From positions 14,421-78,420 of the forward strand of contig JALIBN010000001.1 of assembly GCA_030576275.1 (NCBI GenBank): a stretch of 64,000 nucleotides of DNA. Reading direction: 5' to 3'. Source of the DNA: Pseudomonadota bacterium. Its GTDB lineage: Bacteria; Pseudomonadota; Gammaproteobacteria; Nitrosococcales; Methylophagaceae. The translations under genes and the position numbers were made by a program. The notes under the pieces were generated by a model, which saw nothing but the letters and a program-made list of their open reading frames with translations, was not told the origin of the DNA and did not search any database. Shown one piece after another: positions 1 to 64,000 of this stretch. Positions within the stretch are counted from its first letter, which is position 1. Each line of letters starts with the position of its first letter.

Positions 1-1060
1 CATTACTGGTTTTATTGCTTTAGTTATCTTTCTCGCCGTTTATTATCATGGTCGAATTGGAGAGCGACTGTACTCACTCATTAGTCCCTTGCTGGCTATA
101 GCGACCTATTTATTAGCGCCCATATTAGCGATCTTTCCCGCATGGTTTAGCGTTTTATCTGTGGTGACTTTGTTATTAATTCTGGGTGAGAAATCGGGGA
201 TAAGATGTTTTTCTGATTCATTTCATAGTGCTGAAATGGTGACCTTCCAAGTATTTGATTATGACAGGTGTTGTTTTGCCATGACTACCTGAACAGCAAG
301 TATACTGCCACATATCAGCATTACTTATTATCAAATCTGGCTGTCTTTATTGGTAGTATCAATTTTATATTACGTAAGCTATCTAGCTCAAGCCCATGTT
401 TTTAAATAAAAAGGTCTTATTTTTAATGGGCTGTTGGGTGGTTTATATTCAAGTACTGCAACCACTATAGTTTTGGCTCGACGTGCTCGAAATTCGGAAC
501 CTAGCCATCGCTTTACTAACGCGATTATCCTCGCTACAGCTATGATATATCTCCGGTGATTGTTATTAATCAGTTTCTTAGGACACAGTAGTGAGGCTGA
601 ACAATTATTATGGCCTTTTGCTGTGCTTATTATTAGCTCAGTGTGGGTGACAATGTATATGTCACGCTGCCATAAAAGTGGAACTATTGAAGTAAAACAA
701 ATGATGATTAGTCATCCTCTGGAATTTCGTACTGCCATAGTCTTCGCATTATTATTTATTCTTTTTGCAGCAATAACCCAGACAGTGCTAACGTAATATG
801 GCCATAGCGGCTTAAGTATCATGTCATTTATAATTGGTTTAACGGATATTCACCCATTTATGTTGTCATTGATGGCGGGAGGTTTTCAGGTGACTAGTAC
901 GCAAATAATTGCGGCTATTATTATTGCTACGGCGAGTAATAATTTAATGAAGGCAAGTTATGCGATGATTTTAGGACGCAATCGATATACTTATATTGTG
1001 GGCGTTTGGCTGATTTTATTGGCACTAATCTCGTTTATTTATGCCTTATTTATACTTTGA
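1..1060 (+). pseudogene. Degraded MgtC/DUF4010-family inner-membrane protein (3' part)
   Basis: Piecing together reading frames gives the C-terminal part of an MgtC/SapB plus DUF4010 membrane protein. Recognisable blocks are a FSDSFHSAEMVTF stretch near 225, GGLYSSTATTIVLARRAR near 440-490, HPLEFRTAIVFALLF near 710-760 and the final TM segments to 1060. The gene is broken by frame changes near 255-330 and by in-frame stops near 410, at 557-559 and at 794-796. From about 540 onward all pieces lie in one frame, so these are point stops rather than rearrangement. Its 5' end is outside the window. The residual protein would be hydrophobic and of no known function, and it cannot be made intact. 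Confidence 0.8.
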
Positions 1061-1115
1061 GGTTTGTGCCCTAAAAACGCTTAATGCCAGTACCCAGAAA
1101 AAGCCTAATCGCAGA

Positions 1116-1520
1116 TCATTCTTTGCGAGTGAATTTAATAATATGACGTCGATCGCGTTTATTGGGTCGGCCTTTGTCATGCCTGAAGCCTAGAGGTTGA
1201 TCTTTAAGCTCTAGTTGCAATTTTTCGCGTTTGGCCAAACTCTCATCACTTTCAACGTAAAGTAGCTGAGCTTCGGGAGCAGGGCGTCGTTGCTTGGCAA
1301 CATCTAATACGGTGATCAGGTGTTCATAGGGTGGTTTAGAAATAGTTAATACATCATCTGGTTTAACGGTTCGGCTGGGTTTGGCTCGATGATTGTTAAG
1401 ATGAACCTTACCGCCATTGATTGCTTCGACCGCAAGGCCACGGGTTTTATAAAACCGTGCGGCCCACAACCATTTGTCGAGTCTTTGGCTATTATCTTCA
1501 GCTTCAGGCTGTTTTGCCAT
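1116..1520 (-). CDS. hslR: Ribosome-associated heat shock protein Hsp15
   Basis: A 134-residue basic protein with an S4 RNA-binding domain at about residues 12-75 (RLDKWLWAARFYKTR, then AVEAINGGKVHLNNHRAKPSRTVKPDD). The Lys/Arg-rich tail ends near RPNKRDRRHIIKF. Length and motif order match Hsp15, which binds free 50S subunits carrying a stalled nascent chain and helps recycle them. It is followed by the remnant at 1-1060, which reads toward it, and preceded by a strong hairpin at 1592-1638 that separates it from acs. No heat-shock promoter was identified with confidence. Confidence 0.93.
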   Translation of the reverse strand: MAKQPEAEDNSQRLDKWLWAARFYKTRGLAVEAINGGKVHLNNHRAKPSRTVKPDDVLTISKPPYEHLITVLDVAKQRRPAPEAQLLYVESDESLAKREKLQLELKDQPLGFRHDKGRPNKRDRRHIIKFTRKE

Positions 1521-1591
1521 TAATTATTCCTATAAAACTCTGCTCTAACTGCACATGCAGGTAATTTTTGATATTCATTGCTAATGTTCCC

Positions 1592-1638
1592 ACAAAATCA
1601 GGGTGATGACGAATCACTGTCAATCACCCTGATTTTGT
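1592..1638 (-). terminator. Long inverted repeat, probable terminator of acs
   Basis: Perfect 16-bp arms (1592-1607 and 1623-1638; left arm ACAAAATCAGGGTGAT) flank a 15-nt loop. It lies about 60 bases past the acs stop on the minus strand, where the stem ends in AAAATC/GATTTT. It probably ends the acs transcript and shields hslR. The A/T ends on both sides mean it could act in both directions. Confidence 0.7.
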
Positions 1639-1700
1639 AGAAGCCCCACTAACTGTAGAAATTAAGAAACAATCTACAATTATGGCGTAATGACAGCTAG

Positions 1701-3665
1701 TTAAGCTTTACCTTGTAATTGCGGTATTATTGATTCATTTTCTAAGGTTGAAGTATCTTGCGTAATTTCTTCATCTTTGGCAATGGTTCTTAATAATCGA
1801 CGCATTATTTTACCGGAGCGTGTTTTAGGTAAATTATCGGCATAACGAATTTCATCTGGCTTAGCAATGGCACCAATTTGTTCACCTACCCAAGCACGAA
1901 GTTCTTGAGTCAGCTCTTCATCAACACCACCCTCTGGTCGGTCACCATTTAACACTACATAAGAAACGATTGCTTCACCTTTTATTTCATGGGGTTTACC
2001 CACTACAGCTGCTTCTGCAACGAGTGGATGAGCAACCAATGCCGATTCAATTTCCATCGTACCAAGGCGATGACCTGATACGTTTAATACATCATCAATC
2101 CGACCCATGATCCAAAAATAACCATCCTCATCAAGGCGTGCACTATCACCCGCCAAGTAATATTTGCCATCAAAATAAGGCCAATAGGAGTCTTTATAAC
2201 GCTGATCATCACCCCAAACGGTTTGTACCATTGATGGCCAAGGTTGACGAATAACTAAGTAACCACCTTGGTTCGCTTTGGTGATTTCATCGCCTTCTTG
2301 ATTGACCAGCGCCGCATCTATACCCGGTAGAGCACGAGTACACGAGCCTGGTTTAGTGACGGTGACGCCTGGCACAGGTGCGATCATATGAGCGCCTGTT
2401 TCAGTTTGCCACCATGTATCAACAATCGGACATTTTTCTTTACCAATGACAGTGTGGTACCACATCCATGCTTCAGGGTTTATTGGTTCACCTACCGTAC
2501 CCAGTAAACGTAGTTTCGATAAATCATAACTATTCGGAATATCATTACCCACTCTCATTAAGGCACGAATAGCAGTAGGGGCGGTATAGAAAATACTGAC
2601 TTGATGGCGTTGACACATATCCCAAAAACGACCAGCATCAGGGTAAGTAGGTACGCCTTCAAAGATAACCATTGTGGAACCAGTGGCTAATGGCCCATAG
2701 GCGACATAAGTGTGACCAGTGATCCAGCCTACATCGGCTGTACACCAAAAGACATCAGATTCTTGAATGTCAAAAACCCATCGCATGGTAGTGATAGCAT
2801 TTAATAAATAACCACCTGTTGAATGCTGTATGCCTTTAGGTTTACCTGTCGATCCTGATGTATAAAGGATAAATAGTGGGTGAGTGGCGTCAACCCAAAC
2901 TGGGTCACAATCAGCACTTTGGCCTTGCTCGGCATCTGACCACCAAATATCGCGGTCAGTTTGCATGCCGATATCGTGTCCAGTGCGTTTAAATACAATC
3001 ACTGATTCAACACTATCACAACCATTTTTTAATGCCGTATCTGTCGTTGATTTAAGTGGAATTATTTTTCCACCACGGTGACCACCATCAGCAGTGATAA
3101 CCATTTTTGCAGTCGTATCTTCAATGCGATCTTTTAACGAAGATGCTGAAAACCCACCGAAGACTACAGAATGAATAGCACCTATACGAGCACATGCCTG
3201 CATGGCGATTACCGCTTCGGCAATCATAGGCATATATATAATGACGCGATCACCTTGAGTAATGCCTTGTGCTTTTAAGGCATTAGCAAATGTACAAACT
3301 CGCGCATGTAATTGGCGGTAACTAATATGCTCTATGTCACCAGCATCACCTTCAAAAATAATGGCCGTTTTATCTGCATTTTTGGCTAGTTGGCGGTCAA
3401 GACAGTTGTAAGATGCATTTAATTTTCCGCCCGGAAACCACTGGTAAAATGGTGCATTGGATGAATCTAAGGTTGTTTCAAAAGGCGTTTTCCAATCGAT
3501 TTCAGTTCGTGCTTGATCTGCCCAAAAAGCTTGATTATCGACTGCAGCACTTTTATATAAGGCATCTAACTTGTCGGTAGTCAGCGTCGTAGCTTTAATA
3601 AAGTCTGCACTAGGTGGAAATTGGCGTTCTTCATGTAATGTTGATTCGATATTGTCTTCAGACAT
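1701..3665 (-). CDS. acs: Acetyl-CoA synthetase (AMP-forming)
   Basis: This 654-residue enzyme converts acetate, ATP and CoA to acetyl-CoA. The adenylate-forming P-loop [12 protein letters not shown] sits near residue 270. The acetate-pocket region [13 protein letters not shown], the hinge [38 protein letters not shown] and the C-terminal acetylatable lysine in [13 protein letters not shown] are all present. Length is typical for the family. A Shine-Dalgarno-like AAGG lies just upstream of the ATG at 3665. Upstream in the same orientation is an acetaldehyde dehydrogenase, so together they form an acetaldehyde-acetate-acetyl-CoA route. Separate terminators at 3812-3841 and 1592-1638 suggest separate transcripts. 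Confidence 0.97.
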
Positions 3666-3811
3666 GGTTTGGTTACCTTAGTATCATATAAGAAAAAGCT
3701 ACTTTTTCTAGCTATATTCCACCTCGTTTAAAGCGAGTCTGGGAATAAGATTTCCATAGGGATTATCGAGCTATATTATAGCCCGTATTTATCTGAGATA
3801 AATACACAAAA

Positions 3812-3841
3812 ATGCCCCCATAAGTTTCCTTATGGAGGCAT
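3812..3841 (-). terminator. Rho-independent terminator after the aldehyde dehydrogenase
   Basis: On the minus strand a 13-bp stem (ATGCCTCCATAAG paired with CTTATGGGGGCAT, with one G-T type mismatch) and a GAAA-like loop are followed by TTTTTGTG. It starts about 18 bases after the stop of the gene at 3860-5380. Confidence 0.85.
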
Positions 3842-3859
3842 ATTGTTTACTGGTTTTGT

Positions 3860-5380
3860 TTAAAAGAAACCTAGTGGGCTTGTACTGTAACTTACTAATA
3901 GGTTCTTAGTTTGTTGGTAATGATCAAGCATCATTTTATGTGTTTCACGACCAACGCCTGATTTTTTATAGCCACCAAAAGCGGCATGAGCTGGGTAAAG
4001 GTGATAACAGTTTGTCCAAACACGACCTGCTTGAATCCCGCGACCCATGCGATAAGCACGGTTCATATCGCGAGTCCATAAACCTGCGCCTAAACCAAAC
4101 TCAGTATCATTAGCGATAGCCAATGCTTCAGCTTCATCTTTAAAGGTTGTTACTGATACGACAGGACCAAAAATTTCTTCTTGGAAAATACGCATATTAT
4201 TGGTGCCTTTGAAAATGGTAGGTTCGATGTAATAACCTTTATCAAATTCAGAACCAACTTGAGCAATCTTACCGCCGATTAATAATTCAGCACCTTCTGC
4301 TTTACCAATTTCCATATAACTTAAGATTTTTTCGTACTGCTCTTGTGATGCTTGAGCGCCTACTTGAGTGTTGGTATCAAGAGGATTTCCGCGAATGATT
4401 TTTTGAGCACGTTCAATAACGATAGCGATAAATTCATCATAGATACTTTCTTGAATCAGTGCGCGAGAAGGGCAGGTACAAACCTCACCTTGGTTAAAGA
4501 AGGCAAGCACTGCACCTTCAGCACATTTACTGATGTAATCATCTTCTTGTTGCATGATATCTTCAAAGAAGATGTTAGGTGATTTACCACCTAATTCAAC
4601 AGTTGATGGAATAATGTTTTCAGCTGCATACTTCATAATAAGCGAGCCAACAGGTGTTGAACCTGTAAACGCGATTTTTTGAATACGTTTGCTGGTTGCC
4701 AATGCTTGGCCAGCTTCTTGACCAAAACCATTAACGACATTTAAGACACCAGGCGGTAATAAATCACCAATCAACTCCATAAGTTTCAGAATTGAATACG
4801 GTGTTTGTTCTGCTGGTTTTAAAACGATACAGTTACCTGTTACTAAAGCGGGTGCTATTTTCCATACACCCATTAATAAAGGAAAGTTCCAAGGAATTAT
4901 TTGTCCAACAACGCCTAAAGGTTCGTGAAATTGATATGAAACCGTGTTTTCGTCTATCTCACCCATCGTACCTTCTTGAGCGCGAATACAGCCCGCATAA
5001 TAACGGAAGTGATCGATAGATAATGGCACGTCGGCATTTAGTGTTTCACGGACAGCTTTACCATTATCCCATGTTTCAGCAACCGCTAGCATTTCTAGAT
5101 TTTGTTCCATGCGATCGGCTATTTTTAACAATATATTTGAACGTTCGGTGATCGATGTTTTAGCCCATGCATCTTTAGCGGCGTGAGCGGCATCAAGCGC
5201 TAAGTTAATATCTTCTTCTGTCGAGCGGGGGATTTCGCAAAAGCCTTCGCCGGTGACGGGACTGACATTGGTGTAATATTGTCCCTTAACAGGGGCTTCC
5301 CAACCGCCATTTATATAGTTACCATAACGTGGTTTGTATGTGGCTAATGAACCTTCTGTGTTCGGATTTGCATAGATCAT
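3860..5380 (-). CDS. exaC: NAD-dependent acetaldehyde dehydrogenase (ExaC/AldB type)
   Basis: This 506-residue aldehyde dehydrogenase is full length. Visible motifs are [19 protein letters not shown] (cofactor fold), FTGSTPVG, the general-base region [11 protein letters not shown] and the catalytic cysteine region [13 protein letters not shown] near residue 300. The two-cysteine C-T-C context and the N-terminal [13 protein letters not shown] are typical of the ExaC/AldB group that oxidises acetaldehyde to acetate. It is divergent from an AraC-family regulator, with direct repeats between them, and is followed by acs. This strongly suggests ethanol/acetaldehyde use or detoxification. The precise aldehyde is an inference. 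Confidence 0.92.
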
Positions 5381-5459
5381 ATATTTCTCTCTCTGGTTTA
5401 GTGTTTCTTGTTGTTATTTTTTATTGTTGTCAGCATAAATCTATAGAGCTCACATTACC

Positions 5460-5493
5460 TTGACTGAGAATCTCTATTACTTGACTTAGAATC
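5460..5493. promoter_or_regulatory. Direct-repeat operator between exaC and the AraC regulator
   Basis: Two 13-bp repeats, TTGACTGAGAATC (5460-5472) and TTGACTTAGAATC (5481-5493), match at 12 of 13 positions. They begin exactly 21 bp apart, i.e. two helical turns on one DNA face, as expected for tandem binding by an AraC-family protein. They sit between the divergent genes, 80-110 bases from the exaC start and just upstream of the regulator's own start. Confidence 0.7.
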
Positions 5494-5508
5494 CACATCG
5501 GTCACAAA

Positions 5509-6459
5509 ATGCAGAATATGAATAAATCAGTTACTCAACACGATACATTAGTTTCACAATCTTTAGCAAAAAAAAATTGCGACCAACGCCAGTCCTTGGT
5601 CGAAAATAAAATAGCCTTTGCGGGACCTGAATCAGAGCTGAGTATTTACGATACTTATCGAACAGCATCGCGGGTTGGATTACGCTCACAACAGCTGTTG
5701 TACTGTGGCATGGTTAAGGGTAAAAAAATCATGTATGGTACGGGTAACGAACACGGTGAAATATTTTTGCCGCATGAATCTTTTGTAATGCCACCAGGTG
5801 AGTTTGTTGAAATTGACTTTCCAGAAGCCAATGAAGAATCGCCGACCACATGTCTCACAATTGAATTTTCAAAACAACGTATTGAAACGATCTCCGAGCG
5901 TATGCGCGATCTCACTACATTAGAATCAATTAACCATGATTGGGAATACCAGCCTCACATTATTCATACCCATCACACGACAGGCACGCAGCAATTATTA
6001 GAAAAACTAGTGTGCTTATTTACGCAAAATCATCCAGATAAAGAAATGATGGTTGATTTAGGCGTATCTGAACTTGTTATTAGGCTGTTGCGGCAACAAG
6101 GCAGAGAAATACTCCTAAGTTACAGTCAACAATCACCAGATACCAGTGGTGTAATTGCCGCAATTCATTTTCTGGAGAAAAACCTCTCGATACCACTCAA
6201 TATTGAACAATTAAGTCGTCATGCCTGCATGAGCAGAAGTAAACTTTATGTTGAGTTTAAAAAACAGCTGGGTTGTTCACCGGGTGAATTTCAGCAACAG
6301 TTACGTATAAAAGCCTCAGCAGAAGCTATTAGCTCCGGTAAAACAATAACAGAAGCCTGTTACGACGTAGGTTTTAATGATTTAAGCCATTTCAGTCGAC
6401 GATTTACCCAGTTCTATGGTAGCTCACCTTCCGCTTACCGTCTGAAACATTATGGTTAA
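5509..6459 (+). CDS. AraC-family transcriptional regulator
   Basis: A 316-residue protein whose last ~100 residues form a two-helix-turn-helix AraC domain: NIEQLSRHACMSRSKLYVEFKKQLG, then ITEACYDVGFNDLSHFSRRFTQFYGSSPSAYR. The N-terminal ~200 residues are a non-canonical ligand-binding region resembling the AraC_binding_2-like regulators of ethanol, ethanolamine or acetoin genes. No strong ribosome binding site precedes the ATG, and a second ATG lies three codons in. It is divergent from exaC and probably controls it through the repeats at 5460-5493. The effector is not known. Confidence 0.88.
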   Translation: MQNMNKSVTQHDTLVSQSLAKKNCDQRQSLVENKIAFAGPESELSIYDTYRTASRVGLRSQQLLYCGMVKGKKIMYGTGNEHGEIFLPHESFVMPPGEFVEIDFPEANEESPTTCLTIEFSKQRIETISERMRDLTTLESINHDWEYQPHIIHTHHTTGTQQLLEKLVCLFTQNHPDKEMMVDLGVSELVIRLLRQQGREILLSYSQQSPDTSGVIAAIHFLEKNLSIPLNIEQLSRHACMSRSKLYVEFKKQLGCSPGEFQQQLRIKASAEAISSGKTITEACYDVGFNDLSHFSRRFTQFYGSSPSAYRLKHYG

Positions 6460-6629
6460 GAAAGTAAGGGCAAAGTATTATCATAGTAATAAAAATTCCT
6501 ATTTTTAAGTTTAAAGATAAATTTAGCCTAGCTCTCAAAGTTTAGCTAACTCTTCTAGTGTTCGACCAAGCATTTAAGTCACTCGATATAAGTCACGGAT
6601 ATAAGTCACATGTTACCCGCACTAGATCG

Positions 6630-6946
6630 AGAGAGCTTTCATTATTTATCTCTCAGTTTTAGATACAGACATTTATTAATATCTGCTGTAAATCATCGCA
6701 TGTGTTGCGCTAGTTTTAGTTATTAACACTTTCATCGATTCGATTATCTTGCATTTATTGAGTATTTCTTAACGTGATGCGCTTTATTCGGGCGCACTGT
6801 TAGCTTAAATCCACGAATTCACTTTTCTTCTTCTACTAGTGGTACTTAACTCGCTTGCCATTACCCAAAATGCTTATCAATTTACGATAGCTATAATTGC
6901 TCTAAGCTTGTTAGTCAGTCCAACTTGGGTTTCATCGCTCTGTTAG
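6630..6946 (+). pseudogene. C-terminal ghost of a CPA2 (KefB/RosB-like) K+/H+ or Na+/H+ antiporter
   Basis: One frame, read through stops, gives ALVLVINTFIDSIILHLL, then RDALYSGALLA, then an EFTFLLLLVVLNSLAITQ stretch, then YQFTIAIIALSLLVSPTW, ending at TAG 6944-6946. This is the order of the last transmembrane helices of CPA2 antiporters, where a GALLAQIGEFSF motif is expected. Here the Q codon is TAA, and another TAA sits where the family usually has Trp before RDALY. Everything upstream of about 6630 is unrecognisable, so the gene is mostly deleted. The section before 6690 is less certain. Confidence 0.72.
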
Positions 6947-7059
6947 AATTATAAAAATATAAGATAAACTGACAGACATCTGAGCAACCATTAGCCTCAA
7001 TATTTCGTCACAAACAATTAATCATGGCATCGCCTTAAAACTTCATATCGGAGAAAAAA

Positions 7060-8397
7060 ATGTCGGAAGAAATCAGCCTTTTGGTTGAGCGTCTTAATGA
7101 TGCAAGCGATGATGCACAAATGGCTGTTTTCGAAGAAGCAGTAATTGAGTTAGAAAGTAGTGAGCTGGCTTTTTTATTAGAGTCACTGCCGTTACCTGAA
7201 CGTCTTGAACGCTGGCAACAAGTGCCTGAAGAAGATCGGGTTGATGTTCTGGTGGCAATGCGTTCTGAACCACGTCAAACTATTTTTTCTACATTTGACA
7301 ATGAACAGTTACAAGCATTACTGAGCAATTTACATGCGGAAGATTTAATTGAACTGGCCGAAACGCTACCAGATTCAGTAGTTGATACCGCCTTGCATAG
7401 TATGGATGCTATGCAACGCCAGCACTATCAACGGTCAGCGCAATATGACGACTATCAAATCGGTCGTTACGTTGATCATGAGCTGATTATTTTGCCAAAA
7501 ACAGCGCGTGTTCGTGATGCGATGCGTTTGATTAAAAAATCATTACCGGAATATACAGATAGTCTTTATCTGATTCAGCGCAATGGTGATTATGCCGGTA
7601 CCGTAGCCATTCAAAAAATTTATTCAGCATTACCTGAACAGTTGTTAATGGAATTAAGTACTGAAGATCCATTCACTATCGCTGCTGATATCCATCTCTC
7701 TGATGCCTCTGAAAAAGTTGAACATTCGGGGCTCGCAGCCTTGCCAGTTATTGATGATAATAATAAATTATCTGGCCGGATTACCTTACGGCAAGCGATA
7801 GAAATCACCCGTGAAGATTATGAAAGTCAGTTAATGGCAACGGCGGGTTTGAATGAAGATGAAGATTTGTTTGCCCCAGTATTTCGTAGTTCAAAACGTC
7901 GTGCTACGTGGTTAGGTATCAATCTTCTAACGGCCTTTCTGGCATCCTGGGCGATTGGTTTATTTGAAGCGACATTGCAACAAATAGTTGCCTTAGCCGT
8001 GCTAATGCCGATTGTGGCTTCAATGGGAGGTATCGCAGGCAGTCAAACGTTAACCTTAATTATTAGGGGTATAGCCTTAGGACAAATTTCCAAAGGTAAT
8101 ATGTCACCGCTATTAATAAAAGAAGTCAGCGTTGGTGCCTTGAATGGAGTTCTATGGGCCATAGTCATAGGTGTTATCACCTCTTTTTGGTTTGAAAGTG
8201 TCAGCATTGGTTTGGTGATAGCGGCTGCCATCGTTCTCAATATAGTGGCGGCGGCATTCTCAGGCGTACTGGTACCTATAGTATTAGATAGATTTAACAT
8301 TGATCCCGCCTTGTCAGGGTCGGTCATTTTGACGACAGTAACCGATGTAGTAGGGTTTGTCGCTTTTTTAGGATTAGGCACATTATTTTTATTATGA
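7060..8397 (+). CDS. mgtE: Magnesium transporter MgtE
   Basis: A 445-residue Mg2+ channel/transporter of the inner membrane. The order is an acidic helical N domain (residues ~5-130), two CBS domains (~135-255, including the HSGLAALPVIDDNNKLSGRI motif) and five C-terminal TM helices (~280-445). The pore signature VLMPIVASMGGIAGSQTL is visible, and a further conserved acidic TM motif lies at TTVTDVVGFVAFLGLG. The length and all domains are normal. A CGGAG ribosome binding site lies about 7 bases before the ATG. No Mg riboswitch was recognised upstream; that space holds the antiporter ghost. Confidence 0.95.
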   Translation: MSEEISLLVERLNDASDDAQMAVFEEAVIELESSELAFLLESLPLPERLERWQQVPEEDRVDVLVAMRSEPRQTIFSTFDNEQLQALLSNLHAEDLIELAETLPDSVVDTALHSMDAMQRQHYQRSAQYDDYQIGRYVDHELIILPKTARVRDAMRLIKKSLPEYTDSLYLIQRNGDYAGTVAIQKIYSALPEQLLMELSTEDPFTIAADIHLSDASEKVEHSGLAALPVIDDNNKLSGRITLRQAIEITREDYESQLMATAGLNEDEDLFAPVFRSSKRRATWLGINLLTAFLASWAIGLFEATLQQIVALAVLMPIVASMGGIAGSQTLTLIIRGIALGQISKGNMSPLLIKEVSVGALNGVLWAIVIGVITSFWFESVSIGLVIAAAIVLNIVAAAFSGVLVPIVLDRFNIDPALSGSVILTTVTDVVGFVAFLGLGTLFLL

Positions 8398-8732
8398 TAT
8401 TGAACGAACGGCCATGTTCAACATTTTAAATATGATACAAATCGGAATAAGGTTCTTTATATTTTAAGAATAAAGAAAAATAAAATCATATTCAAACCGT
8501 GAATATTGTACTGGGCACTTATGCCAGTATTGCGGGCCACAAAAAGGCAGGCTTTTATATACTATCTCAGCGTGGAACTCTGTATCATGCCGACTGTATG
8601 TGGATTATATGGATAGTAATTACTCATCAATCAACTAACTAGATGAATTAATTTATAATACAAGGCGCGTATTTGGTTTCAACATGCACCTTTCTTTAGA
8701 GTGGCTGTTGGACAGTCTAAAAAGGATATTAA
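8398..8732. other. Intergenic stretch between mgtE and tamA
   Basis: About 335 bases. A plus-strand frame from roughly 8501 to 8645 can be read as ~45 codons (GTYASIAGHKKAGFYILSQ and onward) but matches nothing I recognise, so it may be a remnant or chance. The tamA ribosome binding site (AAAAGG at about 8720-8725) is at its right end. No convincing terminator was seen for mgtE. Confidence 0.4.
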
Positions 8733-10487
8733 TTGTTTAAACTACTTTTTATATCGCTCAAATTATATGTCATGGCATTATTGCTCGTATTTGTAATGGT
8801 AGCTCAGGCCAATGATGTAAAAATTAAAGTACAACTGTCAGGTGCACCCGAAGGCAAAACTGAAACCTTATTAAGCGGTTTAAGTATTGTCAGACAACAA
8901 AATAGTGATCGCTTATCTGCACGCCATATACAAAAACTCCACGAAGAATCAGAAACTGAGCTTACGCAGATGTTACAAGTGTATGGTTACTACAATGTCA
9001 AAATCACTAGTAAATTACACCAGCTTAACGATGATAAGTGGCAGGCTGATTACCAACTGGAATTGGGTGAGCAGGTTAAGTTAGCTAAAATTGTTGTGAC
9101 ACTAGATGGTCAGGCAAAAGACGATGTTGAATTCAAAAAAATTAGCAATAATTTTCCTCTTAAATCAACAGATGCATTTAATCATGAAAGCTACGAGGCG
9201 GCTAAAAAATTACTACTCCGAATCGGGGTAGAACGTGGATACTTTGATGGTGAATTATTGACGCACAAGGTTGAAGTAAATAAAGATAACAATACGGCAA
9301 GTATCTATTTAACCTACAGTTCTGGTGATCGATACTATTTTTCTGAAATTCAATTTCCAGCAACCATACTTACTAATGAATTATTGTTGAGGCTGACACC
9401 CATTAAGGCGGGAGAGCCTTATTTAGCATCAAAAGTATTGAAGTTACGTAACAATCTAACGAATAGTGGTTATTTTGATGCGGTGGCGGTTAGAGCCTTA
9501 ATTGATGAACGTCATGATGGTAAAGTTGCCTTAGATATCTCCTTCGAACCTGATGCAAGGCAACGCTACACCGCTGGTATAGGTTTTGGTACCGATAGTG
9601 GACCGCGTATAGGCTTTGGTTGGGAAAATAGGTACATAAATAAACGGGGTCATCGTTTATCAGCAGATTCAAAATTTTCACAAGTCACCAACAGTGTAGC
9701 AATGGATTATAGGATGCCTTTCTGGAGTGAAACAATCTCGGATATTGGTTTTAATACCGAATTTAAGCAAGAAAACACCGATACAAGCGAAAGCACGTCA
9801 TTTGCTGTCGGTAGCTATTATAAAACTAAGCGATGGGGCTGGAATGAAACTGGGGCACTCAAATTATTAAATGAAAACTATGATGTCTCACAGGATTCAA
9901 ATACCTCCTTATTACTAATTCCTAGTATTTCTTGGGCCAGAATTTGGGCTGATGACACCATCTATACTAAACATGGTGGCAGATTATCTCTATCGTTATC
10001 TGGCGCAAGCGAATCCGTACTGTCCGACACCTCGTTTGTACAAGCGGTAGTTAGGGGGAAATTTATTCATTCCTTAACTGAAAATGGTCGTTTCATAACG
10101 CGAGGTACGCTTGGTGTTACGGAGGTTACTGATTTTACTAGACTGCCGAGTTCTCTTCGTTTCTTTGCCGGTGGTGACAGCAGTATTCGAGGTTTTGATT
10201 TTGAATCCTTAGGTCCATTGGGTGACGATGGTCTAGTAGAAGGGGGGCGCTATTTAGCCGTCGGTAGTGTGGAATATGAGCAGATGATTGTCGGCAATTG
10301 GGGAGCCGCGATCTTTAGTGATTTTGGTAATGCGATGAATAGTTGGGATGACCCATTGGAATATAGTGTCGGTATCGGCGCTCGTTGGCGCTCCCCCATA
10401 GGTTTGATTCGAATTGATATTGCAACAGGCTTATCAGCAGATAACAATCCTATTGGTTTTCATGTTGTAATTGGGCCGGACCTATAA
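8733..10487 (+). CDS. tamA: Translocation and assembly module outer-membrane subunit TamA
   Basis: A 584-residue Omp85-family protein. It has an N-terminal signal sequence (hydrophobic to about residue 26, cleavage after AQA), POTRA-like domains at ~28-265 and a 16-strand-type beta-barrel from ~275. The barrel carries GIGFGTDSGPRIGFGW and the lid-loop motif FFAGGDSSIRGFDFESLGP. The start is TTG at 8733, chosen because AAAAGG lies at proper spacing and it gives a full signal peptide. The stop overlaps the tamB ATG by one base, so the two are translationally coupled. TamA works with TamB in envelope biogenesis, including outer-membrane protein assembly and phospholipid movement. Confidence 0.93.
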   Translation: MFKLLFISLKLYVMALLLVFVMVAQANDVKIKVQLSGAPEGKTETLLSGLSIVRQQNSDRLSARHIQKLHEESETELTQMLQVYGYYNVKITSKLHQLNDDKWQADYQLELGEQVKLAKIVVTLDGQAKDDVEFKKISNNFPLKSTDAFNHESYEAAKKLLLRIGVERGYFDGELLTHKVEVNKDNNTASIYLTYSSGDRYYFSEIQFPATILTNELLLRLTPIKAGEPYLASKVLKLRNNLTNSGYFDAVAVRALIDERHDGKVALDISFEPDARQRYTAGIGFGTDSGPRIGFGWENRYINKRGHRLSADSKFSQVTNSVAMDYRMPFWSETISDIGFNTEFKQENTDTSESTSFAVGSYYKTKRWGWNETGALKLLNENYDVSQDSNTSLLLIPSISWARIWADDTIYTKHGGRLSLSLSGASESVLSDTSFVQAVVRGKFIHSLTENGRFITRGTLGVTEVTDFTRLPSSLRFFAGGDSSIRGFDFESLGPLGDDGLVEGGRYLAVGSVEYEQMIVGNWGAAIFSDFGNAMNSWDDPLEYSVGIGARWRSPIGLIRIDIATGLSADNNPIGFHVVIGPDL

Positions 10488-13400
10488 TGCGCCGTCATAT
10501 AGTAATTATATTAATAAGTTTGTTAATTTTGCTCGCCAGTTTCGTCGCTTGGCTAGGACTTACAGAATCCGGCTTATCTTTCGTAATCTCGCAGGCTGAA
10601 CGATTTGTGCCTGAATTAAGTATTAAAAAGACCTCTGGCCGCTTTTATGATGGTGCTGACTTTGAACAGATAAACTATCAAATTGATGATAGTAGTAATT
10701 TGTCGATCACTAATTTGGCTATGAGCTGGCAAGTGATGCACCTATTTTCTGGCCAGCTTGTAATAGATAAACTGCAGATAGGTGATGTCGTTATTACACA
10801 ACACGCCTTAAAAAATACTGAGTCTTCACCTATTGCTTTGCCGAATATTAACATTCCGCTAGCTATTTCTTTAAAAAACATTAGTGTTAATAGTCTTACT
10901 TCGATTGATCCGTCACAAAATAAGGTTCAGTTAATCAGTGGTTTTAACACTGATGTGACGCTTTGGGGTGATAAGCTTAAAATTCAGTCTTTATCAATAC
11001 ACTACGCTCATAATGTGAGCCTACAACTAAGTGGTGCCATAACGCTAAGCGGACACTATAAAACAGATTTAGCTTATCAGTGGACGGTGATTGATCCAAA
11101 ATTAAAAACGATCAGTGCGGAAGGTAACATCAAAGGTAATCTAGCGGAATTAAAGCTGGAGCAACAATTACTTACACCCGTACAATCAACCCAGAGCATT
11201 AGCGTTTCAGACCTACTGGATAAGGTTATCTGGTCTGCGAATATAGAAGTACCTCAACTTGTATTGGCTGATTTTGTTGAAGACCAAACAGGCGTAATAC
11301 ACCAGTTGACGCTCAAGGCCAATGGTGATTTAACGCGTGCTGACTTATTACTCGATAGTCAATTTAAACAAACTAGCTTGCCCGACTTAAGCCTACATAG
11401 CCAGACATCAACAACGGGTTTTGATGACTGGCTAACCGATACCAATATCAGTATGAACGATGGTGCAAAACTACTGATTAAAGGCCAAATAAACCAAGTG
11501 TTAACTGCACCTAATTTAGCGTTGACGGGGCAATGGCAACAATTAGTTTGGCCATTACTAGAGCCTAAAAAAACAGTCAAAAGTGCAAAAGGTGATTTCA
11601 CTGTGAACGGTGATCTTGAGAATTATAACATTGTAATTAACAGTGAACTGGAAGCAGAACAGCAACACATGACATGGCAGGCAAATGCACAAGGCACTTC
11701 AAATAAAATTGATTTAAAACAACTACAGATCAATGGCTTTGGTGGTAAGGCAACACTTGCTGGTTGGTTCAATTGGCAGTCTGGTTCTAGCTTTGAATTA
11801 GCTACCAGCTGGCAAGATATTGTGCTGCCAGAAGCCTTTAGTCCATTAATGATGAACAGCAAAAATGGTGAGCTGGTCATTTTAGGCACCACAGAAAAAT
11901 ACACGCTGACTTCTGCGGTTGCACTATCAGTAGATGCTAAATTTGTAACTATTGACATTGAAGGAGCAGGAACAGATAAGGGCTTTAAGAAGTTGATTGT
12001 CAATACAAAGACTGGTAATGGAAATATTGGCTTTGATGGTGAATTATATTGGCTCGATGCCTTTAAACTGAACGGTAAGATTAACCTTCACAACATCAAT
12101 CCGGACCTGTTTTCTGCCGAATGGCCAGGTGATTTATCAGGTGGCTGGATCATGTCTGTCGATAACCTTCATGACAAAATGGCAGATATTCGTATAGAAG
12201 CTTTAGATGTGAAAGGTAGCTTAAGAAAACGACCATTACATTTACAAGGTGAACTTTCTTATATTAAAAGCGTATTAAATATTCCTAATTTACAGCTGGT
12301 TTCTGGGAAATCAACGATTTCAGTTAATGGTCATATGCAAGATAGCTTAGCGTTAAATTGGCTACTAGACTCACCAGATTTGGCAGATTTATACCCTGAT
12401 CTAGGCGGGCAACTTAACGCTTCAGCAACAGTTACCGGCAAGCTCGATTCGCCCATTATTAAAGCAACACTGTCAGGACAAAAAATTGCCTATGCTGATG
12501 GCGTTTCGATAGCGAAGGCAAGCAGTGACTTTAGTTTAGACATGCAGGGTCAAGTTCGCGGCAAAGTAGTACTGACCGACATGAAAATGAATACCTTTCC
12601 AGTACATAATGCTGAACTTAATATTGCTGGTAGCAAAGAGAGTCATCAGCTTTCATTCGAAGTGAGCGGTGAGCAGATCAATGCGTCGGGCAATGTATCG
12701 GGCAAACTGACGGATACAAACTGGCAGGGACAACTGACTAAGCTGAAGCTTGACCAAACTCAAGCTGGTGTTTGGAATTTAACCAAACAAGGCCGTATTA
12801 ATCTGGCCAGTGACCAAGGTTTAATTGAAGAGCAGTGTCTACAATCAGACAAAGGTGACATTTGTTTTCACGCTAATTATTCACCAGAAGGTAATTGGCA
12901 AGGTGCGGGGCGATTGAATAAGCTTTCGATGAGTGTATTGCACGCTTTTGTGCCCGCGCTCGATCCGATAGAAGGTCAAATACAAGGCCAATTTGAATTA
13001 TCAGGTAGCAATCAGTATCCCACTAAAGGCCAAGGAGAACTAAGCTTAGTAAATGGACGTATTTTACTCGATGCTATTGGTCAAAAAGAAAAGAGAATAA
13101 TACCATTAAAAACGGTTAAATTTGATTATCTGCTGACAAATCAAAATACGTCAGCGAATGTATTTGTTGCTCCCGACTTAAAAGGTGTATCGCCATTAAC
13201 AGGAAAAATTGAGCTTCCTATTCTAGAAGTAGTCATGAACGATCCCAATACAGCGACTCTCAGTGGTGCTTTCAAAACAAAAGTTGAGGATTTGTCTATA
13301 TTCGACGATCTAAATCCTGAATACGATAACTTGAAAGGACAGTTAAACGTTGATATGTCACTCACAGGTACCGTTAAACATCCTGCCCTCATTGGTAAAA

Positions 13401-14512
13401 TCAAACTGGATAAGTCGTCAATTGAATTACCTAGTTTAGGTTTAATACTGACTGATATGAATATCAATGCTCAAGGTAGTCTCGACAAAGGTATTGAATT
13501 TTCTTATCAAGCTAAATCAGGTAAGGGTAATTTAGTTGGGGACGGTCAATTTATCTCTATAGATGATACTTGGCAAATGGATGCCAACTTGAAAGCAACC
13601 AATGCAGAATTAGTAAGCTTGCCAGAAGCCTATGTTATTGCTTCAGCTGATTTGAAATTCTCAATGAATACCAAGTCATCGCAAGTAACTGGTTCTGTAA
13701 CCGTTCCAGAAGCTGAGTTGGCACCATTACAGTTCAATATGCCGGTTTCACCTAGCAAGGATGTCATTGTGCTCAACAAGAATGCATCTGCGGCTGAAAA
13801 AAAGCCTTTCCCAACTATCTTGGATGTCAACGTTACATTGGGTGATAAAGTTAAAATTGCTGCTGTCGGATTTAATAGTCGTTTAACAGGGAAATTAGTA
13901 GTGACGGGCAATACCAGTAAAATTTTACTTGGTACTGGCGCCATCATTATTAAGGATGGTAAATATACGGCTTATGGCCAAAAGTTAGCTGTTGATGATG
14001 GCAAAATACTATTTTCTGGGGGGGCATTAGATAACCCACAGCTTGATGTTAAAGCGTTCAGAAAAGGTGAAGGCTTTACGGCGGGTCTTCATCTGCAAGG
14101 GGCTGCTAATAATCCACAGATCACGCTATTTTCGACACCAGCAATGAGTCAAGATAATATTCTTGCTTATATTGTACTAGGACGGCCCATCGGTGAAGCA
14201 TCGGTGTCAGATGCAGCCTTACTTGCTTCAGCTGCAACAGGATTAGGCATCAAAGGTGGCAATCAAATGGGTGACCGAATTGCGAGTACCTTCGGTCTCG
14301 ATAGTTTCGGAATCAAGGGAGATGGTGGTGAAGATACCGCCCTGCAAATTGGTAAATACCTGTCACCAAAATTATATCTGGGTTATGGCATTGGTATTTT
14401 TGAACCCGTGAGTACCGTTATTATGCGTTATAAACTGAGTAAGATTTGGAGCTTAAAAGCCGAATCTGGAATAGAAACCAGTGTTGATTTTTTATACACT
14501 CATGAACGCTAA
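10487..14512 (+). CDS. tamB: Translocation and assembly module inner-membrane subunit TamB
   Basis: A 1341-residue protein with one N-terminal TM anchor (residues ~5-25), a very long beta-taco/AsmA-like repeat body with alternating hydrophobic residues, and the conserved C-terminal TamB (DUF490) domain. Visible landmarks near the end are LLGTGAIIIKDGKYTAYGQ, DNILAYIVLGRPIGEA and KIWSLKAESG. Length is in the usual 1200-1400 range. It bridges the periplasm to TamA and is implicated in anterograde phospholipid transport. It begins inside the tamA stop codon. No frameshift is seen across 4 kb, in contrast to the decayed accessory genes. Confidence 0.93.
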   Translation: MRRHIVIILISLLILLASFVAWLGLTESGLSFVISQAERFVPELSIKKTSGRFYDGADFEQINYQIDDSSNLSITNLAMSWQVMHLFSGQLVIDKLQIGDVVITQHALKNTESSPIALPNINIPLAISLKNISVNSLTSIDPSQNKVQLISGFNTDVTLWGDKLKIQSLSIHYAHNVSLQLSGAITLSGHYKTDLAYQWTVIDPKLKTISAEGNIKGNLAELKLEQQLLTPVQSTQSISVSDLLDKVIWSANIEVPQLVLADFVEDQTGVIHQLTLKANGDLTRADLLLDSQFKQTSLPDLSLHSQTSTTGFDDWLTDTNISMNDGAKLLIKGQINQVLTAPNLALTGQWQQLVWPLLEPKKTVKSAKGDFTVNGDLENYNIVINSELEAEQQHMTWQANAQGTSNKIDLKQLQINGFGGKATLAGWFNWQSGSSFELATSWQDIVLPEAFSPLMMNSKNGELVILGTTEKYTLTSAVALSVDAKFVTIDIEGAGTDKGFKKLIVNTKTGNGNIGFDGELYWLDAFKLNGKINLHNINPDLFSAEWPGDLSGGWIMSVDNLHDKMADIRIEALDVKGSLRKRPLHLQGELSYIKSVLNIPNLQLVSGKSTISVNGHMQDSLALNWLLDSPDLADLYPDLGGQLNASATVTGKLDSPIIKATLSGQKIAYADGVSIAKASSDFSLDMQGQVRGKVVLTDMKMNTFPVHNAELNIAGSKESHQLSFEVSGEQINASGNVSGKLTDTNWQGQLTKLKLDQTQAGVWNLTKQGRINLASDQGLIEEQCLQSDKGDICFHANYSPEGNWQGAGRLNKLSMSVLHAFVPALDPIEGQIQGQFELSGSNQYPTKGQGELSLVNGRILLDAIGQKEKRIIPLKTVKFDYLLTNQNTSANVFVAPDLKGVSPLTGKIELPILEVVMNDPNTATLSGAFKTKVEDLSIFDDLNPEYDNLKGQLNVDMSLTGTVKHPALIGKIKLDKSSIELPSLGLILTDMNINAQGSLDKGIEFSYQAKSGKGNLVGDGQFISIDDTWQMDANLKATNAELVSLPEAYVIASADLKFSMNTKSSQVTGSVTVPEAELAPLQFNMPVSPSKDVIVLNKNASAAEKKPFPTILDVNVTLGDKVKIAAVGFNSRLTGKLVVTGNTSKILLGTGAIIIKDGKYTAYGQKLAVDDGKILFSGGALDNPQLDVKAFRKGEGFTAGLHLQGAANNPQITLFSTPAMSQDNILAYIVLGRPIGEASVSDAALLASAATGLGIKGGNQMGDRIASTFGLDSFGIKGDGGEDTALQIGKYLSPKLYLGYGIGIFEPVSTVIMRYKLSKIWSLKAESGIETSVDFLYTHER

Positions 14513-14631
14513 AACGAATACACATTACTAAATCATATCGATAGCATGGCCGAGTGTTTTACTAGGTAATTCATTGAGTCGTTGTGTCCATGACTCTTCT
14601 CCAATCCAATAATAGACTTTCAGGAGCCATG

Positions 14632-14877
14632 ATGAGTGTATTAGTTACTAGCCCAGCCCCAGATTTTACCGCAGCAGCAATAATGCCTGACAACAGCATC
14701 AATGAGAATTTTTCATTGTCAGATTACAAGGGTAAATATATTGTCTTATTCTTTTACCCACTAGATTTTACTTTTGTATGCCCATCTGAAATTATTGCTC
14801 ACCACCACCGTGTTGCTAAATTTGAAAAACGTGGTGTTCAAGTGATTGGTGTTTCTATAGTAATTAGCGTGTTATGA
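14632..14877 (+). pseudogene. Truncated 2-Cys peroxiredoxin (AhpC/TSA)
   Basis: Only 81 residues of an ~200-residue AhpC/TSA peroxiredoxin remain. The N-terminal half is excellent ([11 protein letters not shown], then the peroxidatic region [15 protein letters not shown] with its Cys) up to VQVIGVSI. It then ends abruptly in five non-family residues and TGA. The C-terminal half with the resolving cysteine is missing, yet an intrinsic terminator follows within a few bases. An internal deletion probably joined the middle of the gene to its 3' end. AGGAG 5 bases before ATG 14632 fixes the start. A small expressed product is possible but would lack the resolving Cys. Confidence 0.8.
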
Positions 14878-14880
14878 ACA

Positions 14881-14912
14881 AAAAAAAGCCCCGATTAATT
14901 CGGGGCTTTTTT
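14881..14912. terminator. Bidirectional intrinsic terminator between the peroxiredoxin remnant and dksA
   Basis: A seven-bp GC-rich stem (GCCCCGA at 14887-14893, TCGGGGC at 14899-14905) has an A-run before it and a 7-T run after it. This is a classic intrinsic terminator on both strands and serves the convergent dksA and the plus-strand remnant. Confidence 0.92.
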
Positions 14913-14945
14913 TGCCTGCTATCAGTCGAGGTTCATCGTTTAATA

Positions 14946-15368
14946 TTAAACGCGGTTTTTCTCTCTGATTTCAGCGAGTGTTTTACAATCAATACATAAG
15001 TTGGCTGTTGGGCGAGCTTCAAGGCGGCGAAGACCAATATCAGTACCACAAGACTCGCAATAACCGTAGTCACCCTTATCCATGTCTTCAAGTGATTGAT
15101 TAATCTTTTTGATTAACTTACGTTCACGGTCACGAGTACGAAGTTCTAAGGTAAATTCTTCTTCTTGAGTGGCACGGTCATTAGGATCAGGGAAGTTAGC
15201 GGCATCGTCTTTCATGTGAGAAACGGTATTATCGACTTCTTCCATTAACTCTCTTTTCCAACCATTTAAAATAGTTCGGAAATGGGTTACTTGTGTAGCA
15301 CTCATATACTCTTCCCCAGCGTCTTCTTGGTAGGGAGCAATTTGTGCACTTGTCGGCAATGATTCCAT
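14946..15368 (-). CDS. dksA: RNA polymerase-binding transcription factor DksA
   Basis: A 140-residue protein with a helical N-terminus, a coiled coil with the conserved tip DPNDRATQEEE (the DxxDxA motif that reaches the polymerase secondary channel) and a C4 zinc finger at the end (CESCGTDIG ... CIDC). It modulates rRNA and amino-acid promoters with ppGpp. The start is placed at ATG 15368. An ATG five codons further upstream overlaps the TGAGG ribosome binding site and is unlikely to be used. It is followed by a strong shared terminator. Confidence 0.96.
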   Translation of the reverse strand: MESLPTSAQIAPYQEDAGEEYMSATQVTHFRTILNGWKRELMEEVDNTVSHMKDDAANFPDPNDRATQEEEFTLELRTRDRERKLIKKINQSLEDMDKGDYGYCESCGTDIGLRRLEARPTANLCIDCKTLAEIREKNRV

Positions 15369-15479
15369 GTGAAAAAACCTCATAACTTTAAAATTTAAGG
15401 GCGCATCTATACCAGATGAAACCTATATGTGCAAAAGTTTGATATCATTCGTGCTGATTTTTATGTGGAGAAATTGGCG

Positions 15480-16244
15480 ATGAACCAATTAAAAACGGTT
15501 ATTTTTGATGTTGATGGCACCTTGGCAGAAACAGAGCGTGATGGACATAGAATAGCCTTCAACCGCGCATTCATTGACGCAGGTTTAGACTGGGTGTGGA
15601 ACGAAGATTTATACGGAAAATTACTTGCCGTTACTGGTGGAAAAGAGCGCATTCGATATTTCTTAAATGACTTTCATTCAGACTTTAAATATGAAGATAA
15701 TATTTACGATCTTACTACCAATTTACATGCAGCTAAAACTAAACATTATGTCGCACTCTTAGAATCAAATGCCATTGCATTACGTCCAGGTGTTATTCGC
15801 TTGATCAATGAGATTCGCCAAGCAGGTTTAGGTGTTGCCATCGCCACTACCACCACACCAGAAAATGTAACCGCATTAATAAAAAGTACTCTAGGCGAAG
15901 AGGCCTTAGATTGGTTTGATTGTATTGCCGCGGGTGATATTGTGCCGGCAAAAAAACCAGCGTCAGATATTTTTGATTATTGTTTGCAACAGATTGGCTT
16001 ATCTGCAGATGAATGTTTAGTGCTTGAAGACTCAGCTAACGGAGTTCTGTCATCTCTAGGAGCTAATATCCCTACTGTAGTCACCCTGAATACTTATACG
16101 CAAAATGATGATTTCAACGGCGCTATCAGTGTATTTAATCATTTGGGCGAACCTGACATGCCGTGCAGCCTTATTTCAGGACAATCTATTAGTGCTAACT
16201 ACATTACTGTAGAAGTTTTAAAAGAATTGCATGCACAAGGTTGA
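15480..16244 (+). CDS. CbbY-like HAD-superfamily sugar phosphatase
   Basis: A 254-residue HAD hydrolase with motif I DVDGTLAETE at the N-terminus, the helical cap containing KLLAVTGGKERIRYF, motif II ATTTTP, the motif III lysine region PAKKPASDIFDY and motif IV VLEDSANGV. The TAETE-type motif I and the GGKERI cap closely resemble CbbY, which hydrolyses xylulose-1,5-bisphosphate and related sugar phosphates. Start ATG 15480 is preceded by GGAG at 15467-15470; an in-frame upstream start at 15429 lacks such a site. Its end overlaps the next gene by 14 bases. The exact substrate here is unknown. Confidence 0.85.
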   Translation: MNQLKTVIFDVDGTLAETERDGHRIAFNRAFIDAGLDWVWNEDLYGKLLAVTGGKERIRYFLNDFHSDFKYEDNIYDLTTNLHAAKTKHYVALLESNAIALRPGVIRLINEIRQAGLGVAIATTTTPENVTALIKSTLGEEALDWFDCIAAGDIVPAKKPASDIFDYCLQQIGLSADECLVLEDSANGVLSSLGANIPTVVTLNTYTQNDDFNGAISVFNHLGEPDMPCSLISGQSISANYITVEVLKELHAQG

Positions 16245-17415
16245 TAACCGCCGCATTAGTGAACGGGCGCAAGCGATCTCTCCGTTCCATGTAATGGATA
16301 TCCTTGCACAAGCTAAACGGCTTGAAACGCAGGGAAAAGACATAATTCATATGGAAGTAGGGGAGCCCGATTTTGATTCGCCTCAGCCCATCATAGAAGC
16401 TGGTATAGCGGCATTAAAAGCAGGAAGAACCCATTACACGCCGGCATTGGGTTTGCCAGCGTTACGCGAAGCCATAGCAGGCTGGTATGAAACGCGTTAT
16501 CAAGTCAAAGTATCGGCAAATCGAATTATTGTCACACCGGGCGCATCTGGTGCTTTGTTATTGGTGATGGGGGCATTATTAGAGCAAAGTAAAAACGTTT
16601 TATTAGCTGATCCAGGTTATCCCTGTAATCGAAACTTTGCTCGATTTGTTGAAGGTAAAGCAAAAGCAGTTAATGTTGATGCCAGCACTAATTATCAATT
16701 AACAGCAAACCATATAAAACAGCATTGGGATGAAAATACTGTCATGGCGCTGGTCGCCTCTCCGTCAAACCCAACGGGCACAGTGCTTAATGAACAGCAA
16801 TTAAAATCACTGTCCGATGCTGTCACCTTTAAAAATGGTCATTTAGTGGTGGATGAGATCTATCATGGACTCACTTATGATGGCTATGATGCCCCAACCG
16901 TCTTGGCCGTTAATCAAGATGCATTCGTGATTAACAGTTTTTCAAAGTACTTTGGCATGACAGGCTGGCGTTTAGGTTGGTTGGTAGTGCCTGATGGCTA
17001 TGAAGAGGTAATGGACCGTTTGGCACAGAATTTATTTTTAGCGGCCCCAACCATCTCGCAATATGCCGCTTTAGCTGCATTTAACAGTGAAACTATTGCC
17101 ATATTGAACCAGCGCCGCAATACATTTGAACAAAGACGCAACAGTTTGTTGCCAGCATTGCAATCTATAGGCTTAAAAGTAGATGCACCTCCGCAGGGTG
17201 CTTTTTATATTTACGCAGATTGTCGGCAAATTCTTACCGATAGTTACCCTGATAGTATGGCATTATCTAAATATTGGTTAGAGCAGGCTGGCGTTGCCGT
17301 GACGCCTGGTAATGATTTTGGTCATTATTTAGCTGAATATCATATACGATTTGCCTACACCGCCAATGAACAGCGATTGATTCAAGCGATAGAACGAATA
17401 AAACATATCATTTAA
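16231..17415 (+). CDS. Class I/II PLP-dependent aminotransferase
   Basis: A 394-residue fold-type I aminotransferase. Motifs are HMEVGEPDFDSPQPI and HYTPALGLPALREAIAGWY at the N-terminus, VASPSNPTGTV, VVDEIYHGLTYDG, the PLP lysine in NSFSKYFGMTGWRLGWLV and the carboxylate-binding arginine region YHIRFAYT. This is the Asp/aromatic/Ala aminotransferase branch (AspC/AlaA-like); the amino acid cannot be assigned from sequence reading. It overlaps the phosphatase gene upstream by 14 bases and is followed 21 bases later by icd, so the three are probably co-transcribed. Confidence 0.88.
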   Translation: MHKVDNRRISERAQAISPFHVMDILAQAKRLETQGKDIIHMEVGEPDFDSPQPIIEAGIAALKAGRTHYTPALGLPALREAIAGWYETRYQVKVSANRIIVTPGASGALLLVMGALLEQSKNVLLADPGYPCNRNFARFVEGKAKAVNVDASTNYQLTANHIKQHWDENTVMALVASPSNPTGTVLNEQQLKSLSDAVTFKNGHLVVDEIYHGLTYDGYDAPTVLAVNQDAFVINSFSKYFGMTGWRLGWLVVPDGYEEVMDRLAQNLFLAAPTISQYAALAAFNSETIAILNQRRNTFEQRRNSLLPALQSIGLKVDAPPQGAFYIYADCRQILTDSYPDSMALSKYWLEQAGVAVTPGNDFGHYLAEYHIRFAYTANEQRLIQAIERIKHII

Positions 17416-17427
17416 GACGTCTCTTAA

Positions 17428-20387
<2,960 letters not shown>

Positions 20388-20411
20388 AAAAACTCTTACT
20401 TTAAAATTAGA

Positions 20412-21725
20412 TTAATTGGCCGTGGCATTTTTAGCTAAACATGCCGCACCAAAAGCAGCTTCTGTATGTTCAGCTGAAATGAAAGGTACGAGTATATGTT
20501 GCTGACGGATAGCTTGCCAAACTTGATTAACGGCACCGCCGCCAACTGTTCTGATTGATTTCACTGGCGATGCCCCAGCTTCTTGCAACTTTTGATAAGC
20601 TTGTTGTTCAATTTTTGCCATAGCGGTCAACATGCCATGTAGAAACTCAACATCACTGTTAGGGCGAGGTGATAGCCTAGGCGCTAATTCAGAGTCATTG
20701 ATGGGGAAACGTTCACCTTTAGTCAATAATGGATAGTAATCAGCAACTTGATTGTTTAGTGAGATTAAACTACTAAGCGATTGTAATTCATCATTATTAA
20801 AGAACATATTAAGTACGGCGCCACCCGTATTTGATGCGCCACCGACCAACCATTTATCATCCAAACGGTGGCTGTAAATACCTTGCTCAGGTAAAAAAAT
20901 CGGTGTATCGCTGATCAATTTAACAACCAGTGTTGAGCCCAATGATGTTACTGCATCACCTAATTTATGCGCTCCAGTGGCCAATAAAGCGGCAATACTA
21001 TCTGTTGTACCTGCAACAATTTGGGGTGAGGATGTTAAGTTTAATTGCCTACACAAATCATCAGATAAAAGCCCAATAATAGTTCCCGGCGGCACGACTT
21101 TCGGTAAAACAGCTCGATTGGTCATTAAATCAAGCCAATTTGGCCAACAACGTTCTACCGGATCGTAGCCTGTTTTGAGAGCATTATTTTCATCGCTAAT
21201 GCCTAACGGTGCGCCAAGATTGAAGTTAATCCAATCTGCTTGATGTAATAAATGATTATTTGGAGACTTGGCTAGGTCATTATGCTGTTGCAAATAGACT
21301 AATTTAGCTAGGCCACTGCTAGCACCATGGGCCCCAGATTGAGCTGGAGCAATATCAGCAATCAACTTAGCTTGCTCAATAGCGCGAGCATCGTTATACA
21401 TTAATAGTGGTGTTTGCGGATTACCGAGCTGGTCGGTGATTAATATCGAACCAGAAGTTGCATCAACAGCAATGCTTTTAATTTCATAGCATTGAGACTG
21501 AGAAGATATAGGCAAAATGAGCGAAATAAGGTCAGTTAATACATGTTTTACACATTGCCAGTGATAACTCGGGTCTTGTTCAGAAGTATAACTATCGGAA
21601 TGAGAAGCTTGAAATGCTAAGCGACTGCTAGCAATGATGTTTGAATTATCATCTATGGCAATTGCTCGACACCCTGAGGTGCCGAGGTCAATACCAATGT
21701 AGGCGTTATTATTCATAACGCGCAT
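20412..21725 (-). CDS. FGGY-family pentulose/carbohydrate kinase
   Basis: A 437-residue sugar kinase. The ATPase-fold phosphate-1 motif YIGIDLGTSGCRAIAID is at the N-terminus. VAGTTDSIAALLATG lies mid-protein. The C-terminal adenosine motif VRTVGGGAVNQVWQ is present. It is shorter than xylulokinases (~490) and resembles the compact D-ribulokinase/XK-1-like branch, so phosphorylation of D-ribulose or a related pentulose is plausible. The catalytic Asp neighbourhood is not clearly assignable by eye. Two nearby ATGs (21725 and three codons later) are both possible. It lies 24 bases upstream of cysZ on the same strand. Confidence 0.75.
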   Translation of the reverse strand: MRVMNNNAYIGIDLGTSGCRAIAIDDNSNIIASSRLAFQASHSDSYTSEQDPSYHWQCVKHVLTDLISLILPISSQSQCYEIKSIAVDATSGSILITDQLGNPQTPLLMYNDARAIEQAKLIADIAPAQSGAHGASSGLAKLVYLQQHNDLAKSPNNHLLHQADWINFNLGAPLGISDENNALKTGYDPVERCWPNWLDLMTNRAVLPKVVPPGTIIGLLSDDLCRQLNLTSSPQIVAGTTDSIAALLATGAHKLGDAVTSLGSTLVVKLISDTPIFLPEQGIYSHRLDDKWLVGGASNTGGAVLNMFFNNDELQSLSSLISLNNQVADYYPLLTKGERFPINDSELAPRLSPRPNSDVEFLHGMLTAMAKIEQQAYQKLQEAGASPVKSIRTVGGGAVNQVWQAIRQQHILVPFISAEHTEAAFGAACLAKNATAN

Positions 21726-21734
21726 TGTGTTAGC

Positions 21735-22139
21735 TTATGGTAGTTGAACGGGTGTTGGAGCGACCCAGCCTGCTTTACGATGTTCAGCAACAACTGTGGT
21801 ATAAACACCGCCACGAACATTAAAAACGCCGGTAATACGCATAAATCGTGGATCACAAATCGCCACTAAGTCATCTAAAATTTGATTAGTTACTTTTTCG
21901 TGGAAGGCGCCTTCATTACGGTAAGTCCACAGGTAAAGCTTGTAAGCTTTTAATTCTACACACTTTAAATCAGGAACGTAGTCAATCTTAATTGTTGCAA
22001 AATCAGGTTGACCGGTTTTAGGACATAAACAAGTAAATTCTGGTGTCTCAATGTGAATGGTATAATCACGCTCCGGCATTGCGTTGTCGAAGGTTTCCAA
22101 TTGTTTGCTTGGTTGTGTGGTCATCAAAGTGCTCATCAT
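21735..22139 (-). CDS. queF: NADPH-dependent 7-cyano-7-deazaguanine reductase (type I QueF)
   Basis: A short, unimodular QueF of about 134 residues. The nucleophile cysteine lies in [16 protein letters not shown]. The NADPH-binding core [21 protein letters not shown] and C-terminal [15 protein letters not shown] are intact. It reduces preQ0 to preQ1 in queuosine biosynthesis. The start is uncertain. ATG 22139 is chosen because family members start close to a [12 protein letters not shown]-like sequence. A GTG at 22184 would add 15 non-family residues and would sit only 5 bases from divergent zipA. No strong Shine-Dalgarno precedes any candidate. Confidence 0.92.
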
Positions 22140-22189
22140 AATTAAAAAACAATCATTATCCCTTAGTTTATACAGAGGTTCCACAATAA

Positions 22190-25103
<2,914 letters not shown>

Positions 25104-25113
25104 GAAATAAATT

Positions 25114-26163
25114 ATGACAGCACTGGCTGAAGCCATTAAAAAAGTCGCCACAGGTCCTCATTTGAGCAAAGATCTATCGATTGAAGAAGCCAATTTAGCG
25201 ATGTTAGAAATCTTATCTGGCAATGCCGATCCTGTACGAGCAGCAATATTCTTCATTGCTTTACGTATGAAAACTGAAACAAATGATGAAAACTTAGGCA
25301 TTTTACAAGCGCTACAATCTTCCACAGCACAATGCCAAGCTGACGTTGATAATCTACTAATTCTGTCTGAACCTTATAATGGTTATAATCGACATTGCCC
25401 CGTTACCGCCTTTTTACCTGCTGTTTTGGCTGCATCGGGATTACCAGCTGTATCGCAAGGCGTAAAAGAAATGGGCCCAAAATTTGGGGTAACTCATTCG
25501 CAAGTATTGGCAGAAGTGGGGATCGATGTAGACCTTTCGGTGCAAGCTGCAACCGAAAGGGTGAATAATCCTGATCTAGGTTGGGCTTATATCGATCAAC
25601 AACATGCCACACCCGCTTTATACACCTTAGAAGATTTACGTACAAAAATGATAAAACGACCATGTCTAGCGGCATTAGAAAAGTTAATCATGCCGATTAA
25701 AGCAAAAGGTCGTACACACTTACAAATTGGCTTCGTTCATAAGGCCTATCCCAACGTATTAGCGTGGTTAGCACAACAAGTTGGTTTCCATTCTGCCTTA
25801 GTTATTAGAGGCTTAGAAGGAGGGGTATTACCTACTTTGCGAGAACCAGCCAATTGTTTTCGTGCCTGGGAAGATAATGTAGAAACCTGCGTAATGGATC
25901 CTACAGAGTATGGTATAGAACAAACAACACGTGGCGTTTTACCTGAATTAGATCAGACTGTTACAGCAAAACATACTGTCGAGTTAGGGTTGGATGCATT
26001 ATCTGGTAAAGCAGGTCCGGCATTTGATAGCTTAGTTTATGGTGCCGCCATGACATTATGGCACTGCAGATTACAAGCAACACCCAAACAAGCCGCTGAT
26101 CATATTCGCCAAGTTATTAGATCAGGCCAAGCTAAAGCTCGTTTTGAACGAGGAATGAAATAA
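25114..26163 (+). CDS. ybiB: YbiB-like protein of the anthranilate phosphoribosyltransferase-related family
   Basis: A 349-residue protein of the glycosyl-transferase family 3 fold shared with TrpD and thymidine phosphorylases. It has an N-terminal helical domain (DLSIEEANLAMLEILSGNADPVRAAIFFIALRMK in parts), then VKEMGPKFGVTHSQVLAEVGI and GLEGGVLPTLREPANCFRAW. The PRPP-binding glycines of true TrpD are altered, as in E. coli YbiB, a nucleic-acid-binding TrpD2-type protein. It overlaps yjbQ by one base and follows ligA by 10, suggesting one transcript zipA-ligA-ybiB-yjbQ. Enzymatic activity is unproven. Confidence 0.82.
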   Translation: MTALAEAIKKVATGPHLSKDLSIEEANLAMLEILSGNADPVRAAIFFIALRMKTETNDENLGILQALQSSTAQCQADVDNLLILSEPYNGYNRHCPVTAFLPAVLAASGLPAVSQGVKEMGPKFGVTHSQVLAEVGIDVDLSVQAATERVNNPDLGWAYIDQQHATPALYTLEDLRTKMIKRPCLAALEKLIMPIKAKGRTHLQIGFVHKAYPNVLAWLAQQVGFHSALVIRGLEGGVLPTLREPANCFRAWEDNVETCVMDPTEYGIEQTTRGVLPELDQTVTAKHTVELGLDALSGKAGPAFDSLVYGAAMTLWHCRLQATPKQAADHIRQVIRSGQAKARFERGMK

Positions 26164-26579
26164 TGATTTTTCAGCAAGAGATCGTAATTTCAACACCAGG
26201 GCGAAGTACCACCAATATTACATCCGAAATTCAAAATCTGGTTGCTCAATCAGGAATCAGAATTGGAACCTGTCATATTTTTGTAGAACATACCAGTGCA
26301 TCTATTATGTTATGCGAGAATGCAGATCCTGATGTTCGGCGTGATCTTGAAACCTATATGCAACATATTGTGCCTGACGGCGATCCGATGTTTTTACATC
26401 AAGATGAAGGCCCTGACGATATGAGTGCACATATCAGAACCGTGTTAACAAATCCTGATTTAACCGTACCTGTCAGTGCCGGCCAATGCAGTTTGGGTAT
26501 TTGGCAAGGTATCTTCTTGTGGGAGCATCGTACGCACAAATATCATCGCCGCGTGATCGTCACGATTCAAGGTGAATAA
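26163..26579 (+). CDS. yjbQ: YjbQ family protein (UPF0047)
   Basis: A 138-residue member of the YjbQ/UPF0047 family, full length. Signature residues are GTCHIFVEHTSASIMLCENADPDVRRDL and the C-terminal GTWQGIFLWEHR-like QGIFLWEHRTHKYHRRVIV. Family members have weak thiamine-phosphate-synthase activity and a conserved His/Asp metal-like site, but the biological role is unsettled. It starts at the last base of the ybiB stop and is the last gene of the block before a 0.9-kb gene-poor stretch. Confidence 0.9.
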   Translation: MIFQQEIVISTPGRSTTNITSEIQNLVAQSGIRIGTCHIFVEHTSASIMLCENADPDVRRDLETYMQHIVPDGDPMFLHQDEGPDDMSAHIRTVLTNPDLTVPVSAGQCSLGIWQGIFLWEHRTHKYHRRVIVTIQGE

Positions 26580-27467
26580 GCGATAGTCAAATCCAAATCA
26601 AGACTTATCAATCTTAACCTCATGAGTGTGTATTTACTTCTTATTATTCTATTTAACATAATATACATTATACGAACCTAAGTTTTACTGAGCAATCAGT
26701 GCCATTTTAGGAAAATATGCGGTGCGCATCATTGTTGTTATGTTAAATACCGTCATTCTAACGGTGATTATGTATGGCTGGTTATTTTGGGGGTTCTTAT
26801 TTAAAACACGTACATTCAGAATTTGAATGTAAACTTACACCTGGTAAACATCCTAGGTAAAACTTAAATTCTGAAATGTAATTCAGCTTTTACATTCTCG
26901 TAGCATTATTTTGTTCTGTTACTAAAAGATCAAAATTAATTATTGCTACTCCTACCTAACAAACAGGAATAACCCAATCTTACATTATTGGGTTTAATGT
27001 AATTCGCCATGGATTTTATCTTTTATGGAGTTAGCCTAAATAATGCTTCAATAATTTGATTGGCCTTCGTTACTTCGTCAATAAGTCGAAATCATAATGG
27101 TTACTTTTCATTACGCAAAGCCTTTATCCAAAATACTTTTAACTTCTTAGGCTGATTATTATCTTTAAAATTGTGGAGCTAGTTTAGGAAATCACTACGT
27201 CTCATCATGTTCAGGCATTTGCTATTGTAATGCTGATTTACTGCTCGTGTCACATTAAAAACTGTTATTTTTCATATAACTAAGTAAACACCGAGTACTA
27301 CGTTTTATTATTACACATAGTTCTGAAGCGTGTTCCCACCCTATCTCTCCCTAAATAAATTATGTATGTAATATCACACTCGAAACGAGTTTTAATTCCT
27401 CAGGCATACCTCTAAATAACTAGATTTAGAGGGTGTTACATCCATTATAAATTCCGATTGGTTTGAA
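26580..27467. other. Gene-poor stretch between yjbQ and the EAL gene
   Basis: About 890 bases of AT-rich sequence without a credible gene. A short plus-strand frame at about 26700-26825 reads as a hydrophobic peptide (VRIIVVMLNTVILTVIMYGW) and may be a membrane-protein remnant. The structured repeat at 26830-27010 lies here. The rest (27011-27467) shows nothing I can assign, although it separates two convergent transcription units. Confidence 0.5.
26830..27010 (+). repeat. Dispersed structured repeat, copy A
   Basis: This ~180-bp block aligns by eye along its whole length with 38382-38572, roughly 70% identical with few gaps. Shared blocks are TAAACTTACA, TAAAACTTAAAT, GCTTTTACATTCT, ACTAAAAG, AACAAACAG and a terminal hairpin. 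Copy A has an AATGTAA/TTACATT stem in its middle and an AACCCAAT/ATTGGGTT hairpin near the end (about 26972-26996). It lies between two convergent genes. It is not coding. Confidence 0.65.
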
Positions 27468-29144
27468 TTAGTGTTTAGATAACAAGTTTAAAATATCATT
27501 TTCTGGCATGGGTTTATGATAATAGTACCCTTGTATTTCATCCACCCCATTTTCCCATAGATACTTGGCTTGAACGGCGGTCTCGACGCCTTCGGCAACT
27601 GTTGTTCTTTTCATATGTCCGGCCATTTCGATAATTGAGTCAACGACTGGATAGTTATCAGCTTCGCCATTAATATCATCAATAAATGATTTATCAATTT
27701 TGATTGATGATACGGGTAGTTGATGAATATATTTCAAGTTAGATTGACCTGTACCAAAATCATCAACTGCAATTTCAAAGCCTAAAGCCACAAGTTCTAT
27801 GAGCCTCGATCTAACCATTTCAATATCTATAGCGATCATCGATTCTGTCAACTCAAAACCCAACAAATAATGAGATACTTTATATTCTTTACAACAGCCA
27901 ATGATCTTGTCGATAAAATCCTTATCTGCAAATTCACGTATACTTAAATTAATATATATCCTAACCCTGTTTTCAGGCTCAAGTTCGGATAATAACTTAC
28001 AAACTCGACGTAAAACATAATGACCAACGTCGATAATTGCCCCCGTTGATTCTGCTACTCTGATGAAGTCACTAAGATATAATAATTTAAAATCAGGATC
28101 TTTCCATCTGAGTAACGCTTCACAAGAGACAATCTTTTTATGATCATTTACTTTCGGCTGGATCGCTATATCTAAGTGATTGAGGCTGAACCCTGATTTA
28201 TTATTCATTTCTGATTTTAGCTTCATTGACAGCGCATCAAGTTCCAATGCATAGTCAATTCCGACATCAGAAGCTTGAGATAATTTGCCGCCATTGCCAT
28301 CACGTCGAGCAGTCTCAAGTGACTTCTCTAGCAATTGCAAGATGCTTTTCTTACTCAAATCTGAAATCGGTCTCCTCATACACACCGCAGTAATTGAAAC
28401 AGGAAGATTTAACGCCTGTCCAATCTCAGGGATAATTGCTGCAATGTCATTCATGCATATCACTCTGTCAGCAGATTCAGTCTCTTCGAGGCTATTTGTT
28501 GATATAATAAGAAATCTATCCCCAGAAACTCGATATGTTGCTGCTTCGTGATTTTGTGCCATTAAGGATATTTTGTGAGCTAAAAGTTTTAGGATGATAT
28601 CACCTGTCTCACGACCAAAAACTGTATTCAATTTTTGAAACTCATCAATATCCAACATGACAGCTGAGACATAGCCATATCGCAATTCAGTGAGCAATAA
28701 TTTCTCAAAATCCAAGCTTAACGCATATCTTGTTCTCAGCTTAGTTAAATCATCATACAGGGCACTATTGAGGACTAGACCCTCCAACTGCTTTATATGT
28801 GATGTGTCTCGTATCACTGCAACATATTTTTTTATATTATCTCTGAACAATTCTGAAAGAAAAATTTCTATCTCTATTTTCTTACCTGATTTTGTTACAG
28901 CGGCTATCTCAGTCCTTTTCCCCATCAGTTTTGACGTATGAGTTGCTTTGTATTTAGCGAGAAATCCGTCATGCTTAGAAGCCATCTCAGGGGGCATTAG
29001 GACTTTAACATTTTGCCCTATAAGTTCGTTATCTTCATACCCAAATAAATTTAGACAATATTGATTTGCTGATGTGATCGTCCCCATCTCATCGCTTATA
29101 ACGACAGCATCTGAAAGCATGTTTAATAATTGCATTGAGCTCAT
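27468..29144 (-). CDS. PAS domain protein with degenerate GGDEF and EAL phosphodiesterase domains
   Basis: A 558-residue cytosolic protein. PAS at ~5-120 (LNMLSDAVVISDEMGTITSANQ), GGDEF-like at ~125-295, EAL at ~310-555. The GGDEF signature is degenerate (RVSGDRFLII), so cyclase activity is unlikely. The EAL residues are complete: CEALLRW, NLSIRE, ELTES, VDDFGTGQSNL, KIDKSFI and AEGVET. It therefore probably hydrolyses c-di-GMP, perhaps with GTP-binding GGDEF control. It is the distal member of the minus-strand signalling locus, 65 bases after the porin gene. Confidence 0.9.
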   Translation of the reverse strand: MSSMQLLNMLSDAVVISDEMGTITSANQYCLNLFGYEDNELIGQNVKVLMPPEMASKHDGFLAKYKATHTSKLMGKRTEIAAVTKSGKKIEIEIFLSELFRDNIKKYVAVIRDTSHIKQLEGLVLNSALYDDLTKLRTRYALSLDFEKLLLTELRYGYVSAVMLDIDEFQKLNTVFGRETGDIILKLLAHKISLMAQNHEAATYRVSGDRFLIISTNSLEETESADRVICMNDIAAIIPEIGQALNLPVSITAVCMRRPISDLSKKSILQLLEKSLETARRDGNGGKLSQASDVGIDYALELDALSMKLKSEMNNKSGFSLNHLDIAIQPKVNDHKKIVSCEALLRWKDPDFKLLYLSDFIRVAESTGAIIDVGHYVLRRVCKLLSELEPENRVRIYINLSIREFADKDFIDKIIGCCKEYKVSHYLLGFELTESMIAIDIEMVRSRLIELVALGFEIAVDDFGTGQSNLKYIHQLPVSSIKIDKSFIDDINGEADNYPVVDSIIEMAGHMKRTTVAEGVETAVQAKYLWENGVDEIQGYYYHKPMPENDILNLLSKH

Positions 29145-29209
29145 TAGAGTCTAAACTTTTTTCTAAATGTGTTACCGAGTATAACACTTTTAGAAATAGA
29201 CTTTATCAT

Positions 29210-30547
29210 TTAGAATGCCCATTGGCTTCTTAGCTGCACGATATCAGGGTGAATTGAATCGAGTGGTCCACCATTCACATCTAAAACATTCATATAGTTC
29301 GCGGAAAACCTTATGGTGTTTGTTGCGAACCAATTAACACCATAAGTGAAACTATCTGCTTTACCCCCCAGAATATCTTGGTCATTGAGATTAATAGTGC
29401 TGTAACGTAATCCAAATTCCCAAGCGCCTATACCGCCCTCACCAACACTAGCTCTAGGCGTTATTTTTCCAAACTTTCCATTTGCGTATTGACGTGATTC
29501 CCCTGTAAAGAAGTAGCCTGTTTGAATATACCAACTATCAAAATCTAAACTTTGAGTACTATTACGACTCACCGATGTAGTAACATATTCTGACTGAACG
29601 GAGAGCGGGCCAGAGACCATCGCTACTTCAAACCCATATTTTGAATGAGAATCTACATCGGTCATATTTCCTGTATCGACAATATTTATTCCAGACACAT
29701 CACTTTCAGGCTGCTGTTTAAACCGTAATATAGCCGCTTCGCCGGCATCACGATAATTAGCTGATACTGCTAAATGTAATAATGATCCTTTGTTATTAAT
29801 TGGTGCATATGAAATCCGGCTTCCAAGTCCCCAGCCTTCATCATTTGCACCACCTACGGTTTGTACTGCTTCGCCAAACAAGCCAGCGGATGCTGTCCAA
29901 TTTTTTCTATTGGTGAATGCCATCGCACCTATATGACGCCCACTATTAAGGCCATTTGTAAGTGAGCGTTCCATGAATAAGTTATAGTTTGCATTCATTT
30001 GAAATTGCAGACTGAAAGGATCTTTCATGTTACCGACTCTGAATGACATTGCATCTAAGCCTCGATATTCAACAAATGCATCTGCGATACCTTTATTGTG
30101 ATCGGTCGCAAAATCATATTCAAATTTATACCCCCAATCATGATACATTTTTCCTTCTACAGACATGCGGGCACGCCTGATCTTTGTACCATCGCCCATG
30201 GTGTTATTATCATTCCCATAAGCGGCGGCATCAGCCATTACACGTGCCCCTAGTTTTGTTGTAAAAGCGCCATCTCGTGTTTTAACCGTGACACCACCTT
30301 TCACTGACACCTCGACATCTGAAGGTCGTGTTGCTTGTGCTAGTTGATTTTGTAGGGCTGATTTTTCTTGATTATTTTGTTCCTGCCGCTGGTTTAGCTC
30401 GGCTTGTAAACGACCATATTGTGCCTCACTGATCATGCCATTTTCATGTAACATACCTATTAATGTTTCAATTTCTGAACTTGCATTAACCGGCAGTCCA
30501 ATAGCGAGTAGAACAGTACCAATAAGTATTGTTTTTTTTAGTTTCAT
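29210..30547 (-). CDS. OprP/OprO-family outer-membrane porin
   Basis: A 445-residue protein with a clear signal peptide (KKTILIGTVLLAIGLPVNAS) and a short N-terminal coiled coil (residues ~28-68, GMISEAQYGRLQAELNQ). A beta-barrel follows with ARMSVEGKMYHDWGYKFEYDF and FRVGNMKDPFSLQF and the aromatic C-terminus QWAF. These are features of the phosphate-selective OprP/OprO trimer porins. Beside a PhnD-like binding protein and two kinases, it could admit the sensed oxyanion through the outer membrane. Anion specificity is an inference. A 126-base gap separates it from the HD-GYP gene, so it may have its own promoter. Confidence 0.88.
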   Translation of the reverse strand: MKLKKTILIGTVLLAIGLPVNASSEIETLIGMLHENGMISEAQYGRLQAELNQRQEQNNQEKSALQNQLAQATRPSDVEVSVKGGVTVKTRDGAFTTKLGARVMADAAAYGNDNNTMGDGTKIRRARMSVEGKMYHDWGYKFEYDFATDHNKGIADAFVEYRGLDAMSFRVGNMKDPFSLQFQMNANYNLFMERSLTNGLNSGRHIGAMAFTNRKNWTASAGLFGEAVQTVGGANDEGWGLGSRISYAPINNKGSLLHLAVSANYRDAGEAAILRFKQQPESDVSGINIVDTGNMTDVDSHSKYGFEVAMVSGPLSVQSEYVTTSVSRNSTQSLDFDSWYIQTGYFFTGESRQYANGKFGKITPRASVGEGGIGAWEFGLRYSTINLNDQDILGGKADSFTYGVNWFATNTIRFSANYMNVLDVNGGPLDSIHPDIVQLRSQWAF

Positions 30548-30673
30548 AATAATATTCCAGTGGTTGATAACACTAAGTTACACGTTAATTTCACATGACT
30601 TTTACATTTAAATGGCACATATTTTCCCAAGAACAGTGGTAAGGATTACTGTTTGGTTTATTTAACAAAATGG

Positions 30674-31467
30674 TCAAAATGATAAAAGAGCTGTTGTTTT
30701 TAAGCTGTGATGGTTAATAGTATTTCGTAATTGAATCATTTCATCACTAATGGCTAAAGATGTATCGGTAATAAATGGGCAAATATATTTGCCTCTTCCA
30801 TCTTCAAGTATAGATAAGACGACACAATCTGGGAGTGCAGGTACATAGCAGCGATCCATAGTTAAAGCATCGAAAACATCTACTATTGCTACGATTCTTG
30901 CACTCATTGGAATTTGAGAAGCCTTTAACCCGTAAGGGTAGCCTGATCCATCCCATTTTTCATGGTGACACAGCGCGATTTCTCTCGCCATTTCCATCAT
31001 TGGGTCATCTGATTGCGAAAGAATGTCACCGCCGTAATTAGGGTGTTTACGCATGACCTCCCATTCTGAATCGTTCAAAGGACCTGGTTTTTTAATATAC
31101 TGTCGGGGATGCCAATTTTCCCAACATCATGCATAGGACTTGCTAGATTAATTAATTTACAAAACTCATCATCCATGCCTAATGATTTTGCGACCAATTG
31201 TGAAAAGTGAGCTATTCTTGTGACGTGAACAGCGGTATCGTCATCTTTGTAAGCGGCTGCTTTTTGCAAGCGTGCGAAAGAATCACTGCGTGAAAGTGAT
31301 TGATTAGTTTTTTGATGTGCCAAGCACAATTGTTGCAAATAATCTGAATAACGATTGAACAATTTAGTAATAAAAGCATTATCACGCTTAAGACTAACGA
31401 TCTCAGTAAATAAGTCGTTCTGTGATTTCCAGATCGAAATATCTAACGGATTGTATATAGTGGACAT
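30674..31467 (-). pseudogene. HD-GYP c-di-GMP phosphodiesterase split by a -1 frameshift
   Basis: Two abutting reading frames make one HD-GYP protein. The first (31467 to 31075, 130 aa) has an N-terminal helical region and HVTRIAHFSQLV ... SPMHDVGKIGIPDSILKN. The second (from about 31090 to 30674) has MRKHPNYGGDILSQ, CHHEKWDGSGYPYGL and ARIVAIVDVFDALT. HD and GYP motifs thus fall on different frames. The break is at TTA AAA AAC CAG (about 31089-31100), a six-A tract. One more A, or -1 slippage on A-AAA-AAC, restores the family sequence. The C-terminal third is also eroded (the usual FDP is CPF). Pseudogene is the simplest reading; recoding or sequence error remain possible. Confidence 0.75.
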
Positions 31468-31476
31468 ATTTAAGTT

Positions 31477-31833
31477 TTATACATGTGATAATAAGTCTAA
31501 AGGACTAAAAGGTTTAGTTATATAAACATCTGCACCAGCTTGATATCCCTGATCAATGTCTGCCTTTTGGCTCATTGCCGACAATAAGATAACTTTAGTC
31601 GCTGAATTTGCTATATTCGATTTAATCTTTCTACATAGTTCTAGTCCATCAAATTGTCCTGGCATCATGATGTCTAAAATTATTACATCAGGCTTCACCA
31701 CAGGAATCATCTTCATAGCATCATCGCCGTCCTGAGCTTCAAATAAATCATAATCACTCAATTCTAATGTCATTCGTATTAACGCTCTCAATTCTTTATT
31801 GTCATCGACAATTAAAATTCGTTTTGCATGCAT
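31477..31833 (-). CDS. Stand-alone response-regulator receiver protein
   Basis: 118 residues, a single REC domain with nothing after it. Acid pair D10-D11, phosphoacceptor D54 in VIILDIMMPG, switch S85 and K107 in YITKPF are all present. It starts 3 bases after the stop of the upstream HAMP-PAS kinase, whose end contains its GAGGAG ribosome binding site. This tight coupling makes that kinase its likely partner. Downstream by 9 bases is the HD-GYP gene. A REC protein next to an HD-GYP protein resembles RpfG split into two chains. Confidence 0.92.
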   Translation of the reverse strand: MHAKRILIVDDNKELRALIRMTLELSDYDLFEAQDGDDAMKMIPVVKPDVIILDIMMPGQFDGLELCRKIKSNIANSATKVILLSAMSQKADIDQGYQAGADVYITKPFSPLDLLSHV

Positions 31834-31836
31834 TTG

Positions 31837-33927
31837 TTACTCCTCGATGTGTTCGATCAAGATAGTTATAGGTAGCCAAACGATTACCATTGTGCCCTTG
31901 CCAATGGTGCTCGTAATATCTAATTGTCCATTATGTATTTTTACAAACTCTTTAGTTAAACTTATTCCTAATCCTGTGCCAGCTATATTTCCGGTTTTAT
32001 CAGCCCTGTAAAATCTCTCACCTACATGAGATAATTCATTCGGAGTCATTCCAATACCAGTATCTTCAATTATCACTCCAAATACTGATACCCCATCAGC
32101 CATTCGAATGGCTGTAGAAACCATTATTTTCGAGCTTTTTGGTGAATATTTAAAAGCATTACTTAAGATATTACTGAAAATCTGACGTATTTTGGATGGG
32201 TCAAATTCAACGGTAGGCCAGTGTGCTGGCTTTTGAAAATCAATAAAGTGATAATCATCAGAGGCAGATATATCAATAATTAGTTCGGTTAGAACCGCCT
32301 CTAATGTGCCTTGTTGCATATCAAACGCGCCCATAGCTCGGTCTTCGATACGAGCAATATCTAATAGATCATCTAATAACGCTTTAAGGCGCACTGCTTG
32401 TCTATTTATATTTGACGCAATTTCTTTTGTTTTTTCTGGATTGTAGTCACGAATACTTAATAATTCACTAAAGCCCATCACACTCGCTAAGGGGGTACGC
32501 AACTCATGTGCCGCAGTCGACAGAAATTCACTTTTCATTCGGTCTACAATCGTTTCATGGGTAATATCAACGAAAAACAATATGTCTGAAGCGTTATTAT
32601 CATTTTTGTCTATTTTTTGACGCGTGACTCGCACTATTTTTTCTTCAGGTAGTTTTAAATAAAGCGTCTCTGGAGTTGATTGCTTTTCTAGTAACGTCAG
32701 ATCTATATGATGGTCAGAATCTAAAATTGTTGTTAAAAAATCCTTGAAACAAGGCCAGTCATGTGCTTCTTTACAAGCCTCTGGTGTTGTGTTGAATATT
32801 GAATAAAAAGCCTTATTCACATATGAAATATTTTGGTCGTTTGCAACAATTAAAAAACCATTTTCACTTAAGTCAAACACCGCTTCTAGTTCGTGTTCGA
32901 GTTCATCGATAAGAGTTAGATCACGTATTACGCCGACAATAAACTGTTCATTATTAAAATACGTCATACTAGAATGAATTTCTAATCGAATTTTTTTACC
33001 TCGTGATGTCATTGCAGTAGCAAGTTGTACATTTTTACTAAGGTCATTTAGTTTCCAATATTTGTAGTCCGGAATAAAACCACCCATATTCTGACCAATA
33101 ATATCCTTACCTTTATAATCAAATAGGATAAATGCCGCTTGATTTACACTCTGAATCTGGCCATCTAGGCTAATCATGAAAATAGAGTCCGTAGCTGTAT
33201 TCATTACTGCGTCCATACGGCTGTTATCAAAATGCAATTTCTCAGTAACGTCTGCAATTTTACTCGACATAATATTAAAAGCTTTCGATGCTTCTGTTAC
33301 TTCATCAGTGCCTTTCAGAGGAATCTGCAAACCGATCTCACCTTGAGATAACTTTACAGCCGCCTCTTTTAATAATATTAGACGTTTTGTTAGCATTATT
33401 CCAAGTAGCAATGAAAATAATGCTACGAATATCAGTTCTATTACAGCGATGATAACTAATTTATTCGTCGCGTTATCAATGGTCGCCTTTTGGTCAACTA
33501 TAGAAAATCCTACCTCAACTGAGCCAAATTTATAGCCTTCAACTAAAATGTCTGAAGACGCATCAAATGAACCATCGGTTTCACTTAAATCGATACTGTA
33601 ATCGCCCTCAAAATCACGTTTTAACAAGGCTTGGTCGCCTCGCTGCACTAACATGCCATCTAAGTCTATCATCTTGATATAGAGCATATTTGAATTTGAC
33701 ATCGCGGAGTCTGCGATTGACTCAAGTGTAGCCATATCCTTAGAAATTAGGGCATCTAGACTTGCTATCGCTAATAATGAGGAGACACTGTCCGCGTAAT
33801 CTTTAATATCTTTTTCAAGTGAGCTTTGTAATATAGCTCGACTATTTAAAACCAAGATCAATAGAAAAAAAGCTTCGATGATGGCTATACCAATAATAGT
33901 TTTGTATTTGAATGAGAGTTTAAACAT
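31837..33927 (-). CDS. Membrane histidine kinase with HAMP and PAS domains
   Basis: 696 residues. TM1 at ~10-30, a periplasmic sensor at ~31-165, TM2 at ~165-187, HAMP at ~185-235, PAS at ~240-360 and a second PAS-like at ~365-465. HisKA carries the phosphoacceptor His in STAAHELRTPLASVMGFSEL (~480). HATPase_c follows with N box SNILSNAFKYSP, G1 EDTGIGMTP and G2 GTGLGISLTKEF. All catalytic boxes are intact. Its first base overlaps the last of the PhnD-like gene, so the binding protein is probably its periplasmic ligand-sensing partner. It feeds the REC protein encoded 3 bases downstream. Confidence 0.93.
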   Translation of the reverse strand: MFKLSFKYKTIIGIAIIEAFFLLILVLNSRAILQSSLEKDIKDYADSVSSLLAIASLDALISKDMATLESIADSAMSNSNMLYIKMIDLDGMLVQRGDQALLKRDFEGDYSIDLSETDGSFDASSDILVEGYKFGSVEVGFSIVDQKATIDNATNKLVIIAVIELIFVALFSLLLGIMLTKRLILLKEAAVKLSQGEIGLQIPLKGTDEVTEASKAFNIMSSKIADVTEKLHFDNSRMDAVMNTATDSIFMISLDGQIQSVNQAAFILFDYKGKDIIGQNMGGFIPDYKYWKLNDLSKNVQLATAMTSRGKKIRLEIHSSMTYFNNEQFIVGVIRDLTLIDELEHELEAVFDLSENGFLIVANDQNISYVNKAFYSIFNTTPEACKEAHDWPCFKDFLTTILDSDHHIDLTLLEKQSTPETLYLKLPEEKIVRVTRQKIDKNDNNASDILFFVDITHETIVDRMKSEFLSTAAHELRTPLASVMGFSELLSIRDYNPEKTKEIASNINRQAVRLKALLDDLLDIARIEDRAMGAFDMQQGTLEAVLTELIIDISASDDYHFIDFQKPAHWPTVEFDPSKIRQIFSNILSNAFKYSPKSSKIMVSTAIRMADGVSVFGVIIEDTGIGMTPNELSHVGERFYRADKTGNIAGTGLGISLTKEFVKIHNGQLDITSTIGKGTMVIVWLPITILIEHIEE

Positions 33928-34736
33928 TATGGGTTTGATTCTTTGATATTGAGTTGCCTAACATCATCCCAATCACTATCAACACTAATCTTAATGCCAC
34001 CATTAAAACCTAAATCATTAAGAATCTTTTTACCTTCATCTAACTCATTTAATGAAATTAAGGCATTCTGAATGCTAGTAGCATCTTCTTGACTCACACT
34101 TGGACCTACTGCGAAAGCATGGGGTGTATAGGGCGATGAGCGCCAGATTACTTTTAGTTTATTGAATAAATCAATTGGCAAATTAGATAATGTACGATCG
34201 ATTCCTCCGCCGGCGACAAAAAAACCTTTTGCAACATTTTCATAGACAGAATCATGTGAAGACACGTACCTTGATGTGAAAGGTATATGTTTCAGTGTTA
34301 AATTTGCTTGCGGTAACATCGTTGCAGCAAATGATTTTGGTGAAGGAAAAGCAATTTCTGCATTATTTAACATTTCTAAACTCGATATTTCACTATCTCG
34401 TGCTACGACAATAATACCCACAATACTCTTACTGGCTTGTCTTGCTATGGCACGCAGTCCTAACGTTTTACTAAATACAGTGTAATGATACGGATTTAAG
34501 TAAGTGATATCATACGCACCGTTACTTACTCGTTGTTCAAACTCTGGGATATTGGGTGCAGTTTCAAAACGAATTTCTTTACCTGTTTTTTCTGATAAAA
34601 ATTTAGCCAATGGCACCCATACTTTAGCTAAACTAGCGGCTGATTGTTGAGGTACTATGCCTAGCCTTAGTAACTCTTCAGCGTGTGTCATATTGGTAGC
34701 AAACACGATGGTTAATAATAGTATGATCTTTTTCAT
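33927..34736 (-). CDS. PhnD-like periplasmic oxyanion-binding protein
   Basis: A 269-residue protein of the phosphate/phosphite/phosphonate-binding (PhnD, periplasmic-binding type 2) family. Signal peptide KKIILLLTIVFATNMTHA, then LRLGIVPQQSAASLAKVWVPLAKFLSEKTG, YDITYLNPYHYTVF and the long family domain. No ABC permease or ATPase gene is near; instead it is sandwiched between two histidine kinases with overlaps of 1 base and a gap of 2. This layout matches AioX-AioS-type systems, where a PhnD-like protein senses arsenite for a kinase. The ligand here could be phosphate, phosphonate, arsenite or another small anion. Confidence 0.88.
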   Translation of the reverse strand: MKKIILLLTIVFATNMTHAEELLRLGIVPQQSAASLAKVWVPLAKFLSEKTGKEIRFETAPNIPEFEQRVSNGAYDITYLNPYHYTVFSKTLGLRAIARQASKSIVGIIVVARDSEISSLEMLNNAEIAFPSPKSFAATMLPQANLTLKHIPFTSRYVSSHDSVYENVAKGFFVAGGGIDRTLSNLPIDLFNKLKVIWRSSPYTPHAFAVGPSVSQEDATSIQNALISLNELDEGKKILNDLGFNGGIKISVDSDWDDVRQLNIKESNP

Positions 34737-34738
34737 GC

Positions 34739-35833
34739 TTAAAAATCCTTAGGATTTTTCATGGCAAGCTCTTTCTTGAGTATTGCAAGATCAGCGGCAT
34801 AGAGCTTGGCTTGTTTTAAGCCATCTAGCTCGTTTACTTGATTCGTGCTTCCTAATGGAAGTTCAATAATGATTGTTTGATAGCCATTGCTAGATATCTG
34901 CTTAAGATTACCCCCGTGCAATTGCACGACACGATGTGCTAAAAATAAATTAAAATTTAGACTGTTTTCCACATCATCATATGTTGGTGGTTTAAGTTCA
35001 CTGCCTTCTTGTTGTAAGTTATGAAAATTAAGAGGATTCATCACCGGTGTATTGGTGATTTTGATGGTTGCAAAATAGCCATGTAGATGGATTTTGACTT
35101 TAATTTCATCTTTATCTTTAGCATTACGCATCACTTCTCTCATTGACTCTCTGACTGCGAGCAATAACCAATCTCTACTACCGTATATGTTACTCACTTC
35201 AGAACCTGTGGTTTCAATTTTTACAGATAAAGATTTCTTGTTAATTAAGGTGTCTAATCTCTCAATGGCAACGTTTAACAAGCTTAAGACAGGTATTTTT
35301 TGCTTAGTTTGGATATCTTGATCGGTGTAGAGATCACCTAACATTTTTATTTTAAATACAGAATCCATCAACTCGGAGCCATTGTCTAGTGTGTTATTCA
35401 ATAACTCTTTAATTTTATTAGTGATCTTTATGTCACGTATTGACTCCAACAGTAGTTCAGTGCTGAAGTAAAGATCATTTAGTGGTTTTTCTAATTCATC
35501 TTTTAGTAACAGCATCAGTCGATGTTTCAATATCCCAACATGGTTTTTAGAATTATGAGATAAAAAAAGTAACATGAAAAATGATTGGAATGGCATGATT
35601 TTAACTTCAAAATCAGAACCTATTCCTAGGTCATCATTGAGTTGTAATACTACTGGCGTATCAATTTCCTTATCTAATATTTGGTGAAGACTTTGCTGAA
35701 AATCTCTCGACCCAATCTTAGATATATCATTTGTTATGGATAAAGCCTTGGCTGCTTTATTTGAATAGCTGTGAAGCCCGCTCTGATCAATAAGTATAAT
35801 GGGATCAGATATGTCATCAAAAATATGTATCAT
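34739..35833 (-). CDS. Soluble PAS/histidine-kinase-like protein
   Basis: 364 residues with no TM segment. PAS-like N-terminus (FDDISDPIILIDQSGLHSYSNKAAKAL), a helical central region (RLMLLLKDELEKPLNDLYFSTELLLE, ~100-150) and a C-terminal HATPase-like fold (ESMREVMRNAKDKDEI; later NLFLAHRVVQLHGGNL). The dimerisation helix lacks an obvious H-E-x-x-x-P phosphoacceptor, and the G1 box is poor, so it may be a degenerate kinase or a phosphotransfer/anti-kinase partner. It starts inside the stop of the upstream HTH-REC gene (4-base overlap) and precedes the PhnD-like gene by 2 bases. Confidence 0.78.
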   Translation of the reverse strand: MIHIFDDISDPIILIDQSGLHSYSNKAAKALSITNDISKIGSRDFQQSLHQILDKEIDTPVVLQLNDDLGIGSDFEVKIMPFQSFFMLLFLSHNSKNHVGILKHRLMLLLKDELEKPLNDLYFSTELLLESIRDIKITNKIKELLNNTLDNGSELMDSVFKIKMLGDLYTDQDIQTKQKIPVLSLLNVAIERLDTLINKKSLSVKIETTGSEVSNIYGSRDWLLLAVRESMREVMRNAKDKDEIKVKIHLHGYFATIKITNTPVMNPLNFHNLQQEGSELKPPTYDDVENSLNFNLFLAHRVVQLHGGNLKQISSNGYQTIIIELPLGSTNQVNELDGLKQAKLYAADLAILKKELAMKNPKDF

Positions 35834-36507
35834 TGCTTGATTCCTATATTTTTTTCATTCGCTTTCTCAAAAACAATACTTTTCAATCGTTGAAATGGAA
35901 TGGGCTTTTCCATAATGGAAATGGTTTCTGGAAAATGAGATCTTTTTTGAATCTCCTCCTGAGATAAGCCGGTTACAACTACAATCTTGCAATCTGCTAA
36001 ATTTTCATCTGAGCTAAGCACGTCAATCAAATGAAAACCATCGCCATTTGGCATAAGTAAGTCAGTGATAATTAAATCGGGGGTTGATCTGCCAGCTACT
36101 AGAAGCGCTTCATAACCATCATTAACCATCAATAGCTCGATTTGAGGATGCCACTCTTCTATATTCAAACGATATAGCATTCGAAGCGAAGAATCATCTT
36201 CAGCAATGAGTATCGTAAACTTATTATTTCTATTATTTGCTTTGTTTTCCAGCTCGCGATGTGTATCTGTATCTGTATCTGTAGAGCGCCTTAACTTGCC
36301 GAGAGGCTTATTGTTCATGCTAATACTCAATCGTTCAACTTCAGCTTTACTTATTCTTCTATGTCCGCCAGGCGTTTTCGAAACATTAATAATGCCGCTG
36401 TCTGCCCACATTTGTACCGTTCGTCCAGTAACACCAAAGAGCACCGCTACTTCTTGAGTGGTATAGGGTTTTGTTGATAGTTCATCTAATTTATTTTTGT
36501 TGGTCAT
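35830..36507 (-). CDS. DNA-binding response regulator with N-terminal MerR/excisionase HTH and C-terminal receiver domain
   Basis: 225 residues. HTH of the MerR/excisionase type at ~14-62 (YTTQEVAVLFGVTGRTVQMW ... TPGGHRRISKAEVERL). A low-complexity linker at ~66-93 contains a DTDTDT run from a TATCTG hexamer tandem at about 36263-36284. A REC domain at ~97-215 has acids E103-D105, phosphoacceptor D149 (LIITDLLMPNGDG) and a KP motif near the end. The domain order is opposite to typical OmpR/NarL regulators. AGGAG lies 7 bases before the ATG. As first gene of the locus, with repeats just upstream, it is the likely autoregulator. Confidence 0.9.
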   Translation of the reverse strand: MTNKNKLDELSTKPYTTQEVAVLFGVTGRTVQMWADSGIINVSKTPGGHRRISKAEVERLSISMNNKPLGKLRRSTDTDTDTHRELENKANNRNNKFTILIAEDDSSLRMLYRLNIEEWHPQIELLMVNDGYEALLVAGRSTPDLIITDLLMPNGDGFHLIDVLSSDENLADCKIVVVTGLSQEEIQKRSHFPETISIMEKPIPFQRLKSIVFEKANEKNIGIKQ

Positions 36508-36524
36508 AGTCTCGCTCCTGAGTC

Positions 36525-36558
36525 TTCCGGTATTTCTGATATTTCTGATATTTCCGGA
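36525..36558. promoter_or_regulatory. Tandem 9-mer repeats upstream of the signalling locus
   Basis: TATTTCTGA (36531-36539), TATTTCTGA (36540-36548) and TATTTCCGG (36549-36557) run head to tail, bounded on both sides by TTCCGG (36525-36530 and 36552-36557). They lie 18-50 bases upstream of the first start codon of the locus. Position and phasing suit an operator for the HTH-REC protein, but binding is inferred. Confidence 0.45.
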
Positions 36559-36873
36559 TTGTAACGTTTTAATAATGTGTTGTAAACATAAGTTAAGAGA
36601 GATATGACAAGGAATAATTTAATTATTAATCGATATGTTAACAATCTGTATATGATGATGATTATTATATGGAAGGGTATTTTTAGTAGTATTAGAGGAA
36701 CAAATGTTTTAGAAAATATATTTTTTGTACTTTAACGCTGACGCTGCAATGCTAATGATGATTCTCACTCACGTTTGTCGTGGTTCAGCAAGACGGTCAT
36801 CATAATTTCTACAGGCTACTTGTATCATAGAGAACTTTCTTCGGTTTCAATAGCTAAAGAGTAGATCGCTAGA

Positions 36874-36996
36874 ATGTTATCTAACAGACTCATAGATAAA
36901 TTGACGCAATTTTATCTACCTGATTATTATGATTTACTGACAATACTATTAGTTTTTTTATTCATTGGCTTAGGTTCATACTTTTCATATAAGTGA
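36874..36996 (+). CDS. Possible 40-residue single-TM peptide, or remnant
   Basis: ATG to TGA gives 40 residues: an amphipathic N-terminal half (LIDKLTQFYLPDYYDLL) and a hydrophobic helix (TILLVFLFIGLGSYF) ending in SYK. I do not recognise it. There is no clear ribosome binding site (AGA before the ATG), and the surroundings are non-coding. It could be a small membrane protein, a scrap of a larger gene or chance. Confidence 0.2.
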   Translation: MLSNRLIDKLTQFYLPDYYDLLTILLVFLFIGLGSYFSYK

Positions 36997-37321
36997 AAAA
37001 ATAGAAACTCGGTGTAAAGCACTACTTTAACTACAGATTTCTTAAAATCTTACAGTTAATAATTTTTTAAGAAGTATATGTTCTCAGCGTCGTCCATAAC
37101 CTATCGACTTATATCAAACCACCATTCCCTCGCCAAATGGATGCAGTTCTATACGAGTGTGTTGAAAATTATTGTGATTATGAGTAAAAGTATGTCTGTT
37201 TCAGGAACAAAACCAAGCCTTCTAACACTAAAAGTATGACGAATGCTAAGGCTTAATAGTTAAATGGTTTCCAATTTTAATTTCTAGCCATCGATACCTA
37301 GATAGGTAAAGTAGATTTAAA

Positions 37322-37341
37322 TACAGGCAAATATGCCTGTA
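37322..37341 (-). terminator. Hairpin after the DUF4197 lipoprotein gene
   Basis: TACAGGCA (37322-37329) pairs with TGCCTGTA (37334-37341) around a 4-base loop. On the minus strand it is followed by TTTAAAT. It lies about 70 bases beyond the stop of the gene at 37410; a weak T-run makes it a moderate terminator. Confidence 0.45.
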
Positions 37342-37409
37342 ATTTTAATATTGGGATGGACTCTAATTCCTGTAAGTAAATAATCACGTGATAAAATCGT
37401 GGTGTCCTG

Positions 37410-38135
37410 TCAGAGGCCCCTTGCTTTTTTACGTATTGAAAGCTCCTTCGCCGCAACTTTTTTAAACAAACCAGACATTGCTTGTTCCGCGACATAGTTG
37501 CCTAATAGCTCCGGCGTTACCATCTTTACAGTCTCTAGCTGATGCTCAAAGGTTTCGCTTAGTTGATTATCGTCAGTCAGCGTTGTTGGTATTTGATCTG
37601 CTATTTTCTTGGCTTGAAGCAACTGGCCATAAAGTTCGATGGCCCCATTGGTATGGAGTTCTTCGGTTATCGCGGGTAACAGTAGTGTCTGCATCAGTAC
37701 ACCGCTTTTTTCTTTCAAATAATCGGTTGCAGCTGTATTACCCGCAGTCATCAAATTCTCAAGGCTGGGTATAGTCATATTCATCACGATATTTTTCAGG
37801 ATAGGACCCGCGACTGGAATAGTGCTTTCTGCAGCCTGATTGATCAGAGTTTCCAGTAGTGTTGCTTGTGGATTTGTTTGCAAATCTCTAGCGATACCTA
37901 TGACAAGCCCTAATGGCGGTGGTAACAAGATACGAACCAGTGGGTCATCTAGATACCCCCCCTTCATTGTCAATTGTTCAATCACCGAATCAATACCTTT
38001 TTCCAGCTGCTGACCAAATTGATTAGCTAAAAAATGTTGGAACTTTACTTGTGTAGTCTGTTTAGCACTGTAAACAAAAGAAGAACAGGAAGTTAACGCC
38101 ATTGATATAAGAATAATTGCCGCAACACGACGCAT
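37410..38135 (-). CDS. DUF4197-family lipoprotein
   Basis: 241 residues with a lipoprotein signal peptide (AAIILISMALTSCSS, lipobox Cys at residue 17). The body is helical. It has GIDSVIEQLTMKGGY, IPVAGPILKNIVMNMTIPSLENLMTAGNTAATDYLKEKSGVLM (in parts) and ITEELHTNGAIELYGQLL, the pattern of DUF4197 proteins. Function is unknown in the family; some members have been found in outer-membrane or secreted fractions. The gene stands alone, with a hairpin after it and a repeat-bearing intergenic region before it. Confidence 0.8.
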   Translation of the reverse strand: MRRVAAIILISMALTSCSSFVYSAKQTTQVKFQHFLANQFGQQLEKGIDSVIEQLTMKGGYLDDPLVRILLPPPLGLVIGIARDLQTNPQATLLETLINQAAESTIPVAGPILKNIVMNMTIPSLENLMTAGNTAATDYLKEKSGVLMQTLLLPAITEELHTNGAIELYGQLLQAKKIADQIPTTLTDDNQLSETFEHQLETVKMVTPELLGNYVAEQAMSGLFKKVAAKELSIRKKARGL

Positions 38136-38583
38136 AAAGAAAAAAGCTCCAAGAAAGTATTTATCAGTAACTACATTCGTAACAAACTGATAATAATGCA
38201 GTTTACAAATTTTGGCATCATTTTATTCCTGATTACTTTCCCAAATTTGTCTCTACGGATGTGGGATCATACTCTATTTATTTATTAGCTAAGCAGAATA
38301 GATTGAGATGCTAATATCTGCTCTGAGTAAGACAGGATAGTTTTGGAGGTACTTATAAAAATTATGTATTCAGGTTTTAAATCTAAACTTACATTTGCCA
38401 CATCAATTTAGATAAAACTTAAATACTGCAAAGTAATTTGGCTTTTACATTCTTGCAGTATTTTTTGTTTTTGACTAAAAGAACAAAAATAATTCTTACT
38501 AATCATTCATAACAAACAGTATAAAACCAAACTTATATCACTCGGTTTTATATGGTTCGTCATATCGTTTGTCCGTTATAAAT
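38136..38583. other. Intergenic region carrying repeat copy B
   Basis: About 450 bases. The left third should hold the promoter of the DUF4197 gene. The remainder from 38382 is copy B of the dispersed repeat. No gene was seen. Confidence 0.5.
38382..38572 (+). repeat. Dispersed structured repeat, copy B
   Basis: About 190 bases collinear with copy A at 26830-27010 and in the same orientation. Copy B forms an ACTGCAA/TTGCAGT stem (about 38425-38461) around TAATTTGGCTTTTACATTC, and a terminal AAAACC/GGTTTT hairpin (about 38523-38550). It ends 12 bases before the stop of the sugar-phosphorylase remnant. Confidence 0.65.
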
Positions 38584-39003
38584 TTACGGTGTATTAGTAA
38601 TCCACAATATTTGATATGGTTCTAGACTAATAAAATCATTGGTTTCATTAAAGTCGATACCTGAGATTAAATCTCGCCAGTTATCGGTGACAATTAAATT
38701 TAAGTCACTTAGTAATAAAGGCTGTGTTTCATTGCTGATGTTATACACGCAGAAAATACTTTGTCTTCGATCTATACTTTGTCGCCAAAAGCCAAAAAGC
38801 TTATTTGTTAAGTGTAAGGTAAATTGCGTTGCATTGGGGTGAAATGCTTTTTGTTGTTTACGCGTTTCGATGAGCTCTTTTAACTGGTCATAGACTATGG
38901 CATGTTGGGATTCTTGATCATTCAATTTGGCTTTAAGGGCATCATAATCCCATTGATGGCGGTTAATTGACCGGTTTTGCTCGGTATTTGATGCTTCTTC
39001 AAT
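38584..39003 (-). pseudogene. C-terminal remnant of a sucrose-phosphorylase-like GH13 enzyme
   Basis: Read on the minus strand from about 39000: NTEQNRSINRHQWDYDAL, then YDQLKELIETRKQQKAFHPNATQF, then a beta-rich end (FGFWRQSIDRRQSIFCVYNI) finishing with QILWITNTP. The RSINR and R-x5-AFHPNATQ blocks and the C-terminal sandwich belong to bacterial sugar phosphorylases of GH13 subfamily 18. Only ~135 of ~550-600 residues remain. Homology stops at about 39000, exactly where a plus-strand molybdo-hydroxylase fragment begins. Confidence 0.75.
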
Positions 39004-39820
39004 GAATCAAATGCCAATGGAAGTCGCCATGGGTGTGGTTAATGTGCCCTTTGATGTGCCCAATATTCAACTTGAAAACCCCGCGGCTGCCCCACACACG
39101 CGTATTGGTTGGTACAGATCAGTAGCTAATATTCCACATGCGTTTGCTGTTCAGTCCTTCATCGCCGAAATGGCAAATCATGTTGGTAGAGATCACAAAG
39201 AATTTCTACTTGAATTGATTGGTAAAGATCGAAAGATTGACCCTAAAACATTACGTGATGAATGGAATTATGGTGAATCGCCAGAAGATTACCCGCTTAA
39301 TACAGGGCGAATGCATGCCGTCATCGAACATGTGACCAATAAAGCAAATTGGGGCAAAAAAATGGCTACTAATAGTGGTCAAGGACTTGCAACACATTAT
39401 AGTTTCACAAGTTATGTGGCTACCGTTGTTGAAGTTGCGATTGTCGGTGACGGTGAAGTGACCGTACCACGTATTGATATTGCCATTGATTGTGGCCCAC
39501 AAGTTAATCCAGAGCGCATTCGTTCACAAGTTGAAGGTGCCTGCGTGATGGGTGTCAGTCTTGCTTTATATAGTGAGATTAGTTTTACCAATGGTGTAGC
39601 TGATCAAAATAACTTTGATGGCTATGAAGTGGCCAGAATGAATAATGGCCCTATGGAGATTCACGTCCACATTATGCCCACAACTGATTATGATGCGCCG
39701 CTGGGTGGTGTTGGTGAGCCCGGTATGCCGCCTATTGCGCCTGCATTATGCAATGCTATCTTTGCTGCTACAGGCAAACGTATACGTGCATTACCAGTAC
39801 GTTACCAATTGGAGTCATAG
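39002..39820 (+). pseudogene. C-terminal third of an IorB-type molybdenum hydroxylase large subunit
   Basis: 272 residues matching the end of isoquinoline-1-oxidoreductase/aldehyde dehydrogenase beta subunits. Landmarks are GWYRSVANIPHAFAVQSFIAEMA, SYVATVVEVAI, IDIAIDCGPQVNPERIRSQVEGACVMG and the active-site Glu motif [20 protein letters not shown]. The native protein is ~730 residues with a signal peptide; about 460 residues and the small 2Fe-2S subunit are missing. An ORF starting MNQMPMEVAMG exists but cannot bind the cofactor fully. It abuts xdhC with no gap (TAG then ATG), showing the former operon. Confidence 0.8.
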
Positions 39821-40813
39821 ATGCTCAGCACAGACATTACCGTACTCAAACAAGTACACCAATGGCTGACTGAGGGATATTCGGTCTGGCTGACAACAGT
39901 GCTGAAGACTTATGGCTCCAGCCCACGTCAGCCAGGTGCGATGTGTGCAATCCGTGAAGATGGTGCCTTGATCGGCTCGGTTTCCGGCGGTTGTATCGAA
40001 GATGATCTTAAGGACAAGGTGCTGGCAGGTTTGTTAGCTGACGATGAGATTGTTTTTTTTACCTATGGCGAATCTATCATTGATCGCGATCGCTTTCGCC
40101 TACCCTGTGGGGGCACCTTGCGATTGGCAGTCGAAAAAATAACAGAATCAGATTGGCTGTTAAAAGTACTAGATGCCATCGAACAACGCCGGCAAGTAAC
40201 AAGACGACTACAATTAAGCAACCGACAAAGTATTGTCCAGCCGGCCAGTAGCAAGGACAAGACAGTCGAGGAGAATTCACAACAGATTGCCTTTGTATAT
40301 GGCCCTCGTGCTCGTCTGTTATTGATTGGTGCCGGTGAAACTTCGAGCTATCTTGCAAAAATGGCATCGGCATTAGATTATCAAGTGTTGGTTGCCGAGC
40401 CGCGTGAAGAGATGCAACTGACTTGGTTGCCAGAAGATGGTGAGTTGCTGGCGATGATGCCGGATGATGCAGTTGTTAAAATTCAGCCAGATCTCAACAC
40501 CAGTATTATCACGCTGACCCACGATCCTAAGCTGGATGATATGGCGCTACTGGAAGCATTAAAATCAGAAGCATTTTATATAGGCGCATTAGGTTCAAAG
40601 CGTAGAAATGCTAAACGTCGAGAAAGGTTAGCACTATTTGACCTGACGCCAAAGCAGATTGCTCGTTTGCATGGTCCCGTCGGGCTTGATATTGGCAGTA
40701 AAACCCCTGCTGAAATAGCCGTTGCTATTCTGGCCGAGCTGATTGAATTAAAACATGCTCGTAGCCAACGACATGACAATCAAGCTGATATCCGAGCAGT
40801 GAGTAACGGTTAA
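39821..40813 (+). CDS. xdhC: XdhC/CoxI-family molybdenum-hydroxylase maturation protein
   Basis: 330 residues. The N-terminal XdhC/CoxI domain has TTVLKTYGSSPRQPGAMCAIREDGALIGSVSGGCIEDDL (in parts). The C-terminal Rossmann domain has LLLIGAGETSSYLAKMASALDY and FYIGALGSKRRNAKRRERL, then GLDIGSKTPAEIAVAILAELI. XdhC proteins insert sulfurated Mo cofactor into hydroxylases. Its own target upstream is truncated, so it is either a relic under decay or serves a hydroxylase elsewhere. It is 2 bases from mocA and they are surely co-transcribed. Confidence 0.9.
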   Translation: MLSTDITVLKQVHQWLTEGYSVWLTTVLKTYGSSPRQPGAMCAIREDGALIGSVSGGCIEDDLKDKVLAGLLADDEIVFFTYGESIIDRDRFRLPCGGTLRLAVEKITESDWLLKVLDAIEQRRQVTRRLQLSNRQSIVQPASSKDKTVEENSQQIAFVYGPRARLLLIGAGETSSYLAKMASALDYQVLVAEPREEMQLTWLPEDGELLAMMPDDAVVKIQPDLNTSIITLTHDPKLDDMALLEALKSEAFYIGALGSKRRNAKRRERLALFDLTPKQIARLHGPVGLDIGSKTPAEIAVAILAELIELKHARSQRHDNQADIRAVSNG

Positions 40814-40815
40814 AT

Positions 40816-41415
40816 ATGTCAGAGAAAGTGATCTGCCCAATTATACTGGCGGCGGGAAAATCTCAACGTTTTGGCAGTGATAAGTTATTGCATATTTTGC
40901 CATATAATGGCGTCAATAAGCCTCTTATCTTGCATACTTTAAAACCATGGTTAGAAGTATTTGATCACATCAATATTGTGGTCAGAGCTGATAATCATGC
41001 TCTAATTCAGATGCTAGAGGACTGCGAATTTGCGTCACGATTGACCCTAATCACCGCCACCAATCCAGCGAAGGGAATGAGTGCGTCATTAGTGAGCGGT
41101 ATCGATGCCAACAAAGCGGCATCGGGCTGGTTAATCGGGTTATCAGATATGCCCTTTATTCAAAGCTCGGTAATTGTTAAATCCCTAGATGCACTCAATA
41201 CGGGTGCCGAGATCACCCTGCCCACTTACAATGGTAAAAGAGGTCATCCGGTTGGTTTTTCATCGCGTTTCAGGACACAACTACTGGCACTGAGCGGTGA
41301 TAGAGGCGCGAAGGAAATCATTGCTTCTACGCCAGACAAAATTACCTTCATCGACAGTTCTGATGACGGTATTCGGCAGGATATAGACACCCGTAAAAAT
41401 TTAGATAACGGATAA
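40816..41415 (+). CDS. mocA: Molybdenum cofactor cytidylyltransferase (MocA-like NTP transferase)
   Basis: 199 residues of the MobA/MocA nucleotidyltransferase fold: IILAAGKSQRFGSDKLLH at the N-terminus, NPAKGMSASLVSGI, GLSDMPFI (metal-binding Asp) and GKRGHPVGFSSRF. It is expected to transfer CMP to Mo-molybdopterin, giving the cytosine dinucleotide cofactor used by hydroxylases such as IorAB. It is the last gene of the relic operon, intact, though its partner enzyme gene is gone. Confidence 0.88.
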   Translation: MSEKVICPIILAAGKSQRFGSDKLLHILPYNGVNKPLILHTLKPWLEVFDHINIVVRADNHALIQMLEDCEFASRLTLITATNPAKGMSASLVSGIDANKAASGWLIGLSDMPFIQSSVIVKSLDALNTGAEITLPTYNGKRGHPVGFSSRFRTQLLALSGDRGAKEIIASTPDKITFIDSSDDGIRQDIDTRKNLDNG

Positions 41416-41553
41416 GAAAATCAGAATTTTATTTGCTAGCAACTTCACACAATTCTAAATTTAAAAAACATCTAAATTTTTTTATTTAATATTTAAGGTA
41501 AAGCTGGTCAGAGTTAACGCAGCTAAGACTAGCTATAGCCGCACCAAACAACC

Positions 41554-41595
41554 TATACTTTTATTTAAGCCAGCTTAAACTTAAATTAAAGTATA
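41554..41595. promoter_or_regulatory. Large inverted repeat upstream of the XRE regulator
   Basis: Arms TATACTTTTATTTAAG (41554-41569) and CTTAAATTAAAGTATA (41580-41595) are complementary at 15 of 16 positions around a 10-bp spacer. It lies 58-100 bases before the gene start. Autoregulatory operator or element end are both possible. Confidence 0.6.
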
Positions 41596-41601
41596 ACCAT
41601 T

Positions 41602-41615
41602 CAGCAATAAAAGTA
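41602..41615 (+). repeat. Left 14-bp direct repeat flanking the XRE gene
   Basis: CAGCAATAAAAGTA occurs here and identically at 42044-42057, bracketing the XRE gene. The left copy is 38 bases before the ATG. Confidence 0.6.
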
Positions 41616-41653
41616 GTACCCTAGTTAAATAAATAGTTAAGTAGGAATAAACA

Positions 41654-42043
41654 ATGGCACTTAGTGATGTAATTAGAGAAGCACGAATTAGAAACAATCT
41701 TAAGCAAGAAGATGCAGCTCTGTTAATGGATGTAACGGTACAAACCTATAGTAAATGGGAAAATGGCATAACCGAACCCAAGGCAAGTCAGGTAGCGCAA
41801 CTAAGTGACCTATTGAATGTATCTACTCAAATGATATGCTGTGGCAAACAAAGCGAAAAGATCGATATGGTCGACTTCATTAGAATAGTTTCAAGGCAAG
41901 CTAAAGATCTAAGTGAGTTTGAAATGATAGAAACTATTTGGCATAACATCGAGGATGACGCCACATTTCTTGAAGCCTTAAAAAAACTTAATAGTGAAGA
42001 TAAATATGAAGCGGTGATTACCATGAAAAAGATAGCTAACTGA
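41654..42043 (+). CDS. XRE-family helix-turn-helix regulator
   Basis: 129 residues. The N-terminal HTH_3 domain (DVIREARIRNNLKQEDAALLMDVTVQTYSKWENGITEPKASQVAQLSDLLNV in parts) is well formed. A helical C-terminal part (residues ~75-129) is unrecognised and could bind a ligand or partner. GTAGGAAT is the ribosome binding site, 9 bases before the ATG. Flanking inverted and direct repeats, and isolation in a gene-poor region, suggest a mobile or phage-derived origin or strong autoregulation. No toxin partner is adjacent. Confidence 0.85.
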   Translation: MALSDVIREARIRNNLKQEDAALLMDVTVQTYSKWENGITEPKASQVAQLSDLLNVSTQMICCGKQSEKIDMVDFIRIVSRQAKDLSEFEMIETIWHNIEDDATFLEALKKLNSEDKYEAVITMKKIAN

Positions 42044-42057
42044 CAGCAATAAAAGTA
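42044..42057 (+). repeat. Right 14-bp direct repeat flanking the XRE gene
   Basis: Identical to 41602-41615. It begins just past the XRE stop codon and runs into the palindrome at 42048-42079. Confidence 0.6.
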
Positions 42058-42079
42058 TAAGTTAACTTACACTTTTATT
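42048..42079. repeat. 32-bp palindrome after the XRE gene
   Basis: AATAAAAGTATAAGTT (42048-42063) and AACTTACACTTTTATT (42064-42079) are complementary at 15 of 16 positions with no spacer. The right side, TACACTTTTATTTAA (42068-42082), repeats the left arm of the upstream inverted repeat with one change. It could act as a terminator in RNA, an operator or an element terminus. Confidence 0.6.
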
Positions 42080-42083
42080 TAAC

Positions 42084-42501
42084 CTCATGTCTTTGTTAAT
42101 CATTAGCTCTGAATCAAACAGCTAACACAGTAAAGGTGGTTTTAATTTAACGACCTATTCCTTTCTAAGATCTAAGTAATCAGATTATAGATTCTGAAAC
42201 AATCATGATTGCTTTCAGTTATAGATATATGACATTGATTACTTAATTCAATGATTAAACAAATTTCATGCTTCGCCTTCTCTTCTGCAAATTAAATAAT
42301 GCATTCAAGTCGTAACTCGCTTATAAATTATATATTGGCTCCTATTGATAGATGTTTTCTTCAAGATATCGGGGGCGTCATAACTAAAAGCCTTTAATGT
42401 TATTTCATCTCTTTCGTAACAAATCAATGGTCAGTCCGTCTACCTTACAAGTCTAGTTACTATTAACTAGTTCTTACATTTTTAAATTATAGGAAGTAAC
42501 C
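42084..42501. other. Gene-free stretch before the HvfA remnant
   Basis: About 420 AT-rich bases. I see no gene or clear hairpin. It should contain the former promoter of the HvfA-like gene. Confidence 0.5.
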
Positions 42502-42809
42502 ATTTCTATTACATCTAAAAAATCAACAATTGCATTAGCAGCTAGTGCGGCATTAACTGCAGGTTTAGCTTTATCACCTACCATGGTAAGTGCTGATACA
42601 AACCCATTTGCAACTGCTGAATTATCAAGTGGCTATATGCAGCTTGCTGAAGGTAAACGTGGTGGCGAAATGAAAGCTGAACATGAAGCTAAATGCGGTG
42701 CAGAAAAAAAGCAGTCGCTAAAAAAGCTGAAGCTAAATGTGGTGCCACCAAGATAGATAAAGCCTTTATGGAAATAAACCCTTCATACTCTAATGTAATT
42801 AGTAAATAA
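42502..42809 (+). pseudogene. Dead HvfA/bufferin-type metallophore RiPP precursor
   Basis: AGGAAG is followed by ATT where ATG is expected, then ITSKKSTIALAASAALTAG (signal peptide), SPMVSADTNPFATAELSSGY, MQLAEGKRGGEMK and HEAKCGAEKK. The SGYMQLAEGK block and Lys/Cys-Gly core are typical of HvfA-like precursors, whose EGKCG cysteines become oxazolone/thioamide residues that bind copper. Damage: start ATG to ATT, first core motif EGKCG to EGKRG, and a frame loss at the A-run 42704-42710. After it the proper frame resumes as AVAKKAEAKCGATK to a stop at 42809. No MNIO (HvfB) or HvfC gene is nearby. The unusual tail after the core is unexplained. Confidence 0.78.
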
Positions 42810-42837
42810 TTTATCAAGTCTTAATGTTTAACAATAT

Positions 42838-42866
42838 AAAGGGCTCTAAGGAGCTCTTTATGCTTT
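42838..42866 (+). terminator. Probable terminator of the former HvfA transcript
   Basis: AAAGGGCTC (42838-42846) pairs with GAGCTCTTT (42851-42859) with one G-T pair and a four-base loop, followed by ATGCTTTTT. It lies 29 bases after the remnant's stop, implying the precursor was expressed as a single-gene unit or cut off from hvfBC by deletion. Confidence 0.65.
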
Positions 42867-43100
42867 TTGTAGCTAAAGCTATTAATGGAAGATATGGCTT
42901 TTTAACTATAGTTTGAAAATAAGTCGAAATTTAATTTCTGTAGGAACTCACCCACTTAAAAGTGCCAGATTTTAAATTATGACTTATGGTTATTGAAGTG
43001 GCTTTTGTTAATCTTAATTTCTAAAAAATAGTTCTTACTCTTTCAAACAAAGAATCTAGCAGTGCACTTTACATTCTTCCCTACCCGTTACTATTAAATA

Positions 43101-43742
43101 TTATATTAATTTATCTGAACGAATAATGTTTATTCCCTGCTGTTGTTGCAAAGCGGCTTCAATCATATTTTGGGCTATATTTCGGGCGGGATTGAGTTGC
43201 ATTTTCTTGGGTAAAATGACGCCGAATATTTTCAGAATACCGACCATTATCTGTTCGCCAAAGCGCTTCTCTTTTCTATCACCTTTGATTAAGCCTGGTC
43301 TTACGATAGTGAGTGAGGGATAATCAAGTTGAGCTAACACAGCTTCAACATCCCCCTTCACTTGGTTGTAATAAAAGCGTGATGATATATTCGCACCCAT
43401 AGATGAATTCAACACAAATGACGATGCATTATGTTGACGGGCGATAGTCGCGATAGCAAGTGGATAATCATAATCGACACGCCTAAATTGTGCTTTGGTT
43501 TTAGCCTTACGCATAGTGGTGCCCAATGTGCAGATCACTGAATCTACTTGCCACCAATTTGCAGATTGAGGTAAATCATCAAAATCGATCTGGTTAATTT
43601 CTAGTTTTGGATTTGTAGTAGAATCCAGAGTAATAGCACTTCGGGTCAACACCACAATTTTACTGATACGAATATCACTTAAAGCCAGCTCTAAAACATG
43701 GCTACCTACCAAACCAGTTGCACCAACTAAAAGTAGTTTCAT
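43101..43742 (-). CDS. NAD(P)-binding Rossmann-fold protein (HTATIP2/YbjT-like)
   Basis: 213 residues, atypical SDR. N-terminal LLLVGATGLVGSHVLELAL is the NAD(P) loop. VICTLGTTMRKAKTKAQFRRVDYDYPLAIA, then NSSMGANISSRFYYNQVKGDVEAVL (modified YxxxK), then LTIVRPGLIKGDRKEKRFGEQIM follow the oxidoreductase HTATIP2-like pattern. The substrate is unknown. A second, broken member of the same superfamily lies directly upstream on the same strand, so this was a two-gene unit. Confidence 0.82.
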   Translation of the reverse strand: MKLLLVGATGLVGSHVLELALSDIRISKIVVLTRSAITLDSTTNPKLEINQIDFDDLPQSANWWQVDSVICTLGTTMRKAKTKAQFRRVDYDYPLAIATIARQHNASSFVLNSSMGANISSRFYYNQVKGDVEAVLAQLDYPSLTIVRPGLIKGDRKEKRFGEQIMVGILKIFGVILPKKMQLNPARNIAQNMIEAALQQQQGINIIRSDKLI

Positions 43743-43755
43743 CGTGTATTTTTCC

Positions 43756-44412
43756 TTACTTAGTAGATAGTTTTGAGATGGCTAGTGCAATAGGCGTTTC
43801 ACCCTGAGTCAGCTCGATAATCTTATTATTAATATCCGGTTGATTAATTAATTCAGCTAGTGTGGTTGCTACTTCATCTCTTGTGACTGATCCATATATA
43901 ATATCAAGTTCAGCTATTATTTTACCTGAGCCTTTCTCATTAGTTAAGGAGCCAGGTATTAAGATAACCCAATCAAGACCTCTGGCAACTAAATAAGCAT
44001 CAGCAACCTTTTTAACTGAAATATAATTTTAAAATCCTTCAGATAAGCCTTTATTACGCGCGGCCTCTGGGAACACTGATACCAAGATAAAACGACGGAT
44101 ACCCGCAAGTATAGCCGCATTTACGGATAATTCGAGGCCAGTGCCACCAACAGCATTGGTGACTTCTATTCCTGCCCCGCCTGCTCCAGCAGTGAATACA
44201 ACGACATCATTACCGGCTATTTTTTCAGCGAGTTGTTCTACAGTAATACCAGTCAAACAGCCTTTAATGGCCATGGCACTATTATCTTTTAACAAACTAG
44301 ATTGCTCATCACGACGATATAAACCATTTACAACGTGTCTCATTGATGTGAGATTTTTAACTAAACGAAGCCCTAGTTTTCCGGCACTGCCAACGATAAA
44401 TATGGCTTGCAT
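43756..44412 (-). pseudogene. SDR-like NAD(P)-binding protein with an in-frame stop
   Basis: One frame from ATG 44412 to TAA 43756 reads as a complete ~218-residue SDR_a5 (YwnB-like) protein except for TAA at 44029-44031. Before it are IFIVGSAGKLGLRLVKNL, DVVVFTAGAGGAG and RFILVSVFPEAARNKGLSEGF. After it are NYISVKKVADAYLVARGLDW, VILIPGSL and TRDEVATTLAELI. A single nonsense change in a GFxHY-type context explains the break. The remainder is well conserved, so the loss is recent, or a suppressed stop is possible. Confidence 0.82.
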
Positions 44413-44537
44413 TTTATAGCCCTTTTTATATTGATATCAAGCGAAAATTCACCTTTGTATCTCCCCCGTCTCATAAGAAACGGGGAAATTTGAGCGACCA
44501 ATATTAATCTGAATACTTCCGTGTTTTCAGCAGAACT
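44413..44537. other. Start of a gene-poor stretch (44413-44853)
   Basis: The 440 bases between the broken SDR gene and ygfA hold only the 72-base scrap at 44538-44609. The rest shows no gene or hairpin I trust. Confidence 0.4.
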
Positions 44538-44609
44538 AATTTTCGTGTTTTAGGCGTTAACTTAGATCGTATTCACTATGAAACATTTGGGCCATATGAC
44601 AATATTTGA
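44538..44609 (+). pseudogene. C-terminal scrap of a flavohaemoprotein-like reductase
   Basis: The frame NFRVLGVNLDRIHYETFGP, ending YDNI and TGA, resembles the last ~20 residues of Hmp nitric-oxide dioxygenase (a ...LGV...IHYE.FGP ending) and related FAD/NAD reductases. Only this tail survives, so the match rests on about 12 diagnostic residues. Confidence 0.4.
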
Positions 44610-44853
44610 TGGTTAATTGTTAGCAATAGGTGTCAGAATAAACTGCCAACTATTGATTCCAACTGTAGTATTTTCAATAAATAGTTGTTCAGAATTATCC
44701 AATTATTCCTGGAATGGCATTAGCATTGACACAATCTACTGATGGAATGTCCAAGTGCCACTATGATTTCATTAGGTTTAATTTTTGATATAAGTGTAAA
44801 GTTAATAGTCTATGTGATGTGAATATTAAAACTAATCTTTCAAAGAAAATATA

Positions 44854-45458
44854 ATGTCATTAACAGAGACCTACAACACGCCATTAGAAATTAAAACTTG
44901 GCGTCATCAGCAACGCGAACAATTGATTGAGAGCCGGATTGCTGTTGGCGGTTTCCAACGCAAGATTTGGCAACAAGAAATATTACTTAAACTACACGAC
45001 GTGCTTAAGGATATGGAGCTAGGAATAATCGCTTTTTATTGGCCATTTAAAGGCGAAATTGATTGTCGAGAGTTGATTAGTGACATGTTGCAACAAGGAT
45101 GGCTAGCGGCACTGCCAGCCGTTACGAAACTAAATTCTCCATTAGAATTCCGACAATGGACACCTGAAACGGCGCTAATTCCTGGCGTGTGGGAAATACC
45201 AGTACCTCAATCACGAACTATTGTTATGCCAGATCTGATGTTAATTCCATTGCTTGGTTTTGATGGATATCAGTATCGACGGGGCTATGGTGGAGGTTAT
45301 TATGATCGAACGGTTATTGATCTTCAGCCATCTCCAATAAAAATAGGCATGGGCTTGAACAAGCCCGATTAGAGACGATTTATCCACAAAGTCATGATAT
45401 TACTATGGATATTATTTTGACTGAAACAATCACGGATATAGCCAACGAGCTTAGCTAA
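44854..45458 (+). pseudogene. 5-formyltetrahydrofolate cyclo-ligase with a one-base deletion near the end
   Basis: The first 172 codons give a good 5-FTHF cyclo-ligase (YgfA): IAFYWPFKGEIDCRELI, LPAVTKLNSPLEFRQW, then LMLIPLLGFDGYQYRRGYGGGYYDRT (in parts). At about 45355 the frame changes. With one more T (GGCTTTGAACAA rather than GGCTTGAACAA) it continues as FEQARLETIYPQSHDITMDI to ILTETITDIANELS and TAA at 45458, the normal C-terminus. The truncated product lacks ~30 residues and ends in NKPD. It may be recent damage or a sequencing error. The family makes methenyl-THF from folinic acid. Confidence 0.82.
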
Positions 45459-45542
45459 TACTGAACCTAAAACTGGAATTTAGCCAAGGCTAAAGAGCGC
45501 ATTTTAGTACTGTTGATTAAGAACTAATCACAAGTTAAAAAA

Positions 45543-46244
45543 TCAATCCATTTGTTTTAGCCAGTGCACACCATCTAATCGTTTTTGTTGTTTAAGATTC
45601 CATACTGCTCTATCACGTAAATGTTGGGTGGGCCTTGCCGGGTCAAACCGTAGGGGACTAGGTAAAGATGATGCCAATAATGCCGATTGCATCGGGCTGA
45701 GCTGTTTGGCTGATTTTTCAAAATGATAGTGACTAGCGGCTTCTAAACCAAACACACCCTCGCCCCACTCGGCGATATTTAAATATACTTCCAGAATACG
45801 TTGTTTACCCCAGGTTAATTCAATCAAAAGCGTAAACCATGCTTCAATTCCTTTACGAAGCCAACTACGGCCCGTCCATAAATAAACATTGCGTGCAACT
45901 TGCTGACTTATCGTACTGGCACCACGTAATTTTCCTCCCTTATCTGAATCGCGAAAAGACTTCATAATCGAATCGACATCAAAACCTTGGTGCAAAGGAA
46001 AAAGCTGATCTTCAGCGGTGACAACAGCTAACGCCGCTTGTTTAGGAATATCATCCCAACTCAACCAGGTTTGCTTTAATTTGAAATTATCATTGCTTGA
46101 ATATAACCATCGATCCATCATAACCATCGTTATCGGCGGGTTAAGCCAGCGAAATGGCACTACCACTATTAAGCTTAGTAAGATCATAGCCAGCATAAGT
46201 AATAATAAATAGCGGATAAATAGTTGTTTGAATTTTTTCACCAA
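45543..46244 (-). CDS. mtgA: Monofunctional peptidoglycan glycosyltransferase MtgA
   Basis: 233 residues, one N-terminal TM helix (~12-32) and a GT51 domain. Catalytic motifs are EDQLFPLHQGFDVDSI (first Glu), RGASTISQQVARNVYLW, RKGIEAWFTLLIE (second Glu region) and KQRILEVYLNIAEWG; C-terminal QSALLASSLPSPLRFDP. It polymerises lipid II into glycan strands in the periplasm without a transpeptidase domain. Full length, and intact despite decayed neighbours. Confidence 0.95.
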   Translation of the reverse strand: MVKKFKQLFIRYLLLLMLAMILLSLIVVVPFRWLNPPITMVMMDRWLYSSNDNFKLKQTWLSWDDIPKQAALAVVTAEDQLFPLHQGFDVDSIMKSFRDSDKGGKLRGASTISQQVARNVYLWTGRSWLRKGIEAWFTLLIELTWGKQRILEVYLNIAEWGEGVFGLEAASHYHFEKSAKQLSPMQSALLASSLPSPLRFDPARPTQHLRDRAVWNLKQQKRLDGVHWLKQMD

Positions 46245-46605
46245 ATAATCCTACCAGAACCATCTAAATAAAGAGAGAGTAATCTATTATTAACTTTTAA
46301 CATGCCATCCAACACTGAGCTATCGATTGATACATATTACAATGATAACCCCACGGCAGTTCTGCTCAGGCATTATTTCATGAAACGATGACCAGACTAG
46401 ACCAGCCTATTTGGTCAAAGCAACTAAACCTAGTGTCTGGCATCGTAGTAGATTGGCATGATCGCCAGTTGACTACCACTTGATAAGTCAGTCTCAAGCA
46501 ATTGATATAAATATAAATAAATATAGCAGGAAAGTGGTCTTTACAAGAAAAATGAATTTTTTTCCTTCTCGATAATCTTGAGCGCAGAACCAACCTTAGT
46601 CCATT
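46245..46605. other. Intergenic stretch before the XoxF ghost
   Basis: About 360 bases. A short plus-strand frame near 46384-46470 (LDQPIWSKQLNLVSGIVVDW) may be a scrap but I do not recognise it. The XoxF signal-peptide region should be here and is unreadable. Confidence 0.4.
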
Positions 46606-48317
46606 GCTGATGAACTTGCTGAGATGCAAATGAACGCTGATAATTGGGTGATGCCCGCTAGCAACTACAATAATCAACGATATAGCAAACTATATGAAAT
46701 CAGTGAGAATAACATCCAGAACCTGAATCTAGCGTGGTCGTTTTCTACCGGTGTATTACGTGGTGACGAAGGTAATGTGTTGGTTATCGTCGACACGATG
46801 TACGTTCACACGCCATTTCCTAACATGGTTTTTGCTCTTGATTTAAACAACCATGGCGCTATTAAATGGAAATATCAACCCACACAAAGCTACGATGAAA
46901 CGCTACCAGTTATGTGCTGTGACACCGTTAACCTTGGTTTAGCCTATGGCGATGGCAAAATATTTTTAAATCAAGCCGACACTACTTTAGTTGCGTTGGA
47001 TATGAATACGGGACAACTTATTTGGTCTGATAAACGTGATAATCCTAGACGCGGTGCTACCAGTACCGGTGCCGCTTTTGTAATGAAAGATAAAGTCCTA
47101 GTGGCTATCTTAGGCAGTGAGTTTGGCATTAGAGCTTACGTGCAGGCCTATGGTTTAGGGGAGGAAAGACTATGGCGAGCATATAGCACGGGGCCAGACA
47201 CTGACATGTTAATTGACCCTGCTAAAACCAGTTGGCCATGATTCATCATTAAAAAGCTGGCAAGGTGAACAATGGCAAATCGGCGGCGGTTCCACTTGGG
47301 GCTGGTTTTCGTATGACCCTGATCTGAATATGTTTTACTATGGCAGTGAAATCCTTCTACTTGGTACCCTATTCAACGTCCAGGTGATAACAAATATTCG
47401 GTCGTGGTTTAGATACCGGTGTGGCGAAATGGATCTACCAAATGACGCCTCATGATGAGTGGGATTATGATGGTGTCAACGAAATCATCTTGTCAGATCA
47501 AAAACTGAAAGGCAAAATGCACAAAACAGCGGTGCATTTGGACCGTAACGGCTGGGCCTACACGATGGACAGACTTTCAGGTGAGTTGCTAGTTGCACAA
47601 AAATTTTATCCATCGGTCAATTGGGCGAGCAGTATCAATATGAAGACGGGTTATCCAGAACGCGTCGTCAAATATTCACCTGACTATAACGGTGAAGATA
47701 TGATTACCACTGATATATGTCCGGCCGCATTAGGTTCCAAAAATCAACAGCCCGCTGTTTATTTACCTCGTACGGGGCTTTATTATGTCCCTACCAACCA
47801 TTTATGTATGGATTATGAACCATTTGAAGTTGAGTATGACTCAGGTCAACCCTATGTTGGTGCTTTTTTAAATATGTACCCCGCTCCTGTTGGCATGTAC
47901 TTAGGCAACCTCATTGCTTGGGATGCACGTGTCGGTATGATTGTATGGTCTAATCCAGAACGATTCTCAATATGGTCTGGAGCCTTAGCAATGGCTTCAG
48001 ATCTGCTATTTTACGGCACGCTTGAAGGCTATTTGAAAGTAGTTGATGCTAAAACAGGTCGTGAGCTGTGGCGATTCAAAACAGCATCAGGCATCATCGG
48101 TAATGTCAATACATACAAACATGCGGATAAGCAGTATATTTCTATTCTTTCAGGCGAAGGTGGCTGGGCCGGAATTGGTATGATGATGCCAAGCTTGGAT
48201 AAAGATTCAGATGGTGATGGCGTTGTTGGCGCTTACCGAGCACTATCTAGCTGGACGAACTTGAGTGGAGTTCTACGTGTGTTTAGCTTGCAACATAATA
48301 TAGTTAATTCCAACTAA
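46606..48317 (+). pseudogene. XoxF-type (lanthanide) PQQ methanol dehydrogenase, frameshifted
   Basis: Three frames together span almost the whole XoxF catalytic chain. Frame 1 (to ~47225): WVMPASNYNNQRYSKL, TFSTGVLRG-like FSTGVLRGDEGN, then PVMCCDTVN with the adjacent-Cys pair at 46915-46920. Frame 2 (to ~47350): [20 protein letters not shown]. Frame 3 (from ~47421): [72 protein letters not shown] keeps the extra Asp (47469-47471) that marks lanthanide enzymes; Ca-type MxaF has Ala there. At least three shifts and a small loss near 47400 kill it. No xoxG/xoxJ partners follow. Confidence 0.88.
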
Positions 48318-48351
48318 AGGACACCTTATACAAACTTAAAAAAACATCGTC

Positions 48352-48376
48352 ATTCCGGTGATCTTGTATCCGGAAT
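48352..48376. repeat. dRS3-like inverted repeat
   Basis: ATTCCGG (48352-48358) and CCGGAAT (48370-48376) are perfect inverted arms around 11 bases, with the CGTCATTCCGG...CCGGAATCC look of small dispersed repeats common in proteobacteria. It lies just after the XoxF ghost. Only one copy was seen in the window. Confidence 0.45.
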
Positions 48377-48493
48377 CCATACCGAGAGTTACAATGAACA
48401 TGCCATTTGACTTATATATTTCCGCTAAAAGACTGCGGAAATGTCGGCGCATTCCTTAACCAGAGTGCAGCGTAGGTAGTATTTTTCCATTAA

Positions 48494-48865
48494 TCAATCC
48501 GTTATTTCATTCCACTGGAGTGCTTCTTTTATAATGCTCATATCAGGATTATTCAGAAGCATTGTGCCGTGAACGTCAAAAGTAGGCGTGCCGATACTTC
48601 CTGATGGGTAGCCAGATTTCTCGAGCTTAGCATATAACTCATCCCTTCTCTTATTATCTACATCGATGAAGTATTCTGTGAAGGCGATATTTTCTTGTTT
48701 GAGTTGTTTTACTTTTAGTTTGCAATAACCGCAAGTTGTTTGTGAGTACATGATGACTTGATTATGCGGCTCGCCGTAACTATAACCATCGCTCACTCTG
48801 TCGTGGTGTTGGTACCAATTAAATGCACCATAACCAATAAGTAAGATAAAGATAAATTTCTTCAA
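48494..48865 (-). CDS. Membrane-anchored glutaredoxin-like protein
   Basis: 123 residues. Residues ~3-17 form a hydrophobic anchor or uncleaved signal (KFIFILLIGYGAFNW). A thioredoxin-fold domain follows with the redox motif TTCGYCKLKVKQL, FTEYFIDVDNKRRDELYAKL and cis-Pro IGTPTFDVHG. Glutaredoxin family; a membrane-facing thiol-redox role is likely, but the partner is unknown. It lies near a DUF1840 gene on the same strand. Confidence 0.83.
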   Translation of the reverse strand: MKKFIFILLIGYGAFNWYQHHDRVSDGYSYGEPHNQVIMYSQTTCGYCKLKVKQLKQENIAFTEYFIDVDNKRRDELYAKLEKSGYPSGSIGTPTFDVHGTMLLNNPDMSIIKEALQWNEITD

Positions 48866-48903
48866 AATTAAAACCCCTATTTATCCTAGTCGCTAATAAA
48901 GCT

Positions 48904-49200
48904 TTATTTCCACATCACATCACATTTATCTTTTGCTGCCGCGGCAAGAAGTGAGAGTAATGGTAATGCGCGATTATGCATGGTCACTTTAGGCTGATCA
49001 TCATTAGTATTTTGTGGTGATGCTTGTTCTACATCGGCGTCAAGGGCACTTTTCAATTGTTCTAAAGCCGCTGGAACATCAGCTGCCATAATGGCACTGG
49101 GTACTGTCCCACTGTGGCCCATCATCTTCAATAAAGACAAAGCTACATCGCCAAACATAGTAATGTCGGCATAAGCTTTGGTTGTAAATGTAACCAGCAT
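48904..49200 (-). CDS. DUF1840 domain-containing protein
   Basis: 98 residues starting MLVTFTTKAYADITMFGDVALSLLKMMGHSG (in parts). This is the DUF1840 pattern, with a later VPSAIMAADVPAALEQLKSAL and the conserved RALPLLSLLAAAAKDKCDVMW. Function unknown. Start 49200 is chosen because AAGGAGAATGAG sits directly before it; a longer frame from 49251 adds unrelated residues. Confidence 0.87.
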   Translation of the reverse strand: MLVTFTTKAYADITMFGDVALSLLKMMGHSGTVPSAIMAADVPAALEQLKSALDADVEQASPQNTNDDQPKVTMHNRALPLLSLLAAAAKDKCDVMWK

Positions 49201-49594
49201 CTCATTCTCCTTAGAACAGTAAATATAATATCTTGAATAATATAGAATCAATATACGCGATACTTTATTACTAGTGTTTATATTTAAGCCAGATTATAAA
49301 GAAGGAACATGTAACCGTCTGTTATAAAACGTTAATAACTTAAATTTAAATCTATTTTATTCTTCTGATATATATCGCTTATGTACAGCCGTCTTCTTTA
49401 GGCATAATATGAATCGTCTTAGAGCAGACACTGGAACTTGTAGCAAAAGCTAAACATTATAACTGTGACCCTGTGATTGAAACATCTTACTTCTACTAAA
49501 ATCATAACTTTATTATCGGAACTACTGAACAATTTCAAAACTACTTTTGATGAAAAAACACCTCACTATACCAACCTCAAAAAGGACAATTTAT

Positions 49595-49906
49595 ATGACA
49601 AGCTCAAAATCAGTCTTTACTATTTTTATTGCTATGCTTTTTTTATCACTAATCGGTTGCGGCTCGACCTCTACTCGAGAAAGTACCGGTGAGTATCTCG
49701 ATGATGCGACTATTACCACAAAAGTAAAAGCGGCGATTTTCAATGAAGTTACTTTGAAGTCATCAGAAATAAACGTTGAGACATACAAAGGCGTTGTCCA
49801 ACTAAGTGGCTTCGTCAGTTCACAAGTTAATATTGATACAGCAATGCATGTGACGCAAAAAATAAAAGGCGTTAAAAGTGTGCACAACGCCATGAAAGTT
49901 AAATGA
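49595..49906 (+). CDS. BON-domain lipoprotein
   Basis: 103 residues. Signal peptide VFTIFIAMLFLSLIGCGS with the lipobox Cys near residue 22, then a single BON domain (DDATITTKVKAAIFNEVTLKSSEINVETYKGVVQLSGFV in parts; VTQKIKGVKSVHNAMKV). BON domains bind phospholipid and occur in OsmY/DolP-type envelope stress proteins. Start ATG 49595 follows AAAAAGGAC; a frame from 49547 would include this ribosome binding site. Confidence 0.88.
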   Translation: MTSSKSVFTIFIAMLFLSLIGCGSTSTRESTGEYLDDATITTKVKAAIFNEVTLKSSEINVETYKGVVQLSGFVSSQVNIDTAMHVTQKIKGVKSVHNAMKVK

Positions 49907-50005
49907 TCGAAGTGATTATCCAACAAGATATCAATAAAAAGGATTTAATTGCTTAATCCTTTGGTGCAAACTAAGATTTTTAGAAGATAAGTAATTGCAC
50001 CTCAA

Positions 50006-50047
50006 AAAACCAGCTGGAGAGGATTGAACTAAGTCTCCAACTGGTTT
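50006..50047. terminator. Intrinsic terminator after the BON lipoprotein
   Basis: AAACCAGCTGGAGA pairs with TCTCCAACTGGTTT (14-bp arms, one mismatch) around ~14 bases, ending in TTTATTTAT. A-run on the other side; may serve both directions. Confidence 0.8.
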
Positions 50048-50151
50048 ATTTATGTTAGATACCGACAGAGAGTCCTACTCTAAATCAGTTTGCCTAACCT
50101 TAATATCCAGAAAAATGGAGGCTAAGACATCATTACTAAAGCGGTTACTTA

Positions 50152-51045
50152 TTAAGGATAGCTCAGTGCTTCTACGATAGTTGTGAAAGCTGAAGATGGC
50201 TGGTGACGATTAGGGTAATAGATATGGTAGCCAGCAAAAAATGGACACCAATCTTCCACAACCCTAATCAACAAACCTTTATTGATATATTCCACGGCCA
50301 TCTCAGAAGGAATATATGCAAGCCTAAGGTGTGCCAGCGCTGCCTCTATTCCAGATAACTACTATTAAAAGTGACTTGCCCCTCAAGTCGGACACTGATC
50401 TCAGCATGATCTTTTTCAAACACCTATGAGTATATACCGCCAAATGTGGGTAGTCTGTAATTTATGCAACTGTCCATTTCTAAGTCATCGGGCGAAGTGG
50501 GTATGGATGTTTTTTGAAGTATTCTGATGAACCGACAACAGCCATTTGTAACTCAGGAGAAATTCGAATGGCAATCATATCTTTGGGAATTGACCCACCT
50601 AATCTCACGCCCACATCATATCTTTCAGCAACGATATCGATTAGTTTATTATCGGTCGTTATTTCTACATTAAGATCAGGGTACTGCTTAAGTCTGCTTG
50701 CTAGCTTGGGTCATATAAATGCTTTTACAGCATGTTTATTCTTATCGTGCCCGAAGGGCTTCCACTTAACTCACCAATAACCGAAAGCTCTTTGCTAATT
50801 TCGTCAAGTCTAGGACCAATCTTGGACAGCAATCGCTCTCCTGCCTCCGTTGTTGAAACACTTCTTGTACTGCGTGCAAGCAAACGAATTCCTAATTTTT
50901 TCTCTAAGCCACTGATGGCATGACTTAAAGCAGATTAGGATATACCTGATTTTGCCGCGGCTTTAGTGAAACTGCCTTCCCTTGCTACAGCTATAAAACC
51001 TACTAGGTCATTAAGATTGTCACGAAGCAGGTAATCACCTACTTA
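50152..51045 (-). pseudogene. LysR-family regulator ghost
   Basis: Reading right to left gives LNDLVGFIAVAREGSFTKAA, SALSHAISGLEKKLGIRLLARSTRSVSTTEAGE (in parts) and DLNVEITTDNKLIDIVAERYDVGVRLGGS, a typical LysR chain. Stops lie in the HTH (after AAKSGIS), after TIRINML near 50730 and in the AMT* context near 50500, with further frame changes to 50152. The DNA-binding helix and effector domain are both destroyed. It is an old pseudogene; its target is unknown. Confidence 0.85.
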
Positions 51046-51376
51046 TACTTATACTAATAAGTTAATTTCATCAATTTAGTATAAGATTTTTACTTCACTA
51101 GGTAAAGGTGTCTCTTAAATCTATATTTATTTGAAAATAACTAATATGTCTATCCATGATTAGCTAGCTAATAAATTTTATTGTTAATTATCAAGTTACC
51201 AACAAACATTGGTTAATATAATCTGTATTTAAGTTCATTCGCAGAATTAAGGGTAGCAAATTCGATTAATCGATGCTGTACTTGATCTCGAAACTTCACC
51301 ACGTGCTGAATAACCATTTATTCATCATAAAAATCATATTGATACACAAATATCGTCTTCTAAAAAAGTGGTTGAG
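51046..51376. other. Intergenic stretch between the LysR ghost and ccoG
   Basis: About 330 AT-rich bases. No gene recognised, and no strong terminator for ccoG seen. Confidence 0.4.
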
Positions 51377-52801
51377 TTAAGGCGCAATAAAGACACTGTC
51401 GTAATGTATATTGATGCTATTTTCATCCATAATATTAGCAATGAATTTAATATCTTGAAGGCCACTAATTATCTGTTTCTCAGCTACTCTCACATAGGCA
51501 GTAACCGATGACATATTCCCTGGTTCAACAATAAGTCTTTCTGGTAGGCCCGATAATTCAGCAATCGGTAAGCCAGAAATCTCATAGTTCACTTCCATCG
51601 GCTGTTTCGTTTTATTCAATAATTTCAATGTGTATTTGTTTTGAATAGAACCATCACTCAATAGAACATGCAATGGCTGACGTGATTGTATTACATTGAA
51701 TTCTGTTGGTGACAAATGCGTAAAGCCATAACCAATACCCCCTATAGAAGCCAGCATTATAGCGCAGTAAAACATGAATCGAGCTCGAAAATACCACGGC
51801 GACGTATTTACACCTTGTTGGAGCTCTTTGAATGATGCATACCTTATCAGTCCGCGTGGCTGATCGATTTTATCCATAATGCTGTCGCAAGCATCAATAC
51901 ATAAACCGCAGGTTATACAGCCCTCTTGTTGACCTTTACGAATATCAATACCGGTGGGACATACCGCAACACAGACTTTGCAATCAATACAACTCCCCTG
52001 TGCATCAGCTGGTTGAGTGCCTTTATTCAACTTGCCTCTAGGTTCCCCACGTTGTGCATCATAAGCAGGTAAAACAGTATCCTGATCGTACATAACACCT
52101 TGTAGTCGTGCATATGGGCACAGCCAAAAACACACTTGTTCACGCATGAACCCGGCAAACCAGTAAGTGAAAAAACCAAAAATACCTAGGGCAATCCATA
52201 CTGGTTTAGGTGCTGAAAAATGAACTACTTGATGCCATAATTGATATGCATCCATAAACCATGCTGAAAAGGTAATGCCGGTCACAAAGGCAATCGCTAA
52301 CCAAATGGCATGTTTGCTTAGTTTTTTTGTGATTTTAGAGCTTGTCCAAGGCGAAGTTCTAAACTCATCAGCTTTCTGAGGCGTATTACCTTCTAATTTT
52401 CCTTCGATAAAGGTGAATACGTCAGTCCATACCGTTTGAAAACAAAAATATCCACAAAAAACACGCCCTGCAATACTGGTCACGGCAGCCAAAAGTATCG
52501 CTAAAAAAAGTAAAGTGAGAGACAGCATCCAAATATCTTGAGGATAAAGACTAATATTGAAAAAATTAAACTCTTGGTTAGGCAAGTCAAACAAAATAGC
52601 TTGTGAACCATTCCATCTAATATACGGTACTAAAAAATAGAACAACCATACTGACATGCCAAACCACTTTAATTTACGAAATTTACCCGGCATACGTCTT
52701 GCTGTTATCTTATTACTGTCTGTTCCTAAATTAACTTCCCATTCTGAAAGCTCATTATAAATTTCAACTTTAATAGGGATATCTAAAGTTTTATATTTCA
52801 T
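51377..52801 (-). CDS. ccoG: Cytochrome c oxidase accessory protein CcoG (RdxA/FixG)
   Basis: 474 residues, polytopic (TM helices ~48-66, 92-112, 165-185, 200-217, 345-362). Two 4Fe-4S clusters are visible: CIDCKVCVAVCPTGIDI and CITCGLCIDACDSIMDKI. The C-terminal Ig-like FixG domain is residues ~375-470. It reduces copper for assembly of cbb3 oxidase. The N-terminal RIFCGYFCFQTVWTD and CFWLCPYARLQGVMYD motifs fit. The ccoNOPQ operon is not next to it in this window, so it may act elsewhere. Confidence 0.94.
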   Translation of the reverse strand: MKYKTLDIPIKVEIYNELSEWEVNLGTDSNKITARRMPGKFRKLKWFGMSVWLFYFLVPYIRWNGSQAILFDLPNQEFNFFNISLYPQDIWMLSLTLLFLAILLAAVTSIAGRVFCGYFCFQTVWTDVFTFIEGKLEGNTPQKADEFRTSPWTSSKITKKLSKHAIWLAIAFVTGITFSAWFMDAYQLWHQVVHFSAPKPVWIALGIFGFFTYWFAGFMREQVCFWLCPYARLQGVMYDQDTVLPAYDAQRGEPRGKLNKGTQPADAQGSCIDCKVCVAVCPTGIDIRKGQQEGCITCGLCIDACDSIMDKIDQPRGLIRYASFKELQQGVNTSPWYFRARFMFYCAIMLASIGGIGYGFTHLSPTEFNVIQSRQPLHVLLSDGSIQNKYTLKLLNKTKQPMEVNYEISGLPIAELSGLPERLIVEPGNMSSVTAYVRVAEKQIISGLQDIKFIANIMDENSINIHYDSVFIAP

Positions 52802-52855
52802 CGTTAATCCAATCCTATCTCTCTAATTATTTCAATCTGTTACTAACAATATCTA

Positions 52856-54241
52856 TCAAACAATGGCTTTTGTACGTATCGTCTTTTGCTGTATTAATCC
52901 GGCGAGTACATTAAAAGCATCTGTTAATGATTGGCTGTCGATAGTGCCGCCCAATGAGATTCGCACTGCTTGAGAGGCATTGGTTCCATTGACAAATGCC
53001 GAAGATGGAACAATGGAAATTCCTGAACGATGTGCATATTCGGCAAATTCTAATGCTCGCCAATTAGCAGGTAATGCCAACCAGATATGAGGACCAACGA
53101 CGCTTGAAGTTAGGTTTTTCTGACTAAAAATAGCCGATGCAATAGCATGTCTAGAGGTGTTTTCTAGCTTTATTGCATGAGTAATTTTTTGTAGCATGCC
53201 ATTACGTATCCAATGTGACGCCAATTCAGTCATCAATGGTGGCGCCATTAAATTGCTGACTCGCATTGTTTCGGCTAATGACAATGCTTGGTCTAAGTCA
53301 GGTGCCACCACATAGGCAACGCGTAACGCGGGTGATACACATTTTGCTAAGGTAGCGATGTGCCAAGTCCGTTCTGGCGCCAGACTATATAAGCTGGGTG
53401 GTAAGGTATCTTGAAAAGGGGCATAGGGATCATCTTCGATAATAATCACATCGTATTTTTCAGCGATCGCAACCAATTGCTGTCGTCGTGCTGTCGGCAA
53501 TGTCGCTGTCGTTGGGTTATCTATATTGGGTATAAGATATAAAACATCTGGTTTTTTAGTTTGGCAACATTGTTCAAAATACTCTGGAATAATGCCCTCT
53601 TCATCCATCGCGATGGTCAACACATCAAATCCAAGATGATCGGCAATTGCTCGTAAACCAGGATAGGTCAATGCCGGTGCAGCAATAATGTGATGCATCT
53701 GTTTTAAAAGACTAAGAATTGAAAATAGAGCACTATGAGCACCACTTGAGATCAATAGTTTTTCACTAGAAACAACAGGAATACGCGCTGTTAACCATTG
53801 TGCTCCTGCCTCACGATCAGATGGATTGCCCGCTGTTTCTTGATAATTTAAATGATTAAATAAGCTATCATCACTATGTATCTGAGCCAATCCTTTTACT
53901 ATTTCATCGTGTAAGTTGAGAATGGTCGGATGTGGCGGATTGTTCATGCTCAGATCAATATTTTTTCCTTCAGTTAAACTAGTCAGGCTATAAAGTGAAA
54001 AAGCAGTTTGAGCAATAAAACTGCCACTACCTCGCTGTGTTTCAACTAAGCCTCTCTTGGTCGCTTCATTAAGAGCACGTGTTATGGTTGTTAAATCAAC
54101 TTGTAATTGTTCTGCAATCGCACGTTGTGCAGGAAGCTTATCACCAGGTCTAAGCAATCTATTTTTAATATCGTTTTCAATTGCATCAACAATGCCTAAG
54201 TATTTGAGTCTCGCATCACTTTGAATTCTAGGTATCCACAT
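52856..54241 (-). CDS. MocR-type regulator (GntR HTH fused to aminotransferase domain)
   Basis: 461 residues. A winged-HTH GntR domain occupies residues ~10-75 (LRPGDKLPAQRAIAEQLQVDLTTITRAL; GLVETQRGSGSFI). A fold-type I aminotransferase domain follows (~95-455), with DNPTTATLPTARRQQLV, IIIEDDPYAPF and the PLP-lysine region TLAKCVSPALRVAYV. Such proteins are transcription factors sensing PLP-linked metabolites. Upstream are several CATACAA/TTGTATG sites. No divergent gene remains, so the regulated target is either itself or unlinked. Confidence 0.9.
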   Translation of the reverse strand: MWIPRIQSDARLKYLGIVDAIENDIKNRLLRPGDKLPAQRAIAEQLQVDLTTITRALNEATKRGLVETQRGSGSFIAQTAFSLYSLTSLTEGKNIDLSMNNPPHPTILNLHDEIVKGLAQIHSDDSLFNHLNYQETAGNPSDREAGAQWLTARIPVVSSEKLLISSGAHSALFSILSLLKQMHHIIAAPALTYPGLRAIADHLGFDVLTIAMDEEGIIPEYFEQCCQTKKPDVLYLIPNIDNPTTATLPTARRQQLVAIAEKYDVIIIEDDPYAPFQDTLPPSLYSLAPERTWHIATLAKCVSPALRVAYVVAPDLDQALSLAETMRVSNLMAPPLMTELASHWIRNGMLQKITHAIKLENTSRHAIASAIFSQKNLTSSVVGPHIWLALPANWRALEFAEYAHRSGISIVPSSAFVNGTNASQAVRISLGGTIDSQSLTDAFNVLAGLIQQKTIRTKAIV

Positions 54242-54261
54242 GCACTAAACCGCCTCTAAAT

Positions 54262-54377
54262 AAACATACAATCTTGAAACAAATGCTATTCCTTTACTAT
54301 TTTGTATGCAAACAAAACATACAATTATTAGTAAATAGCCATATTGTATGGATCATGTTTTGCAATAAAACATACAA
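54262..54377. promoter_or_regulatory. Cluster of CATACAA/TTGTATG operator sites
   Basis: AAACATACAA occurs at 54262-54271, 54315-54324 and 54368-54377, each 53 bp apart. Inverted TTGTATG sits at 54302-54308 and 54344-54350. The 54302-54324 pair is an inverted repeat with a 9-bp spacer. They lie upstream of the MocR gene and probably bind it. Confidence 0.6.
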
Positions 54378-54602
54378 AGCAAGGAAAAGTGAGGTTTTAG
54401 AAACAGCTGAGGAAGTTGCCTGCGCAAAAATACGCTAGGTTGTGACGGCGGGTTATTTACAAGTTAAGTGGCTTAAACAAGACTGCTTATTGCTCATATT
54501 TTAAAGAAATATACAGAGTATATTGATCAAGATTATCCCGCATAATTACGCCTAGTACACTCTGTCGATAAGCCAAAAGCTCAGTATCAGGACAATTTAT
54601 AG

Positions 54603-55259
54603 TTAGAGTGCTTTACGAAAAGTAAGATTTATTCTGCAATCTTTGGTGACGGAATGCAGTGCGGATTTGAGTGGTAGGATGCCATGAAACCGAAGCCTAT
54701 CAGCACGCCCCCAAACCATAACGTCACCATGATGCAAGGCAATACGCACTGCTTTTTCTTCTCGCACTAATCCGCCGAGCAGAAATGTAGCTGAAATGCC
54801 CAATGAGACTGACACGATGGGAGCCGAAAGATCGGCTTCATCTTTATCCTGATGTAATGACATTTTGGAGCCTGCTTGATACTCATTAATCAGGCAGCTA
54901 TCAGGTATGAAATCATCAAATCCCGTCCTATATGCAGCCGCTTGAGCTAATGTCATGAATATTGCTGGCATATCAGGCCAGTGCTTTTGTGTAAGTGGAT
55001 CTAGAACAGCGTAACAGTATCCAGAACGAGAAGTTAACCAGCCTCTTTGACCACAATTAGTCATGGCTACCGACATACTATAACCACCAGGCGTTGTCAT
55101 GTAACGTAAAGGAGATTGTGGTTTTATTTGAAGGGTTAATGCCATAATAATGTCATCAATATAAGGTAAAGCAAAGCCTCTAAGTAAATGGACGTCCTGT
55201 CCATAAAGCTCAGATTGCCCCACATTAACACCATCTTGTTCAAACATGTCTAGAGTCAT
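54603..55259 (-). CDS. alkB: DNA oxidative demethylase AlkB
   Basis: 218 residues of the Fe(II)/2-oxoglutarate dioxygenase fold. The metal-binding HxD is in SLHQDKDEADLSAPIVSVSLG. The distal His and substrate region is FHGILPLKSALH. The 2-OG Arg is in RINLTFRKAL at the C-terminus. N-terminal YMTTPGGYSMSVAMTNCGQRGW is the nucleotide-recognition lid. It repairs 1-methyladenine and 3-methylcytosine. The gene stands alone with an AT-rich region on either side; no Ada box partner is visible. Confidence 0.95.
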   Translation of the reverse strand: MTLDMFEQDGVNVGQSELYGQDVHLLRGFALPYIDDIIMALTLQIKPQSPLRYMTTPGGYSMSVAMTNCGQRGWLTSRSGYCYAVLDPLTQKHWPDMPAIFMTLAQAAAYRTGFDDFIPDSCLINEYQAGSKMSLHQDKDEADLSAPIVSVSLGISATFLLGGLVREEKAVRIALHHGDVMVWGRADRLRFHGILPLKSALHSVTKDCRINLTFRKAL

Positions 55260-55662
55260 AAGTTTAGTTTACTATAGATTTTCTATCTTAATTCTACCCG
55301 CATATAGTTAAGGTTTATAATGGTACCTTTGAAAGCAATTTTTCAATATAGCCATAGCCTGACCTACCGGTCGAATCAACAGACACAAGGAGATATTTTT
55401 TTAACGGCCTATTTGTAATTAATATTGGATGAACGATTGGTTATGGTGACTCATGCTCCCTTTGTCCATGATTCAAGTCTTTTAGGGTGTGACTTTGAAA
55501 TGAAAAACAGACCTGAATCACTTTTTAATTGAACTCGAATATAGACTGCAAGATTACATTTAATTAAAACGTAGGCCACACTTAAAGAAAAAGAAAAATT
55601 CTGTAATTTTTTCCAAGATGCTGTATCTTAGAAATTAACGATCAGGTAAAAATGGTGAGAGT
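55260..55662. other. Intergenic stretch between alkB and the GGDEF-EAL gene
   Basis: About 400 bases separating divergent genes. No coding signal recognised; promoters for both neighbours are expected but not resolved. Confidence 0.4.
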
Positions 55663-58191
55663 ATGGGCATTACATCAACCTACGTATCCATAACGAACAT
55701 ATTAAGACGCCTTTATTGCATTTTAAAAACCGAAAAAGGCGTCCAATCCTCAGCGCAATATATACATAGCCTCATTGAAGCCAGCATAGACCCATTTGTC
55801 ATCATTAATATTGAAGGTAAAATCACCGACGTAAACATGGCTACAGAGAAGCTCAGTGGTAAAGACCGTGGTAGCCTTGTCGGGCGTGACTTTGTCGATC
55901 TCTTCACTGACTCTGAATATGCCCGGAAAGCCAATGATCTAGTGTTCTTACAAGGCTCTGTCGCTGACTACCCACTGGCATTTTGGAACGTATCAGGCCA
56001 ATTTACCGAGGTGATATTTAACGCCAATGTGTATAAAAACAGTGATGGTGAGGTACAAGCTATCTTCGCCACCGCTCGTGATATCACTGCAAACAAAAGC
56101 TGTCTAGCACACACTAAACTTTTGTTGGATGCATCACTAGATGCAATCGTGAGCATGGATCAAAGCGGAATGGTAACTGATTGGAATTTTCAGGCTGAGA
56201 AAATATTCGGTTATTCACAAAAACAAGCAATTGGTCACGAACTTGCCACACTCATTATTCCTCCAGCCTTTCGTATAGCTCACAGAAATGGCATGGCACG
56301 ATTTTTTAAAAATAGAATCCCACATGTAATCGGTAATCGCACAGAAATGACTGGAATGCGTGCTGATGGTCGTGAATTTCCTCTGGAGTTAACGGTTGCT
56401 ATGCTCGAAGAGGGGGAGGAGCTTAATTTTACCGCCTACATACGAGATATCAGCAAACGCAATCAAGTAATAGAAGCTCTGCACCAAAGCGAGCAACAAA
56501 CTCGAGCGGCTCTGGCTGAGCTAAAACTTCAAAAACTTGCATTAGACAAACATGCCATTGTCGCAATTACCGACGTAAAGGGACTAATTACCTATGCCAA
56601 CAGTAAGTTCTGTGAAATCAGCGGTTATTCCTTAGAGGAGTTGATAGGCCAAAATCACAAAATATTAAATTCAGGTTATCACCCCAAAGGATTCTTTAAA
56701 AATATGTATCGCGAGGTGGCAAGTGGGAAGTTATGGCAAAAGGAAGTCTGTAACCGCGCTAAAGATGGTAGTTTATATTGGGTAGATACTACCATCTTGC
56801 CATCCATAGGCGATGACGGAAAAAAAGAGGGTTACATTTCCATTCGCACAGATATTACTGAACGTAAGATGGCTATACAAAAAAGTAACCATTTAGCCCT
56901 ATATGACGCGCTGACAGACTTGCCTAACCGTCGCCTGTTACAGGATAGACTTAATCAGGTATTGGCATTCAACACACGCAGTAAGCATAGAGCGGGATTG
57001 CTATTTATAGATCTGGATCACTTCAAGTCATTAAATGACACTTTGGGTCATGATGTCGGTGATTTTCTTTTAAAAGAGGTGGCGATACGCCTAACTTCCC
57101 TTATCCATCAAGACGATACCGTCGCACGTCTTGGCGGTGACGAATTTGTGGTGTTACTAAAAGACCTAAGTGAAGATAAAATGAAAGCAGCAGAGCAAGT
57201 AGAGGTCGTCGGCGAAAAGATACTTGCCCTAATTAATCAGCCTTATCAATTAAGTGATCAACTATATAACTGCACTTGTAGCGTAGGCGTAACTTTGTTC
57301 GACGGCCTTCCAGTAGAGAGGGATGAGTTATTTAAACAAGCTGATATAGCCATGTATGAGGCCAAAAAATCGGGCCGTAATGTAATACGTTTCTTTGACC
57401 CCAAGATGCAAGATCTGATTAATATTAGAGTAAATATGGAAACAGATTTACGCATAGCCATTGAACAAAACGACTTCCAATTGTATTATCAACTACAGGT
57501 AGATAACAATGGGCAAGTAATAGGGGCTGAAGCGTTGCTCCGTTGGCTACATCGGACGCGCGGCTTTGTTTCGCCCCTCGACTTTATCCCTTTAGCAGAA
57601 GAAACGGGGCAGATCCTACCCATTGGGGAATGGGTGCTGGATACTGCTTGCGCTCAACTTGCAATATGGCAACAAAATCCACTGACACAAGACCTTATAC
57701 TCGCCGTCAATGTCAGTGCCAAGCAATTTAATATAGATGATTTTGTGGAACAAGTGCGTACCACGATAGCACAACATATTATTAACCCTTCAAGACTCAA
57801 GCTAGAACTGACCGAAGGTATTTTGGTGGCTAACATCAACGACATTATCACCAAAATGGATGAACTTATTGAAATAGGTATTCGATTCTCACTAGATGAC
57901 TTTGGTACGGGTTATTCATCACTGCAATATCTTAAAAAAATGCCGCTCCATCAATTAAAAATAGACCAATCCTTCATACGTGAGATTATCCGTGATGACA
58001 GCGATAAAGCGATTGTGCGCACCATCATTACCATGGCAAATGGTTTGAATATTGACGTGATTGCCGAGGGTGTGGAGACGGTAGAACAAAGACAATTCCT
58101 TTTAGATAACGGGTGTATGCATTATCAGGGGTATTTATTTAGCAAACCTGTGCCGATTGAGGAGTTTGAAGCTCTGCTTAAAAAAGGTTGA
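55663..58191 (+). CDS. Multi-PAS GGDEF-EAL c-di-GMP enzyme
   Basis: 842 residues with no clear TM. Three PAS domains: ~35-145 (SIDPFVIINIEGKITDVN), ~150-270 (DASLDAIVSMDQSGMVTDWN) and ~290-410 (AIVAITDVKGLITYANSKFCEISG). GGDEF at ~415-585 with intact RLGGDEFVVLL. EAL at ~590-840 with AEALLRW, NVSAKQF, ELTEG, LDDFGTGYSSL, KIDQSFI and AEGVETVEQ. Both catalytic signatures look active. The I-site position before GGDEF reads HQDD rather than RxxD, so product inhibition may be absent. Redox or ligand input through PAS is inferred. It is single and unlinked to the other c-di-GMP genes. Confidence 0.93.
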   Translation: MGITSTYVSITNILRRLYCILKTEKGVQSSAQYIHSLIEASIDPFVIINIEGKITDVNMATEKLSGKDRGSLVGRDFVDLFTDSEYARKANDLVFLQGSVADYPLAFWNVSGQFTEVIFNANVYKNSDGEVQAIFATARDITANKSCLAHTKLLLDASLDAIVSMDQSGMVTDWNFQAEKIFGYSQKQAIGHELATLIIPPAFRIAHRNGMARFFKNRIPHVIGNRTEMTGMRADGREFPLELTVAMLEEGEELNFTAYIRDISKRNQVIEALHQSEQQTRAALAELKLQKLALDKHAIVAITDVKGLITYANSKFCEISGYSLEELIGQNHKILNSGYHPKGFFKNMYREVASGKLWQKEVCNRAKDGSLYWVDTTILPSIGDDGKKEGYISIRTDITERKMAIQKSNHLALYDALTDLPNRRLLQDRLNQVLAFNTRSKHRAGLLFIDLDHFKSLNDTLGHDVGDFLLKEVAIRLTSLIHQDDTVARLGGDEFVVLLKDLSEDKMKAAEQVEVVGEKILALINQPYQLSDQLYNCTCSVGVTLFDGLPVERDELFKQADIAMYEAKKSGRNVIRFFDPKMQDLINIRVNMETDLRIAIEQNDFQLYYQLQVDNNGQVIGAEALLRWLHRTRGFVSPLDFIPLAEETGQILPIGEWVLDTACAQLAIWQQNPLTQDLILAVNVSAKQFNIDDFVEQVRTTIAQHIINPSRLKLELTEGILVANINDIITKMDELIEIGIRFSLDDFGTGYSSLQYLKKMPLHQLKIDQSFIREIIRDDSDKAIVRTIITMANGLNIDVIAEGVETVEQRQFLLDNGCMHYQGYLFSKPVPIEEFEALLKKG

Positions 58192-58433
58192 TTGTTAAGC
58201 GTCTACAAAAGCAAGAGATGCTCAGTTTCGATATAATCTGACAGGTCCAGTTTGAGTGGGAAGCGACCTTTGAACAATTCGTCGCTAACGGGCCAAAAGC
58301 GGTCATAAGATCACCCACAGCTTTATGTTTTTATCGCCTGAAAGACGAGGTAAGTCGGGGGATAAGGTTCAAATCTGATTATACCGTTAATCCATTAAAA
58401 AACTCCTACCCAGTAATCAATAATTAGCGGACA

Positions 58434-58466
58434 TAAAAAAGCTGATACTTTCCGATCAGGCTTTTA
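58434..58466 (-). terminator. Terminator after the small gene at 58473
   Basis: On the minus strand AAAGCCTGAT pairs with ATCAGCTTT (one bulge) around a GGAAAGT loop, followed by TTTTT. It begins a few bases after the stop at 58473. Confidence 0.75.
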
Positions 58467-58472
58467 GTTTGA

Positions 58473-58778
58473 CTATAGTTTTACAAAAGTAATTTGACAG
58501 TCATGCTTAGCAATAAACTCTTTGAGAAGCAGGTGTCCCTTGGGATTAAACCGCATTGGTTTGCCATCAAGCATATAGATTGAACCTGTTTTAGTGATGG
58601 CTCGACCTGATTTGGTGTTGGGGTTGTAAGCGAAACTAGCTAATGCCGGTGTGATCACATCGAATTTATAGTTAGACGAATAGCCGATTAGATACTGCAC
58701 TTTAGTTTCATCAACTTCAAAGATATTCCATACCGTAATGACGTTACTGTTTGATAATACTTGTAATTCCGTTACCAT
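58473..58778 (-). CDS. Small hypothetical protein
   Basis: 101 residues, no signal peptide or TM. Beta-rich sequence with conserved-looking YNPNTKSGRAITKTGSIYMLDGKP near the middle and a basic/hydrophobic C-terminus. I do not recognise the family. It has its own terminator directly downstream, which supports a real gene. The segment 58192-58472 to its left (before the plus-strand EAL end) shows no gene. Confidence 0.6.
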   Translation of the reverse strand: MVTELQVLSNSNVITVWNIFEVDETKVQYLIGYSSNYKFDVITPALASFAYNPNTKSGRAITKTGSIYMLDGKPMRFNPKGHLLLKEFIAKHDCQITFVKL

Positions 58779-58953
58779 AATTCTCGCTTCCGTCTAGAGT
58801 TCATGTGAAATGTATCACGTTTTTTGTTAATCAGCATCAACAAATCAGCCATTTCAGCATGACATTTCCAAGTTGCAACAATAAATTCAATAAGATGGTA
58901 ATCACTCCGTAGTCGGTAGCCGACACCTATTTAATCATCTAATAAGCCATACC

Positions 58954-59934
58954 TTAAGAAGACAATGCCTTGATATGGGCAATAACAGCACTTGCATTAC
59001 CCTCAATGTTATAGCCTCCTTCCAAAACCGACACGATTTTTCCACCGGCATGACGATCTGCAATCATTCTGACTATCTCTGTTAGGGCAACAAACCCTTG
59101 ATCGGTAATCTTATGGCAGCCTAACAAATCATCTTGTCGGCTATCAAAACCAGCAGAAATTAAAATGAGTTCAGGTGCAAATGCATCAGCGGCCGATAGC
59201 AATTTTTCTTTAAAAGCAGTAATAATATGTTCATTCGTAGCACCACAGCCTAGATGGACGTTTATATTAAATCCTTTACCTTTTCCTTCTCCAGTCCTTT
59301 CTGGCAATCCAGTACCTGGATAGGCGAACTTATCATGTGTAGAAAAATACAAAACAGTCGGATCTGAATAAAATGCCCACTCAGTTCCATTACCATGATG
59401 ATAATCCCAGTCAATAATAAGTATTTTAGCTAGCCGATAACGCTCTTGAGCATATCGAGCTCCAATTGCTACATGATTAAAGTAACAAAAGCCTTCTTCT
59501 TCACCTGTATTTTTTGCATGATGACCTGGCGGGCGAGATGCACAAAAAGCATTATTCACTTTTCCCGTACAAACAAAATCTATGGCGGCCAGTACTCCTG
59601 CTGTAGCTAGTAAGGCATTTTTATATGTATCAGGCTGATTAGATTTGATGTTATTGATATGTTCAATTGAATGAATTTTTTTAAGCCAGGCTTCAGTATC
59701 AACTTTTGGTTTTATTAAGGTAAGTTGCTTATGAAGATTTTCAGCTAATAAATGATGTTTTATTGCATTATAGCGAGCGGGAGATTCAGGGTGTGCATCA
59801 GATATTACATGCTCTAAGAATCTATCATCTATTACCAGTCCGGTATTATTACGCCTATCTTCAGCTTTCACCGTACTCGCTAAAGCAGCAGTTGCTGATG
59901 ACATAAGAAACTGTCTTCTATTTAGCATAGTCAT
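58954..59934 (-). CDS. Histone-deacetylase-superfamily protein with Tat-like signal
   Basis: 326 residues. The N-terminus MLNRRQFLMSSATAALASTVKA looks like a twin-arginine signal (RRQFL) with cleavage after VKA. The remainder is the arginase/HDAC zinc hydrolase fold: ASRPPGHHAKNTGEEEGFCYFNHV, IIDWDYHHGNGTEWAFY and DPTVLYFSTH; ISAGFDSRQDD and EGGYN also fit. Zinc-site Asp/His are present. Most bacterial relatives (AcuC, HdaH) are cytosolic, so export as a folded metalloenzyme would be notable. Substrate could be an acetylated polyamine or amine; unknown. Confidence 0.85.
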   Translation of the reverse strand: MTMLNRRQFLMSSATAALASTVKAEDRRNNTGLVIDDRFLEHVISDAHPESPARYNAIKHHLLAENLHKQLTLIKPKVDTEAWLKKIHSIEHINNIKSNQPDTYKNALLATAGVLAAIDFVCTGKVNNAFCASRPPGHHAKNTGEEEGFCYFNHVAIGARYAQERYRLAKILIIDWDYHHGNGTEWAFYSDPTVLYFSTHDKFAYPGTGLPERTGEGKGKGFNINVHLGCGATNEHIITAFKEKLLSAADAFAPELILISAGFDSRQDDLLGCHKITDQGFVALTEIVRMIADRHAGGKIVSVLEGGYNIEGNASAVIAHIKALSS

Positions 59935-60316
59935 ACAAATACCTTAGATATTTAGTCGTTTTCCGAATAAGAATAACAAAATCAGTTTGTTTTAAAGATA
60001 ATTTCAACAACTATAGAACTGACTCAATGCTAGATATTACTCTATTCTTCTCATACACCATACTTATAACGAGGCAATAGGAGTAAGTATTGCCAGTAGC
60101 TAGTTACATGAGCTTTCGAAGCGTAGCGCGGAGAATAGTGCCGTATTTACATACTAACCACGACGGATAGTTGATCGCCTATGCGTTAGCGGGGTGGCGA
60201 GGATTCCAGGGGCAAATTGGTCACCGTCGAACGAAGTGGAATCAAACCATGGATTGATTGGTGTTTTCACGAATACAGCAACACGCAAGTTGCTGGAAAA
60301 TAATAATCTAAATCTG
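59935..60316. other. Intergenic stretch with a higher-GC island
   Basis: About 380 bases. The portion at 60110-60295 is visibly richer in G+C than its surroundings and contains minus-strand text (RVAVFVKTPINPWFDSTSF) that suggests a gene scrap but matches nothing I can name. The left part should hold the promoter of the 59934 gene. Confidence 0.4.
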
Positions 60317-60979
60317 TCATTTATTATAAGAAGCAAAAAAATGATGAACTGACGGTTCTTGGCTATCATTATAAGCTTCAAAACTCTTTTCGCTGAGACC
60401 ACATCTTATAAAGCCATCTATCTCCTCTTTATCAAGAGCTAGGGGAATGTCATCTTCTTGCTCTCCCTTGAGACGACTTCTACATGAGACAATAATATAT
60501 CCTCCCTGTGCTAGCAGTGAGACCATAGAATTTCGTGCTTGTATTCGGTATTTACCAGGTAAAACTTGGATGGTGTTACATTCATAAACAAGGTCAAAAC
60601 TTTCGGCCCAGTGCGATGGGTAATCAAAAAGATCTGCGATAAGGTAATTGACCTTTGTGTCCGGATAACGGTTTTTACAAAGCTTTATCGCTTCAGCTGA
60701 AATATCAAAAGCTGTCACTTCATATCCTGCTTCACTCAGTGCCTCTGCATCGTCGCCAACCCCACATCCAATAACAACTGCCCTGCGTGAGGTATGATTA
60801 AAAAGACTGTTATTCAACCATTCTAAAAGATAAGGATTAGGTTCGAGGTCGGCCCAGAAAACAGCCCTGTAATCTCCCTCTGCATCGGTGTAGATACTAT
60901 CAAACCAACCAGTGGGATTATCTAGGTCTTGGAAAGACTTGACCATTGTTTTGTATGCTACGGGATCGAACTTCTTCAT
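60317..60979 (-). CDS. Class I SAM-dependent methyltransferase
   Basis: 220 residues. SAM-binding motif I AVVIGCGVGDDAEALSEAGYEV, motif II VTAFDISAEAIKLC and post-II FDLVYECNTIQVLP; a C-terminal ICRG-like region FASYN. Similar to small-molecule (thiopurine/thiol-like) methyltransferases, but the substrate is not assignable. GAAGG lies before the ATG. It is near a double-cupin gene on the same strand, 60 bases apart, suggesting shared transcription. Confidence 0.85.
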   Translation of the reverse strand: MKKFDPVAYKTMVKSFQDLDNPTGWFDSIYTDAEGDYRAVFWADLEPNPYLLEWLNNSLFNHTSRRAVVIGCGVGDDAEALSEAGYEVTAFDISAEAIKLCKNRYPDTKVNYLIADLFDYPSHWAESFDLVYECNTIQVLPGKYRIQARNSMVSLLAQGGYIIVSCRSRLKGEQEDDIPLALDKEEIDGFIRCGLSEKSFEAYNDSQEPSVHHFFASYNK

Positions 60980-61039
60980 ACTTTGTTACCTTCTCATCAA
61001 AATAGTCTGGTTTTGATATTTTGGATAGAATTGTATTTT

Positions 61040-61714
61040 TTATTCAGGCAGGTGACCTGTTTTTACGTAAATTAAAGCTCCATCATCCTTTGTATAAGGC
61101 TTATGTTGGCTTAGGTGGGGGCTACGTATCCAACTGCCTGCTGGATATGCTCCATGTTCATCATAAAAAGTACCTTCCAGTACAAAAATCTCTTCTCCCC
61201 CCCAATGTTGATGAGGGTTGAATTTTGTATTGGCATCCCATTTAACTAAAGCGACGTGTTCGATTCCGTGCTCGTGTAATGGCATCACATTAAGTCCAGG
61301 AACCATTCCAGGTAGCCATTTGTTTGTTTTGGTATTGATGTTCGTTTCTTTTCTATCGTCTTCTTCAAATTGGTGCAGTTTTACGAATATAGTTGCGCCT
61401 TCCGAGCCAATTTTGGGCGTATGTTGTGTGCCAATTGGGTTTCTTATATAAGTGCCTTCAGGGTGTGAGCCATGTTCGTCAGAGAAAACACCAGCAAGTA
61501 CAAGATACTCTTCGCCACCAGAATGGGTGTGTGTTGAAAAAGTGCTATAGGGAGCATAACGTACAATAGATGTGGCACGTGCCTCCTCACCACCGATGCG
61601 ATCCAGCATCATTCGTTCAACTCCAGACATAGGCGAGTCTACCCATTTGTAGTCTTGTTGATAAACCACTATGCGCTTATTGAAATCGGCATTGTATTGA
61701 GTATTATTATTCAT
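61040..61714 (-). CDS. Double ChrR-like cupin protein
   Basis: 224 residues made of two cupin repeats: repeat one ~30-115 (TFSTHTHSGGEEYLVLAGVFSDEHGSHPEGTYIRNP in parts), repeat two ~140-220 (FNPHQHWGGEEIFVLEGTFYDEHGAYPAGSWIRSP in parts). Each has the H-x-H-x-GGEE metal motif and a downstream His. It resembles the cupin domain of ChrR anti-sigma factors without the sigma-binding part. A metal-dependent binding or oxygenase role is possible. Function unproven. Confidence 0.85.
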   Translation of the reverse strand: MNNNTQYNADFNKRIVVYQQDYKWVDSPMSGVERMMLDRIGGEEARATSIVRYAPYSTFSTHTHSGGEEYLVLAGVFSDEHGSHPEGTYIRNPIGTQHTPKIGSEGATIFVKLHQFEEDDRKETNINTKTNKWLPGMVPGLNVMPLHEHGIEHVALVKWDANTKFNPHQHWGGEEIFVLEGTFYDEHGAYPAGSWIRSPHLSQHKPYTKDDGALIYVKTGHLPE

Positions 61715-61894
61715 AAGTTTGCATCGTATTTTAAAAACATAATTAGATGGTTGAGTATCGCGGATTAGATGGCTTTTTTAAAGCGTTATTAATGATGATA
61801 TTTGCTATTTATTGTCATTACATCTTCCCTAACTTCATTTAAGGCGATTAGGTAAGAGGCTTTATCGCAATCACTTAATGATTGAAAAAACATC

Positions 61895-62833
61895 CTATTT
61901 CATTGAATCTTGGACAACAATTTTGTCACCCACCTTTATTTTCATTAAGTCTCGCCCCATCACGACGTCACCACGGTAATCTTTATGAGTACGCTTTATA
62001 ACCTCGCCTTCCTCAACGCCAAAAAGTAAAACATGGTTATATACTGCTAACCTTGGTTTTGTCTCACCAAATACCTGTGCAGCTTCCATTGGTGTTGTGT
62101 GGTAACTCATGACTTTTTGCAACTTTATATTCTGGTCCAGCAGATTTTGATCCGTCATTGCAATCTCGTGAATCAAAACATCCACGCCTTTTGAGTGTTT
62201 GATTAAGTTTTGCGAATACGTCGTATCGCCTGAAATTACCACTGTGCGGTTACCATATTCCAGCCGATATCCAAACGCCGGTGTTACCACTTTATGATCG
62301 ACCAGAAACGCAATCACGCGAACACCATCTTGATCATAGACCACTTCGTTATCAACGATTTCTTTCGCATCTAGCTCCACGGCTTGTTTGCTGAGACCTG
62401 TATTTTCAGCGCGAAAGTTTATATCTTGGATATGTGCCTTATAAGAGTACTCTGCAAACTTTCTTGTACCCTCAGGGCCATAGACCTGCAATGGTTGCTG
62501 GCGCTGCCAAATCCAACTGGTTAACCATAAGTCTGAGAAGCCACCGAGATGATCAGAATGTAAGTGAGTAAGAAACACATGATTGATTTTTTGAATAGGA
62601 ATATCAGACTGTTGTAGTCGAATACTCGCACCTCGACCAACGTCAAACAGGAAGAAGTGCCCGCCTGCTTCAATAACCGTGGAAGGGCCAAAGCGTTGCA
62701 CATCTGGCTTAGGTGTGCCGGTGCCAAGTAATGTGATCTCAAGATACTCAGCTTGAGCAACAGGAACACTGCATAATAAAAATGCCCAACATAAAAAGTG
62801 AAATCGTATTTTCAATACGTCACATGTTCTCAT
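61895..62833 (-). CDS. Exported metallo-beta-lactamase-fold hydrolase
   Basis: 312 residues. Signal peptide (FHFLCWAFLLCSVPVAQA). MBL domain with LLGTGTPKPDVQRFGPST, the di-zinc motif FLTHLHSDHLGGFSDLW, SGDTTYSQNLIKHSKGVDVLIHE and a C-terminal YNHVLLFG His. The pattern matches RNase Z/arylsulfatase-like secreted MBL proteins (hydrolysis of phosphoesters or sulfates). No neighbour gives the substrate. Confidence 0.88.
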   Translation of the reverse strand: MRTCDVLKIRFHFLCWAFLLCSVPVAQAEYLEITLLGTGTPKPDVQRFGPSTVIEAGGHFFLFDVGRGASIRLQQSDIPIQKINHVFLTHLHSDHLGGFSDLWLTSWIWQRQQPLQVYGPEGTRKFAEYSYKAHIQDINFRAENTGLSKQAVELDAKEIVDNEVVYDQDGVRVIAFLVDHKVVTPAFGYRLEYGNRTVVISGDTTYSQNLIKHSKGVDVLIHEIAMTDQNLLDQNIKLQKVMSYHTTPMEAAQVFGETKPRLAVYNHVLLFGVEEGEVIKRTHKDYRGDVVMGRDLMKIKVGDKIVVQDSMK

Positions 62834-62910
62834 TTCCTTCCTTATCTACTTTCAATACCGCTAAAAATAAACCAAGAGTCCAGCTACGACTGAAGATATT
62901 AAATATAAAT

Positions 62911-62939
62911 TGCCTTGATTAATAAGCTCAACCAAGGCA
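62911..62939 (-). terminator. Terminator after the OsmC gene
   Basis: TGCCTTG (62911-62917) pairs with CAAGGCA (62933-62939). On the minus strand it follows the OsmC stop by ~20 bases and leads into AATTTATATTT. A moderate terminator. Confidence 0.6.
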
Positions 62940-62959
62940 TTGAACTATGACAAGTTAGC

Positions 62960-63403
62960 TTAAACAGCTGTCATTGAAAAAGTGACAGGCGTTGCATTGG
63001 TAATATTGTCGCTAACAGGGCATCTGACTTCTACAGCTTCTAACAGCTTAGCAATTTGTTCCACCGATGCACTACTTTTAACTTCAATTTGAATAGCTAT
63101 TTCTTGATAGCCCGCACGACCATTCATATCGGTACCAGCAAATTTAGATGGGTCCAATTTACCAGTAATATTGATTTCAGTAGCTTCCACTGGAATACCC
63201 ATTTCATTCGCAATAAAAAAGGTCATAAAATTCAAGCAACCTCCGTGTGCAGCAAGAATAAAATCTAAGGGGCTTGGTGCACCATTTTTACCACCCAACT
63301 CCTCTGGTTCATCCATGAAAATCTTGAATGCATTGGCATTTGTAACGCTACGCGCCATTGTTTCACCGACTGTTTTTACCGTTCCGACATAAGATGCTGC
63401 CAT
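62960..63403 (-). CDS. OsmC family protein
   Basis: 147 residues, full length for OsmC/Ohr-like peroxidases. SPLDFILAAHGGCLNFMTFFIANEMG contains the first active Cys, and RCPVSDNITNATPVTF contains the second. These two cysteines reduce organic hydroperoxides in the family. It differs from classic Ohr in the flanking sequence, so exact subclass is open. It is divergent from the rhodanese gene at the window's end. Confidence 0.9.
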   Translation of the reverse strand: MAASYVGTVKTVGETMARSVTNANAFKIFMDEPEELGGKNGAPSPLDFILAAHGGCLNFMTFFIANEMGIPVEATEINITGKLDPSKFAGTDMNGRAGYQEIAIQIEVKSSASVEQIAKLLEAVEVRCPVSDNITNATPVTFSMTAV

Positions 63404-63705
63404 GGTTATCTCCGTAAATACTAATGTAAGTTAAACAATGACAGTACACTTAAAAAAAACACTCAATCTATAAGTAGTAGTACGGGCATAAATGAAGGAG
63501 TGATGTGTGTATGATTACCCCTATACGATAATGCAGAAAATCACCATAAAAACATAAACTACCTTGTTACACCTTGTCAGATGACAACTAAGTCAAAGCC
63601 AACTTTCCACTCTAATTTTGTAACGAGATCGTTACAGACTTGACAGTAAAGATCGGCATTGCAGAGAGATACAAGGATGGTTTTACTTTTATTCAGAGAG
63701 ATAAA
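63404..63705. other. Divergent intergenic region before the rhodanese gene
   Basis: About 300 bases between the OsmC start and the rhodanese start. A TTGACA box lies at 63640-63645, but I could not match it to a convincing -10 box. Nothing else was recognised. Confidence 0.4.
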
Positions 63706-64000
63706 ATGGCTTACACGGAAAAATTTCAAAATATGGCTAATGTTGCACGTGGCCGAGTTGAGGAGGTACTGCCTGAGCATGTCGATGTGTTGATCGCCAA
63801 TGGCGCAATTGCGCTCGATATTCGTGATCAACAAGAACATGATATAGATCACATTCACGGGTCACTAAATATTAGTCGTGGCAAGCTTGAAATGTTAGTT
63901 GAAGGCCAAATTCCTGATATTGATAGCACGATTTTATGCTACTGCAATGCGATTAACCGTGGAGCATTATCTGCGGATACTTTAAGGAGTATGGGCTATA
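63706..64000 (+). CDS. Rhodanese-like protein (5' part, cut by the window end)
   Basis: 98 residues visible: GRVEEVLPEHVDVLIANGAIALDIRDQQEHDIDHIHGSLNISRGKLEML (in parts), a rhodanese fold whose catalytic loop lies near FDST-ILCYCNAINRGALSA with a Cys at the loop start. It is open at the right edge. AGAGAG lies before ATG 63706. It could transfer sulfur or act as a redox sensor; more sequence is required to say. Confidence 0.8.
   Translation, partial: MAYTEKFQNMANVARGRVEEVLPEHVDVLIANGAIALDIRDQQEHDIDHIHGSLNISRGKLEMLVEGQIPDIDSTILCYCNAINRGALSADTLRSMGY

Follow-up and report, generated by a model that had tools for sequence, protein, structure and literature searches.

The signalling locus described here opens with a newly found feature, an array of 9-bp direct repeats before the gene for its HTH-REC response regulator, and sequence comparison supports a division of the locus into an output side common to its relatives and an input that groups with foreign systems. 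It lies in a stretch of 64,000 nucleotides from a member of the Methylophagaceae (GenBank assembly GCA_030576275.1, contig JALIBN010000001.1, positions 14,421 to 78,420), hereafter the window. We lean, by a modest degree, towards reading it as a modular, self-regulated phosphorelay that would act on c-di-GMP and whose input can be exchanged.

Table 1. Features of the locus, in window coordinates
Feature	Coordinates	Strand	Remarks
Promoter-like site TTTACA-17-TACAAT	36558..36586	-	upstream of HTH-REC; 10/12 consensus matches, consensus match only
9-bp direct-repeat array	36521..36556	-	CRGAAATAN repeated three times in full (36530-36556), plus an incomplete fourth unit; probable operator
HTH-REC response regulator	35830..36507	-	N-terminal BldC/MerR-like winged HTH, C-terminal receiver
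HK1 pseudo-histidine kinase	34739..35833	-	N-terminus weakly PAS-like; DHp and ATPase regions degenerate; without phospho-accepting His
PhnD-like periplasmic binding protein, probable sensor partner	33927..34736	-	PF12974
HK2 membrane histidine kinase	31837..33927	-	sensor half, HAMP, two PAS, HisKA, HATPase
Lone receiver domain (REC)	31477..31833	-	phospho-acceptor D54 by motif
HD-GYP gene, part 1 (HD motif)	31075..31467	-	ends before one-base frameshift in A-run
HD-GYP gene, part 2 (GYP motif)	30674..31078	-	other frame
Porin_O_P porin	29210..30547	-	PF07396, 224.7 bits; neighbour outside conserved module
PAS-degenerate GGDEF-EAL protein	27468..29144	-	EAL motifs present; outside conserved module

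Gene order and the output enzymes

As originally predicted, every gene of the run lies on one strand at the coordinates of Table 1. The tight spacing expected over most of it, with neighbours overlapping or lying 1-4 bases apart, holds for the first five genes (HTH-REC and HK1 overlap by 4 nt, HK1 and PhnD are 2 nt apart, PhnD and HK2 overlap by 1 nt, and 3 nt separate HK2 from REC) and fails after REC, where 9 nt precede HD-GYP, 126 nt the porin and 65 nt the EAL gene. Domain matches (HTH_17 with REC; PF12974; HAMP-PAS-PAS-HisKA-HATPase; REC; HD; Porin_O_P; EAL) confirmed the calls of an HTH-REC regulator, a PhnD-like protein, a HAMP-PAS kinase, a lone REC, a porin and an EAL protein; the last, described as PAS-EAL, does carry PAS and EAL domains and in addition a degenerate GGDEF (SGDRF for GGDEF). 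The core gene order recurs in relatives, so the arrangement is more than chance. This does not extend to the porin and the EAL gene, which had been counted in the locus and were found in none of the seven family clusters read; no porin homologue was found in the fetched loci compared, and HD-GYP was found in one of the seven other family clusters.

The HD-GYP gene is not intact as had been claimed, its motifs being split between two open reading frames in different frames. The A-run at the break resembles a slippery site, yet the copy of the same genus, in genome G012, stays open in one frame over 267 aa, and programmed frameshifting is not supported; the frameshift may be a sequencing error. 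It could also be the first lesion of a decaying locus in a genome that is shedding accessory genes, an idea in keeping with further accessory genes of the window that look broken, with several EAL matches in the genome that are partial or interrupted, and with the lack of the cluster at this site in G016 and G010, the closest relatives examined, neither of which has a PhnD match or a close HTH-REC anywhere. We nonetheless consider decay unlikely, given that the HTH-REC, HK1, PhnD, HK2, REC, porin and EAL frames are open throughout, that the 9-bp array is kept, and that none of the eight genes compared in a 9.6-kb block common with G016 carries a net frame-changing indel.

The lone REC shares its frame with the HD-GYP gene, a TAA lying between them, and a broken fragment of a REC-HD-GYP protein was considered. 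That reading was ruled out because lone RECs directly follow the kinase in five loci of relatives (L059, L061, L062, L064 and L065) and G012 has separate REC and HD-GYP genes. The sequence of a receiver and then HD-GYP resembles that of RpfG-type REC-HD-GYP proteins; the two are separate genes in the window and in G012, however, and the window's HD-GYP is frameshifted.

The HTH-REC regulator and its repeat array

The receiver of HTH-REC has the conserved D149 and K201, and the best solved matches of its HTH include BldC chains. When BldC residue numbers are mapped onto HTH-REC by anchoring W31 and H46, the wing G47 G48 H49 R50 R51 and W34 correspond to the GGHRR and Trp31 of BldC and are invariant in nine aligned HTH-REC proteins. 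The base-reading Arg30 of BldC aligns with M33 in the window, where the nine have M, L or I, and the NCBIfam BldC model NF033787 scores HTH-REC at 54.7 bits, under its cut-off of 77. BldC of Streptomyces is described as binding 9-bp direct repeats through its protomers (PMC5859096), and the window shares with it the wing and the Trp, and has a period-9 array at the putative promoter of HTH-REC; BldC differs in having 68 residues and no receiver, and in the Arg replaced here by M33.

CRGAAATAN arrays precede HTH-REC in all three copies read from the genus (the window, L064 in G012 and L065 in G027), and none was found at any other site in the 1.83 Mb scanned. Across 31 HTH-REC genes, a set that includes related genomes, 9 was the best period in 16.6 of the 31 upstream regions, against 48.2 of 289 and 28.6 of 170 in controls; with all periods tested together, only six of the 31 exceeded shuffles at the 0.05 level, and the window's genus contributed three of these. 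Clusters of the group g3 have no CRGAAATAN array at the same place before HTH-REC, and a TTG-N4-CAA palindrome occupies it in four of six g3 upstream regions. Promoter-like sites numbered 37 in the scanned region versus 46.3 in shuffles, and the promoter scan before the G012 array found none. Two repeat units scanned in viral contigs gave many matches, as chance gives for a short pattern, and were uninformative; Rfam returned 0 matches. Taken as a putative operator, the array is probably the regulator's own control site.

The combination of such a regulator with both HD-GYP and EAL outputs had been said to match no named system. This is doubtful, as the Hno network of Shewanella oneidensis (HnoX-HnoK/HnoS to HnoB, HnoC and HnoD) is described as a kinase pathway that likewise has branches to a transcription factor, to a degenerate HD-GYP protein and to an EAL phosphodiesterase (PMC6335343). 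The two nevertheless differ: the window's sensor is a PhnD-like protein with a Cache-like kinase whereas that of Hno is H-NOX (HNOB had no match among the ten locus proteins scanned), the window's HD-GYP and EAL proteins lack REC, and the former is frameshifted, whereas HnoB and HnoD are response regulators, and the window adds a pseudokinase. HnoC carries its HTH at the N-terminus. A relation of HTH-REC to HnoC is suggested only by HTH-REC genes that adjoin H-NOX genes, in L132 (Pfam HNOB) and, by sequence likeness only, in L133 and L136.

The PhnD-like protein and the two kinase-like proteins

With a PF12974 match of 183.8 bits, the PhnD-like protein is the sole PF12974 protein found in the genome, and the best match there to the PhnE permease model TIGR01097 is 20.9 bits versus a cut-off of 216.7; the claim of a binding protein without a transporter thus stands. 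Among its closest relatives a kinase, GGDEF or EAL gene lies directly downstream in 28 of 32 loci read, and some directly precede GGDEF-EAL proteins. Because it is alone of its family, has no PhnE at cut-off and has relatives that precede kinases and c-di-GMP enzymes, its role is most likely that of a sensor partner. That it is instead a transporter subunit lying by chance among signalling genes is very improbable; PF12974 is named after ABC transporter subunits and TIGR01098 matched, at 70.1 bits below its cut-off of 112, but the same absence of a second family member and of a permease, together with the conserved pairing with signalling genes, argues against it.

Sensing of an oxyanion was also proposed, on the model of AioX. 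Solved-structure relatives of the protein are ArrX (E 1.6e-11), PtxB (2.8e-9) and AioX (5.9e-7), and AioX-type proteins are described as signalling partners of kinases, with AioX pocket residues Y88, C106, Y131, S161, S163, H192 and D210 (PMC5908839). In HMMER alignments with ArrX and PtxB the first six align with window I63, N81, I105, S135, A137 and H161, while AioX D210 could not be aligned with confidence. An AioX-like oxyanion pocket is unlikely, judged from the aligned residues, because only S135 and H161 are kept among six. A fuller version of the idea, in which arsenite, arsenate or phosphate is sensed as in AioX or ArrX and the OprP-type porin supplies phosphate, has in its favour these relatives, the signalling role of AioX-type proteins and the Porin_O_P gene downstream; we rate it as improbable, since position 135 is Ala in two of three close homologues, the AioX cysteine is replaced by Asn, the top score goes to a phosphonate-transport binding protein, and the porin was not found with the cluster in relatives. 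What the locus does share with AioX-AioS and ArrX-ArrS is the pairing of a membrane kinase with a periplasmic protein of PhnD fold, HK2 being encoded directly downstream of PhnD, although the pocket residues are mostly replaced and the outputs are different. NspS-MbaA of Vibrio cholerae, as described, likewise couples a binding protein in the periplasm to a c-di-GMP enzyme in the membrane; there the binding protein is for polyamines, and the window interposes a kinase.

HK2 has the His, N and G boxes of an active kinase (AHELRTP, DTGIGM, GTGLG). Its sensor half spans residues 1-235, with a part modelled as Cache-like before HAMP; two PAS domains, HisKA (H474) and HATPase follow. Among crystal structures, the model of the sensor half (mean pLDDT 78.2) comes closest to the LapD orthologue CdgS9, in its periplasmic output domain (Z 11.3, rmsd 3.9, 120 aligned), followed by CitA and WalK; we read the model as a Cache/PAS-like fold and draw no ligand inference from it.

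HK1 does not bear out the description of the locus as dual-kinase, having D at the phospho-accepting His position and no recognisable G boxes; the position is N in G012 and has no His in G027. No Pfam family matches HK1 at E 0.001, and weak PAS and HATPase matches appear at E 0.003-0.008. Homologues were found in L064 and L065. A three-row profile matched 60 of 369 genomes of the class at E 1e-6, two of them from its own genus; matches outside the genus reach at most 58 bits, resemble ordinary kinases and were left out of the homologue count. A single-sequence search matched four of the 369 genomes including its own, the remaining three at 18-20 bits, and a single-sequence structure prediction (mean pLDDT 41.6) was set aside.

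Proposed separate histories of input and output

Comparison of the best same-family with the best foreign BLAST score among the loci fetched divides the locus. Foreign scores are the higher for PhnD (83 same-family, 275 foreign, all in bits), HK2 residues 1-175 (77, 120) and HK2 176-235 (35, 55); same-family scores are the higher for HK2 456-696 (242, 123), REC (143, 89), HTH-REC (181, 129) and HK1 (124, 38), and HK2 341-455 has a same-family score of 45 and no foreign one. In the sensor tree 15 foreign rows group with the window while four g3 rows stand apart (100/100); in the kinase core tree the window falls among family rows (97/83, 96/88). G012 has the same order of HTH-REC, HK1, kinase, REC and HD-GYP with an unrelated sensor and no PhnD. 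These comparisons support an output side common to relatives, made up of the BldC-like HTH-REC, pseudokinase, kinase core, lone REC and HD-GYP, and an input of PhnD and the HK2 Cache-like sensor that groups with foreign systems. The PhnD and sensor pairs of g3, whose branches are long, may be rapidly evolving relatives of the pair in the window and not separate acquisitions.

In the phosphorelay that we favour, the PhnD-like protein would bind a periplasmic ligand and, as the conserved pairing suggests, dock on the Cache-like sensor of HK2, which would relay the signal via HAMP and PAS to the kinase core and autophosphorylate on H474. Intact motifs and conserved order suggest that HK2 would then phosphorylate the lone REC and HTH-REC. 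Unphosphorylated HTH-REC molecules would line up head to tail, as a multimer, along the 9-bp array of their own promoter and repress the operon, and phosphorylation would free them; this step is suggested by the array, by BldC and by HnoC, which phosphorylation is described as releasing from DNA (PMC12471899). HK1 might, as a guess, tune HTH-REC as a scaffold or phosphatase. The target of the lone REC would have been the HD-GYP phosphodiesterase, encoded separately, and since that gene is frameshifted, any c-di-GMP output of the locus would fall to the EAL protein. Input and output would behave as separately inherited modules. More tentatively, and at somewhat less than even confidence, HTH-REC regulators of this bacterial class could be phosphorylation-switched BldC-type proteins, with a receiver governing how the winged HTH assembles head to tail on the 9-bp direct-repeat arrays of their own promoters; here they would be kept with the pseudokinase and kinase core while binding protein and kinase sensor half are swapped together as one contiguous cassette, connecting a single c-di-GMP output circuit to new ligands.

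In the titles and abstract openings of the papers listed on PhnD-like sensors with c-di-GMP, N-terminal HTH response regulators, pseudokinases, and BldC with response regulators, the combination was not found described. The PhnD-like proteins closest to that of the window mostly adjoin signalling genes, and for that reason their annotation as phosphonate transporters is likely misleading. The locus yields testable predictions, namely that a response regulator of an uncommon kind has a specific DNA operator and a conserved pseudokinase partner, and it offers a natural case of a c-di-GMP circuit in which the input differs and the output is kept.

Gene content and genomic setting

The gene order and the motifs kept and lost can be read directly (see table). 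The tight packing originally described holds from HTH-REC through the lone REC, but not for the last two genes, which are spaced by 126 and 65 nt. HD-GYP is not intact as first supposed: it occupies two ORFs in different frames, the first stopping just past the HD motif and the second carrying the GYP motif. Its counterpart in G012, of the same genus, is a single open frame of 267 aa. The frameshift may be a sequencing error. Across the eight genes compared in a 9.6-kb block common to the window and G016 (91% identical), no indel leaves a net change of frame, and therefore indel errors are not rife; in the gene at 20412-21725, small gaps against G016 add up to multiples of three. HK1, initially counted as a second kinase, has D in place of the phospho-accepting His; its homologues have N there in G012 and no His in G027 (the three are homologous by BLAST, E 2e-32, 5e-13 and 1e-5, single comparisons). 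A Q-x3-YAxD motif after the degenerate ATPase region is conserved in all three pseudokinases (34790-34813 at the HK1 C-terminus; L064 and L065, the loci of G012 and G027). The PAS-EAL protein does keep its EAL motifs (EALLR, DFGT, KIDKSF), but GGDEF is also there, as SGDRF.

Genes of the cluster and the two genes that follow it
Gene	Coordinates	Strand
HTH-REC	35830-36507	minus
HK1 (pseudo-histidine kinase)	34739-35833	minus
PhnD-like protein	33927-34736	minus
HK2 (membrane histidine kinase)	31837-33927	minus
Lone REC	31477-31833	minus
HD-GYP gene, two frames	31075-31467 and 30674-31078	minus
Porin_O_P porin	29210-30547	minus
PAS-GGDEF-EAL protein	27468-29144	minus

Synteny with G016 (88% complete) and G010, the nearest relatives among those examined by YjbQ identity, stops at about 26,680, just short of the cluster, with other genes beyond; neither genome has a PhnD match (E 0.001) or a close HTH-REC. 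Two imperfect direct-repeat copies of about 212 bp flank the cluster (26785-26995 and 38341-38548); they are 75% identical, and a search of the genome found no copy beyond them. Elsewhere in the window we noted by eye a PQQ-type alcohol dehydrogenase look-alike split across three ORFs (46624-48317), an apparently truncated peroxiredoxin ORF (14584-14877) and a fragment like an oxidoreductase large subunit (39002-39820). The genome has 24 EAL matches, several partial or broken by stops or frame changes, one of these at a contig edge; the partial or interrupted ones, on contigs C9, C10, C12, C28, C29 and C32, may reflect loss of c-di-GMP enzymes.

A conserved 9-bp repeat array upstream of HTH-REC

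Just upstream of HTH-REC, starting one base past a promoter-like -10, lies an array of 9-bp direct repeats, CGGAAATAT-CAGAAATAT-CAGAAATAC, then CGGAA. Four units and a partial one occupy the same place in G012 and G027, whose HTH-REC proteins share 47% identity with that of the window. No further site with two or more adjacent units was found in 1,834,508 bases of 227 loci (overlapping loci counted repeatedly). Promoter-like sites lie ahead of the array in the window and L065; a scan before the L064 array found none.

The best tandem period among 6-15 was sought in 150 nt upstream, with ties split. Period 9 was best for 16.6 of 31 HTH-REC genes, which, coming partly from related genomes, are not independent (the window's genus supplies three, a single H-NOX genus another three, and two are near-identical), versus 48.2 of 289 controls and 28.6 of 170 whose upstream sequence is intergenic. 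In the same three sets its score exceeded shuffles at 0.05 in 12, 25 and 14, and reached 9 or more in 8, 6 and 4. With all ten periods considered jointly at 0.05, 6/31 pass (window, L064, L065, L136, L137, L133). A TTG-N4-CAA palindrome stands in place of the array in four of six upstream regions of g3, relatives' clusters with their own PhnD/sensor pairs.

Passages of PMC5859096 describe the Streptomyces regulator BldC as binding one 9-bp direct repeat per protomer, the wing reading the AT-rich part of the site and Arg30 a C-G pair. The best solved matches of our HTH include chains 6amk and 6ama, with a cobalamin-binding protein scoring equally; the structure table calls both chains merely putative DNA-binding proteins, and they differ by L43M and L58M, changes the same passages describe for BldC. 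BldC H46, R47, R48 and W31 correspond to H49, R50, R51 and W34 of the window protein, whereas Arg30 corresponds to M33.

The PhnD-like protein and its neighbors

The PhnD-like protein is probably a signaling partner. It was proposed to lack a transporter, and this is supported: it is the sole PF12974 protein found in the genome, where a search for a PhnE permease encoded elsewhere gave none over the cut-off. The pairing with signaling genes is conserved. Three relatives at 42-54% identity, from a scan of genome contigs (Neptuniibacter, Ferrimonas and a Methylococcales MAG), each have a membrane hybrid kinase directly downstream. At E 1e-28, 72 of 369 class genomes, own included, match a four-row PhnD profile. 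We fetched 36 regions, the four flanks and 32 of the 35 top-scoring matches beyond the own genome (omitting G208:C312, G057:C53 and G165:C46). In 28 of these 32 best-scoring loci (L190-L221; more distant matches may differ) a kinase, GGDEF or EAL gene lies immediately downstream on the same strand, 25 by domain searches and three more (L208, L215, L221) by Pfam. Among the other four, a CheA-like hybrid gene is immediately upstream in L199 and L202, and the neighbor is a contig-edge ORF with no Pfam match in L198 and DUF4261 in L205. The neighbor matches the HK2 sensor half in 16/32: clearly in 13, which score at least 60 bits, and at 16-18 bits in the other three, whose matches fall mostly on HAMP. 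A divergently adjacent HD-GYP gene occurs in L190, L191 and Neptuniibacter.

Some of these PhnD-like genes stand immediately upstream of GGDEF and/or EAL proteins (L201, L204, L206, L214-L216, L218-L221), which in L201, L204 and L206 share HK2's sensor domain. This arrangement would offer a binding-protein route to c-di-GMP bypassing any kinase.

An AioX-kind oxyanion ligand, as originally predicted, is unlikely because pocket residues are replaced. Of the AioX residues listed in part of PMC5908839 (Y88, C106, Y131, S161, S163, H192, D210), the first six map, via alignments with ArrX and PtxB, to I63, N81, I105, S135, A137 and H161; D210 could not be placed with confidence. H161 is invariant in the protein and three close homologues, and position 135 reads S, A, A, S.

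One output module with exchanged input

The output side (HTH-REC, HK1, kinase core, REC, HD-GYP) is a family module. HTH-REC has matches in 15/57 family genomes (the window's own included) at an E value no higher than 2.5e-26. Seven family loci, L059-L065, were read as clusters; the 13 other family loci have a PhnD match or HTH-REC gene without the cluster. The order is HTH-REC, PhnD, kinase in L059-L061; L062 has HTH-REC and kinase without PhnD. L064 and L065 run HTH-REC, HK1 homologue, kinase and lone REC, followed by HD-GYP and another REC in L064 and by another REC in L065. In L063 about 4.5 kb separates a PhnD-kinase pair from a REC/HTH-REC/kinase set. A lone REC follows the kinase at once in L059, L061, L062, L064 and L065, and HD-GYP is found in L064 only. 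The porin and PAS-GGDEF-EAL genes appear in 0/7; L060 and L063 have different EAL-containing ORFs close by. The L064 module lies between rsmI-like and mraZ/mraW-like genes (named by eye), beside the cell-division cluster.

A class-wide search at E 1e-25 matched HTH-REC in 25/369 genomes. Of 20 loci fetched, 19 were kept after filtering, and in 11 of these a kinase gene lies no more than two genes from HTH-REC. In three, an H-NOX-like gene lies in between; Pfam confirms the one in L132, while those in L133 and L136 are assigned from similarity of their first residues. L130 has HTH-REC, hybrid kinase, PhnD and kinase consecutively. These neighborhoods show this kind of HTH-REC often partnering differing sensors, the window being one instance.

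Best BLAST scores within the loci fetched
Query	Same-family	Foreign
PhnD	83	275
HK2 1-175	77	120
HK2 176-235	35	55
HK2 236-340 (uninformative)	42	47
HK2 341-455	45	none
HK2 456-696	242	123
REC	143	89
HTH-REC	181	129
HK1	124	38

Input (PhnD and the HK2 sensor half) and output have discordant histories, and the sensor and core trees concur with the BLAST split. The sensor tree, built from 20 rows without the weak and short sensor matches, groups the window with 15 foreign rows and splits off four g3 rows at 100/100; the 49-row core tree places the window among family rows (97/83 and 96/88). The PhnD tree (52 rows) separates the window from four g3 rows at 100/100, with a long-branch warning; the g3 pairs may have been acquired separately, or may be relatives of the window's pair that evolve fast. 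The G012 kinase, with the same output genes, has a longer, different membrane N-terminus without HAMP or an HK2-sensor match. From the scores, the trees and this N-terminus, exchange of the input at least once on one output module is well supported.

We propose that ligand-loaded PhnD would dock onto the Cache-like sensor of HK2, which would phosphorylate both REC and HTH-REC. The array would let HTH-REC repress its own operon until phosphorylation releases it, as part of PMC12471899 describes for release of HnoC from DNA. REC would act in trans on HD-GYP wherever that gene is intact. HK1 might be a scaffold or phosphatase for HTH-REC, and the EAL protein perhaps this locus's remaining phosphodiesterase. 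The branching logic is shared with the Shewanella Hno network, as outlined in portions of PMC6335343 and PMC8738867.

The assembly originally described survives in outline but not in several details (such as HD-GYP intactness, HK1 as a kinase and the EAL protein's domains), and the locus is interesting while partly ordinary. The results of most value are the input/output boundary inside HK2 and the conserved 9-bp array.
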